From the NCBI GenBank assembly GCA_025766275.1, contig JAFKAC010000035.1:186001-250000 (forward strand): 64,000 bases of DNA. The letters are read 5' to 3'. Below, piece by piece: positions 1-64,000 of this stretch (the stretch's first letter is position 1; each line of letters starts with the position of its first letter). The DNA is from Lactarius indigo. Its lineage: Eukaryota > Basidiomycota > Agaricomycetes > Russulales > Russulaceae. The notes beneath the pieces are model-generated. The model had not been told where the DNA came from. It did no database searches and worked only from the letters and a program-made list of their open reading frames with translations. The position numbers and the translations under genes were made by a program.

Positions 1-1330
1 CAGGGTAATGCCGATCTCAGCGGAGATTGCATCCATAGTACCAGCTGCAACGAACCTCCGTCCGCCTCTGCAGCCTTGGTGGCAGAGAAGCCCGCAGGTG
101 GAGCGTTCGAAGCGCCTACACGTTTGGCAATAGCGGGCTGACCTGCTCGTACAGCGCTCGAAGAGAGACCTAGTGCTGATTAGAACCAAAGCTGCTGAGC
201 CGGCCAGCTGACGCGTACCTCATCTGAAGTGCCGTCGAGACTCAGTTCGAGTACCTCGAGCCCCGTGGTCATACTTCCCAGCGCGCCCAATAACCGCTCG
301 TGTATACGCACGTCCACATCGAGTGCGAGAACCAGAACGAGCTCCCTCAGTGAGCCACCGAGCGCGGAAAATAAAGCCGTGGGGCACAGGCCATCGTACA
401 GCGTGCTCGAAATTTGTAGCGTCACGCGGCGAAGCAGGCGGACATATGTGAGTGCTGGCGCGAAGCCATGACTTCTATCGAAGACCGCAAAGGTGCGGAG
501 CAGCGGCGGGTGGGACGTTGTGCGCTGCCGGGGGAACGCCGCTGAAGTGAGGTAGTGCGAGGTGCGTGAGAGGTGCTCAGGCTGGCATGGGAAGAAAGTC
601 GTCGAGGAACACATAGGGGAATATGTCAGCGAGCTGAGTCAGGTGTGTAAGCATGCCTGGCGCCGCAGCGAGCAGCTCCGCTTCGAAGGCCGGAAGCATC
701 AGCACCGAGAGACAGCGCATTGAGCGGAGGACCAGGGCCAGCGCGAGCACGAAGGACGGGCCGTGCGTGGGCGGGTAGGGATGCAGCATAGGGGTCGTCA
801 CAAGCGCTGCGAGGTGAAGTACGCCAACTAGCCGTGCGACACACGCATCGGCATTGTCAGCAAAGAAATCGAGCGTGCGCGGGTGGGGAGCGTATGGTAC
901 AGGGACCGGGTGCTGAGCGGGATGATGTTTGTCGGTATGCTCAGGAACATCTCGGACACGCGTGGGAAGGAAGGAATGACGGGAAAGTCGGTGCAGGCCA
1001 TGTCCAGCTCGGATATAATGCTGCCACGTCGGCCGAGGCTGCTGGCACGGTGAATATCTGGGAGATGGAAGCGATGGCGAGCGGCCATGAGAGCGGAGCA
1101 ACGGGACAACGAAGATGTGGGAAATGGCCTTGGAGGCGCGTCCTTGTCCCCTGGGGAAACGCAACATGGAAGTAGTGGTTGTCCGCCGACGTAGGGATAT
1201 CGAGAAGGAGAACTGAGATGTCGAAGAAGTTGTAGATGATGGTGAGCGCATGAGACCGGGCGTGACTTGATGTCGTAATTTTGAGACTGCTTGAACCTAC
1301 GCGAAGGACCGTATAGTGCAAGGAGTCGTC
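1..1330 (-). pseudogene. LR1: decayed leucine-rich (F-box/LRR-like) gene, 3' part cut by window edge
   Basis: The minus strand encodes leucine-rich stretches such as LSVLMLPAF, THLALPHF, LRRVTLQISSTLYDGL and LGGSLRELVLVLA, ending in LEVLELSLDGTSDE. An intron (about 171-222 by alignment with LR2) leads to a last exon that continues past the left edge. The pattern resembles the leucine-rich C-terminal part of fungal F-box proteins; I see no F-box. The reading frame switches after the residues PPAAAPHL, near 490-510, so no single frame covers the protein. LR2 and LR3 switch at the same place. Upstream, the frame before about 1050 is ambiguous. I call it a pseudogene, but an unrecognised intron could explain part of the frame change. 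It is divergent to NLR-A. Confidence 0.5.
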
Positions 1331-1860
1331 GGGGGGGAGACTGGCTGGCTAGAAGTAAGGCCGCCAAAGTAGAATGTGAACGGGCATTTTGGAGCCGAAA
1401 ATAGAAGATCTGCGGAGGTGGCATTCTCGTCGATCTTGGTTCTTCGATTCTAATTCCGTCCGCGTCTTGACGATCTTCGGGCCCCACCTTCGACCGGCAA
1501 ACTAAAAATGTTGAGTTTGCGCTTGTCTCCTCTAGACTCGTCAGACTTGAACTTGACCGAAAATCGCAGCAACCCTTGGTTTGAAAGCATTCGCTGGATG
1601 GTCTATGTAACACCGGTGTGGATCCTAACACTGTCATATGGAATAAATTAGCAGACTGCGAGAAAAAAATACGGCAAATGACACGAACGTGTTGAGCTTC
1701 AGACCTTCAGGTTCGGTGTGGTGCCGGACAAGCGTGTAGTAGAGGGAAACAATGGTTGGAGCGTACTAGGTCTTGGGCATAGTACAAGGTAGTGACATAG
1801 ACTGGCAGATCGCACAGAAACTAGGCGGCAGTACGAAGTTTCCCAACCTTGACATATTCG
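1331..1860. other. Spacer between LR1 and NLR-A
   Basis: No convincing gene. The part around 1430-1500 is conserved at 23560-23640 and 60450-60520, upstream of the other LR copies, so it belongs to the duplicated type I unit. It may hold a divergent promoter; that is inference from position. Confidence 0.5.
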
Positions 1861-1868
1861 AGCGCGAC

Positions 1869-1874
1869 CACGTG
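1869..1874. promoter_or_regulatory. Conserved CACGTG (E-box-like) site upstream of NLR-A
   Basis: CACGTGACT lies 353 bp upstream of the NLR-A ATG, within a block conserved upstream of all the receptors. Four other receptors keep the same hexamer at 305-352 bp. CACGTG is the palindromic site bound by fungal bHLH factors of the Pho4/Cbf1 type. Binding here is untested. Confidence 0.45.
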
Positions 1875-2221
1875 ACTCTCTACAGACATATGATCAGCGT
1901 AAGCGCAACCAGGCGTCCCGATGTCAACGTTGTCAACTCCCGAGAAATCTCGGATATGATCATGGTCATCTGCCCCGACATGGAAACACGGACCCCTTAT
2001 TTCACTAGTATCCCTCTGAGGTGGCCAGTGGCAAGGACAACCCCCGCACCGCTGCTTTGAAACATTGCCGGCCCGTTTACGAGCCGAGGCTGTGCGGGCG
2101 TTACCTGCCTAGCCTCGTGCCAAACCATTCGGACGCTCCCACTCAGCCGCATCCCACCCTCAGCCCCAGACTCCCAGTATCGTCGCAGTGCCTTCAGACG
2201 CCTCTCCTCGCTGCTATTGCC

Positions 2222-5200
2222 ATGTCTCAGACGCCTCCCATAGCTTCCTCTTCCTCAAATTTACAGGCCATCTTCTGCGCCTCCCTCGACACTTATAAAA
2301 AGAAGACGAAGAAAGATCTTCTCGCGCATCCGTTGATGGCCCAGTTGCAGACCTGCAACTCCCCCATCGACATCCTGGCCGTCCTCCGCACTCAAGTACA
2401 ACAGTTCGAGCAATCTACATCCGGCGATGACAGGTTGACTAGATGGTTGAATCCGACTGTCAATGTCCTATATGCCTTTTCGGCGGCGCTTGGCGAGGGT
2501 GTCGGATTGGTGAGCGCCATTCCGACGATCCTTCTACAATCTAATCTTTGGTGTCATATTTCTAGGTATTCTCGCCGGCGAAAGTGATTTTCGCTGGAGC
2601 TGGGATCCTTCTTCTGGTAGCGATTACATTGGATCTCGCTTACTCGAACTGTTCTGATACCGAACATTTACAGGCGGCAAAGGACGTTATTGCGAGCCAA
2701 GATGCACTCGTTGATATCTTTGAGCGCATCGAAAGCTTTTTCAGACGGCTGGAGGAGTATAGTTCGGTGCCGACAACGGAGGCGATGAAGGACACCATCG
2801 TGAAGATAATGGTCGAGGTTCTTGGAATATTTGGGATCGTGACGAAGGAGATGAAGCAGGGACGAACGAGTGAGTCGATCCCTGCCACGTTACCCGTCGC
2901 TGATGGGTATTCAGAGAGATACCTGAAGAAATTGATCGGAAGGAGGGATGTCGAGGATGCGTTGGTTAGACTGGATAGATTGACGCAGCAGGAGGTGCAA
3001 ATGGCGATTGTGCAAGTGCTGAAAGTTGCACATGATGTCAAGGACGGAGTAGCAACTGTCGGCCAGCAAGTACAGGGCGTGGACGACAAAGTGAGGGGCG
3101 TCGATGACAACGTAAAGGGTGTCGATGACAGGGTTAAAAAGATCGACGAGAAGGTCACCGTGGCCATTGGAGGTGTGTTCATCACGCTGGCTACTCACAA
3201 ATACCATTGTAAGTCTATATCCATCCAGATGGCAAGGAAGCACAAGCTCTATTGCAACGCACGGCAAACAATATTGATGAAGAAAAGCGTTCGTCGTCGT
3301 TCAGGTCGCTACTCTCACATGCTGAGACTGAAATCCCACTGCAGGGAGCCGCGTACGGAAGGATCATAGAGCATGGCTCTCGCCTCCGGACCCGTCCACT
3401 AATCAAAATATCGCGTCCACCATTCAACATGAAGGCACCGCGACGTGGTTTTTCCACGGAAGTCTATTCATCGAATGGAAGTCCAAGCCAACCACGTCTT
3501 TGTTATGGATCCACGGCAAACGTGCGCCCTTCTTTCCCTTCACATACTGTCACATACTGATCGGGTCTAATGATTGTAGCGGGCTCAGGGAAGAGTATCC
3601 TTTGGTTCGTCGTCATTTGTTGCGTTCACCTCAGCAACTTACATCACCAACTAGCTCTGCAATCATCCGAAACATCACTGCGTTGCGGGAGGCTGGACAG
3701 GCGTCGATGGCGTATTTCTATTTCGACTTCAAGGACACCGATAAACAAAACATCCGCAACTTGCTTCCTTCCCTTCTCACACAGCTGTCCGCTCGTTCCG
3801 ACAGCTGTTGCGACATACTCTCCCGTGTTTACAAGGAACACGATGACGGCGCGCATAAGCCCAGCACCAGCACGCTGATTGAGTGTCTTAAAGAGATGCT
3901 CACGCTCCCTGGCCGAGGCCCAATCTACATCATCATAGACGCGCTAGACGAATGCCCCAACACCTCAGGAATTCCACCTGACCGCAAACAGGTGCTCGAT
4001 CTCATAAAGGGCCTTGTCGGCCTCCGGCTGTCAGATTTTCATATATGTATTACCAGCCGTCCGGAGGACGACATCCGGGCCGCGCTCGAGCCGCAAGCAT
4101 TTCACCCAGTGTCGATTCACGAGGAGAGTGGACAAAAGAAGGATATTGAAGACTATATCCGATCTGTGGTGTACGCGGACTCAGATACGGCGATGAAGAG
4201 ATGGAGGGACAAGGATAAGGAGCTGGTTATCGAGACGCTCACGGATAGAGCCGATGGAATGTAAGCGTGTTCAAGGATGGTGATGACGGTTGCTGACTAT
4301 ATGACAGGTTCCGGTGGGTTTTCTGTCAACTGGAAGTGCTGCAACATTGCCTCCCGCAAAGCATCCGGCGAACGCTGAACGAATTGCCGAAATCATTGGA
4401 CGAGACATATGAGCGGGTGCTGAAGGAGATCGGGATGGCCAACCGAGACCACGCTCATCGCCTCTTACAATGTCTCACCGTGGCCGTTCGGCCGCTGCGT
4501 CTCGAGGAGCTGGCAGAAATACTTGCGCTCGACTTTGAAGTGGCCGAAGGAGCGACACCGAAGCTGAAGGAGGACTGGCGATGGGAGGATCGACAACGAG
4601 CTGTTCTATCTACATGCTCGAGCTTGATCACCGAAGTCAACGATGGTGGTTCTCGGGCGATCCAGTTTACGCATTTTTCGGTGAAGGAATTCTTGACTTC
4701 CGACCGGCTTGCGAATTCTAAAGGAGACGCTTCGTACTTTCATATCATTCCTGATTCCGCACACACGACTCTCGCGCAGGCTTGCTTGGGAACTCTACTC
4801 CAGTTGGACGTCAGCGCCGACAATAGGCAGGTCGAAGATAGGTTTCCGTTAGCGAGATATGCCAGTCAACATTGGGTGGAGCATGCGCATTTCGGCAAGG
4901 TGCCTTCATGCATTGAAGATGGGATGCGACTTCTTTTTGACTCAACCAAATCACATTTTTCCGCGTGGCTCAAGTTCGATGACATCGACGATCTCTGGGA
5001 ATACTTCGGAGACGACCCCGAAGATCGTGGGTCTCCACTGTATTATGCCTCGTTATTTGGGTTTCATGACCTGGCAGCGCAAATCGTTGTTGAGCATCCG
5101 GAGCAAGTCAATGCGAGGGGAGGTCGAAATCACAGTCCACTGATAGCGGCATTGTACAAGAGGCACTTCAAGGTAGCAGAGCTATTACACCGGCACGGCG

Positions 5201-5910
5201 CAGTCGTGGATGTTACCGAAGACATGTTTGATGGGACTCCACTACATGCTGCGTTAAGGGGTGGACGTATTGATGTCGCGCGGTGGCTACTTGACCATGG
5301 CGCAGATGCAAATTCGCGGCAAAATAATCTTGAGACCCCAATTCATTTAGCTGCATATTATGGACACCTAGAGATTGTTCGGATGCTACTGGTGCACAAT
5401 GTACCTATCAACACTGCGGACGACCGAGGCCATACTCCATTGCACAATGCATCGAGACGTAGTCACGTGGAGATCGTGGTGCTACTACTCGAACGTGGCG
5501 CGGAAATCAGCGCACAAGATAAGGAATACTCGACGCCATTACATCTAGCATCGCGTTATGGGAACCTTGAGGCTACACACCTGCTGCTTGACCGTGGCGC
5601 GAACGCGGAGGCCAAGAAGAAGGACGGAAGGACCCCATTGCACGAGGCGTCGTCCCAAGGCAAAAGAGATACTGTAGGCCTGCTGCTCGACCACGGTGCA
5701 AACGCAAATGCCTCGGATAACGACGGATGGACCCCGTTGCACGTAGCGTCATCCAAAGGCGAAACAGAGATCGTGCGCTTGCTGCTCGACCGTGGTGCGA
5801 ATGCAGGTGCCAAGGACAACAAAGAAAAAACCCCATTTCATGTCACGTCAGGAAAGCGAATCATAGGGATGTTGATAGAGCATGGCAATCAATTAGATAG
5901 AGTACTATAG
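2222..5910 (+). CDS. NLR-A: Goodbye-NACHT-ankyrin receptor, 9 exons, about 1087 aa
   Basis: Exons: 2222-2509, 2566-2616, 2674-2869, 2915-3172, 3229-3288, 3345-3521, 3580-3604, 3655-4260, 4308-5910; all phases join. The N-terminus (about aa 1-180, with AIFCASLDTYKKKTKKDL) resembles the fungal STAND Goodbye domain. A heptad-rich linker follows (GVDDKVR, GVDDNVK, GVDDRVK). The NACHT NTPase has Walker A GKPGSGKS at aa 342-349, assembled from exons 6 and 7, Walker B IIIDALDE near aa 445 and ITSRPE near aa 484. About nine ankyrin repeats run from aa 795 to the end. Such proteins are signal-responsive NTPase switches; fungal members act in heterokaryon incompatibility and related cell-death responses. 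The ligand is unknown. The start is the first ATG of the conserved MSQTPP. This copy has the longest exon 4 (258 bp). Confidence 0.9.
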
Positions 5911-7117
5911 GTTTCTCCATTAAGCCACTGTGATAGTATGCGGGTCCCCTCTGTGGGTATTCATATAGTCACACTTGAAATCTGGCCAGTCTCTGTCGGA
6001 TGTGCTTGTTCTCTTTTTGGTGCTGCCATTCGTCTACCCAAACTCCCGACTCTCGGCTGGTTCGAGAAACCAGAACTTTTATTTCGCCCACTCGATTGCC
6101 CTCATAGTTGCCGAGGCCGACGAGGCCTCACGTTTTCCGACCTTCATCAGCTCGCTCAGGGAGGACCCCACCCATCCGTCGCGAAATCGCCTTGGAAACG
6201 CAACCTCGCATGTCACTTCACGGGAGTGGTGCCCCTGCTGCAGCACGTACTCGATTTTTCAGTGTCGAATTCCTATCCCCGGTGCTGCAGCAATGACACT
6301 TCCCTGAGAGACGCTGTGACCTGTTCGACTGTGGGAAGCTCGGCCATGTTCACATCGTCGAACTCAGGTGTGTGCTCCGGGTACCAAAGGTGCTGCTGAT
6401 TTCTGACTTCCATTGGGAATAAGTAGGGAAGGAAAAGGGCTCCTTGCACTTGCATTGAGCCCCTTCGTGCACAATTATATCGCCACGGACATCCCTACTC
6501 ATGCCGCTTCTGCACAAAAGTCTCCTCTCTGCCTCCACCTCTATCACCGCTATTGCGACAGCTCTCGATGGGCCCTCCCCATGCTGCAAGGCGCGTGGCG
6601 CTGATGTACTAGACGCGCAGCTTGTGGACTGTTTATACCACTCGCCGTTGGAGTGATCGTGGGCGAGTTGTGGGCAGGAGACATCCTATGGGAGTTGTTG
6701 CAGGGGCGGACCGTGCTGGGATGGCGGGTATAGAGCGTTGTTAAGGATTTGTTGGGTGCTTGCCAGAGGATGTGGGTCGGCTAGCGCGAGACCTAAAGTT
6801 ATTCCCGTAGCGTGTGTGGTTCTATTAATTGGAAAGAGTGTATATGATCTAACCTATGACTATCATAATTTGAGCGATAGGGAACATTTGGTGTTCACTG
6901 CAAAAGTCGACGATCCTGTTTGGGGTCCGCACGATTTGAGCCAGCGAGCAAGCATGACACTCAGCGCACACTCGTATACATGCTTTTTTTTTTTTTTTCC
7001 ATCCATTACTACACGGACAGCACTTTCGCGTATATATGCACTCGATGGAGAGCTATGGTACACTGGTGAGCATGCCAGTGAGTAGGCTCGCATTAGGTCC
7101 AACCTCATGTCGGTCAC
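5911..7117 (-). pseudogene. Degenerate minus-strand ORF module, copy 1 (unknown)
   Basis: Downstream of NLR-A, the minus strand at about 6273-6589 encodes stretches such as EGAQCKCKEP and EHTPEFDDVNMAELPTVEQV. Copy 2, downstream of NLR-C at 28811-29127, encodes EGAQCECKEP and EHTPEFEDVRLAELPIVEQV. Protein-level similarity on the same strand suggests an ancestral coding sequence, but neither copy gives one long frame. I recognise no family. The flank to about 7110, including a poly-T run near 6977-7000, matches 29880-30180 loosely, so it belongs to the duplicated unit. Confidence 0.35.
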
Positions 7118-8200
7118 ATGGATACCTTGATCACGGAAAAGGCACCGTTGAAAGCACTTGAATTATTCCAAAAGACCTTCGACAGTCTATTTTCGAAGGA
7201 CTTCCTGAAGTCGCTGGATGAAGGGCTGCTACCGAATCTGGCAGCTCGCTTTAAGAGATGTATTCCAATGCACGACGACTACAGATTCTTGATTGGCTGA
7301 CGAAGCGACTATAGCCGATAATGAAATTGGCTATGGTCAGTAAGGCGCAACAGTCCAGAGACAACCTTTTAGACGGCGTCTGAACCTGCTTGATAACGGA
7401 CCAGTACCTCCTATCACATCGCTACAATGGTGCAAGGGCTCAGTAGGACGGGATTCCAGGATAGATATCTTACTTGGAGACGGGGGATCTGCGTCACAAA
7501 CACGACCCCGGGAACGTGCCTACTCCAAGTTAGCTGCCGTACTACGATGTGAAATGAACTAAATCAGTTTTCAGGGCACGAGGAATGGTGCTTCCTATGT
7601 TCGCTACGCCAGCGGTGCTTTCAGCGCGCTCTCACTCTCTCACACTCTTTTTTTTTTATCTTTTCACACTTCCCTCGTCTCATTGTATTATGTCCACATG
7701 TGCCCTATTCTATATCTATTCCACCTTTTTACATTGATAAATATACTACCATGCCAAAGTGCTCGCAGCCTCACACTGCTTCCGCTATCCACTAGTTCTC
7801 TGACATTCCTCCGGGTACAAAAGATCAACGTATGTCACAGCTCTGGGACCACCTGACATAGAGCTTGAGGCCTGAGGCCTGAGGAGCTACAGATATAAAC
7901 AGCAACGAGCGGACTTCAATTGAATTCTTTCCATTACAAGGAGTTCGGCGACTTTGTTACGCACATCCCGGGATTTTTCGACTCGGAATCTATCTCGTAT
8001 GTGCTCTTCCGATGATCGATGATCGATGATCGATGATCAGTCGGACCGGTTTGATACCGCCCTTTGATCCTGCATCGATGACCGCCTCAATATATGCGTA
8101 CCAGGCGCGGGGTAAATGAGCAGAAATAGATTGCGTGCTGCAAAAGGACTTCCTGGTATTGTGCGAGGGAACACAATCAGTCCAGGAACACAAATCGCTT
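7118..8200. other. Intergenic stretch without a recognisable gene
   Basis: A 60-codon ORF starts at 7118 (MDTLITEKAPLKALELF...), with no relative elsewhere in the window and no recognised family; it may be chance. The rest is simple-sequence rich with several T runs. It lies at the junction between a type I and a type II unit. Confidence 0.4.
8011..8038. repeat. Short tandem repeat, (GATGATC)x4
   Basis: Four perfect copies of the 7-bp unit GATGATC lie side by side. No function is suggested. Confidence 0.9.
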
Positions 8201-8547
8201 ACTATCCTATGTACGCACCATCTTTGTAGACTCAGAGAAGTAGACATTTCCACGCGCTTGATAGGACGCAGTTTCAGCACCCATACTCCTAAAAATACGT
8301 GATATTCTCTTCGTAGACGACTTCTGGACCCTACCAAATGTCGAGCAGCCACCAGATATCCCATGAGACGACATCGTTGGGTTAGGACAGTGGTTGCGGG
8401 CCCCTGATCTACAGGTCACCAACTGTGACAGACAAGGTGACAGATCGTGGAAGAGTTGGCCGTGCCCCGTGATCGGCCCGGTTTAGTCTTTTTTTGTGAG
8501 GCCTCGGCGATGGGAGTTCCTGAAACGCCACTCAATTACCAGTTCCG
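8201..8547. other. 5' flank of FB1, duplicated upstream of FB3
   Basis: This stretch resembles 36500-36840 immediately upstream of FB3 (shared tracts such as ACATTTCCACG and GATATTCTCTTC-like sequence). It is part of the type II unit and carries no ORF of its own. Confidence 0.5.
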
Positions 8548-9768
8548 GTGAATGGCCACACGAGTAGCACGACCACCCGCCGCCTTCCTCTCGAGATTCT
8601 AATCGCCATTTTCGAAAAGGTCGATGATGTTCACAACTTAAGCCATGTGCGGACTGCCTGCCGAACTTTCTGCGCCGCTCCCATGCCCTTTGCGATCCGC
8701 GTCCTTTCTGTGATCCCCACCAGAGGCAGCTCCAGGAATCTAGGACAGCTCATTGACATCCTGGGTATCGTTGTCCATGTCAGGGAGATCACCTGTCTTG
8801 ACACAGGTGTTGATAGGGAAGGAAGGTTGCTACAACTTGGTGCGTCTTTTCCCTTTATCGTTCCATAAATGAAATCACAACTTGACTCTGTGTACCTGCG
8901 GTGACAGGTCACGCCGGTCAGAGCTGACGCCCTCCACGAACTGGCCAGTTGACTCTCTCGCGTCCACAACCTGCCCTGGCTCGAGACCATCTAATTGACG
9001 TTCAGAATGTAGTCCCCACCTCCGTCGCGAGGATTAGGGTCCCGTCGCTGTCCAGGCGTCGGTCCTCGGTGCTCTCGCAGCCAGCTTCAGCGTCAGTGCA
9101 CCACCCAACATGATTTTCCTCTCCCTGAACAGCCTGCGTGTTCGGGACCTTTCTTCATTCGAATTTCCCTCATCCCAGACCGTCCCAACAACCCCGCGGC
9201 GCCTCCTGCTGTCCGTGCTCTCAGACCCCACGATCCCCACCTGGAAAGAAAATATTTTTCATGCCTGCTGGGACCACTTCAGGGGTACCCTCTACCCTCG
9301 CATGATCCTCGCCGCAACGCAGCACACCCTCATGGCACTCGTCCTGCACGGCCAAACTTTTCCTTGCGCTTCATCCGGGTTCTCCCTCACTGGGCTACGC
9401 TTTCCACCCGTCTGTCGGAGCCGAGCCTTTCATCCTGCAGTACGCTACCACCCTCGCGCGGCTCGAGGTCTATGAATCCAAGCTGTCTGCTCCTGTCAAC
9501 CCGCCCTTCTTTGACTTCCAATCCCTATCCACCACCCTTTCCCGGGATGAGGGGTCGAGGCCCGGACCTGTCGGTTGGGACCGCATCTGGGACCGCTTTG
9601 CGGCAGAGCTCACCGCCCTCGTCACATTGGACGTCGGTCTGGAGTGCCGATACATCAAACCTCAGTATCACGCGGCTGACACCGCAGCGCTATAGCGCTT
9701 CCGCATTACTGTTACTACTCGATCGGGGGAGACGAGCGGGAATACCGAGGGGAGGCGGCGCCTGACAC
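8548..9768 (+). pseudogene. FB1: F-box gene, decayed
   Basis: The start region encodes an F-box-like helix (LPLEILIAIFEKVDDVHNL, then RTACRTFCAA). The second part carries the family's leucine-rich pattern and the C-terminal GWDRIWDRFAAELTAL. Lesions: the conserved ATG before the F-box reads ACG; the splice acceptor before exon 2 is changed from AG to GG; exon 2 has stops soon after its start; and the frame shifts several times. Intact paralogues FB5 and FB7 have two exons and 401-405 aa. It lies directly upstream of NLR-B. F-box proteins recruit substrates to SCF ubiquitin ligases; this copy is unlikely to be functional. Confidence 0.75.
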
Positions 9769-10367
9769 GCTGGTGGGGAAACAGTGCATTGAGTCTCGTA
9801 CACCGTCTTTGAGCGTCACCGCCCTGCTCTCCGCTTCAGGTTCGATGTGGCACCGGACGGGAAGGGGACCGGCGCATGGTAGAGGGAAACAAAGGCTGAA
9901 GCATACTAACTTTTGTGCATAGTAATAGTAGTGATATAAGCTGGCAGGCCGCGTAGAAACTGGGCGGAAGCACTCAGTTTTGTGACCGGTTTGACTATGA
10001 TAGGGACGGCGGGACCACGTGACTCTCTACGGACATATGATCAGCGTAAGAGCAACCAGGCATTCCGATGTCGACTTGAACTCCCGAGAAATCTCGGATA
10101 TTATCATGGTCATCCTGCCTCGACCTGGAACCATGGAACCCCTTACTTCACTCAGTTCCCCTCCGAGGTGGCCAGTGACAAGGACAACTCCCGCATCACT
10201 GCTTTTGAAAACATTGCCGGCCTGTTTACGAGTTGAGGCTGTGTGGGCGTTACCCGCCAAGCCTCGTGCCAAACCATTCGGGCGTTCCCACTCAATTGCT
10301 TCCCACCCTCAGCCCCAGGCCGCCAGTATCGCAGCACCTTCAGACGCCTCTCCTCGCTGCTATTACC
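9769..10367. promoter_or_regulatory. NLR-B upstream region with a conserved block
   Basis: This region aligns with those upstream of the other receptors, including the conserved GATCAGCGTAAG and GAAATCTCGGATAT-like tracts (about 10010-10240). It contains CACGTG at 10016-10021, 352 bp before the ATG. I cannot define a TATA box with confidence. Confidence 0.45.
10016..10021. promoter_or_regulatory. CACGTG site upstream of NLR-B
   Basis: The hexamer sits in the same context (CCACGTGACTCTCTAC) as in NLR-A, 352 bp upstream of the ATG. The near-identical spacing to NLR-A (353 bp) reflects shared ancestry and possibly constraint. Confidence 0.45.
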
Positions 10368-13300
10368 ATGTCACAGACGTCTCCCACGGCCTCCTCTTCC
10401 TCCAATTTACAGGCCATCTTCTGCGCTTCCCTCGACACTTATAAGAAGAAGACGAAGAAAGATCTTCTCGCGCATCCGTTGATGGCCCAGCTGCAGACCT
10501 GCAACTCCCCCACCGACATCCTGGCCATCCTCCGCACTCAAGTCCAACAGTTTGAGCAATCTACATCCGGCGATGACAGGTTGACGAGATGGTTGAATCC
10601 GACTGTCAATGTGCTTTATGCCTTTTCCGCAGCGCTTGGCGAGGGCATCGGATTGGTGAGTGCCATTCCGGCGAACCTTCTACGATCCAATCTCTGATTT
10701 TATATTTCTAGGTGTTCTCGCCGGCGAAAGTCATCTTCGCCGGTGCTGGGGTCCTTCTCCTGGTAGCTAATATCCTGATCTCGCCTACTCGAACTGTTCT
10801 GATACGGAACCTACACAGGCGGCAAAGGATGTTGTTGCGAGCCAAGATGCGCTCATCGATATCTTCGAGCGGATCGAAAGCTTCTTCCGGCGGCTGGAAG
10901 AGTATAGTTCGGTGCCGACGACGGAGGCGATGAAGGATGTCATTGTGAAGATAATGGTTGAGATACTTGGAATTTTTGGGATTGTGACGAAGGAGATGAG
11001 GCAGGGACGAGCGAGTGAGTCGATCCCCGATACTATACGTCGCTCGTCGCTGATAGATATTCAGAGAGATATTTGAAGAAATTAATCGGAAGAAGGGACA
11101 TCGAGGACGCACTGGGGAGACTGGATAGATTGACGCAGCAGGAGGTCCAGATGGCGATCGTGCAAGTTCTGAAAGTCGCACACAGTGTGGGCGACAAGGT
11201 CGATGTGGCTATTGAGGGTACGTTCAGCACTTTAACTAGTAACAAACGGCATCTTAAACTCATCTATGTGTAGACGGCAGGGAAACAAAGGCTCTGGTGC
11301 AACAGACGGCAAAAAATATGCACGAAGAAAAGCGTTCGTGACCCTTCAGCCCTACTGCTCTCTGTTGCTGAACTAAATTGGCACTTTAGGGAGCCGGATA
11401 CGGAAGGACCACCGGGCGTGGCTGTCTCCTCCGGACCCGTCCACCAATCAAAACATCGCGTCCACTATTCAACACGAAGGCACCGCGACATGGTTCTTCC
11501 AGGGAAGTATATTCATGGAATGGAAGACTAAGCCGTCCACATCCTTGTTGTGGATCTACGGTAAACGTTCGCACTTCTTCCCCTTCACATACTCCCAGAT
11601 ATTGATCGCGTCTAATGATTGTAGCGGGCTCAGGGAAGAGCATCCTTTGGTTCGTTATCATTTGTCGCGTTCACTCCTCAGCAACTGACAACGCCATCTA
11701 GCTCCGCAATCATCCAAGACATCATGGCGTCGCGGGAGGCTGGACAGGCGTCGATGGCGTATTTCTATTTCGACTTCAAGGACACCGATAAACAAAACAT
11801 CCACAACTTACTTCCTTCCCTTCTCACACAACTGTCCGCTCGTTCCGACAGCTGTTCCGACATACTCTCCCGTATTTACAAGGCACATGATGACGGCGCG
11901 CATAAGCCCAGCACCAGCACGCTGATTAGGTGTCTTAAAGAGATGCTCACGCTACCTGGCCTCGGCCCAATCTACATCATTATAGACGCGCTCGACGAAT
12001 GCCCCAACACCTCTGGAATTCCACCCGACCGTAAACAAGTCCTCAACTTCGTAACGGATCTTGTCGGCCTCCAGCTTCCAAACCTTCATATATGTCTCAC
12101 CAGCCGCCCGGAGAACGACATCCGGGCTGCGCTCGAGCCACTAGTGCTTCACCCCATCTCAATCCACGAGGAGAGCGGACAAAAGAAGGATATTGAAGAC
12201 TATATTAGATCTGTAGTCTACGCGGACTCAGATACGGCGATGAGGAGATGGAGAGAGAAGGACAAAGAACTGGTTATTGAGACGCTCACAGATAGGGCTG
12301 ATGGAATGTAAGCGTGTTCAAGGATGACGACGACGGTAGCTGAATATTTGACAGGTTCCGATGGGTCTTCTGTCAATTGGAAGTGTTACAACATTGCCTT
12401 CCGCAAAGCATCCGGCGGACGCTGAATGAATTGCCGAAATCATTGGACGAGACATATGAGCGGGTGCTGAAGGAGATCGGGATGGCCAACCGAGACCACG
12501 CTCGTCGTCTCTTACAATGTCTCACTGTGGCCGCTCGGCCGCTGCGTGTCGAGGAGCTGGCAGAAATACTTGCACTTGACTTTGAAGATGCCGAAGGAGC
12601 GACGCCGAAGTTGAAGGAGGACTGGCGCTGGGAGGACCGACACCGAGCTGTGCTATCTACATGCTCGAGCTTGATCACCGAAGTCAACTATGGTGGTTCG
12701 CGGGCGATCCAGTTCACGCATTTTTCGGTGAAGGAATTCTTGACTTCCGACCGGCTTGCGAATTCTAAAGGAGACGCTTCGTACTTTCATATCACTCTCG
12801 ATTCCGCACACACGACTCTCGCACAGGCTTGCTTGGGAACTCTACTCCAGTTGGACGGCAGCGCCGGCAATAGGCAGGTCGAAGATAGGTTTCCGTTAGC
12901 GAGATATGCCAGTCAACATTGGGTGGAGCATGCGCATTTCGGCAAGGTGTCTTCGCGCATTAAAGATGGGATGCGACTTCTTTTCGACTCCACCAAACCA
13001 CATTTTTCCGCGTGGCTCGAGTTCGACGACATCGACGATCGCTGGCAAAACTTTGGAGATCTCCCCAAAAATCGTGGATCTCCACTATATTATGCTTCGT
13101 TGTGTGGGTTTCATGACCTGGCAGCGCACATCATCGTTGGGCATCCAGAGCAAGTCAATGCGAGGGGTGGTAAAAATCACAGCCCACTGGTAGCGGCGTT
13201 GTACAAGGGACACTTCGATGTGGCTGAGCTATTACACCAGCATGGCGCAGCCGTAGATGTTATCGAGGACGCGTATGATCGGACTCCACTACACGCGGCA

Positions 13301-13949
13301 TCAGGGGGTGGACGTATCGATGTCGCGCGGTGGCTACTCGACCATGGCGCAGATGCAAATTCGCAGCAAAACAATCACTGGACTCCAATTCATTTAGCCG
13401 CAGTTTATGGACGCCTAGAGTTTGTTCAGATGCTACTGGGGTACAACGTACGCGTCAACACTGCGGACAGCCAAGGCCGTACTCCATTACACTGGGCATC
13501 AGAAGGTGGTCACGTGGAGATCGCGCGGCTACTACTTGAACATGGCGCAGAAATTAGCGCACAAGATAATGAACACTTTGACGGCATTACATCTAGCATC
13601 ACGTTATGGGACGCTCGAGGCTACACGTCTGCTGCTTGACCGTGGCGCGAACGCGGAGGCTAAGAAGAAGGACGGCAGGACCCCATTGCACGAGGCGTCG
13701 TCTCAAGGCAAAAGGGATGCTGTACGCCTGCTGCTCGACCACGGCGCAAACCTAAATGCCTCGGATAACGACGGATGGACCCCATTGCACGCAGCGTCAT
13801 CCGAAGGCAAAACAGAGATCATGCGCTTGCTGCTTGACCATGGCGCGAGTGCAGATGCCATGGACAACAAAGGAAAGACCCCATTCCAGGTGACATCAGG
13901 AAATGAAAAGGACGCGATCCTCCAGGTATTGATGGAGCACGGTGGATAG
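10368..13949 (+). pseudogene. NLR-B: receptor paralogue with a frameshift in the ankyrin region
   Basis: Exons 10368-10655, 10712-10762, 10819-11014, 11065-11217, 11274-11333, 11390-11566, 11625-11649, 11702-12307 and 12355 onward join in phase, and all NACHT motifs remain. Near 13577 one base is inserted relative to paralogues (GAACACTTTGACG against GAACACTCGACG), so the frame ends at 13639 after five ankyrin repeats, giving about 946 aa. The other frame continues through four more repeats to 13949. The product could be a shortened receptor rather than a dead gene. Exon 4 is the shortest form (153 bp). A copia element sits 23 bp past the ancestral stop. Sequencing error at one base is an alternative explanation. 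Confidence 0.8.
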
Positions 13950-13966
13950 ATAGAAAGAGTGCTATA

Positions 13967-13971
13967 GGTTG
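13967..13971. repeat. Target-site duplication GGTTG, left copy
   Basis: GGTTG precedes the left LTR and is repeated at 19881-19885 after the right LTR. The uninterrupted site is visible 3' of NLR-D (44841-44850, TATGTTGTTCTAGA). Confidence 0.9.
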
Positions 13972-14441
13972 TCTTACGAGGTATGGACGCTCGGAAATAT
14001 AAATGAGTGTAGTGAGTAATAAATGGGTTAGAACGCGTGCGCCGCCTGTGTCTGTACAAACGGACAAGGCTCTCAGAATCTGCGCACGCTAGAGCAGATA
14101 CTAGGATATATTCACCTGTACAAACGGACAAGGCTCTGGGGCCAGTAAGTACAGGTAAGCTGGTAGTAAACTACTGTAACTCACCTCAGAATCTGCGCAC
14201 GCTAGAGCAGATACTGAGGTTCTACGATACGAAAATATGAGACGTTTTATACTTCAAGTATACGAAAATAAATTTCTCTCTCACTTCCGCGGAATGGCAT
14301 AGGTAACGGGAATCGAGACAGTAAGTAAGTGAAAATATCATGACGTCGCGCGTGTTTGCACGACATCCGCTCAGTACCAAAATATACGGAATATACGGAA
14401 TGGACACAATCGATAAGATAAGAATAGAACTCACTTCAACA
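13972..14441 (-). repeat. 3' LTR of the copia element (470 bp)
   Basis: It matches 18908-19240 plus 19744-19880 almost exactly. Inside it, two short blocks are each present twice (TGTACAAACGGACAAGGCTC and CAGAATCTGCGCACGCTAGA), an internal duplication also seen in the other LTR. Confidence 0.93.
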
Positions 14442-14450
14442 CTCCCCCTC
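14442..14450 (-). other. Polypurine tract of the copia element
   Basis: On the minus strand GAGGGGGAG directly abuts the TGTTGAAG start of the 3' LTR, the expected place for plus-strand DNA priming. Confidence 0.8.
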
Positions 14451-17400
14451 AAACCGCGCGAAGTCCAAGACATTCGGCGAAATGCTTGACCTTGGGCGAG
14501 GGGAGCGCTTTGGTCAGCGCGTCGGCCACCATGTCCGCCGTGGGGCAATACACGAGGCGTAGAGCGCCGTTTTCAACCACCCAACGAATGAAGTGGTAGC
14601 GCACGTTGATGTGCTTCGTGCGCGGGTGAAATTGATGGTCCTTCGTCAGCGCGATCGCCGACTGATTGTCCAAGAACAGCGTAGTCGCGTCGGCGATGGG
14701 CTCGAATACCTCAGACAGCAGATTCCGGAGCCATAAGGCCTCCTTCATGCCGTGCGTTGCAGCAACGTACTCGCTTTCGGTAGTTGAGAGGCTGACGATC
14801 TCCTGCTTCTTCGAGGACCAGGAGACCGCACCGCCATCGATGAGGAAGGCGTATCCAGTGATCGCGCGGCGGTCCTCCGTCATGCTGCCGTCAGCGTCTG
14901 CGTACCCAACCAGGGTGCGACGTGCCTCGCCGTACGTGAGCCACAAATCGCGTGTCCCCGCCAGGTAGCGGAAGATGCGTTTTACCGCGGTCCAGTGCGC
15001 CGTTCTGGGATTGGCCGAGAACCTAGCGACAGTGGCGACCGCGAACGCGATGTCGGGGCGAGTAGCAAGCGCTGCCCAGTTGAGTGCGCCGACAGCCTCG
15101 CGGTAGGGCACGTCGCGCATGACTGCGAATTCAGCCGCATCCGCCAGGGCTTGCTCGAGGGTGAGCCGGACTTGAGTATTGAATGGAGTGGATACGGTCT
15201 TCGCGTCATCGAAGCCGAAACGACGCAGGATCGAGTCGATGTAGGACCACTGCGACAGGTGCACAGTGCCCCCGGCGCGGTCCCTCTTCACCTCGATTCC
15301 GAGCATCCAGTGAAGCTCGCCGAGGTCCGTGACCTCAACGTGCTTACGGAGCCCGGCCTTGAGGGCATCGACTGCTGCCGCGCTACTGGCCACGATCGTG
15401 CAGTCGTCGACGTGTACTGCGATGACGATGATCGCGCGAGGGTGCTTGATGTGCTTGTAGAATACTGCTTGATCCACCTTGCACTGCTGGAAGCCGAGAC
15501 TGCTGAGGATCTGCGTGAACTTCTGGTACCAGCGGCGCCCAGCTTGTTTGAGGCCGTACAGTGACTTGCGGAGGCGCAGAGCGTGACTGGAAGTGTCTTC
15601 GCGGTAGCCCGGGGGGTGACGCATGTACAGCACTTCGTCAGGCATTAACTCGCCGTTGAGATACGCACCCTTGATGTCCACCTGGTGCAGCTCCAACCCA
15701 AGGCGATTGGCCATCGCGATGACTGTGCGCGATGATGCGAGTCGGGCAACCGGGGCGTAGGTGTCGAAGTAGTCGACACCCTCCACTTGACTGAAGCCCT
15801 GCGCCACGAGGCGCGCCTTGTACCGCACCACTTTGCCAGAAGCGTCTTTCTTTGCCTTGAAGACCCATTTTGACCCTATAACGTTGGCTCCAGGGGGTGC
15901 GTGTTCTAGAGTCCAGGTGCCAGCAGCGTGGAGAGTGGCAAGCTCTTCACGGATGGCCTGCTCCCAGAGCGGCCAGTCGGGCCGGCGCTTCGCCTCAGCT
16001 AGATTTCGGGGTTCGAGAGCTTCGGAGTCTGCCGTCTCAGCCACCAAGGCCATTTCGACTCCGACCCAATTTTCGCGCAAGGTTGGTAGGCCGCTTTCGA
16101 CAGACCACGCCATATCGATCGACTCCCCCTCATCCTCTACGAAACTGCCGGGGACGGAAATTCCCCTGGGTATGACTGGGTCCGAATGACGAGTGGAAGC
16201 GACGCCAACGCCTGCTTGGAGCTCTCGCACTATGCGGGACGGTTTCCGGAGATGGGTGGTACGCTCTGGCTCTGGCTCTGGCGCTGGCAACATGGACTCG
16301 ACTTCTGACAGCGATGACAGCGACGATAACGACGACTGCCTCGACGGAGGTGCTGGGACAGGGACTGGCTGGGGAGGCGCTGAAGGTAGCGGCGGCGCGA
16401 ACAGCAAGGGTATCGGCGCGGCGTGCGACTCACCAGGCAAAGTTTTGGGGATAGGTACGTCCATTTTCTCCCCCTCGAGCCGCTCGGCCACAGCGAAATA
16501 CACGTTGCGTTCGACGCCTACTGACCTGTTTGAGGGCCAGTACACTCGGTGGCCGCGCGACTCGGTGTCGAAACCGATCCAGCGCCCTTCACGAGCCCTT
16601 GGGTCTAGCTTGGAGCCGTTCGGGTCGTGCACCCAAACGGGGTCCCCGAACCGTTTCAGCCCGGACAAGTCAGGAGGCGAGCCGTACAGCGCCTGCCAGG
16701 GGGTACCACCGCCCAGTGCCCGCGTGGAAGTGCGGTTCTTCAACCAGGTGGAGTGGCGGAGGGCCTCCCCCCACAAGCTCTGGGGAAGACCGGCAGTGTG
16801 CAAGAGGGCGCGTACCTTCTCGACCAGGGTACGGTTGAGGCGCTCGGCAACGCCGTTAAGCTGGGGGGAATCATGGATGGTGAGTCTCCGCGCTGTACCA
16901 GCGTCCGCGAGATGCTTGCTGAATGCATCGCTCAGGTACTCGCCGCCGCGGTCTGATCGCAGGACCTTGATCGCGGTGCAGTGGTCCTGGGTTTGCGCCC
17001 ACGCCTCGAACTGGCAATAGTTCGCGAAGGCGGCGCTCTTCTCGGCGAGGAGGTAGGTGACGGTGTACCGGGTCGCGTCGTCGGTGAAGGTGATGAAGTA
17101 GCGCCGTCCTGTCCGGGTCGCTACGGGAGCGGGGCCCCAGACGTCAGTATGTATCTCGTCGCCGAAATTCTTGGCCTGTGGGCTTACACGCATCTTGGGG
17201 ATGGGCTGACGGGTGGCGCGGGCATAGAGACACGCATCACAATGCTCCTCCCGCGAGTTCGGGTCGAGCGCGATGCCGGTGACAAGTCGATCCTCGACGA
17301 GTTTGCGGGCGGTAGCAGGTGCGATATGCCCCATGCGCCTGTGAAGTTCCATGACGCTAACGATCTCCACAGCGTAACCGCCTTCGCACTCGTGCGCGAC

Positions 17401-18903
17401 GCGGTACAGTCCGCGTGGAGTGCACGTGATGCTCGCGAGGCGTTTTCCCGCGCCGGACTCGATCTCGAGATGCCCCCCGCCGATTGCGATGCGATAGCCC
17501 AGACTATCGAGTGCCCCGAGAGATACCAGGGTGTAGCCAACGGACGGTGCATGCAGCACGTTCTCGAGCGTAAGCTCAGATTCGCCGTTTCCGTTCGGCG
17601 CGCTGACCACCATACTTCCAGTGCCCACAGCCGGGAACTGCTGGCCATTGGCCGCGTTCAAGAAAACCAGATGCTCGAGCGATCGGTAAGTCAAGAAATC
17701 GTCGCGATAGGGTGAAATGTGGCGCGTAGCGCCTGAATCGTAGAGTTCTACGCGGGTGGGTCTCGCCGCCTCCATCTGCGTGATAGCAGCTGCTGCGAGC
17801 CCACCGGACAACGTGGCGCTCGCCCCTGCTTCATCGCACTCTTGGAGGGTGACAACCTGGCTTTCCGGTAGCTCGAAGACGTCCCCGGTGAACACAGCCG
17901 ACCAGCATCCATCTGGTTCAACGGACGTCCAGCCCTCTGCGCTGGCGTCGTCTTTGGGGATCGCCACGACGTTGGCTGATCCGACCGGCTTGTTCTCGGG
18001 CTTTGTGGCATTCTGGTACGTTGGCGGTTGGCTGGACTGCCCGGATGAGTTGGACTGATTCGCGTTTTGATTGGACTGTGAGTCTTTCTTCGGCGACCGG
18101 CACTCGCGTGCCCAATGGCCTTGCTTGCCGCAATTGTGGCACTTGCCTTTGCGGCGCTTCTTCCCCCCATCACCGTGAGTGGCTGCCATAGCTTCGTCTT
18201 GGGGCTGAGACTGATGTTGCTTCCCCTTGCCTGATGAGCCCCCATCCCGTTTGCGCCGCACCGCCAGGCGGTCGGCCTCTTCGGAGATGTGATCAATCAG
18301 GAGGTCAGGGTCGATGGAGGTGGTAGGGGACAGGACGCGAGCGGCGGTGAGTAAACCCAAGGCGAACTTGGACATTTCGTCCGGGATAGCTTTGATTATC
18401 GCTGACCGGTACTCCTTCTCAGATACAGTGACGCCAACAGCCGCGAGCTCCTCGCGCTTCACGCACATTTCTCCAAGGAAAGCACGGACGTCCCCGCCGC
18501 GCGGGCAGCACATCTCAGAAAAGGCGGTGAGCATGTCGGTCTCCGCGTACTGACTTTTCACGCTGAACTCGGTGGTTACTTTCTTCCAGCGCTCTTCGGC
18601 AGAGTTGAGCGACTTCAGGCGAACGGCGGTGGAATCGGGGAGACGCTGAGAGAGGAGGTACTTGGCGACGGTCTCCTCCTGAGTCCACTCGTCAATGGCT
18701 TTCTTCTCGTCGGCCGTGGGCTTGTTCGGGTCAGCCGCGACGGGACATTGGGACTTGCCAGTGAAGTGAGTCCATTTTTGATTGGCCTCCATAGCTTCCT
18801 GGAAGCGCATGCTGAAGATAGCCCAGTTGGAGCCGGTAGGATCAAGATGAGGGACAGAGGTGGGAAGGGGGTCGTTCATAGCAGCAGGGATGGCAGGGCC
18901 CAT
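14449..18903 (-). CDS. Copia gag-pol polyprotein, 1484 aa
   Basis: One uninterrupted frame. Gag (about aa 1-250) is followed by a CCHC zinc knuckle (C255, C258, H263, C268), aspartic protease (DSGA at 389-392), the integrase zinc domain (H521, H526, C555, C558) and a DD35E integrase core (D587, D651, E687). Reverse transcriptase has D1076 and HVDD with D1166 and D1167, where most families have YVDD. RNase H has D1335, E1377 and D1412. All catalytic residues are present. The first ATG lies inside the primer-binding site; the ATG at 18879 (MNDPLP) is an alternative start. It has no frameshift between gag and pol. Confidence 0.93.
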   Translation of the reverse strand: MGPAIPAAMNDPLPTSVPHLDPTGSNWAIFSMRFQEAMEANQKWTHFTGKSQCPVAADPNKPTADEKKAIDEWTQEETVAKYLLSQRLPDSTAVRLKSLNSAEERWKKVTTEFSVKSQYAETDMLTAFSEMCCPRGGDVRAFLGEMCVKREELAAVGVTVSEKEYRSAIIKAIPDEMSKFALGLLTAARVLSPTTSIDPDLLIDHISEEADRLAVRRKRDGGSSGKGKQHQSQPQDEAMAATHGDGGKKRRKGKCHNCGKQGHWARECRSPKKDSQSNQNANQSNSSGQSSQPPTYQNATKPENKPVGSANVVAIPKDDASAEGWTSVEPDGCWSAVFTGDVFELPESQVVTLQECDEAGASATLSGGLAAAAITQMEAARPTRVELYDSGATRHISPYRDDFLTYRSLEHLVFLNAANGQQFPAVGTGSMVVSAPNGNGESELTLENVLHAPSVGYTLVSLGALDSLGYRIAIGGGHLEIESGAGKRLASITCTPRGLYRVAHECEGGYAVEIVSVMELHRRMGHIAPATARKLVEDRLVTGIALDPNSREEHCDACLYARATRQPIPKMRVSPQAKNFGDEIHTDVWGPAPVATRTGRRYFITFTDDATRYTVTYLLAEKSAAFANYCQFEAWAQTQDHCTAIKVLRSDRGGEYLSDAFSKHLADAGTARRLTIHDSPQLNGVAERLNRTLVEKVRALLHTAGLPQSLWGEALRHSTWLKNRTSTRALGGGTPWQALYGSPPDLSGLKRFGDPVWVHDPNGSKLDPRAREGRWIGFDTESRGHRVYWPSNRSVGVERNVYFAVAERLEGEKMDVPIPKTLPGESHAAPIPLLFAPPLPSAPPQPVPVPAPPSRQSSLSSLSSLSEVESMLPAPEPEPERTTHLRKPSRIVRELQAGVGVASTRHSDPVIPRGISVPGSFVEDEGESIDMAWSVESGLPTLRENWVGVEMALVAETADSEALEPRNLAEAKRRPDWPLWEQAIREELATLHAAGTWTLEHAPPGANVIGSKWVFKAKKDASGKVVRYKARLVAQGFSQVEGVDYFDTYAPVARLASSRTVIAMANRLGLELHQVDIKGAYLNGELMPDEVLYMRHPPGYREDTSSHALRLRKSLYGLKQAGRRWYQKFTQILSSLGFQQCKVDQAVFYKHIKHPRAIIVIAVHVDDCTIVASSAAAVDALKAGLRKHVEVTDLGELHWMLGIEVKRDRAGGTVHLSQWSYIDSILRRFGFDDAKTVSTPFNTQVRLTLEQALADAAEFAVMRDVPYREAVGALNWAALATRPDIAFAVATVARFSANPRTAHWTAVKRIFRYLAGTRDLWLTYGEARRTLVGYADADGSMTEDRRAITGYAFLIDGGAVSWSSKKQEIVSLSTTESEYVAATHGMKEALWLRNLLSEVFEPIADATTLFLDNQSAIALTKDHQFHPRTKHINVRYHFIRWVVENGALRLVYCPTADMVADALTKALPSPKVKHFAECLGLRAV

Positions 18904-18907
18904 AACC
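18896..18907 (-). other. Primer-binding site, half initiator-Met tRNA type
   Basis: On the minus strand GGTTATGGGCCC directly follows the 5' LTR. It complements, with one mismatch, the anticodon stem-loop of initiator tRNA-Met (GGGCTCATAACC), as in Drosophila copia, which uses a half tRNA rather than the 3' end. Confidence 0.65.
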
Positions 18908-19880
18908 TCTTACGAGGTATGGACGCTCGGAAATATAAATGAGTGTAGTGAGTAATAAATGGGTTAGAACACATGCGCCGCCTGTGTCTGTACAAACGGA
19001 CAAGGCTCTCAGAATCTGCGCACGCTAGAGCAGATACTAGGATATATTCACCTGTACAAACGGACAAGGCTCTGGGGCCAGTAAGTACAGGTAAGCTGGT
19101 AGTAAACTACTGTAACTCACCTCAGAATCTGCGCACGCTAGAGCAGATACTGAGGTTCTACGATACGAAAATACGAGACGTTTTATACTTCAAGTATATG
19201 AAAATAAATTTCTCTCTCACTTCCGCGGAATGGCGTAGGTTGTTGCATTTCGGCACGCTCGACCCGGCCGACTCGAACCCCACCAAAACAACACCGCCGC
19301 GATAATTCGCGGCGGCTCAACATCCATTACCGCCGTATTCATTTCTATTCAAACGTCACCAGTTCCATAGGGGTCGTTCCCCCTTTTCTCCCCATTCTCG
19401 CTCCGTCTTTTATGTTTATCCGACTCCTGTTTCACATCCTATATGGCTCGTGCGTCTTTATGTCTCTTTACTGTACTTTATTCTTGTTTCTGTTAAAAAT
19501 TGTATTAAAGCGCGCTTGTATGTACTCCAAATATTATCCAGTTCTCTTCCATCAATCCTCTCGTGTGCCTCTGAACTCCTCTACAAAGCAAGCTTCGCCT
19601 TGCCTTTGCTCATCTTCGCTTGTCTTCTACCTCATCGACTTCGCGCTTTTCTCGTTGCCAATCGAACCGGCCCTTCGGATCTCATCACCTGACCGGCCCA
19701 CTTAGCCGGATCACCCCTATTGCCCGACCTTTACACCATAGGTAACGGGAATCGAGACAGTAAGTAAGTGAAAATATCGTGACGTCGCGCGTGTTTGCAC
19801 AACATCCGCTCAGTACCAAAATATACGGAATATACGGAATGGACACAATCGATAAGATAAGAATAGAACTCACTTCAACA
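18908..19880 (-). repeat. 5' LTR of the copia element, split by a nested solo LTR
   Basis: The LTR sequence occupies 18908-19240 and 19744-19880, with a 498-bp insertion between. Because the insertion lies within the LTR that drives element transcription, expression may be impaired; this is inference. Confidence 0.92.
19241..19738. mobile_element. Solo LTR (498 bp) nested in the copia 5' LTR
   Basis: It begins TGTTGCATTTCGG, ends TTTACACCA, and is flanked by the 5-bp duplication TAGGT (19236-19240 and 19739-19743). It has no coding capacity. The ends fit an LTR retrotransposon reduced to one LTR by recombination; the superfamily cannot be told from the LTR alone. Confidence 0.85.
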
Positions 19881-19885
19881 GGTTG

Positions 19886-20343
19886 TTCTAAATATGTATG
19901 TCAAGTTGTAACGATATGCTGCGCACGGATCGCACCACCTAGACTCGAGACATGACCGAATTACCAAGTTGTATGGGCAGTGTTGTGTCCACCAAGCTCG
20001 ATAATACGATGAGAAGTATGGTAGTATTGAGGTAACAATCTAATACAGCTGAGGTCTAAATGTATGCGAGTGTCATAAAAAAACTGTACTGTCGAATAGC
20101 TATAGAACGGATATCTACAACTTCACAAAGGCACATGCGCTATATGCATATACATGATCAGTCTACCGTCTCTGCTTGCGTCTTGCGTCGCTGTGAGTCT
20201 CTGTGACTCCAAAAGAGAAACTGGAGAAAAATGAGTCGCTGCGTTCCGGACTCCGGAATGGAAAACTCGCGCCGGACACCGGTTCTCACTTTTGGCTCGT
20301 ACCGCAAGCCACGATTTCGAGGGGTGTAGTCACACCAGTCAGT
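19886..20343. other. 3' flank of NLR-B displaced by the copia insertion
   Basis: It matches the regions downstream of NLR-D (44845-45378) and NLR-E (51309-51919), for example GTTGTAACGATAT and CTTCACAAAGGCACAT. It therefore belonged next to the NLR-B stop before the insertion. No gene is seen. Confidence 0.7.
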
Positions 20344-21000
20344 ATGACCACCCGCCTCCCTCTTGAAGCTTGAAGTTCTAACAGCCATTTTCGAAGGGGC
20401 CAATGATGTCCTTCGCGACTTGTGCCCCCTGCGATCCGCCTGCTGCACTTTCTGCGCCACCGCCACGCCCTTCAGTTTGCATTCTGCATCCTTTCTTTGG
20501 TTGCCACCAGAGGAAGCACCAGAAATCTAGGACAGCTCTTCGCCGTCCCGGATATCGCGACCCATGTCAGGGAGGCCGCTTATCTCGACATAGGTACTGA
20601 TAGGAAGGGAAGGGCGCCGAATCATGGTGCGTTTTTCCCATCATCATCTTATAAACTAAATCACATCTTGTCCGTGTACCTGTGGTGGTAGGTCACGCCA
20701 GTCGGAGCTAACGCCATCCGTGAACTGGCCAGTTCATTTTCTCACATTCACCAGTCACCCCGGCTCGAGACCATTTAATTGACGTTCTACCCACTCTACG
20801 ATAACCGGCTTGATTCCGACGGGCAGGGTCACCTCGCTGTCTAGGCATCCATCCCCCGCACTCTTGAAGCTAGCTTCGGCATCCGTTCTCTACGCGCTCT
20901 CCCTCTGCGGGCTCATCTTCCAGCAATTCATTGGAGTCTAGCCTTTTTTCCTGCGACATGCGGCCACCCTCGCATCGCGTGCAAGCTGCCCACCCAATCT
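20344..21000 (+). pseudogene. FB2: truncated, decayed F-box gene
   Basis: The conserved ATGACCACCC start is present, but a 7-bp insertion repeating CTTGAAG shifts the frame within the F-box. Later stops occur, and a large internal part is missing: the sequence jumps from the leucine-rich start to the segment equivalent to RGLIFQPSVGVEPF. Homology fades after about 21000, and the C-terminal GWDRIWDR region is absent. Confidence 0.65.
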
Positions 21001-22039
21001 CAGGGCCAGCAACACAGAGAAAGTGCGCACCATTCCTCTCCATCTTACTCATTGACCTGCGCCCTGCTCCGTTCGGCCCATTCCCCCGCCGTGTGACCCC
21101 CATCAAGAAGACGTGATGGTGACTGGGCCCAGACTCTCGTTGCCCGTGTAGCAAGCAAATATCGCCGTCCCATCTGCCGCATCGGAGCAGGCACCTTGCA
21201 GGAATGGCAAGACAAAGGAGCAGCTGTCGTAGGTTTACGTCCACTTTGCTCGTACTTGATGCACACGGCCCGGTTGGGTGTCGCAGCCGGCCGGCCGAGG
21301 AGGACGGGCATGGGCGTGACGTGGAGGACAAGCGGTCCTGAAGGGTCCGTGTTGGGCTGTGCTCAACAAGATCGGTACGTGCCTTCAGTACCTTCTCTCT
21401 CACATACCTGGCTGAAGCACCTTCGAGTCCTTGCTACAATCCCAACGCTGCCGTCTCCGCAGATTGCTACCAACACACGAATATTCTTTGGCACCAGTGT
21501 ACCCCTCCGCCTTCTTGTGGTGTAAAGCTGAGCACGCCCAGGGACACAGGCGGTCGCATTGTATCAGTTGAAATGGGTATTTTTCGAACTGGTTCAGAAG
21601 CACAGTAGTCAACTCGATTAAGTTGGCTGAAATCAACTTACGGTGCTGTTGAGTAGCGTCTCTCGATGTGATCTATTTACCTTCAACGGGAAACGCCAGT
21701 CGGTCTGTGCTATTTTCTGATATCTACTCGCTGACGGGTTTTTCCGTGATCCGATAATATTGTACTTGGCCAATAGTACAGGTCTTCTCAGACAACAGAG
21801 TGAAGTGCGCGATTCAGGAGTTTATGAGTTGCTGAATACGTGTCGTACGTTATGTACACGGTGAGAGTAACACGATGTATGTATATGAGCTTTAGGACGG
21901 AACTATAGACAGCTACTGTACAATGCGAGGATATCTGGTAGCTATCACAAACAAAGAGAGGCCGCTGGATGGAGATTCGCACCCTTATCTTCAAATAAAA
22001 AAGGTCAAGTCACAGAGAGTGTGGAGATCGGATAGGGGA
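21001..22039. other. Intergenic stretch, no recognisable gene
   Basis: No supported gene. From about 21830 the sequence matches 58690-58900 upstream of LR3, marking the start of the second type I unit. Confidence 0.5.
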
Positions 22040-22110
22040 GATATGCACGCAAGGAAAATATCCAAAAGAGAAAAGAAAAATGAGCACGCGTGAGTTCAGT
22101 TCACGCGTAA

Positions 22111-23468
22111 CTATTCTCCCCGCTCGGGTTCCCAATGCGCCTCTGAAGGAAAGACGACGGAGGGTAATGTCGATCCCAGCGGAGATCTCATCCATATTAC
22201 CAGCCGCAACGAACCTCCGTCTGCCTGTGCAGCCTCAGTCGGCAGAGAAGCCTGCAGGCGGAGCGTTCGAAGCGCCTGCACGTTTGGCAACAGCGAACTG
22301 ACCTGCTTGTACAGCACTTGAAGGGAGACCTAGTGCTGATTATAACCAAAGCTGCTGAGTGGGCCAGCTGACGCGTACCTCATCTGAAGTGCTGTCAAGA
22401 CTCAGCTCAAGTACCTCGAGCCCCGAGTCCGTATTTTCCTGCGCGCCCAATAACCGCCGGCGTGTATGCATGCCCACATCAGGTGCGAGTTCCCTCAGTG
22501 AGCCACCGAGCGCGGAAAATAAAGCCGCGGGGCACAGGCCATCGTACAGCGAGCTCGAAATTTGTAGCGTCACGCGGCGAAGCAGGCGGACATATGTGAG
22601 TGCGGGCGCGAAGCCGGGACTTCTATCGAACACCGCAAAGGTGAGGAGCAGCGGCGGGTGGGACGATGTGCACTGCAGGGGGCACGCCGATGAAGTGAGG
22701 TAGCGCGAGGTGCGTGAGACGTGCGCAGGCTGGCGCGGGAAGAAAGTCGTCGAGGAACACATAGGGAAGTATGTCAGAGAGCCGGGTCAGGTGCGTAAGC
22801 ATGCCTGACGCCGCGGCGAGCAGCTCCGCATCGAAGACCGGAAGCATCAGCACCGAGAGAGTGTGCATTGAGTGGAGCGCCACGGCCAGCGCGAGGACGG
22901 AAGACGGGCCGTGCGTGGGCGGGTAGGCGCGCAGCGCGGGGGTCATCACGAGTGCCGAGAGGTGAGGTACACCAGCCTGCCGCGCAACGCACACATAGGC
23001 ATTGTCAACAGAGAAATCGAGCGTGGGTGGGTAGGGAGCGTTTGGAAGGGAGACCAGGAGTTGAGTGGGACGGTGTTAGTCGGTATGCTCGGGAATATCT
23101 CGGACACGTGTGGGAAGGATTGTAGGACGGGAAAGTCGGTGCAGGCCATGTCCAGCTCGGATATAATGCTGCCACGTCGGCCGAGGCCGCTGGCACGGCG
23201 AATATCTGGGGATGGAAGCAATGGCAAGCAGCCAGGAGAGCGGGGCCACGGGACACTGGAGATGTAGGAAATGACCTCGGAGGAGCGTCCTTGTCCCCTG
23301 GGGAAATGCGACATGGAAGAAGTGGTTTCCCGCCAGCGTAGGGATATCGAGATGGGGGACTGAGATGTCGAAGAGATGATGGATGACGGTGAGTGCGCGA
23401 GACTGGGCGTGTCTTGAAGTCGTAATTTTGGGACTGCTTGAACCTACGTGAAGGACCGTATAGTGCAA
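22111..23468 (-). pseudogene. LR2: decayed leucine-rich gene, full 3' end present
   Basis: This copy shows the 3' exon: an intron (about 22333-22381) separates STSDE from VSLQVLYKQVSSLLPNVQAL, followed by a frame to the stop at 22111. It has MLPVFDAELLAAASG, FLDDFLPAPA and LALPHFIGV in one frame and FAVFDRSPGFAPALTYV, LRRVTLQISSSLYDGL in another, with the frame change at the same position as in LR1 and LR3. A short in-frame segment present in LR1 (VLVLALDVDVR) is reduced here to APDVGM. It is divergent to NLR-C. Confidence 0.5.
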
Positions 23469-24340
23469 GGAGTCGTAGGTGGGGAAGGGAATTGGCTAGC
23501 TAGAAGTTAGGCCGCCCAAGTAGAATGTGGAGCTGTGAATAGAAGTTCTGTGGAGGTGGATGGCCATTCTCGTCGATCTTGGTTCTTCGATTCTAATTCC
23601 ATCCACGTCTTGACGATCTTCGGGCCCCACCTTCGACCAAGACATTCTCACCGGGTTAGGCAAACGAAAAAGATTAGTTTGTGCTCCCTTCATACAGCGT
23701 TCAGCACGAGCTGCGCTGTACTGGGAATAAGACATCACCTCCTTCCAGATGGAATAAATTGGCAAACAGCGAGAAAAAACATGGCAAATTATACGAACGT
23801 GTTGAAGATTTCAAGCTCCAGGTTTGGTGTGGTGCTGGACGGGAAGGGGTCCGGCGCGTGGTAGAGGGAAACAAAGGTCAAAGTGTACTAGCTATTGTGC
23901 ATGGTAATAGGTAGTTATCTGAGCTGAAAGACCCCATAGAAACTGGACGGAAGCACAATGCTTTCTAGAGGGATGCCGTCCTGTTCGTTCGAAGATGACA
24001 GGGACGGCGCGAACACGTGACTATCTACGATCAGCGTAAGCGCAACCAACCATCCCGATGCCCCGAAATTCCGGTCACCATGCCTGTTTACCCCGACCTG
24101 GAACCATGGAACTCGTTACTGCACTCAGTTTCCCTTCGAGGTAGAAAATAAAAAGGCCGACCTCCACACCACTGCTTTTGAAAACATTGCCGGCCTGTTT
24201 ACGCGTTGAGGCTGTGCGAGCGTTACCTCCCAAACCTCGTGGCAATCGATTCGGGTGTTCCCACTCAGCCGCTTCCTACCCTCGGCCCTGGTCTCCCAGT
24301 ATCGCAGCACCTTCAGACGCCTCTCCTCGCTGCTATTACC
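23469..24340. promoter_or_regulatory. Spacer and upstream region of NLR-C
   Basis: The first part matches the LR upstream block seen in the other type I units. From about 23990 it matches the receptor upstream block and includes CACGTG at 24014-24019. No gene is supported. Confidence 0.45.
24014..24019. promoter_or_regulatory. CACGTG site upstream of NLR-C
   Basis: AACACGTGACTATCTACG lies 327 bp before the ATG. The flank is the NLR-F variant (GAACACGTGAC) rather than the NLR-A/B variant, in keeping with C and F sharing the type I context. Confidence 0.45.
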
Positions 24341-27300
24341 ATGTCGCAGACGCCTCCCACATCTTCCTCCAATTTACAGGCCATCTTCTGCGCTTCCCTC
24401 GACACTTATAAAAAGAAGACGGAGAAAGACCTTCTCGCGCATCCGTTGATGGTCCAGTTGGAAACCTTCAACTCCCCCACTGACACCCTGGCCATCCTCC
24501 GCACTCAAGTCCAACAGTTTCAGCAATCTGCATCCGGCAATGACAGGTTGACGAGCTGGTTGAATCCAACTGTCAATGTCCTATATACTTGTTCCGCGGC
24601 GCTTGGCGAGGGCGTCGGATTGGTGAGCGCCATTCCGACGATCCCTCTACGATCTACCTCTGATATCATATCGTCAGGTGTTTTCACCGGCGACAGTCAT
24701 CTTCGACGGTGCTGGGGTCCTTCTCCTGGTAGCTATCATCCTGGACTTCGCTTGCTTGAACTGTCCTGATACGGAACCCACACAGGCGGCAAAAGATGTC
24801 GTTGCGACCCAAGATACGCTCATCAAAATCTTCAAGCGGATCGAAAGCTTCTTCAGACGGCTGGAGGAATATAGTGCAGTGCCGATGACGGAGGCGATGA
24901 AGGATATCAACGTGAAGATAATGGTCGAAGTTCTTGAAATTTTTGGGATTGTGACGGAGGAGATGAAGCAGGGAGGAGCGCGTAAGTCGATCCCTGCTGC
25001 CCTTGCTGCTGCCACATTACACCGTCGCTGATGGGTGATCAGAGAGATATCTGAAGAAATTGATCGGAAGGAGGGATATCGAGGATGCGTGGGTCAGGCT
25101 GGATAGATTGACACAGCAGGAGGTTCAGATGGCGATTGTGCAAGTCCCGAAAGTCGCACACGACGTTGAGGATGGGGTACAAACCGTCGGCGAGCAAGTA
25201 CTGGGCGTCGGTGACAACGTCAACCTGGCTGTTGAAGGTGCGTTCATCACGTTAACTACAAAAAAATGTAAACCCATATACGGCTAGATGGCAAGGTAAT
25301 CAAAGCGACGATATTGGAGACGAACGCTCTAGTACAACAGGCAGCAAACTATATGGACGAAGAAAAGCGTTCGTGGTCCTTTAGCCCCACTACTTTTGCT
25401 TGCTGACTCAAGTCCCACTGCAGGGAGCCAGATACGGACGAAGCACCGGGCCTGGCTGTCTCCGCCAGACCCATCCACTAATCAAAACCTTGCATCCACC
25501 ATTCAACATCAAGGCACCGCGACATGGTTCTTTCAAGGAAGTATATTCATCGAATGGAAGTCCAAGTCGACCACATCCCTATTGTGGATCCACGGCAAAC
25601 GTGCGCGCTTCTGTCCCTTTACATATTCCCAGATCCTGATCGCGTCTCATGATGGTAGCTGGCTCAGGGAAGAGTATCCTTTGGTTCGTTGTCATTTGTT
25701 GCGTTCACCCCTCAGCAACTTACACCACAAACTAGCTCCGCGATCATCCAAGACATCACTGCGTTGCGGGAGGCTGGACAGGCGTCGATGGCGTATTTCT
25801 ATTTCGATTTCAAGGACAACGATAAACGAAACATCCGCAACTTGCTTCCCTCGCTTCTCACACAGCTCTCTGCTCGTTCCGATATCTGTTGCGACATACT
25901 CTCCCGTATTTACAAGGCACACGATGATGGCACGCATAAACCCAGCACCAGCACATTGATTGGGTGTCTTAAAGAGATGCTCGCGCTACCTGGCCGAGGC
26001 CCAATCTACATCATCATGGACGCGCTAGACGAATGCCCCAATACCACCGGAGTTCCACCCGACCGCAAACAGGTGCTTGATCTCATAAAGGACCTTGTCG
26101 GCCTCCGGCTGTCAGATTTCCATATATGTATTACCAGCCGTCCGGAGGACGACATCCGGGCCGCACTTGAGCCGCAAGCGTTTCACACGGTCTCAATCCA
26201 CGAGGAAAGCGGACAAAAGAAGGATATTGAAGACTATATCCGATCTGTGGTGTATGCGGAGTCAGATACGGCGATGAAAAGATGGAGGGAGAAGGACAGA
26301 GAACTTGTTATCGAGATGCTCACGGATAGAGCCGATGGAATGTAAGCGTGTTCAAGGATGGTGACGACGGTTACTGACCTTATGACAGGTTCCGATGGGT
26401 ATTTTGTCAGCTGGAAGTGTTGCAACATTGCCTTCCGCAAAGCATCCTGCGAACGCTGAACGAATTGCCGAAATCATTGGACGAGACATATGAGCGGGTG
26501 CTGAAGGAGATCGGGATGGCCAACCGAGACCACGCTCATCGTTTGTTACAATGTCTCACCGTGGCCGCTCGTCCGCTGCGTGTCGAGGAGTTGGCAGAAA
26601 TACTTGCGCTCGACTTTGAAGATGCCGAAGGAGCGACGCCGAAGTTGAAGGAGGACTGGCGACAGGAGGATCGACGACGAGCTGTTCTATCCACGTGCTC
26701 GAGCTTGATCACCGAAGTCAACGATGGGGATTCGCGGGTGATCCAGTTTACGCATTTTTCGGTGAAGGAATTCTTGACTTCCGACCGGCTTGCGAATTCT
26801 AAAGGAGACGCTTCGTACTTTCAAATCACTCCTGAAGCTGCACACACGACTCTCGCGCAGGCTTGCCTGGGAACTCTACTCCAGTTGGACGTCAGGGTCG
26901 TCAATAGGCAGAACGAGAATAGGTTCCCGTTGGCGAGATATGCCAGTCAGTATTGGGTGGAGCATGCGCAGTTCGGGAAGGTGTCGTCACGGATTAAAGA
27001 TGGGATGCGACTCTTTTTTGACTCGACCAAACTACATTTATACGCGTGGGTCCGGTTGTACGACATCGACGATCGCTGGAATACCTTCGGAGATTTCCTC
27101 GCAAATCGTGGATCTCCGCTGTATTATGCTTCGTTGCTTGGGTTTCATGACCTGGCAGCGCAGATCATCCTCGAGCATCCGGAGCAAGTCAATGCGAGGG
27201 GTGGTTATAATCACAGTCCACTGGCAGCGGCATTGCACAAGAGACACTTCGATGTGGCTGAGCTATTACACCGGCATGGCGCGACCGTGGATGTTATCAA

Positions 27301-28276
27301 TCAACATACCTGGACTCTACTACATGCTGCGTCGTTTGATGGACGTATCGATGTCGCGCGGTGGCTACTCGATCATGGCGCGGATGCGAATTCCCCGAAA
27401 GGCAATCATTGTACTCCAATTCAATTAGCCGCATGCACGGGACGCCTAGAAGTTGTTCAGATGCTACTGGAGCACAACGTACCCGTCAACACTGCGAACA
27501 GCCAAGGCGTTACTCCATTGCACCATGCATCAGATTATGGTCACGTGGAGATCGCGGGGCTACTACTCGAACATGGCGCGGAAATCAACGCACAAGATAG
27601 TATGGATTACTTGACGCCATTACATCTAGCATCACGTTATGGGAGGCTCGAGGCTGCACGTCTGCTGCTTGACCGTGGCGCGAACGTGGAGGCTAAGAAG
27701 AAGGACGGAAGGACACCATTGCACGAAATGTCGTGGTTCGGAAGCGAAACAGATATTGTACGCCTGCTGCTCGACCACGGTGCAAACCCAAATGCCGAGG
27801 ATAATGAAGGATGGACCCCGTTGCACGAGGCGTCATCCACAGGCAAGGCGGAGATTGCGCGCTTGCTGCTCGACCGTGGCGCGAACGTAAACTCCAAGAC
27901 GGAGGACGGAAGGACCCCATTGCACGACGCGTGGTTCAATCGCGAAACAGAGATCGCGCGCTTGCTGCTCGACCATGGCGCGAACGTAGACTCCAAGAAG
28001 GAGGATGGGAGGACCCCATTGCACGAGGCGTCGTACTATGGCCCAATAGAAATCGTGCAATTGCTGCTCGACCACCACGCGAACGTAAATGCCAACGACA
28101 AAGACGGGTGGACTCCATTGCACGTAGCGTCATCCAAAGGCGAAGCGGAGATCGTGCGCTTGTTGCTCAACCGTGGCGCGAGTGCAGATTCCAAGGACAA
28201 GGAAGGAAAAACCCCATTCCAGGTCGCGTCAAATAGGGCAATCAAACAGATGTTGACAGAGCATGGTGGGCAATAG
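24341..28276 (+). CDS. NLR-C: Goodbye-NACHT-ankyrin receptor, about 1166 aa
   Basis: Exons: 24341-24622, 24678-24728, 24786-24981, 25043-25237, 25288-25368, 25424-25600, 25659-25683, 25736-26341, 26389-28276; all phases join. Exon 1 is 6 bp shorter than in A (MSQTPPTSSSNLQ). Walker B reads IIMDALDE. Exon 4 is 195 bp and exon 5 is the long 81-bp form. The last exon encodes about twelve ankyrin repeats, three more than A, the extra units lying between the HEMSWFGSETDI repeat and the C-terminal cap. Exon 3 ends in C before a GTAAGT donor, unlike the A/GTGAGT of the others, which changes one residue at the junction. Confidence 0.9.
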
Positions 28277-28289
28277 ATAGCGTACTATA

Positions 28290-29480
28290 TAAATGTATGT
28301 CAAGTCACTGTGATAGTATGGAATTCCCTTCTGCAGGTTTTCGTATGGTTACATTTGAAATCCGTTCTGATCTCTGTAGAAGCAACAAAGGAGCAGTGAC
28401 ACGGAGCGTCGGTTGGTCTTTGAGTGAACCCCAGTACAAGGTAGCACGTGCTCGAACACTTTTATTTCACCTGCCTGCCACGCCCAGTAATTGCGTGGAT
28501 AGATGATGAACCCTATGTTTTCCGATCTTCATCAGCTTGCTCCGGGAGGGCCTGGGCTCATCCCACCCGCTGACCTCGTCTCGGAAACGCAAAGCGGCAA
28601 ACTTCTCATCCCGGATCGAGAAGCACTCCGTGCCTTCGCCCATTGCTATTTGTTTTCCTCCACCAGGCACCAGTCCCCCATCACAGCGCCACTCCGAACC
28701 TAAAATGGAGAGCAAGGTAGTGACTCTCAAAGAGTGCGTTCTCCGCAATTCACTTTGACGGATGCGGTGCCCCTGCTGCACCACGTACTTGATTTTTCGG
28801 TGTCCCGTTTCTATCTCTGGTGTTGCAACAACAACACTTCCCTGAGAGACGTTGTGACCTGTTCGACTATGGGAAGCTCAGCCAGGCGCACGTCCTCAAA
28901 CTCAGGTGTGTGCTCCAGGTACCAAGCGAGTCGCTGACTTCCTATTTCCTTTGGGAATGGGTAGGAACGGGGCTCCTTGCACTCGCACTGAGCACCTTCC
29001 CTGCGCATTCGTACCGCCATGGACATTTCGCGCTCGTACCGCTTCTGCACAAGAATCTCCTCTCCCCCTCTGCATCCACCACCGTTACTGTGATAGCTCT
29101 CGATGGACTTTCTCCATCCTGCACCATGTCAGAGTGCTCAGAGCTGATGTGCTAGATGTGCTACTTGTTGTGTACTGTGTGTACTACCCACCCTGCAGTG
29201 ATCGTGGTCGAGTCTCGGGCCGAAGGCGTCCTACAGGAGTTATTGCAAGGGTGGTCCATGCTGGGGTGGCAATTATGGAGCGTTGGTGAGGACTCGTTGG
29301 GTGGTTTACTGGGGTATGTGAGTTGGCTGGCGTGATACCTAAAGTCATTCCTGTAGCGTGCGTCGTTCTTTCTTTTCTTTGCGAGTCGCTGCTGCGCTTC
29401 TCTGAGGGTTTCATGCCGCGTTTAGTAGAGTGCGATTGTGGATTGAGAGGTGCGGCATGAAAGGGTAGTGCTGCCGGTGA
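28290..29480 (-). pseudogene. Degenerate minus-strand ORF module, copy 2 (unknown)
   Basis: This is the counterpart of 5938-6760 after NLR-A. The minus-strand frame at 28811-29050 holds EHTPEFEDVRLAELPIVEQV and REVLLLQHQR. Adjacent minus-strand frames at 28467-28784 and 29184-29414 are open but not clearly linked. No family is recognised, and lack of one long frame suggests decay. Confidence 0.35.
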
Positions 29481-30180
29481 GACAATGATATTAGATTTGT
29501 GCTAAAGTGGACGACACGAGTGAAACTGTGTATGAGGGCTATGTACGAGATACCCGGCAGCTAGAGAGGGATGAAGCTAGAGAGATTGGGCGAAAGCGCG
29601 AAGCGCTCCTCGATCGAAAATGAGGGTCTGTGTGGCCGAGGCGAGGTCGCGACGGGTGGGTGGGAACCTCCCGGAGCGACTGGATGAGCGTCGGTAAACA
29701 CAGTGGACCTCATCATCGATCCAATTGTTTAAAGGGTGCGGTGGGCGGGTTAAAATGAAAGTAATCCCGGTTTTTCAGACCGGTTGAAAAGTAGGGCGGG
29801 CAGGTGGCGGCACGCAAGAGGAATGAGCACGTGCCGCTTCGCCCGCTCACTCAAAGACTGTGCTCTAAGGCACCGCTCGTTCCTCGCTTTGCCTTAGACC
29901 GGTTACTTTTTTATTGGAGGGAGTGTATACGATACGCCTACGTGCGTCTGACCTATGGCTCTCGCATGTTTCTTGGCAATACCATGGGCGAAAGGAAAAT
30001 CCGGTCTTGACAGCGAGAGTCGTAATAGAATCTTTGATAAAAGGCGATCTTGTTCTGGGAGGAGGGTCCAAATGACTTGACCACTCAGTGACACTCGTAT
30101 ATGCGCTTTAGAATACGCTATTTCCATTTTCACTCGGTTCGTCCATTATGACAGGGACAGTACCTAAGCGGATAATCAGA
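29481..30180. other. Spacer between the NLR-C unit and the DNA transposon
   Basis: No gene seen. The part 29880-30180 resembles 6800-7060 after NLR-A. A transposon then interrupts the sequence at 30181. Confidence 0.5.
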
Positions 30181-30188
30181 GTACAGTA
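30181..30188. repeat. 8-bp target duplication GTACAGTA, left
   Basis: GTACAGTA immediately precedes the left inverted repeat and recurs exactly at 36493-36500. Confidence 0.95.
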
Positions 30189-30202
30189 CAAGGGGCTCGC
30201 GG
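30189..30202. repeat. Left terminal inverted repeat (14 bp)
   Basis: CAAGGGGCTCGCGG is the exact inverse of 36479-36492. The stop codon of the internal gene lies only 153 bp inside this end. Confidence 0.95.
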
Positions 30203-30354
30203 AAATGCAGTTAGATATAGGGGGTACAAAAATCTCATAAGGCCGATAGGGAAAGGGGGGTAGGTATTTACATAAGCGGGCGCCTATCCGAATATGGTAT
30301 CACATTCTCGCGCCTACTAAATATGGCAATCGGCTCGGTAATTCATTGCCGCCT

Positions 30355-33300
30355 TCACATACGCCTCCTTTTCAGCATGCCTGTGTCGCTCTGGCACACC
30401 TCGCAAGTCCAACTCTTGGGTGAGAATGAAAGCCCAACGCATGCAATATGATACTGGTATGGTTTAGTATCAGTGTATTGTGACTGGATGCATCGCTCAC
30501 CCATTTTGTTTCGCAGCCTGCAACTCTGCAGCAAACTACCTCACCACCGGCTGCCTGCCCCGCTGATGGTGCTGCTGAATTCCCACACAAGCACGCAGAA
30601 ACGTCGCACATATTGCGCAGTTTCCGTTTGCGTCCAAATGAGGACATTTGGGCGCCCCCAAGGAGACCCCCGCCCTCGTCTTCGGTCCCAGTCGGGTGTT
30701 TGGTCACGCTGGAGGTGTGGCACGTCGCAATGTCTGTGGGCAGTGACACTGGGACGCCGATGTTAGCAACTAAGAAGAGAGGATGTTTGTCAGCGTCAAG
30801 GGATGCAAATGGGAAGGGACGACTTACTAGGTGTGTGTTCACTTGTCTCTACTACGACATCTCTGACAGCCCCTGTCGCAGACTCGGACTTGTCTTCAAC
30901 GTCTCTCTCATTACCACCTTCCAACTCTCCCAGCCCATCCTCTCCATCTTCGGCGCCATCTGGCATCTCACTATCTGACCCTGGTCGTGCACTTCTTTCA
31001 ATCGACACGGCCTCTGATTCACCATCACTGCCAGACCACGCCTCATGCCCACTGGGGCCCTCTTCGATCGGATCTAGCTCGTCGTCGTGTATCATGTCAT
31101 CTTCGCGTGCAATAAAACTATAATTTCTCATGTGATTAGCAAGCTTTGGATATCAATCCAGGCACCACATACCCCGAAAGTCTACGGGAACTATGTGCCT
31201 CTGAAAGCTTCAGAGGAACCTTCTTCCTCCCTTTGCCACGTCGCTTGGGCTGCTTATGGCGGTTCTCCCAAATCTTAGCCATTGCATTGGCCTCCTCTGC
31301 AGTTATCTTCCAGAGGTCTTCGTGCTTTGTGGCATCAACGCCTTGGTGTCGAAGTTGGAAATGCGGTCGCATATTGTACCGCCAGACAGCTGGGGATCCA
31401 TCTGGGCAGTAGGGGCATCGGAGAGGGACATTTGAGCATGGAGATGATTCGGAAGATACCATAGCAGTGGAATATGAGAAGTTAGTCGCATTAGGGCATG
31501 GTACAATGCCACCATAATTGAGTGTCCACTGATAGTTCCGTCCGGAGCGTTTCGTGAGATAGATGGCGCATGTATTAGCAGGTCGGAGGCAGAGCCCGCA
31601 TGGCTCCCCTGACTTGTCAAGGGTTGGATCGTGTAATACATGACTCCCGATGTGTGCAAGTACACGCTGACCATTGACTGCGTCGAGTTGGACTGGAGGC
31701 TCACATGCTGGGCACTCATGCGAGCTGAGCTCCCGCACCTCGTAAATAGTCTCTGCAACGAAGCAGGCCATCCCTGAGAAGCGTCAACTAAAGCCTGATG
31801 ACCTAGTAACGAAGATGAGCACTTACCCGATCCTTCACGGTAAGGAAAGCGGTCAGTTGGCTCCGTTTGTGGAATAAGTTTGAGCTGGGGCTTAGACAGT
31901 CGGTCGCGAAGGCTGGATGCAAACGCAATAAGTGTGGATGTTTCGAATAGGTATGCGGGCATGTGCGAGGACGGCATGGCTAGGGCGGGATTAATGGGCT
32001 GAACGAGATTTCCTGGGACTTTGAATCTCATGGGTAGAAGACTTTGTGCTTGCCAGTCGTACTTTCCAGCACGTGTATTATTGTTGGGATTGTTGTCGCC
32101 AGGGATAGTGCAGACTAGACTGTAAGCCTGGTACGTGATACGAATGCTGTCCTCGAGAAGGGCATCGAGACGCAGATGGTCTACGGCTTTTGATCCGATA
32201 TGTATACCAATAACTTCGCCGATACAAAGAAATATGTTGTCTTCGCATGAGAGGAGTGTGGCTACGGGGTTGTCTACCATAAGGATGTCGCAGAGTTCCT
32301 CAGAGGAGTCGTCCACAAGAGTCTCGGGCTCTGGCTGCACATAGCGTGCCTGCTGCTGGACCCTACGAAGCCGATCTGTTGAGCTTGTCGAATTACTATA
32401 TTTGAACAATAAGGACAATGCCCGAGACTTCTTTAGTGTGCTAGTGCCATCGTCGACCATAACAACATTGCTGAACGCATGTTGTTCGGGATCCCAGTCC
32501 AGAGAAGTCGCGGCATCTTCGAGTTCACGTACCCCGTCACCAGTAGCGGAAACATCTGTGTGGTCCAACATGACAGCCCCTGGTACAAGGCCATGAAGGA
32601 CGTCGTCATGCGATAACTCCAAGTCCTCCATTTCATCGCCGGGGGTGGATGTGTGCACAAGGAGGGTACCAAAGGGTGCAAGTATTGTGGCGTTGGGGAT
32701 TGCCATAACAGCACTGAGGACGTTGCAGACAAATGGGTAGTCCGCTTCAAGCTTGCGCCGACCCCGGATCCACACAGTGGGAGGTGTGACGGAGTTGAGG
32801 GCTTGAGACGCCCTCCATGAGCGTGGAGAGATGTGATCTGCGGAATCAGGAATTGTGGATGAATCCTGAGACACGCACGGAAGATGCAGACGCCGTGGTG
32901 CCTTATCCCATTCGGGGTGCAAAGCTAAAATGTTCATAGACTCCATGGTTCCAGTTAGACGGGAGCCAAGTTGGTAATTGTCGACGTTGGCATCGTTGCC
33001 CACAATAGTCCGTAGGCAGCCGAAGAGATTTTCAAGGCGATCAGTGCCAAGAAGTATAATATTAAAGTCACTGTTAGGGGTATCTATCTTAGCCTTCGCC
33101 ACACAAAAGAAAACGTTTTTGACCATAATCATAAGGTCAATATAGAGCGCAGTGGGGACGAAGTTGCTGCATGCGTTGTCGTGAGCGTAGAGAGCCAAGG
33201 CTAGGTGTGCCGCGTAGCTCAGGTATTCGAGTTGGTCCTCAATGGACAAGTCAACGCAGATATATGGCATAAGGAAGTGATAACACATAGAGCCGAATAC

Positions 33301-36288
33301 GCGAAGCGAGTCTCGGGCTTTGATACGACCAGGAGTTCCAGATGTGAGCCGAGGAAGTCTCCATATGTCCTGGAGCAGAGTGAACGCGAGCAAGACATCT
33401 TGTTTGTCATTTGGATTGAGTACTGCACGGACGTGTCGAGACTTGTGACCGGCTTCGAGAAGGTGGCTCTGAATAAGCATAGGAGTAATCCATGTACCAT
33501 GTACCAGAAGGCCCTTCTCGCGCAAGAGGGCGTTGCGCGGTCGCTTCGCGGCGACGTGCTTCCAGTCCTTGTCGCAGGTAACGTCATCTTCGCCAACATG
33601 TAGATCGAGGAGCGCACACCCAGACAGCCAGGGATAGATAGGGGAGGAGGAAGAAAGCCAGCGCTTGAACGTAAGCTGAACTAACGCCTTGCCCCGCTTG
33701 GCCTCGCCGTCTGAAGCGATGGAGACAACCCGAGCATTCCAAAGTGCCTTGGTGTCTTTGATTGCGTTAAGTGCCGTCTGGATGAGACTCGCATGGTCTT
33801 CTGCAGCCTCTTTCTTACAGCTACCGGAGACGAGGAAAGGCTTTGCACTATAAAGTTTAGGATTGCTACACAGTATACCGATTGCGCCAATCGTGGCCTG
33901 TTGGAGAGCAAGTCATGCGACTTAGTGTCGATCGATCTGGGCAAATCCGTGGGAGAATTGGATAATACTCACTTCGTGCGCCAGATGCACATCACCACTC
34001 TCCATGTCCTGGAACAACAGCTCCGCATCTGCGATGCTGTTGAAGTCCATACACCTTCCTTTCGTATGCTCTCGACACCACCCCAGTATCTGATTTGTCT
34101 GATCACACCATCGTGGGCGCATCTCTTGCGCAATCTCGTCGATCATCAAGACGATATGATATCTTCGCTGCTCTGTCAATACTGGCAACAAACTGTCAAA
34201 TGCGGCCTTCAAATTGCTTTCAAGGTCCCTCAAAATCGGGTAGGATGAGGAGCATATGAGGGGTGGAATCATGGTGCGGCGACGGACGGTGGAGGGGGCG
34301 GGGATGCCAAACATACGGTGCGCAATCTCTGCCACTCGCTGACCCCCTAGACGCAGGAATAGGAGGGCTTGTAAGTCTTCATCCTCGCTGAAGCCTTTCG
34401 GATGATAGATGCCACGTCCGGCCTTTCTTACTAGGTCCAGAATTGCGGCGACACTCATGTGCCGGTCCATGGCCACACGAACGACGCGGTCCAGCCGGGG
34501 TATCTTCCCGCTCGACATCGCAAGAAGTACTTGTCGGTGCATAGTGATCGCGCCTTCACGCCCGATGAGTTTCCTTGCGTCGTTCGTACGCCGAAGGCGG
34601 TATAAATCGATAGTGCGCTCCTTTTTGCGTGCAATCTCTGCCAAGCTCAGCAACCCGTGGTACTTGAAAGGTGTGTACTCGTTGACTCCCTCCTCTACGC
34701 GGGCTAAAATCTTTCTGAATTTCATGTTAGATAGCAACGCTTGGCATGGCTTGCATAGACCATGTTCGTCAAGTCCTCGGTTTTCGCATTTGCGCGCGCG
34801 TAGCAGGAGGGTCCCACAGCGGGAGGAGAACTCCCACGGCATATGCTCCTCGATATGGAGAAGGAAAGGGTACGCGCCAATGCCGGTCTTGCCGGATGGT
34901 GCACTAACGATGTGCTGCTTGCACCGCGCCCTCTGAGATGGGCCATGTTGCTCGGTCACACTCTCCTCAGGTGCACCGGCCAAGATAGTCGACGACAACG
35001 AAGTGTCATTTGTGGGTCGAAGTGTAGGGACAATTTCCGTAGACAAAGGGAATCCCCCAATATATTCGATGTCACTGTCGTCGTCGACTATGTTGGGGGT
35101 GAGCCCTCCCTGCGAACGATTGTCCTCGACAGGTGAGGCATCGGGCAAGGCAGGGTCAATCGTCTGCCCCCCTTGGTGCCTTCCACGTCTGGTAAGCAAG
35201 ATGTCTATTCCAATATGGCTGTCGAATACTCACTGTTTCGTGAGTTCAATCGCTTTCAAAAGTCTTCCTATTTTTCCTTCAAGCAGGTCCCCGGTGACGC
35301 CATGATCAACAACAAACCCGTGGATGTACTGGGCTAAACCCCTGACGCCCAAGGGTCCACGCCGCACGCGCTGTGCAACATCCTCAATACCGATCCCGTA
35401 CCCCAGCAACCAGTTCAGCATGTGGTCAAGATACTCCCAGGCTTCACTTGAATCTTCGGGGCCTCCCGCCAATACGACGCGAGCAATATCGTCACCTTCT
35501 TCTGCCTCAGGAATATGCGAAGGCAGCTCTTGTGCTGCACGGGTGATGCTGTTCAACAGCACCAATGCATGTGCGTCGGGGGGTGCTGACTTGGAAGTTA
35601 CGTCGTCTGCTGACACTGACCCCACCCTAGGTTCGTGTGGCGGACCTGATGTTGGAAAAGAGGACACAAGGGGAGATGTGGGGAGGGGACTAGACTGGGC
35701 CAATTGGTTTGCGCTCACGCCAAGGGTCGCATGCACAGGAGCTACTGTCGACACCGATGCGACTTCGGATGGTGCCTCAGATACAAGTCCATTTTGCTTA
35801 CCGTCTCGCACCTGGTTTGGCCCACCTTCTGGTCCATTGCGCATAGTTTTTGTCAAGGTTTTCGTGAAGTATGAATGGAGTGTGTTTATTCCACTCCCAG
35901 TTTGGCTATCTTGGGGCTTCAACTCGCCCTTTTTCGCGGCCTTCAGACATCCAGGTGAACCCCTATGTTGCATGAAGTTCTTGCGACCGCCGTAACCAAC
36001 TCGAACTTTTATGTGACATATGTCGCATGTGTAAGTTCCGTCTTTGTCTGGGGGCAGTACAGGGGGCACACCCGGAGGCAAATCGCTTGGCCCCATTGTA
36101 TGCGTATTGTCGAGAGTTGAGAAAACTGTCAGATTAAGTGAGCACTTAGAACTCGATTTGGGAGGTTCCATAAGAGTCAAAGATAAGGGTTTCCAAGGTT
36201 TCTGATGCTTAGGGAAATAGGAGGCACGCGCAAAAAAAACTTCCGTGTTCCTTTTCAGTCGAGTTTTGAAGAGTGGTGGCTTCACCAA
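30355..36288 (-). CDS. Transposase-like protein with BED-like and PHD fingers, 7 exons, about 1869 aa
   Basis: Exons (minus): 36288-35234, 35188-33973, 33897-31827, 31773-31173, 31126-30828, 30769-30501, 30453-30355; GT-AG introns of 45-75 bp join in phase. A BED-like finger (C88, C91, H108, C114) may bind transposon ends. The RNase H-like core has candidate acids D702 (LMIDEI), D820 (ASDGE) and D1043/E1046 (TDRLENLFG). KHVAAKRPRN and VHGTWIT between them recall P-element/THAP9-type transposases; I hold that assignment loosely. A second finger follows (C1567, C1570, H1585, H1590), then an acidic tail and a C-terminal PHD finger (aa 1802-1858, CLCG...CCRVAGC...WYHIAC...WTCEVC), which could read histone tails. 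Later ATGs at 36171 and 36096 are alternative starts. Confidence 0.85.
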
Positions 36289-36478
36289 GGCCTTACTGTT
36301 ACTCTGAAAATCCTGTATTCTAAGCCCAAGAGTGTATAAGCGTGTTCTTCACGTTCGCTACAACAATGGTCAGAGTTAGCGCCCTATAGGCGCCCTATAG
36401 GCGCTGGTGCACAAAAATCTGCTAAGGGTCGACTATACCCCCCCTATCCCCCTAACCCGGGTATGGGCGCTTAAAATC

Positions 36479-36492
36479 CCGCGAGCCCCTTG
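36479..36492. repeat. Right terminal inverted repeat (14 bp)
   Basis: CCGCGAGCCCCTTG is the inverse of the left end, followed by GTACAGTA at 36493-36500. Confidence 0.95.
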
Positions 36493-36500
36493 GTACAGTA

Positions 36501-36858
36501 TATCGGTGAGCTTGCCGCTGAAGTCCAGCTATTACTCTGAAGTGGACATTTCCACGTGCCTGATAGTAGGACCCAGTTTCATCACCCAGATTCCTGAAAC
36601 TACTCGACATTCTCTTAGCAGACAGCCTCTGGACATTACTGAATGCCGAGCTTCCACCAGATCTCCCGTGATATGGTTCCATTGGGACAGCGATTGCGGG
36701 ACCCTGACTCGGATGCACGGGGGTCGGGTGAGTTCGATGGCAGGCCGCTGGCCGCAGGCTTGAGGTTTCGGCAAATATGCTCATGGGGATTCGCGAAACG
36801 CCACTCGCTAACTCGAAAAAAACGATTCCCAGTTCGAGTGGATGGCCACACAAGCAGC
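36501..36858. other. 5' flank of FB3
   Basis: It is homologous to 8201-8547 upstream of FB1, so the transposon landed in the promoter-side flank of the F-box unit. No separate gene is seen. Confidence 0.5.
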
Positions 36859-37393
36859 ATGACCACCCTCCTCCCTCTTGAGATTTTAACTGCCATTTTC
36901 GAACAGATCAATGACGTCCGTGACTTGCGCCATGTGTGGACCGCCTGCCGCACTTTCTGTGCCGCCGCCACGCCCCTCACGTTCCACATCCTTTCTGTGA
37001 TCCCGACCAGAGGCAGCTCCAGAAATCTAGGACAGCTCTTCGACGTTCCTGATATCGCCATCCATGTCAGGGAGGTCGCTTTTCTCGATACAGGTGGTGA
37101 CAGGAAGGGAAAGACACTAAAGCTCAGTGCGTTGTTTTCCTTATCATCTAATAAACTAAATTACAACTTGTCTTTGTGCACCTGCGATAGTGGGTCATGC
37201 CAGTCAGAGCTAACGCCCTCCACGAACTGGCCAGTTCACTCTCTCGCGTCCACAAGCTGCCCAGGCTCGAGAACATTAAATTGACGTTCTACCCACTTTA
37301 TGATAGGCAGCTTGATTCTGATGATCGGGGTCGTCTCGATGTCCAGGCATCGATCCTCAGCACTCTCGCGACCAGCTTCAGCATATGTGTGCC

Positions 37394-38623
37394 TAGTGAT
37401 TTCCCGGCTCGGCTTGGCCTGAAAGCCGAGCAAATGGCTTGGCTTTTGAAGGCTCAGGCCCAGAAAGTTGGCAGCCCAGGCCACTACTCACGGCCTCTGG
37501 AAGCTTAGGCCTCAGTTGGCCCACAAGCCACGGCCTCATATGTCGTCAGCTTGGCAGGCTCACAAGCCATGGCCTGTATGTCAGACAAGTACTACTTAAG
37601 ACAAATTGTAGTGTAGTAAAACAGCGAACACTGATATAGTCTAGGTTGGGACTATGACAAGGTCGATGCCCTACAGGCCCGTGTCAGGGTATGAGATTGA
37701 GTAAGACCTCCTTGATCACTCTTAATCACTAGGGAATGCATCTAAGATGTGCGGGATTTAAGGGATGTGAAGCAGTAGCCACGGTCGCCAGGCCTCCGCG
37801 GAGCCCGAGATCTCGTATATGTGTTCGCAGAGATCACAGACACATTAGTGTCAAAGGGATAAAGCCGCATACGAGTGCGACAAGGTCTGGAGAGGGAATG
37901 GTGGGCTACACAGAGCCCCATTGGGTTGGGTTGTCGCAAGCGATCGAAAACAGTCACGCACTCTTCCGCGCGATGTGAGACTTCACATAGATGGCCATCT
38001 TGATCAGTAAAGCGTCGCACCTAAGCTGCTAAGGCCGCGTGCAAGTGCTGCATGTTGGGGAACATGAGGGACGCCGAGCTCTGAAACACAAGGGAAGAAG
38101 TGTACTATTACTTGAAAACTCAGTCGTAAGGTTGTAAATACATGAGCTATAACTAGGGAAAGTGTGCTGAGGAAAGAGAGTGAGCTAGCTAAATGGGGAC
38201 AAAGGGAATGCTGAAACTTGAACACATCGGAAATGTACTTGTAAGGGTGGGTGAATGGTGCACTTGCAGAGTGCAGGAAAGTGGGTGAAGAATAAAGAAA
38301 AGCGATGCTTAGGGGGAGCACACAGAGTATGGGAGTGTGCAGAGAAGTGCTGACAAGAACAGGTGAGCAGAAGTGACTAGAAACTGTGAAAATTCACCCA
38401 CGAAGAATCAACGAGTTGGCGAGGTCCAAGATGAGTATCACGTGTTGAACTGCACGGCCCACCAAGTCCGAAGCCGAGGCCACAGGCCATGGGAATGGCT
38501 TACCAAATCCAAAGCCAAGGCCACAAGCCACCCTGGGCCGCTCCTTGGCTCAAGCTTGGCCTGGCCTCGGATGTGTGGCTTAGGCTGGCTTCTGGCCTGG
38601 AAGCCAGGGCCGGGAAATCACTA
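37394..38623. mobile_element. Non-autonomous hAT-like element (1230 bp) inside FB3
   Basis: Perfect 15-bp inverted ends TAGTGATTTCCCGGC (37394-37408 and 38609-38623) lie inside an 8-bp duplication TGTGTGCC (37386-37393 and 38624-38631). About 150 bp at each end is crowded with short GGCC/GCTTGG-type repeats in both orientations. There is no transposase ORF. The 8-bp duplication and TAGTG-type end suggest hAT; mobilisation would need a transposase in trans. Confidence 0.88.
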
Positions 38624-38813
38624 TGTGTGCCACCCAAGCTGGCATCACTCTACCTGGACAGCCTGCACATTTGGGAACTTTCCCCCTTTGAATCACCCTC
38701 ATTCCAGGCCGTCCTGATGACTCTACGCCCCCTCCTGCTGTCCGTGCTCTTCGACCGCGCCCGAGCTCCGGATGCACAGACGTTTGACACCCACTGGCAC
38801 CACTTCTGGGGCC

Positions 38814-38974
38814 GTACAAGTCTACTACTTATACTATACAGGAGGGTGACACTACTACAAGGTGAGTAACAGGGTGTCACAGAATACAAGGGACGCATTG
38901 TTCTACAACAGGACAAAGGAGTGTTGTGTAAAGGAAACAAGGCGTACAAGAACAAGGAAAGTCCAGACCAAATG
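38814..38974. repeat. 161-bp repeat, copy 1 (within FB3 exon 2)
   Basis: It starts GTACAAGTCTACTACTTATA and interrupts the codons between the regions equivalent to WGHFWGT and CPRMILAPT in FB5. Copy 2 at 39449-39609 differs at only a few positions. Ends and any target duplication are not clear. Confidence 0.75.
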
Positions 38975-39448
38975 ACACTCTGCCCTCGCATGATCCTCGC
39001 CCCGACTCAGCACAGTCTTACGGACCTCACTTTGCACAGCGACACACCTGTTGGAGCCTCATCTGGATTTTTACTCGCCAGGCTGCACTTTCCGTGCCTT
39101 TCCGCGCTCTCCTTGCGCGGTGTTTTCTTCCAGCCATCTGTCGGAGCTGAGCCCTTCGTTCTGCGGCACGCTACCACCCTCGCACGGCTCAAGGTCTTCA
39201 CATGCAAGCTTCCTGCCAGTGGCCCCGCCGATCCATCCTTCTGATGAACAGCACACAGAAGTAGCATACTCACAGTGAACTAAGAGGACTGTGGTGAGAT
39301 AAGCTGGGTGGCTGGAAAGCAGCAACAGGAGTCTTTGCAGGGTAAAGCAAGAGTGTCTGGCACACAACAGTGAGGAACTGATGTTACATTTAGAGAGGAG
39401 GAGACATACCTGGCACACAACAGTGAGGAACTGATGTGGACCAGGAGT

Positions 39449-39609
39449 GTACAAGTCTACTACTTATACTATACAGGAGGGTGACACTACTACAAGGTGA
39501 GTAACAGAGTGTCACAGAATACAAGGGACGCATTGTTCTACAACAGGACAAAGGAGTGTGTGTAAAAGGAACAAGGCGTACAAGAACAAGCAAAGTCCAG
39601 ACCAAATGA
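39449..39609. repeat. 161-bp repeat, copy 2
   Basis: Nearly identical to 38814-38974, in the same orientation, about 635 bp further on. It continues into sequence (TATCATAGTGACATCATAAT) that is absent after copy 1, so copy 1 may be a fragment of a longer element. Confidence 0.75.
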
Positions 39610-39717
39610 TATCATAGTGACATCATAATAAACATAGTGCTAAAAGGAGAACAAGAGACGGAGTACAATGAAGAGTCCAGAGTAGTCTACACGATGTCAT
39701 TGTACAGTGATGTCATA

Positions 39718-40246
39718 TGTTACGTTTCGATGGGAGCTGGCTGATTGGATTCGGACCCTTACTGTACCAGTTGCGATTACGGCGGTAAGGTATATTAGTC
39801 GCGGACTTACTTACGGTGATACGGTAGGTGATTGCGCACGATAGCTGACTGAGTGGTACCTGAATGACTCGATACTAGTACAGGTACTAGTAGTATTAGT
39901 TTCGAGGTGTTTCTGCGATACGTTGGACACTTTACTATGGTGACTCATAGCAGCGCTTCTAAGCCTGCTCGACTTGTATTTATAGTGTCTAGTGAAGACC
40001 AAGATACGCCATCTTGGTCTTCTTGAATCGTCACTTGTTTCCTTCTCTCCTTCTCCTTCGCCCCGCCTCAGTAGATTGTCCGACTTCTCTCGTGACCAGG
40101 ATATTCGACTTGTCGGTGTACCTCCGTGTATTCACTAAAGACAAGGGCTTGGACCTTCGCGTCTTCAAGTCTGCAAGATTGCCATATCGCTAAGTTGTTA
40201 CCGCTACTCCATGCTCAAGTCGAGCTAACGTCGTGACGACGTTACA
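39718..40246. mobile_element. Solo LTR (529 bp)
   Basis: It begins TGTTACGTTTCG, ends GACGTTACA, and is flanked by TCATA on both sides (39713-39717 and 40247-40251). It carries no ORF and is unlike the copia LTR at 13972 and the solo LTR at 19241, so at least three LTR families are present in the window. Confidence 0.85.
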
Positions 40247-40664
40247 TCATACATGACGCAATGATAAGCGCTAGATTGTACAGATCAGAAGTAAGTAATC
40301 TACATGTCCATTTAATCTAATCTAAAGCAGTCCATGCTGCAAGTCTGGTCCGTATGAGCCGCTAAGTGCGCAAGGGTCACTTATCAACACCTTCTTCGAC
40401 TTCCCATCCCTGTCCACTGCCCTTGCCCAGTTGAAGGATTTGAGGCCCGGACCCGGCGGTTGGGACCGCATCTGGGACCGCTTCGCAGCGGAGCTCACCA
40501 CCTTCATCACGCTGGACGTGGATACACATTGCCGATACATTGACCCTAGGTCATTCTGGGAGGTTTTTGTCCTCGACTGGCGTTATGCGGCTGACGCTGC
40601 AGCTCTGCGTCGCTTCCGCATGACTGTTGCTGCACGATCGGGGGAGACACGCTGGGAGTTCTGA

Positions 40665-41225
40665 GCAGAGATGGAACCTGATACGCTGTGTGCTATCTTT
40701 AGGAGTTACTGCCCTGCTCTCCGTTTCAGTTTCAGTGAAGAGCTGGGAGGGAAGGGGAATGACGGATGGTACAGGAGAACAAAAGTATAAGTGTACTAGC
40801 TCTTGTGTATAGTAGTAGGTAGCGATCTAAGCTGGCAAATTGCATATAAAACCGGGCGGAAGCACAATGTTTCCCAGCCAGAGCGACAGCGTGACTCTCA
40901 ACTCATCGTTAGTGCAACCAGGTGGGATCGAAATTCGAAATCTCGGTTATCACGCCTGTCTGCCTCGACATGGAACCACAGATCCCCTTATTGCTCTCAG
41001 GTTTCCCTCCAAGGTGGCCGGTGACGATGACGGCCCCGCACTGCTGCGTTGTCGGCCTGCTTACGAGCTCAAGCGCTCAAGCGCTGAAGCTGTATGGGCG
41101 TTACTCGCCAAACCTCGTGCCATCCGATTCGGGCGTTCCCACTCAGCTGCTTCCCCAAGCGCTTCCCACCCTCGGCCCCAGTATCGTCGTGGTGCCCCCA
41201 GACGCCACTCCTCGCTGTTCTTGCC
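40665..41225. promoter_or_regulatory. NLR-D upstream region
   Basis: It aligns with upstream regions of the other receptors, but the site that reads CACGTGACTCTC elsewhere reads CAGCGTGACTCTC here (about 40888), so the palindrome is lost. No other gene is seen. Confidence 0.5.
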
Positions 41226-44200
41226 ATGTCTCAAACACCTCTCACAGCCTCTTCTTCCTCCAATTTACAGGCCATATTCTGCGCTTCCCTCGACACTTAT
41301 AAAAAGAAGACGAAGAAAGACCTTCTCGCGCATCCGTTGATGGCCCAGATGCAGACCTGCAACTCCCCCAGCGACATCCTGGCCGTCCTTCGCACTCAAG
41401 TCCAACAGTTCGAGCAATCTACATCCGGCGATGACAGGTTGACGAGGTGGTTGAATCCGACTGTTAACGTGCTTTATGCCTTTTCCGCGGCGCTTGGCGA
41501 GGGCATCGGATTGGTGAGTCACATTCCGACGATCTTTCTACGATCTAATCTCTGGTGTTATATTTCTAGGTGTTCTCGCCAGCGAAAGTGATTTTCGCTG
41601 GAGCTGGGGTCCTTCTCCTGGTAGCTATTACTCTGGGTCTCGCTTACTCGAACTGCTCTCATACGAATGTACACAGGCGGCAAAGGACGTTGCTGCAAGC
41701 CAAGATACGCTCGTCGATATCTTCGGGCGCATAGAAAGCTTCTTCAGACGGCTGGAGGAGTATAGTGCGGTGCCGATGACGGAGGCGATGAAGGATATCA
41801 TCGTGAAGATAATGGTGGAGGTTCTTGGAATTTTTGGGATCGTGACGAAGGAGATAAAGCAGGGCCGAGCGAGTGAGTCGATCCCCGATACTATACGTCG
41901 CCCGTCGCTGATAGATATTCAGAGAGATACCTGAAAAAGTTAATCGGAAGGAGGGACATAGAGGACGCGCTGGGAAGACTGGATAAATTGACGCAGCAGG
42001 AGGTTCAGATGGCGATTGTGCAAGTCCTGAAAGTCGCACACAGTGTGGGCGACAAGGTCGACGTGGCTATTGAGGGTACGTTCAACACTTTAGCTAATCA
42101 CAAACGCCGTCGTAAACTCACATATGTCAAGATGGCAGGGTAGTCAAAGTGACGACAACGGAAACGCAAGTTTTATTGCAACAGGCAGCAAACAATATCG
42201 ACGAAGAAAAATGTTCGTGGTTCATTAGCCCCACTACTCTTACTTGCTGAGACTGGAATCTCACTGCAGGGAGCCGCGTACGGAAGGACCACAGAGCATG
42301 GCTCTCTCCTCCGGACCCATCCACTAATCAAAATATCGCGTCCAACATTCAACACGAAGGCACCGCGACATGGTTCTTCCAAGGAAGCATATTCACGGAA
42401 TGGAAGACGAAGCCGTCCACATCCCTGTTGTGGATCCACGGAAAACGTGCGCCATTCTGTTCCTTCGCCTCCTCCCAGATGCTGATTGCGTCTAACGATT
42501 GTAGCGGGCTCAGGGAAGAGCATCCTTTGGTTCGTCGTCATTTGTCGCGTTCGCCCGTCACGAGCTTACAACGCCAATTAGCTCCGCAATCATCCAAGAC
42601 ATAATGACGTTGCGGGAGGCTGGGCTGGCGTCGATGGCGTATTTCTATTTCGATTTCAAGGACACCGATAAACAAAACATCCGCAACTTACTTCCCTCGC
42701 TCCTCACACAGCTGTCCGCCCGTTCCGACAGCTGTTCCGACATACTCTCCCGTGTCTACAAGGCACACGATGACGGCGCGCATAAGCCCAGCATCAGCAC
42801 GCTGATTGGGTGTCTTAAAGAGATGCTCGCGCTTCCTGGCCTCGGCCCAATCTACATCATCATAGACGCGCTAGACGAATGCCCCAATACCTCTGGAATT
42901 CCCCCCGCCCGCAAACAGGTCCTCGATCTCATAAAGGACCTCGTCAAGCTCCAGCTTTCCAATCTTCATATATGTCTCACCAGCCGCCCGGAGAATGACA
43001 TCCGCGCCGCACTTGAGCCACTAGTGCTTCACCCGGTCTCAATCCACGAGGAGAGTGGACAAAAGAAGGATATTGAAGACTATATCCGATCTGTGGTGTA
43101 CGCGGACTCAGATACGGCGATGAAGAGATGGAGAGAGAAGGACAGAGAACTGGTTATCGAGATGCTCACGGATAGAGCTGATGGAATGTAAGCGTATTCA
43201 AGGATGACAATGACGATTGCTGACTATCTGACAGGTTCCGGTGGGTTTTCTGTCAACTAGAAGTGTTGCAACATTGCCTTCCGCAAAGCATCCGGCGAAC
43301 GCTGAACGAGTTGCCGAAATCATTGGACGAGACATATGAGCGGGTGCTGAAAGAGATTGGGATGGCCAACCGAGACCATGCTCGTCGTCTCTTACAATGT
43401 CTCACCGCTGCCACTCGTCCGTTGCGTGTCAATGAGCTGGCAGAAATACTCGCGCTTGACTTTGAAGTGGCCGAAGGAGCGACGCCGAAGCTGAATGAGG
43501 ACTGGCGATGGGAGGACCGACACCGAGCTGTGCTATCCACGTGCTCAAGCTTGATTACTGAAGTCGACGATGGTTATTCCCGGGTGATCCAGTTCACGCA
43601 TTTTTCGGTGAAGGAATTCTTGACTTCCGACCGGCTTTCGACTTGTAAAGGCGACGCTTCGTACTTTCATATCATTCCCGATTCCGCACACACGACTCTC
43701 GCGCAGGCTTGCTTGGGAACGCTACTCCAGTTGGACGTCAGCGCCGGCAATAGACATGTCGAAGAAAGGTTTCCGTTGGCGAGATATGCCAGCCAGCATT
43801 GGGTGGAGCATGCGCAGTTCGGGAAGGTGTCTTCACGCATTGAAGATGGGATGCGGCTTCTTTTTGACTCAACCAAACCACAGTTTTCTGCGTGGCTCGA
43901 GTTGCACGACATCGACAATCGCTGGCAAACCTTCGGAGACACCCCCGTAGATCGTGGATCTCCGCTGTATTATGCTTCGTTGTGCGGGCTTCATGACCTG
44001 GCAGCGCACATCATCGTTGAGCATCCGGAGCAAGTCAATGCGAGGGGTGGTCAAAATCACAGTTCACTGGCGGCGGCATTGTACAAGAGGCACTTCAAGG
44101 CAGCAGAGCTATTACACCGGCATGGTGCGACCGTGGATGTTATCGATGATCTATATAATTGGACTCCACTACATGCTGCATCGTTGGATGGACTTATCGA

Positions 44201-44825
44201 TGTCGCGCAATGGTTACTCGACCATGGTGCAGATGCGAATTCGCGGGAAATTGATCTCCAGACTCCAATTCATTTTGCCGCAAAAGGACACTTAGATATT
44301 GTTCGGATGTTACTGGGGCACAACGTACGCATCAACACTGCAGACAACCGAGGCCTTACTCCATTGCACGACGCATCGAAAGGTGGTCACGTGGAGATCG
44401 CGGGGCTACTACTTGAACATGGCGCGGAAATCAGCGCACAAGATAACGAACACTCGACGCCATTACACCTAGCATTACGTTATGGGAGGCTCGAGGCTGC
44501 ACGTCTGCTACTTGACCATGGCGCGAACGCGGAGGCCAAGAAGAAGGACGGAAGGACTCCATTGCACGAGGCGTCATCCCAAGGGGAAAGAGATACTGTG
44601 CGCCTGCTGCTCGACCACGGCGCAAATGCAAATGCCTCGGATAACGACGGATGGACCCCGTTGCACGTAGCGTCATCCAAAGGCAAAACAGATATCGTGC
44701 GCTTGCTACTCGACTACAGCGCGAGTGCGGATGCCAAGGACAATGAGGGAAAAACCCCATTCCAGGTCGCGTCAGGAAATGAAAAGGACGCGATCCTACA
44801 GTCATTGATGGAGCACGGTGGATAA
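41226..44825 (+). CDS. NLR-D: Goodbye-NACHT-ankyrin receptor, about 1055 aa
   Basis: Exons: 41226-41513, 41570-41620, 41677-41872, 41923-42075, 42132-42212, 42270-42446, 42505-42529, 42582-43187, 43235-44825; all phases join. Exon 4 is the minimal 153-bp form but exon 5 is the long form. The exon 5-6 junction yields W where other copies have R, because exon 5 ends in T rather than C. About nine ankyrin repeats end at SGNEKDAILQSLMEHGG, nearly the same cap as NLR-B, supporting a closer B-D relationship. It lies 562 bp after the end of FB3. Confidence 0.9.
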
Positions 44826-45378
44826 ATAGAAAGAGTGCTATATGTTGTTCTAGATACGTATGTTAAGTTGTAACGATATACTGAGAACGGGACATTAACA
44901 TTTGTAAGGAGTTTTGCGTTGTGTAGAGGCCTGCGCGAACCGGCTGCGACACTTCGCACGGATTGCACCACCCTAGACTCAAGACATGACCGAGTTGTTT
45001 GGGAAGTGTTGCGACCCCTAGTCTCGACAACACGATGAGAAGTATAGTAGTGTTGAGGTATCTTAATCTCCTACACCTGGGGTCTAAATTTCTGTGAGTC
45101 TCATAAAAAAAACCTGTAAACTACTATAGAACGGGTGTCCACGACTTCACAAAGGCACATGCGCATATGCATATACACGATCAGCATCACGTCTCTGCTT
45201 GCGTCTTGCGTCGCTGTGAGTCTCTGTGACCCGGAAAGAGAAAATGGGTCCTGCGGTCCGGAATCCGGAACGAGAACTTGCGCCGGACACCCCCATTTCC
45301 GGGACCCGCACCAATGAGAATGGATTCTCCCTTTTGGCCTGGCACCGCAAGCGACGATTTCGCCTCGGATAGGCTCAA
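44826..45378. other. Spacer between NLR-D and FB4
   Basis: It is homologous to 19886-20343 and 51309-51919. The segment TATGTTGTTCTAGA near 44841 is the paralogous empty site for the copia insertion after NLR-B. No gene is seen. Confidence 0.6.
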
Positions 45379-46548
45379 ATGGGAACCAGTCGCACAGCCA
45401 CCCGTCTCCCTCTCGAAGTTCTCACCGCCATCCTCGAGCAGGTCGACAATGTCCGTGACCTATGCCACGTTCGGGCCACCTGCCACACTTTCTGCGCCAT
45501 CACCACTCCCTTTGCGTTCCGCGTCCTTTCTGTGATTGCCACCGGAGATAGCTCCAAAAATCTAGGACAGCTCTTCAACATCCTGGATATCGCGGCCCAT
45601 GTCAGGGAAGTCGCTTATCTCGACACAGGTGCTGATAGGCTGATAGGAAGGGAAGGAGACTCAAAAACATAGTGCGTCTTTTCATCCCCTCAGCGAAATC
45701 ACGACTTGTCTATGTTTACCTGGGGGTCATGCTAGCCAGAACTAATGCCATCCGTGAACTGGCCGGTTCATTTTCTCGCATTCACCAGTTTTCCCGGCTC
45801 AAGACCATTAAATAGACGTTCTACCCGCTCTACAATAACCTGTCTTCGTTCCGACAGGCAGGGTCTCCTCGCTCTCTAGGAATCCATCCTCCGCGCTCTC
45901 GTAGCTAGCTCCAGCATCCGTGCAACACCCAACCTACGCATTTCTCCCCTCATATCCTCCTCATTCCAGACTGTCCTGACGACTATATAGCGCCTCCTCT
46001 TGTCTGTGCTCTCAGACCACGCCCCGGCCATAATGCCTACTGGTGCCACTTCTGGGGTACCCTCTGCCCTTGTATAATCCTCGCCCCAACTCAGCATACT
46101 CTCACGGTGCTCACCCTGCACAGCGATGCGCCTGTTGGCGCCTCATCCGGACTGTCCCTCGCTGGGTTGCACTTTCCGCACCTCTGCGGGCTCGTCTTCC
46201 AGCTGTCCGTTGGAGTCAAGCCTTTCGTCCTGCAACTCGAGGTCCTTGCGTGCAAGCTGCCCGCCCCTTCCAGCTTGCTCCTCTCCTACTTCCGATCCCA
46301 ACCCATGGCTCCTGAGACGAGGGTTCAAGCTGCGGACCCGGTGGTTGGGACTCTATCTGGGACTGCTTCGCAGCGGAGCTCATGACCCTTGTCACACTGA
46401 ATGTCGATCTGGAGTACCGATACATCGAACTCACGTTCTTCTGGGAAGTTTACGTTACCGAGTCGCGCTACACCGCCGACGCTTTGGCGCTTCGACGCTT
46501 TGACATGTATGTTGTCGCTCGATCGGGGGAGAAGTGTGGGGAATTTTG
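45379..46548 (+). pseudogene. FB4: F-box gene, decayed
   Basis: Exon 1 opens MGTSRTATRLPLEVLTAILE and is intact through LFNILDIAAHVREVAYL. An 8-bp tandem duplication (GCTGATAG, 45631-45646) then shifts the frame before the splice donor. Exon 2 has an early stop where FB5 has LVFYP (ATTAAATAG), further stops, and small deletions. The C-terminal YTADALALRRFDM-type region is recognisable to about 46548. It sits between NLR-D and NLR-E and would have been their shared F-box neighbour. Confidence 0.75.
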
Positions 46549-47150
46549 AAGGGTAGGGGTGCCCTAAAGTCGGTGGGGAAACGGTACGAACACGTCGATT
46601 CTCGTTCTGTCGTTGAGAGTCACTGCCCTACTAATGTTCGGCATGGCGCCAGGAGGGAATGGAAGCGGCGCATGGTACAGAGAAACAAGTGTTAAAGTGA
46701 ACTAGCTCTTGTACATAGTAGTCGGTAGCAACCTGAGCTGGTAGTCCGCATAGAAACGGAGCGGTAGCGCAATATTTCCCAGAGATACGCCGTGACCTGT
46801 TTGACCACTTCACCGCCAACGTGAAGAAATTGGGGACGACGCGACCACGTGACTCTGTACAGTGGCATCCCGAGCAGTCAAAATCTCGGTTATCATACTT
46901 ATCTGCGTCGACCTGGAACCATGGAACCTGTTACTGCACCCAAGTTTCCCTCAGAGATGGCCAATGACGAAAACGACCCCCGCACACTGGTTTTGAAAAC
47001 ATCGTCGGCCTGTTTACGAGGCTGTGCGGGCGTTACCTGCCAAACCTCGTGCCGAACTATTCGGGCGTTCATTCCCACTTAACTACCTCTCACCCACAGT
47101 GCCAGTTTTTGTCGCGATCCCCTTGGACACCTCTCCTTGCTGCTGTTTCT
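46549..47150. promoter_or_regulatory. NLR-E upstream region
   Basis: Conserved with other receptor upstream regions. It contains CACGTG at 46846-46851, 305 bp from the ATG, the shortest spacing in the set because of small deletions between the site and the gene. Confidence 0.45.
46846..46851. promoter_or_regulatory. CACGTG site upstream of NLR-E
   Basis: Context GCGACCACGTGACTCTGTAC, as in NLR-A. The surrounding sequence has diverged more than the hexamer itself. Confidence 0.45.
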
Positions 47151-50100
47151 ATGTCTCAGATACATCCCACAGCCTCCTCTTCTTCTAATCTGCAGGCCAT
47201 CTTCTGCGCTTCCCTCGACAATTACAAAAAGAAGACAAAGAAAGATCTTCTCGCGCATCCATTTATGGTCCAGCTACAGACTTGCAACTCTCCCACCGAC
47301 ATCCTGACCGTACTTCGCACTCAAGTACAACAGTTCGAGCGATCGACATCCGGCGATGACAGGTTGATGAGGTGGTTGAATCCGACTGTCAATGTGCTGT
47401 ATGCTTTTTCCGCGGCGCTTGGCGAGGGCGTCGGATTGGTAAGTCCCGTTCCGATGATCCTTCTACGATCTAATCTTTGATATCATATTTCTAGGTATTC
47501 TCGCCGGCAAAAGTGATTTTCGCTGGAGCTGGGGTCCTTCTCCTGGTAGCTATTATCCTAGATATCCTTTCCCGGGATATTCTGATATCGAACGTATATA
47601 GGCGGCAAAGGACATTTTTGCAAGCCAAGACACGCTCATCGAGATCTTCGAGCGGATCGGAAGTTTCTTCAGACGGCTCGAGGAGTATCTTTCGGTACCG
47701 ACAACGGAAGCGATGAAGGAAACGATCGTGAAGATAATGGTCGAGGTTCTTGGAATATTTGGGATTGTGACGAAGGAGATAAACCAAGGGCGAGCGAGTG
47801 AGTCGATCTGTGTTGATGCATTGCCCGTCACTAATAGAAATTCAGAGAAATATTTGAAGAAATTAATTGGAAGGAGGGATATCGAGGACGCGCTAGTCAG
47901 ACTGGATAGATTGACGCAGCAGGAGGCCCAGATGGCGATTGTGCAAATCCTGAAAGTCGCGCATCATGTCAAGGACGGAGTACAAGCCGTTGGCGAGCAA
48001 GTACAGGGCGTCGATGATAGAGTCAAAAAGATCGACGAGAAGGTCAACGTGGCCATTGGAGGTATGTTCATCACGTTGGATACTCGCAAATACCATCGTA
48101 AGCTCAAATCCGTCCAGATGGCAAGGAAACACAAGCCCTATTGCAACGCACGGCAATCAATATCGACGAAGAAAAGCGTCCGTGATCCTTCAGCCCTACT
48201 TCTCTTGGTTATCAAACTGAAATGGTGCTTTAGGGAGCCGGGTACGGAAGGACCACCGAGCGTGGCTGTCTCCGCCGGACCCTTCCACCAATCAAAATAT
48301 CGCGTCCACCACTCAACACGAAGGCACCGCGACATGGTTCTCCCAAGGAAGTATATTCGTGCAATGGAAGACCAAGCCGACCACATCCTTGTTGTGGATC
48401 CACGGAAAACGTGCGCCCTTTTGTTCCTTCACCTCCTCCCAGATATTGATCGCGTCTAACGGTTCTAGCGGGCTCAGGGAAGAGTATCCTCTGGTTCGTT
48501 ATCATTTGTCGCATTCACCCCTCAGCAGCTTACACCACAAACCAGCTCCGCGATCATCCAAGACATCACGGCATTGCGGGAGGCTGGACTGGCGTCGATG
48601 GCGTATTTCTATTTCGATTTCAAGGACACAGATAAACAAAACATCCGCAACTTGCTTCCTTCCCTTCTTACACAGCTCTCCGCTCGTTCCGATAACTGTT
48701 CCGATATACTCTCCCGTGTTTACAAGGAACACGATGACGGCGCGCATAAGCCCAACATCAGCACGCTGATTGAGTGTCTTAAAGAGATGCTCGCGCTACC
48801 TGGCCAAGGACCAATCTACATCGTCATAGACGCGCTAGATGAATGCCCTAACACCTCTGGAATTCCACCAGCCCGCAAACAGGTCCTCGATCTCATAAAG
48901 GACCTTGTCGGCCTCCGGCTGTCAGATTTCCATATATGTATTACCAGCCGTCCGGAGAACGACATCCGGGATGTGCTTGAGCCCCTAGCGTTTCACCCGG
49001 TCTCGGTTCACGAGGAGAGTGGACAAAAGAAGGATATTGGAGATTATATAAAATATGTGGTGTACGCGGAGTCCGATACGGCGATGAAGAGATGGAGGGA
49101 GAAGGACAAGGAGCTGGTTATCGAGACGCTCACGGATAGAGCCGATGGAATGTAAGCGTGTTCAAGGATGGTGATGACGGTTACTGACTATATGACAGGT
49201 TCCGGTGGGTTTTCTGTCAACTGGAAGTGCTGCAACATTGCCTCCCGCAAAGCATCCGGCGAACGCTGAACGAGTTGCCGAAATCATTGGACGAGACATA
49301 TGAGCGGGTGCTGAGGGAGATCGGGATGGCCAACCGAGACCACGCTCGTCGTCTCTTACAATGTCTCACCGCGGCCGCTCGACCGCTGCGTGTCGAGGAG
49401 CTGGCAGAAATACTTGTGCTTGATTTTGAAGATGCCGAAGGAGCGACGCCGAAGCTGAAGGAGGAGTGGCGATGGGAGGATCGACAACGAGCTGTGCTAT
49501 CCACGTGCTCAAGCTTGATCACCGAAGTCAATGATGGTGGTTCCCGGGTGATCCAATTTACGCATTTTTCGGTGAAGGAATTCTTGACTTCCGACCGGCT
49601 TGCGAATTCTAAAGGAGACGCTTCGTACTTTCAAATCACTCCTGAAGCTGCACACACGACTCTCGCGCAAGCTTGCTTGGGAACGCTACTCCAGTTAGAC
49701 GTCAGCGCCGGCAATTGGCAGGTCGAAGATAGGTTTCCGTTAGCGAGATATGCCAGTCAATATTGGGTGAAGCATGCGCAATTCGGAAAAGTGTCTTCAC
49801 GCATTGAAGATGGGATGCGACTCCTTTTTGACTCTACCAAACTACATTTTTACGCGTGGCTCCGGTTGTACGACATCGACGATCTTTGGAATAACTTCGG
49901 AGAACTCCTCCAAAATTGTGGATCTCCACTATATTATGCTTCATTGTGCGGGTTTCATGACCTGGCAGCGCACATCATCGTCGAGCATCCTGAGCAAGTC
50001 AATGCGAGGGGTGGTTATAATCACAGTCCACTGGCAGCGGCATTGTACAAGAGACACTTCGATGTGGCTGAACTATTACACCGGCATGGCGCAGCCGTGG

Positions 50101-51308
50101 ATGTTATCGACGATCGATCAAATCTGACTCTACTACATGCTGCGTCGTATGCTGCACGTATCGATGTCGCGTGGTGGCTACTCGACCATGGCGCAGATGC
50201 GAATTCCCGGAATATTGGTCATCTGACTCCAATTCATTTCGCCGCATCTGGTGGATGCCTAGAGGTTGTTCGGATGCTACTGGGGCACAACGTACCCGTC
50301 AATACTGCGGACAGCCAAGGCCTTACACCATTGCACCACGCATCAGATCGCGGTCACGTGGAGATCGCGGAGCTATTACTCGAACATGGCGCGGAAATCA
50401 ACGCACAAGATAAAGAATGCTCGACACCATTACATCTAGCATCACGTTATGGGAAGCTCGAGGCTGCACGTCTGCTGCTTGACCGTGGCGCGAACGCGGA
50501 AGCTAAGAAGAAGGACGGAAGGACTCCATTGCACGAGGTGTCAAGATTCCGACGCGAAGAAGATATTGTACGCCTGCTGCTCGACCACGGTGCAAACGCA
50601 AATACATCAGATAGCGAAGGATGGACCCCGTTGCACTTAGCGTCACTCAAAGGCAGCGCAGAGATCGTACGCTTGCTGCTCGACCGTGGCGCGAACGCAG
50701 ACCCGAAGGAGGAGGATGGAATGACCCCATTGCACGAGGCGTCGTCCAATTGCGAAACAGAGATCGTGCGCTTGTTGCTCGACCGTGGCGCGAACGCTGA
50801 CTCCAAGAATGAGGACGGGAGGACTCCATTACACGACGCGTCGTACTATGGCCCAATAGAAATGGTGCAATTGCTGCTCGACCACGACGCGAACCCAAAT
50901 GCTGAAGACAAACGCGGGTGGACTCCGTTGCACGTAGCGTCATCCGAACGCAAAACAAAGATCGTACGCTTGTTGCTCAACCGTGGCGCGAGTGCAGATG
51001 CCAAGGACAATGAAGGAAAAACCCCATTGCACGAGGCGTCGTCCTATGGCACAATAGAAATTGTGCAATTGCTACTCGACCACGACGCAAACGTAAATGC
51101 CAAAGACAAATACGGGAGGACTCCGTTGCACGTAGCATCATTCAGCGGTAAAGCAGAGACTGTGTGTTTGCTACTCGACCGTGGCGCGAGTGTAGATGCC
51201 AAGGATAAGCAAGGAGAGACCCCATTCCAGGTGGCATCAGGAAATGGACATGGCGCGATCCTACAGGTATTGATGGAGCACGGTGAACGAATAGAACGTG
51301 TACTATAG
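47151..51308 (+). CDS. NLR-E: Goodbye-NACHT-ankyrin receptor with about 14 ankyrin repeats, about 1242 aa
   Basis: Exons: 47151-47438, 47495-47545, 47602-47797, 47846-48061, 48118-48177, 48234-48410, 48469-48493, 48546-49151, 49199-51308; all phases join. It is the longest receptor here. Walker B reads IVIDALDE. Exon 4 is 216 bp, exon 5 the short form. The last exon encodes about fourteen ankyrin repeats; two pairs near 50818-51015 and 51016-51213 look like a 198-bp, two-repeat duplication. The protein ends MEHGERIERVL, like NLR-A (DRVL), while B and D end at MEHGG. Donor of intron 1 is GTAAGT and of intron 5 GTCCGT, slightly different from paralogues but canonical. Confidence 0.9.
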
Positions 51309-51919
51309 GTTGTTCTAGAAATGCATTTTAAGGTATTCATATAGCCACACTTGGAATATTTCTGTACGACGAGTTGTAATGATGTACTGACGACGGGGAA
51401 TTAATGTTTTACATTTGTACGAAGTTCTGTGTTGCGACACTTCGCGCGGATCGCACCTCCCTCAACTCAAGACATGACCGGGTTGTTATTTGGGCAGTGT
51501 CGCGGCCCCTTAGCCCGACAACGCGATGAGTGTATTTGGGCTGGGGTATCCCAACCTCCCACAGCTGAGGTCTAAATGTGAGCGGGTCTCCTAAAAAAAC
51601 TAAACCATAGAACAGGTATAGAACAACGCCACGGCATCTACAACTTCACAAAGGCACATACGCGGATGGTTCCATACCGATAATACACGAGCAGCGTCAC
51701 ATATCTGCTTCCATCTCTGTGAATGAGAAAGAGAAAGAGGAGAGAAACGACTCTAGAGTCGTTTCTTTTCAAGTTGGCATGCCAGTGACGGACTGTGGGC
51801 CGGAATCCGGAATGAAAAGCTTGCGCCTGACACCCCATTGCCGGGACCCGCACCAATGGGAATGAATTCTCCCTTTTGACTGGCACCGCAAGCGACGATT
51901 TCGCCTCGGATAGGCTCAA
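51309..51919. other. Spacer between NLR-E and FB5
   Basis: Homologous to the other post-receptor spacers, with an extra short tract near 51740-51770 containing inverted ACGACTCTAGAGTCGTTTC-type symmetry (GAAACGACTCTAGAGTCGTTTC palindrome, 51746-51767). It probably includes the FB5 promoter; no gene is seen. Confidence 0.45.
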
Positions 51920-53189
51920 ATGGGCCCCAGTAGCACCACCCGTCTCCCTCTCGAAGTTCTAACCACCATTTTCGAGCAGGTCGACAATGTCCACGACTTA
52001 TGCCACGTTCGGTCCGCCTGCCACACTTTCTGCGCCATTGCTACGCCCTTTGCGTTCCGCGTCCTTTCTGTGATTGCCACCGGAGATAGCTCCAAAAATC
52101 TAGGACGGCTCTTCGACATCCCGGATATCGCGGCCCATGTCAGGGAAGTCACTTATCTCGACACAGGTGCCGATAGGAAGGGAAGGAGGCTAAAGCATAG
52201 TGCGTCTTTTCATCCCTTCAACAAAATCACGACTTGTATATGTTTACCTGTGGGTCGCGCTAGTCAGAACTAACGCCATCCGTGAACTGGCCAATTCATT
52301 TTCTCGCGTTCACCAGTTGCCTCGGCTCGAGACCATTAAATTGGTATTCTACCCACTTTATGATAACCGCCTTGGTTCCGACGGGCAAGGTCGCCTCGCT
52401 GCCCAAGCATCGATCCTCGGCGCTCTCGTAGCCAGCTTCAGCGTCCGTGCACCACCCAAGCTGACTTCGCTCTCCCTGGACAACCTGCGCATTTGGGAAC
52501 TTTCCTCCCTCGAATCTCCCTCATTCCAGACTGTCCTGACGACCCTGCGGCGCCTCCTGCTGTCCGTGCTCTCAGATCGCACCCCGGACGGATTTGGGTT
52601 TGACTCCCGGTGGGGCCACTTCTGGGGTACCGTCTGCCCTCGCATGATCCTCGCCCCGACTCAGCACACCCTCACGGATCTCACTTTACACAGCGACGCA
52701 CCTGTTGGGGCCTCATCTGGGCTGTCCCTCGCCGGGTTGTACTTTCCGCACCTCTGCGCGCTCTCCCTCCGCGGGCTCATTTTCCAGCCGTCCGTCGGAG
52801 TCGAGCCTTTCGTCCTGCGGCACGCCACCACCCTCATGCAGCTTGAGGTTCTCGCGTGCAAGCTGCCCGCCCCCTTTGGCTCGCCCCACTTCCACTTCCA
52901 ACCCACTTCCTCATCCTCATCCACGACCCTCTCCCGGGATGAGGAGTCGGGACCTCAACCCGATGGTTGGGACCGCATCTGGGATCGCTTCGCGGCGGAG
53001 CTCACCGCCCTCGTCACGCTGAACGTTGATCTGGATTGTCGATACATCGAGCTTGTGTTCTTCTGGGAGCTTTACGCTTCCGAGTCACACTATGCGGCTG
53101 ATGCTGCTGCTCTACAACGCTTCCACATGACCGTTGCTTTTCGATTGGAGGAGACGCATAAGGGAGGGAGGCAGTGCCTGATTTCCTAG
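51920..53189 (+). CDS. FB5: F-box/leucine-rich protein, 2 exons, about 401 aa
   Basis: Exons 51920-52199 and 52264-53189 join in phase across a 64-bp intron (GTGCGT...CTAG). The N-terminus holds the F-box (TRLPLEVLTTIFEQVDNVHD, then HVRSACHTFCAIATPFAFRV). The rest has irregular leucine-rich repeats (LTSLSLDNLRIWELSSLESP, LTDLTLHS, LCALSLRGLIF, LEVLACKLP), then WDRIWDRFAAELTAL and a C-terminal ADAAALQRFHMTVA. F-box proteins link a substrate, held by the C-terminal repeats, to SKP1-cullin ubiquitin ligases. The position right after NLR-E, repeated for other receptors, hints that the pair spread together; a functional link is inference. Confidence 0.8.
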
Positions 53190-53710
53190 TGGGGACAAGG
53201 TGGGGATATACCGAGCCTCGTGTACCATCCAGGGCAGACACGCCGTGCCTTGTTTCTGTACTTTGCACCTATGCCACCATCTCTAATAATCTCTTGAATA
53301 ATCTAGTCGCCCAGTGAACCTTGCTGTATGGCCTGTGGCTCGCCCTTCCAATAATATTTGTTAGTCGCAATGTCCCCCCCTTCCCCCCCACAAACCCGCT
53401 GTTAACTTGGTCGTAACGGGTCCCCTGTCTGCTTTCTCTTCTACGCCTGCCCTATACGCAGAGGGATGCTGACATCAGCTGAGATCACGTGCCCTCATTG
53501 CCGCCGCCAGCGCGTGCAACCAGAACGGGGCGCTCCTGGACCCGTTCTACTAATCTAGTTGCCAGGAGACCTGCGTGCCATTTTTGCATCATCTGTTGTG
53601 TCGCTGTTGTATCGTATGACGACCATCTAACCCCTCAGTTCTCCCGCCATAACGCACTGAGGGGTAAGTAGCTTAATACTTTTTTTATAGTCCAAGAATA
53701 CGGCCAGCAG
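53190..53710. other. FB5 3' flank and FB6 5' flank
   Basis: The tracts GTCGCAATGTC and ACAAACCCGCTGT recur after FB6 (54690-54745) and, less well, after FB7 (58050-58115), so the F-box genes duplicated with their 3' flanks. No gene is seen. Confidence 0.5.
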
Positions 53711-54483
53711 TATGCTTCCTTTCGAGATATCAATTGCCATCTTTGAGGAGGTTGACGATGTCCGTGACATATGGCACATCTGACCCGCCAACCGCACTTT
53801 CTGCACTGCCGCCACGCCCATCGCGTTCCGCATCCTTTCCGTGATTACCACCAAATTAAGCGCCCTGAATATAGGACGGTTCTTCGATGCCCCCGGATAT
53901 TGCGGTTCATGTCAGGGAGGTCACTTTTCGTGACACAGATACCGATAATGGTGCACCCTTTCTCCTCTCACCCCACAATCCGTATCGCAACTTGACGTTC
54001 TACCCAAGATATGGAAACCGGCAAGATGGAGGTATCCTCGCTCTCCAACCATCCGTCCTCAGCGCTCTTGCCTTCAGCTTCAGCGTCCATCCCCCCAACC
54101 TGACATTCCTCTCGTTGCACTACCTGCGCACTTTGGACCTTTCCCCCCTCTAATATCTCGTATTCCAGACTATACTGACCACCCTGCGGCACTTCCAGCT
54201 ATCCCCGCTCTTTGTCCCCCCGGGCCCATTCACGCTTGATGAAAGCTGGGAACGCATCTGGGACTGCTTCGCGGCAAAGCTCACTGCCCTCGTCTCACTG
54301 CGCGTCGACGAGGACCGCAACAAGTGATGCTCGGATTTTTGGTACAGCTTTCATGATGTCTGGTCAATTGGGGCCCTAACGCTTTTGCGCCCCGCGACGC
54401 GGCTGACGCTGTGGCGCTCCGACGCCTCCACATGACCATCACTGCTCGATCGGAGGGGGTGCGTGGTGCAGAGGGAAGTACGT
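53711..54483 (+). pseudogene. FB6: degraded F-box gene
   Basis: It starts MLPFEISIAIFEEVDDVRDI, then a stop replaces the arginine after WHI (CATCTGACCC). Frames shift before exon 2, and most of the leucine-rich region between the equivalents of SVLFDGAPG and SWERIWDQF is deleted. The end (ADAVALRRLHMTITARSE) is recognisable. FB7 is the closest relative; both have CTTCCTTTCGAGAT-like starts and both follow GGCCAGCAGTATG. Confidence 0.7.
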
Positions 54484-56588
54484 GATACCTCAAGTAACGG
54501 TGGTGCAGGTGCAACACCCAGTCTGGTATTCCCCAGGGGGGGGGGGGGGTTGCTGTGTTGTGCCTTGAAGTTCTGTGCCCTGCGACGGAACCCCTACGCC
54601 ATCGGGCCTGTTCCACCCTTTCTCCCGTAGTTGCCTAGGTGCATTAATGTACTGTAAGATCCGTAGCCAATCACTGTAGTAAGTTGAGTTAGTCGCAATG
54701 TCACCACCACAGGTACCAGAAGAACCCCACAAACCCGCTGTCAACTTGGCCACGCTGGGTCACCTCACCCACCCGCTTTCGCTTCTTCTGCGCCATGAGG
54801 GCACCCGCCCCACATGTCACGTCGAGAATCCTTGTGTGCCTTCAAAGGCAATTTGCACAAGAGATCCCACTGTGTTCGCCGCCACGATCTGCGTTGGCGC
54901 TCTTAGCTGTCGCGTCCACTGCTGACCCTTACTTCTCACCCTAGTCCTTCGTTTTGGCTGCTTCTCAGGCTAACCGTTGGTTGTTTTTGGTAATTTGACT
55001 GTCCGACTCGGACGCTCAGCGCTCAGAGCTCAGCATCTACAGTTTTGTTTTTCTCGCTCTTCTGTTTGCAGTCAACAACCACACGTTGCCGCCAGTGATA
55101 CCAACGACATACCGTATATGTTTACATTTCATCTCTCTATTTGAAAAATCGCACGACTGTTCTCCACAGTAGCGACGAGCGCGAGGCGATCTTTACAGTG
55201 AAGGGACGGTCACTGCCACAGATAGAGGCAAACATATCATATTTGTTGCTTGCCTTCTCCTTGGGGTTATTGTATATATTTCATGAGAGCGCCCAGAACA
55301 GTCCTATCCATCTATAGCTTGTTCGTTGGAGCCACATTGGCGGATAGCTCGGACAATGAACTGACACTGCAACTTTGCCTTTTCAAATTCTCCCAGATAG
55401 CGTGTGACAACACCACTTGAAGGCTGAAGCTTTTTGAAGGTTGACGCTTGAAGGCGGTTTCTTCTAGCAATTTGCTGTCTCGCCAAGGAGTCTTCCCCCT
55501 GAGACGGCAGAAAAATCAATTCGGAGTGCAGAGAGGAAACCACGCATGGTCGTGACGCAGAATGGCGACGATATGGAGTAGATAGGCCGTTGAGGGTTAG
55601 TCGGCAATCCGAAAAGGCGGGCAAAGTGTGAGTGTGTGAGTGACATGGCGTTGTGCGTATGATGGCGGGAACAGTCTGTGAGACTCTTCAAGTTGTTTTC
55701 GAAAAGCTAAGAAACCACCGCCCTGTCGAACACACACTTAGGGAACTTGGGGTGCAACTACAGACGATACTACACAAACCGGAAACTACCTTGTGGTCGA
55801 AGAAAGAGTCGAAAACCCATGGGGGTTAGCCAAATGTGGAGAAAAGGACACGATGTAAGTCCTCAAAATCAGTAGGTGTGACGGGGGCAAGACTAGGCTA
55901 GGCAGGAGTGAAAAAAAGAGCCCATAGCTTCGCTTAGCGGCTTCATGAGTTATGACGTCCAGGTTTTCAGGGAATCTGACTGGGGGCGATGGAAAAGAGC
56001 AAACGAGGCTCATCTATTGACTTGACGCGCTGCGGGAGTTAACTTAGATGGTGGAGTACAGTGATAGTGATGTTAACGCAATAAGAATTATGGTGATTGT
56101 TAGCACGGTTTGGCTTCTGTTCGAAGAACCAAAAACTCCAGGAAGGAACAGTCTTCCCTGGGTCTCCAACACTCGTAACTCGTTGGCCTCACTGGGAATG
56201 GGAATGAGCATGCGTGAGATAGGATGTTCAGGAAATACACCCTGAAATACCTCAGACACGGTCACGGTTGACAATGAGAAATAGAACTAACAACACAATG
56301 CTGGCGTACCAAATCGCTCACAAAAAACGATGTTGTTCGAGAAGCGCTCAACCCTTCCGATATCACGTGTTCACCACAGCCATGTCGGCTTCTGCCCAAC
56401 TTCTGCTAGCGGGCTGGTCACAACCAGAGCGACGATTCTGGCTAATCTAGTGCTGGGAGACAGACTCATACGTCTCGTCGTAACGTCGTCGTTGTGTCGT
56501 ATGCCGATCACCCAGGTTCGCTGCTCTTGTATAATCGATTTGTTATATAGTCTGACCAAGAGTCTGACCATACTGTACGGCCAGCAGT
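54484..56588. other. Intergenic region between FB6 and FB7
   Basis: The first 500 bp is the F-box 3' flank (shared with 57960-58370), and the last 240 bp the FB7 5' flank (shared with 53500-53710). In between I see no supported gene. Minus-strand frames at 55304-55624 (106 codons) and 56044-56274 (76 codons, with hydrophobic TVLTITIILIALTSLSLY) are open but match nothing I know. Confidence 0.45.
54536..54549. repeat. G14 homopolymer
   Basis: Fourteen consecutive G bases; a likely place for sequencing length error. Confidence 0.9.
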
Positions 56589-57890
56589 ATGACCATCCAC
56601 CTCCCTTTCGAGATTCTGACTGCCATTTTCGAGGAGCTCGATGATGTCCGGGACTTGTGGCATATCCGAACCGTCAGCCGCACTTTGTCCGCTGCCGCCA
56701 CGCCCTTTGCGTTCCGCATCCTTTCCGTGATTACCACCAAAGAAAGCGCCCAAAATCTAGGACGGCTCTTCGATGTCCCGGATATCGCGGCCCATGTCAA
56801 GGAGGTCGCTTTCCACGACACGGATACCGATAGGAGGGGAAGGACCCTGAAGTATGGTACGTCCTCTTCACCCCCCCCCTTCACACCATGATCCATATCA
56901 CGACTTGTCTCCGTGCACCTACGGTGGCGGATCACGTCAGTCAGATCTAGCGCCGTACACGAATTGGCCAGTTCACTCTCTCGCATTCACCAGTTGCCCC
57001 GGCTCGAGACGATCAACTTGACGTTCTACCCAAGCTACGGAAACCGGATAGACGGCGGTGGCTTCGCACTCCAATCATCCGTCCTCGGCGCTCTCGCCTC
57101 CAGCTTGAGCGTCCGTGCGCCCAACCTGACGTCTCTCTCCCTACACAACCTGCGCCTGTGCACTTCGGACCTTTCCCCCCTTGAATCTCCCTCATTCCAG
57201 ACCGTCCTCACGGTCCTGCGGCGCTTCCAGCTATCCGTGCTCTTCGACGGCGCTCCGGGCTCAGACACGGACTTTCAGCGCTGGTGCAACTTCTGGTGTA
57301 CCCTCTGCCCGCGCAGGATCCTCGCCCCAATGCAGCACTCCCTCACGGAACTCACCCTCCACAGCGAGGCAAATGTCGGCGCCTTGTCAGGGCTGTCCTT
57401 CGCAGGACTGCACTTTCCACACCTCTGCGCGCTCTCCCTGCGCATGATCGTCTTCGAACCATCCGTCGACGTAAAACAATTTATCCTGCGGCACGCTACC
57501 ACCCTCGCGCGGCTCGAGCTCCTGGTGTGCAAACTTCCCCTCGATCCCGACATATCCCTCTCCCCATCCCCCACCTCCCGCACCAGGGACGAGCCGAGCT
57601 CCGAACCCGACAGCTGGGAACGCATCTGGGACCAGTTCTCGGTGGAGCTTACCGCCCTTGTCGTACTGCACGTCGAAGAGCGCCGCAACGACCGCTGGGG
57701 TTCCATCAGCTCGGATTTCCAGTACGTCCGCCCTGATCTCGAGGGGATGACCTACCAGGAAACGTACGCTCGCAACGCGGCTGACGCTGCGGCGCTTCGA
57801 CGTTTCCAGTTGTCCGTTGCTGCTCGATCGGAGGAGGCGCTCGGGGGGTATCCTGAGAGGCGCCTGGTGTCTCAGTGGCAACGGTGGTGA
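56589..57890 (+). CDS. FB7: F-box/leucine-rich protein, 2 exons, about 405 aa
   Basis: Exons 56589-56856 and 56941-57890 join in phase across an 84-bp intron (GTACGT...TCAG). F-box: MTIHLPFEILTAIFEELDDV, then RTVSRTLSAAATPFAFRIL. Leucine-rich part: LTSLSLHNLRLCTSDL, LTELTLHS, LCALSLRMIVF, LELLVCKLP; then WERIWDQFSVELTAL. Compared with FB5 it has an added segment near the C-terminus (VEERRNDRWGSISSDFQYV...). It is intact and further diverged from FB5 than FB3 and FB4 are. It precedes the third type I unit. Confidence 0.8.
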
Positions 57891-58680
57891 CCCGACTTCG
57901 TATACCCCAGGGCGGGCGCGCAGCGCCGTGCCCTGAAGTTGTGTTTTCCATGCGATTGAGCGCCTACATCGGGCCTGTCCCGCCGACTCTCGTGTTATCG
58001 CCAAAGCGCGCCTTGCTTTTACTGTACGATCCGTAGTCGATCCTTACAGGTCGCAATGTTCACTCACTGGTACCACAAGCATCAGACCAAAATCCCACAA
58101 CAAATCCGCTATCTGTTAAACGTAGCCAACAACGCTGGGATGCCTCACCTGCCCGCTTTTTTTGCTGCTTCTGCGCCATGAGGCACATGTGCCACATCGA
58201 GAACCCCCCTTCTTGTGTGCCTTTTCAAGCAAATTGCACAAGAGAAGACCACCCCCACACCCCCATTTTTGTGCTCGCCCCGCCATTCCGCGACCTGAGT
58301 GGGCGCTCTCAGCTGTCGTTGCGTTGGGCTTTCGCGCGCTGACACCTGCTTCTGGCACAGGCGCCTCTCTGTTTTTGGTTGCCTCTCGACGTTGGTTTTG
58401 CCCTTGGTACAGTACTGTAAACGGACGACCCTGCCCGACACCCGGCGCCAGAAGCACCCCCCGCCACATTTTCTATAATAGCTGTACATATATCAAAGTC
58501 AAACAAGCGCACGTACTAGAGCCACTGGGGCGGCACCGAAGAAGGACGTATATGCATTATCATCCATCGTTCCATTTTCACAACTTCACGCGCCACCCTA
58601 GGGAGCGCAATTACCAAAAATACAAATTATATTTGTTGCTCGTGTTTTTTTTTTCTCATACCGTACTAGGAGCGAAGCGC
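57891..58680. other. FB7 3' flank
   Basis: Shares several hundred bases with 54620-54960 after FB6. No gene is supported; from about 58680 the sequence changes to the type I unit also found at 21830-22040. Confidence 0.5.
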
Positions 58681-59019
58681 GCAATTCGGGAGAGTTTAAG
58701 CAAGTACGTGTCGTATGTTATATACACAGTGAGAGTAACACGATGTACGTATATGCGCTTTACGACGGAACTATAGGCGGCTACTGTACAATGCGAGGAT
58801 ATCGGGTAGCTATCACAGAAAAAGAGAACCCACCTGGATGGAGACCCGCATCCTTATCTCCAAAGGAAAAAAGGTCAAGTCGTAGAGAGTGTGGCAATCG
58901 GATAGGAAAGATAAGCGCGCAAGGAAAATGTCCAAAAGAGTAAAGAAAAATGAGCACGCACGAGTTCAGTTCACGCGTAACCATTCTCCCCGCTCGGGTT
59001 CCCAATGCGCCTCTGAAGG

Positions 59020-60320
59020 AAAAACGACGCAGGGTAATGCCGATCTCGGCGGAGATCACATCCATAGTACTAGCTGCAACGGACCTCCGCCCGCCTCTGC
59101 AGCCTCGGTCGGCAGAGAAGCCCGCAGGTGGAGTATTCGGAGCACCCACGTTTAGCAATAGCGGGCTGACCTGCTTGTTCAGCGATTGAAGAGAAACCTA
59201 GCATTGATTAGAACCAAAGCTACTGAGGGGGCCAGCTGATGCGTCGTACCTCGTCTGAAGTGCTGCTGAGACCCAGCTTGGGTACCTCGAGCCCCGCGTC
59301 CGTATTTCCCAGGGCGCCCAATAACCGCCCGCGTGCGAAAACGAGAACGAGCTCCTTTAGTGAGCCATCGAGCTTGGAAAATTAAGCTGCGGTGCGTGGG
59401 CCATCGTACAGCGTGCTCGCGATGGGCAGCGTCACGCGGCGCAGCCGACGGACGTATGTGCGTGCGGCCGCAAGGCCGGGGCTACTACTGATCACCGCAA
59501 AGGTGCGGAGCAGCAACGGATGGGACGTCGTGCGCTGCAGGGGGCAGGCTAACGAAGTGGCATAGTGCGAGGTTTGTGAGACATGCACAGGCTGGCACGG
59601 CGGGAAAGTCGTCGAGGAACGCATAGGGAAGTGTGTCAGCGAGCAGCGACGGGTGCGTAAGCGTGCCTGGCGCCGCGGCGAGCAGCTCCGCATCGAAGGC
59701 CGGCAGCATCAGCACCGAGAGAGAGCGCATTGAGCGGAGGACCAGGGTCAGCGCGAGCATGAAGGACGGGCCGTGCGCAGGCGGGTAGGCGCCCAGTGCG
59801 GGGGTTGTCACGACTGCGGCGAGGTGAGGTATGCCAGCTAGCCACACGACGCACGCATCGGCATTGTCAGCAGAGAAATCGAGCGTGTGCGGGTGGGGAG
59901 CGTATGGTAGAGGGACCGGGCGTTGAGCGGGATGATGTTTGTCGGTATGCTCGGGAACATCTCGGACACGCGTGGGAAGGAAGGAAGGACGGGAAAGTCG
60001 GTGCAGGCCATGTCCAGCTCGGATATAATGCTGCCTCGTTGGCCGAGGCTGCTGGCACGGCGGATATCTGGAGATGGAAGTGATGGTGAGCGGCCAGGAG
60101 AGCAGAGCAACGGGACAATGGAGATGTGGGAAATGGTATTGGAGGCGCGTCTTCGTCCCCTGGAGAAATGCGACAGGGAGGCAGTGGTTTCCCGCCAGCG
60201 TAGGGATATCGAGAAGGAGGACTGAGATGTTGAAGAAGTCGTAGATGATGGTGAACACATGAGACTGGGCGTGTCTTGATGTCGTAATTTTGGGACTGCT
60301 TGAACGACCGTATAGTGCAA
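59020..60320 (-). pseudogene. LR3: decayed leucine-rich gene
   Basis: Third copy of the LR family. LSVLMLPAFDAELLAAAPG, LALCHFVSLPPAAHDV and LRRVTLPIASTLYDGP are visible, with the same frame change after the AAPHLC equivalent as in LR1 and LR2. It has further damage: a two-base deletion in the last exon (near 59150) shifts LNKQVSPLLLNV into another frame, and the segment encoding LRELVLVLA-like sequence is shortened and interrupted. It is divergent to NLR-F. Confidence 0.5.
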
Positions 60321-60939
60321 GGGGTCGTAGACTAGGTAAAGGGAGTTGGCTGGCTGGAAGTGAGGCCGCCAAAGTAGAATGTGGAGCTGTGAATAGAAGT
60401 TCTGCGGAGGTGGGTGGCCATCCCAGTGGCTGCAGAGTGTCGCATTCTCGTCGATCTTGGTTCTTCGATTCTAATTCTGTACACGTCTTGATGATCTTCG
60501 GGTCCCACCTTCGACCAAGACATTCCCGGGTTAGGAAAAGTAGCAATGTTGAGTTTGCGCTAGACTCGTCTGACTCCAACTCGATCGAAGATCTCAGCGG
60601 GAACACGTGACAATCTACGATCAGCGTAAGCGCAACCAACCATCCCGATGCCCCGAAATCCCAGTCACCATGCCTGTTTACCCCTACCTGGAACCATGGG
60701 ACCTGTAACTGCACTCAGTTTCCCTCCGAGGTAGCAAATGAAATGGCCGACCTACACACCACTGCTTTTGAAAACATTGCCGGCATGTTTACTCGTTGAG
60801 GCTGTGCGGGCGTTACCTCCCAAACCCCGTGCCAAACTATTCGGGCGTTCCCACTCAGCCACTTCAAGTTCCCACCCTCAGCCCCAGACTCCTAGTACCA
60901 TCGCAGTACCTTCAGACGCCCCTCTTCGTTACTGTTCCC
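60321..60939. promoter_or_regulatory. Spacer and upstream region of NLR-F
   Basis: 60450-60530 is the conserved LR upstream block. From 60600 it is the receptor upstream block, with CACGTG at 60604-60609. Compared with C, the stretch between the two blocks is largely deleted. Confidence 0.45.
60604..60609. promoter_or_regulatory. CACGTG site upstream of NLR-F
   Basis: GAACACGTGACAATCTACG, 336 bp before the ATG; it lies almost at the deletion breakpoint with the LR upstream block yet is preserved. Confidence 0.45.
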
Positions 60940-63900
60940 ATGTCCATTGCCTCCTCTTCTTCCAGTTTACAGGCCATCTTCTGTGCTTCTCTGGACACTT
61001 ATAGAAAGAAGACGAAGAAAGACCTTCTCGCGCATCCGTTGATGGCCCAGCTGCAGACCTGCAACTCCCCCACCGACATCCTGGCCATCCTCCGCACTCA
61101 AGTCCAACAGTTCGAACAATCTACATCTGGCGATGACAAGTTGACGAGGTGGTTGAATCCAACTGTCAACGTGCTTTATGCCTTTTCCGCGGCGCTTGGT
61201 GAGGGCGTCGGATTGGTGAGCGCCATTTCGACGATCCTTCTATGATCTACCCTCTGATATCATATTTCTAGGTGTTCTCGCCGGCGAAAGTCATCTTTGC
61301 CGGTGCTGGAGTCCTTCTCCTGGTAGCTATTATCCTGGACCTCGCTCGCTCGAACTGTTCTAATACGGAACCTACACAGGCAGCAATAGATGTCGTTGCG
61401 AGCCAAGATGCACTCATCAATATCTTCGAGCGGATCGAAGGCTTCTTCAGGCGGCTGGAGGAGTATAGTTCGGTGCCGACGACGGAGGCGATGAAGGAAA
61501 TGATCGTGAAGATAATGGTCGAGGTTCTTGGAATATTTGGGATCGTGACGAAGGAGATAAAGCAGGGACGAGCGAGTGAGTCGATCCCAGATGATATACG
61601 TCGCTCATTGCTGATAGATATTCAGAGAGATATCTGAAGAAACTGATTGGAAGGAGGGACATCGAGGACGCGCTAGGAAGATTGGATAAATTGACACAGC
61701 AGGAGGCCCAGATGGCGGTTGTGCAAGTTCTGAAAGTCGCACATGATGTCAAGGACGGAGTAGAAACTATCGGCGACAAGGTCAACGTGGCTATCGAGGG
61801 TACGTTCAGTACTTTGACTAGTCACAAGCGCCGTCGTAAACTCACATACGTCAAGATGGCAAGGTGATCAAAGCGACGACATTGGAAACGAAGGCTCTGG
61901 TGCAACAGACGGCAAACAATATCAACGAAGAAAAGCGTTCGTGGTTCTTCAGTCACGCTGCTCCTGCTTGCCGAACTGAAATGGCGCTTTAGGGAGCCAG
62001 ATACGGAAGAAGCACCGGGCGTGGCTGTCTCCGCCAGACCCATCCACTAATCAAAACCTCGCATCCACCATTCAACATCAAGGCACCGCGACATGGTTCT
62101 TCCAAGGAAGTATATTCATCGAATGGAAGTCCAAGTCGACCACATCCCTATTGTGGATCCACGGCAAACGTGCGCACTTCTGTCCCTTTACATATTCCCA
62201 GATCCTGATCGCGTCTAATGATGGTAGCGGGCTCGGGGAAGAGTATCCTTTGGTTCGTCGTCATTTGTCGCGTTCACTCCTCAGCAGCTCACACCGTCAA
62301 CTAGCTCCGCAATCATCCAAGACATAATGACGTTGCGGGAGGCCGGGCTGGCCTCGATGGCGTATTTCTATTTCGATTTCAAGGACACCGATAAACAAAA
62401 CATCCGCAACTTGCTTCCTTCCCTTCTCACACAGCTGTCCGCTCGTTCCGACAGCTGTTCCGACATACTCTCCCGTGTTTACAAGGCACACGATGACGGC
62501 GCGCATAAGCCCAGCACCAGCACGTTGATTGGGTGTCTTAAAGAGATGCTCACGCTACCTGGCCTCGGCCCAATCTACATCATCTTGGACGCGCTAGACG
62601 AATGCCCCAACACCTCTGGAGTTCCACCCGACCGCAAACAGGTGCTCGATCTCATAAAGGACCTTGTCGGCCTCCGGCTGTCAGATTTTCATATATGTAT
62701 TACCAGCCGTCCGGAGGCCGACATCCGGGCCGCGCTTGAGCCGCAAGCGTTTCACCCAGTGCCGATTCACGAGGAGAGTGGACAAAAGAAGGATATTGAA
62801 GATTATATCCGATCTGTGGTGTACGCGGACTCAGATACGGCGATGAGGAGATGGAGGGAGAAGGACAAAGAGCTGGTTATCGAGACGCTCACGGATAGAG
62901 CCGATGGAATGTAAGCGTGTTCAAGGATGGTGACGACGGTTACTGACTATATGACAGGTTTCGATGGGTATTTTGTCAGCTGGAAGTGTTGCAACATTGT
63001 CTTCCGCAAAGCATCCGGCGAACCCTGAACGAATTGCCGAAATCATTGGACGAGACATATGAGCGGGTGCTGAAGGAGATCGGGATGGCCAACCGAGACC
63101 ATGCTCGTCGCCTCTTACGATGTCTCACCGTGGCCGTTCGGCCGCTGCGTATCGAGGAACTGGCAGAAATACTTGCGCTCGACTTTGAAGTAGCGGAAGG
63201 AGCGACGCCGAAGCTGAAGGAGGACTGGCGATGGGAGGACCGACAACGAGCTGTGCTATCCACGTGCTCAAGCTTGATCACCGAAGTCGACGATCGTGGT
63301 TCGCGGGTGATCCAGTTTACGCATTTTTCGGTGAAGGAATTCTTGACTTCCGACCGGCTTTCGACTTGTAAAGGAGACGCTTCGTACTTTCATATCATTC
63401 CCGATTCTGCACACACGACTCTCGCGCAGGCCTGCTTGGGAACTCTACTTCAGTTGGACGGCAGCGCCTACAATAGGCAGGTCGAAGATAGGTTTCCGTT
63501 AGCGAGATATGCCAGTTGGCATTGGGTGGAGCATGCGCAGTTCGGCAAGGTGTCTTCACGCATTGAAGATGGGATGCGGCTTCTTTTTGACTCGGCCAAA
63601 CCTCATTTTAACGCGTGGCCCCGGTTGCACAACATCGACGATCTCTGGGGAAACTTTGGAGCTTACCCCAAATATAGTGGATCTCCACTGTATTATGCAT
63701 CGTTGTGCGGGTTTCATGACCTGGCAGCGCACATCATCGTTGAGCATCCCGAGCAAGTCAATGCGAGGGGTGGTTATAATCACAGTCCACTGGCAGCGGC
63801 ATTGTACAAGAGACACTTCGATGTGGCTGAGCTATTACACCGGCATGGCGTGGCCGTGGATGTTATCGATGATCGATCAAATCGGACTCTACTACATGCT

Positions 63901-64000
63901 GCGTCGTATGATGGACGTATCGATGTCGCGCTCTGGCTACTCGACCATGGCGCAGATGCAGATTCCCGGCAAATTGCTCTTCAGACTCCAATGCATTTAG
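60940..64000 (+). CDS. NLR-F: Goodbye-NACHT-ankyrin receptor, 3' end beyond window
   Basis: Exons: 60940-61215, 61272-61322, 61380-61575, 61626-61799, 61856-61936, 61993-62169, 62228-62252, 62305-62910, 62958 to the edge; all phases join and the last exon is open to 64000. The N-terminus is shortened to MSIASSSSSLQ by loss of 12 bp. Exon 4 is 174 bp, exon 5 the long form. NACHT motifs are present (Walker B IILDALDE). About four ankyrin repeats are visible before the cut. The total number of repeats is unknown. Confidence 0.88.

Follow-up and report, generated by a model that had tools for sequence, protein, structure and literature searches.

Background

The P element is a textbook animal transposon, and the THAP domain has the pattern C-x2,4-C-x35,53-C-x2-H. 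In PMC7776569 this domain is described as animal-only, so it does not define the P superfamily, and P elements are described there as having internal sites for transposase binding as well as inverted repeats in subterminal position. PMC8230255 gives, for the superfamily, a [C/D](2)H motif immediately following beta-5. In fungi, P elements were reported from rusts in 2011 and were then new to Dikarya (PMC3164196). PHD fingers accompany other recombinases. In RAG1-RAG2 and TransibVDJ an RNase H recombinase works with a PHD finger, which is carried by a second protein, RAG2 (PMC4411706), and in Rehavkus, a DNA transposon of arthropods and annelids, the finger lies in the transposase (PMC6446971). 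The cysteine-rich domain of PiggyMac, a transposase-derived protein, is a zinc domain that touches the H3 tail (PMC8086355). According to these sources, fungal P elements (rusts), a PHD finger in a transposase (Rehavkus) and a PHD finger on a partner protein (RAG2) are already known. Among the titles and abstract openings of the open-licence papers that literature searches listed, neither P elements in Agaricomycetes nor a P transposase that has a PHD finger was recognised.

Here we describe an element from the milk cap Lactarius indigo, located in a stretch of 64,000 nucleotides that was analysed as a whole (the window). It is very likely a complete, recently mobile and probably autonomous transposon of the P superfamily, from a fungal lineage in which a THAP domain was unseen and modules of chromatin-reader type are present. 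With Drosophila P transposase (PDB 6p5a, 6pe2) and animal THAP9 it shares the RNase H core, a mainly helical insertion, the DDE layout, the [C/D](2)H string, 8-bp duplications and short subterminal repeats near both ends (P anatomy as in PMC7776569). In contrast to these systems, the THAP pattern was found in 0/85 relatives of at least 1,200 aa (some with late starts), no GTP-binding-domain model was among the Pfam matches of 40 relatives, and the protein is about 1,800 aa long, with a C-terminal barrel, a Cys/His-rich region and a PHD finger. The rust elements P-1_PSt, P-1_MLP and P-2_MLP likewise belong to the P superfamily, occur in Basidiomycota and make 8-bp duplications, whereas their hosts are rusts and not Agaricomycetes; they were compared by description and not by sequence (PMC3164196). 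The mushroom PHD finger lies within the transposase, unlike that of RAG2, and the mushroom core is nearer in fold to P than to Transib. Rehavkus differs in its 9-bp duplications and its position as outgroup to Mutator-like elements (PMC6446971), and PiggyMac in being a domesticated protein of the PiggyBac family with a non-canonical PHD, whose H3 contact is weak and methylation-independent (PMC8086355).

Structure and copies of the element

The genome searched comprised 90.3 Mb in 291 contigs, with the window on contig C221. The whole element (6,304 bp, 30189..36492, gene on the (-) strand) is bounded by the 14-bp terminal inverted repeat CAAGGGGCTCGCGG at 30189..30202 ((+) strand, 3' end of the gene strand) and at 36479..36492 ((-) strand, 5' end of the gene strand). 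It is flanked by the 8-bp target site duplication GTACAGTA, left copy at 30181..30188 and right copy at 36493..36500. The perfect repeats and duplication reported by the initial annotation were thus found exactly. With at most two mismatches allowed, CAAGGGGCTCGCGG had five matches in the window (two exact) vs 0.57 expected by chance; the exact 14-mer occurred 23 times genome-wide and its reversed control not at all.

Other two-ended copies comprised a second full copy and two sets of derivatives, four measuring about 1.2 kb and nineteen about 0.94 kb, these numbers being lower bounds. Duplications agreed at 7 or 8 of 8 letters in 24/24 of them, and together with the window element they represent 13 independent sites, the copy shown for each having 8/8 letters; random positions at the same loci reached at least 7/8 letters in 31 of 46,509 draws. 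Only two-ended copies entered this count. One-ended matches were left out, as were L048-L056, nine loci where one end is exact and where the sequence retrieved around it has no second end and no transposase match. For five other related loci (L038, L039, L040, L057 and L058), ends defined by an exact 8-bp duplication plus at least 11/14 tip letters were not found. Eleven 0.94-kb copies (L032, L035-L037 and L041-L047) have an identical flank and were counted as one site, which indicates that the small element multiplied inside another repeat.

Between the second full copy, on contig C201, and the window element there are 19 substitutions and a single indel of 11 bp. All 19 substitutions are transitions and 17/19 lie at CpG, the pattern that cytosine methylation would be expected to leave. 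Both full copies have an open frame, with 9 amino-acid differences between them, and recent mobility of the element is likely. The genome protein search found 40 matches at exon level, spread over 14 contigs and in some cases containing internal stops, and a relative of 37% identity on contig C282 also has an 8-bp target site duplication. The description as a complete DNA transposon holds, and the survey of such copies that had been proposed as a check bore it out.

Read on the gene strand, the duplications at the 13 sites favour G at position 1 (8/13), A at position 6 (9/13) and C at position 8 (9/13), a possible asymmetric target preference in a small sample. Two related-family derivatives (L057 on C248 and L058 on C7) consist of N-terminal and PHD regions with no catalytic core. 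L057 has a decayed PHD, and its finger falls within a stop-to-stop frame of 339 codons. Both derivatives are reminiscent of truncated P repressors. Elsewhere in the window, arrays of similar 99-bp units were seen at 5580-5820, 13625-13885, 27663-28218, 44505-44774 and 50473-51226, and the array at 27665-28216 encodes ankyrin repeats (Pfam Ank, 3.1e-54).

Near the tips, an 11-bp tandem repeat at 36379..36404 ((-) strand) contains two copies of the core GCGCCTAT, and the related motif GGGCGCCTAT, with the same core, lies at 30278..30287 ((+) strand); both are candidate transposase-binding sites. In the window copy GGGCGCCTAT is present at both tips in the same inward orientation, 90-99 vs 98-107 bp from the tip, and a shared 10-mer was seen in 20/2,000 shuffled end pairs. 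The core GC[G/A]CCTAT was present at both ends of 24/24 other copies. The full 10-mer occurred among these at 0 of the 5' ends and 4 of the 3' ends, so that only the window copy has it at both. The second full copy has one fewer 11-bp unit than the window repeat. The GCGCCTAT/GGGCGCCTAT motif may be a binding site of the transposase. Runs of G at 36430-36460 and 30218-30262 are kept in 12 aligned copies, and a four-stranded G structure near both tips is conceivable.

The gene and its RNase H core

One gene of seven exons with six GT-AG introns of 45-75 bp was identified on the (-) strand, with no stop in the joined frame, as the initial annotation had it. Exon 1 (35234..36096) contains the start codon, taken at 36096, and exon 2 (33973..35188) contains catalytic D638. 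Exon 3 (31827..33897) encodes D756, D804-x2-H807, the insertion domain, D979/E982 and the beta-barrel. It is followed by exon 4 (31173..31773; conserved Cys/His-rich region), exon 5 (30828..31117; acidic linker), exon 6 (30501..30769; first part of the PHD finger, C1740 to W1770, starting at 30593) and exon 7 (30355..30453; remainder of the finger, Y1771 to C1790, ending at 30394, and the stop). The protein predicted from the ATG at 36096 has 1,802 aa, and the sole upstream in-frame ATG would give 1,827 aa, so the earlier figure of about 1869 aa was too high. The alignment of relative P0002 begins at the same residue 1 as the window protein. The chosen start is provisional because two other public models begin later, P0003 at residue 29 and P0001 at residue 85. 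P0001, itself from Lactarius indigo, is the best protein match (100% identity over residues 550-1015; 96% over residues 85-1802 in a single gapped alignment). The peptide WYHIAC spans the exon 6/exon 7 joint in the spliced translation, as had been noted. In the relative on C282 the PHD-encoding stretch is broken between the Trp and the [Y/F]H that comes next, at the position of the joint in the window, and the splice is thus backed by conservation.

The catalytic residues are assigned on the (-) strand as D638 in beta-1 (34138..34140; D230 of P transposase), D756 directly after beta-4 (33709..33711; D303) and the Glu of D979-R-L-E982, in the helix that follows the insertion domain (33031..33042; D528/E531). 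D804-W-K-H807, just after beta-5 (33556..33567), corresponds to [C/D](2)H in the signature string of P. The four acidic residues proposed previously are the right ones, numbered 64 too high (702, 820, 1043 and 1046). In the predicted structure of relative P0007, the RNase H core has a D in beta-1, a D at beta-4 and an E in the helix following the insertion. By P0007 numbering, D399 and E625 were invariant in 78 relatives and D281 was present in at least 90% of them, and D447 and H450, just after strand 443-446, were invariant in 40 relatives. Of the GTP-contact residues of P, D528 could be placed, and its equivalent (D622 of P0007) is present in at least 90% of relatives. Fold and conserved residues both agree with the RNase H-like DDE transposase core recognised in the initial annotation.

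Structure comparison gave the P element transposase as the closest fold of the core. Pfam scans covered 40 of 120 relatives and then 8 more. The two P-element RNase H models were matched by 22/40 and 6/40 members at E <=10 (best 5.8e-5 and 0.068), and by 1/8 of the further relatives at E <=0.1. The window protein itself matched no Pfam transposase model at E <=1, and exon 3, compared as a lone sequence with solved structures, gave a best E of only 1.5. On fold, signature string and family-level Pfam matches, we are nearly certain of membership in the P superfamily. The resemblance to P/THAP9 proteins noted at the outset is therefore real, and the statement that no named superfamily could be assigned, for which a match to a classified superfamily had been named as the counter-evidence, no longer stands.

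At least 188 related proteins were found at E 0.001 among the best 8,000 candidates scored. Among the 120 matches listed, 114 were named, from 31 genera, and recognised as Agaricomycetes; by taxonomy, the species of four relatives belong to Russulales, Atheliales, Boletales and Agaricales.

Terminal domains

The N-terminal zinc finger is of C2HC type (C24-x2-C27-x16-H44-x5-C50; 35947..36027, (-) strand), as had been proposed. Its description as BED-like found no support, since 1/18 N-terminal fingers of relatives matched zf-BED (E 0.056) and no finger family was consistent; another finger model was matched by 5/18 (best 1.8e-5) and a KDZ-associated cysteine cluster by 1/18 (E 0.14).

The C-terminal PHD finger, correctly named in the initial annotation, has the C4HC3 zinc ligands and the fold of such fingers, and its identity is well supported, as is membership in the P superfamily. 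By profile it is ING-class; the full-family profile matched only Pho23, an ING relative, among solved structures (1.5e-4). PHD segments were found in 27/180 proteins (28 segments) and 20 were aligned; complete near-duplicates (P0005, P0012 and P0124) and segments with some ligands missing (P0021, P0027, P0031, P0041 and P0089) were left out. The Mycena relative P0081 has two PHD fingers. Residues about 1230-1345 (31942..32289, (-) strand) form a predicted beta-barrel with a weak fold match to BAH, tudor and SAWADEE domains.

Discussion

hAT elements also make 8-bp duplications and have ends that begin CA, and their hallmarks are an nTnnnnAn duplication and a hAT dimerisation domain. Here nTnnnnAn was found at 1/13 sites, the window protein and 40 relatives gave no Pfam match to the dimerisation domain, and the fold is nearer P. 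Zisupton duplications are likewise 8 bp (PMC12730594), and no KDZ transposase model was among the Pfam matches of the same proteins; membership in hAT or Kyakuja-Dileera-Zisupton is accordingly very improbable. A new superfamily, as the initial annotation allowed, might be suggested by the great length of the protein, its additional modules and its want of a Pfam transposase match at the sequence level. We regard it as highly unlikely, because the fold is closest to P, and P is also where the catalytic core, the insertion domain and the signature string point, as do the length of the duplication and the Pfam matches at family level. Large size and reader-like modules could also belong to a host gene that arose by domestication of a transposase and no longer moves. 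That idea is barely credible when the ends and the duplication are intact, a second copy of almost the same sequence sits between different flanks, and derivatives have spread.

The role of the C-terminal modules is less settled than the P assignment. An ING-type reader of H3K4me3 has an aromatic cage (Tyr and Trp) and an Asp that binds H3R2, and in the family PHD we take three positions to be those of ING histone contact, namely the Trp and the residues that precede the first Cys and follow the third. None of the 20 aligned PHDs has lost the cage Trp (W1770 in the window) or any of the eight zinc ligands, whereas an aromatic residue before the first Cys and an acidic residue after the third are each found in 0/20. 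The family thus differs from ING fingers in two of three features, and full ING-type reading of H3K4me3 was rejected. These absences favour the view that PHD and barrel serve only for structure or for protein-protein contact, such as dimerisation or the binding of a nuclear factor, and have no part in target choice. So does the count among public models of at least 1,400 aa (58 of 120), in which the full PHD motif was present in 14 and the PHD core in 19, so that some members may do without the finger. Some of these absences probably reflect exons that the public gene models omit, as P0014 and P0019 end inside the motif, and others may reflect real loss. Against a purely structural role stand the retained Trp and ligands, ING histone readers as the closest solved relatives of the finger, and the histone-binding BAH, tudor and SAWADEE domains among the best, if weak, matches of the barrel. 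We consider the structural role a serious possibility, though short of probable. Target choice by chromatin reading is a reasonable hypothesis that we hold tentatively, the evidence from residues being mixed.

For the P-superfamily element, the following course may be proposed. The transposase would bind the subterminal sites (candidate core GCGCCTAT) through the C2HC finger and the pre-core helices. Its P-type RNase H core (D638, D756 and E982), judging by fold and conserved residues, would cut both ends and join the 3' ends to the target. The joins would be staggered by 8 bp, with the 8-bp duplications observed as the outcome. Shorter derivatives that share these ends have spread, presumably moved in trans. 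The PHD finger and the BAH/tudor-like barrel could hold the transposase on nucleosomes and bias insertion. In its most elaborate form, a single polypeptide would combine a DDE recombinase with a two-part nucleosome reader (a modified PHD of ING class together with a BAH-like barrel) that steers insertions with an 8-bp stagger towards certain chromatin, perhaps with no need for the GTP that animal P elements use as cofactor; this whole combination we think unlikely.

With a finger of reader type inside the transposase and apparent recent mobility, histone-reading site choice could be tested by mutating one domain, which makes this element a good case for asking whether transposons pick their landing sites by reading chromatin. 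In its fungal relatives, numbering at least 188, the P core is joined to domains facing DNA and chromatin that are of quite another kind than in animal P elements.
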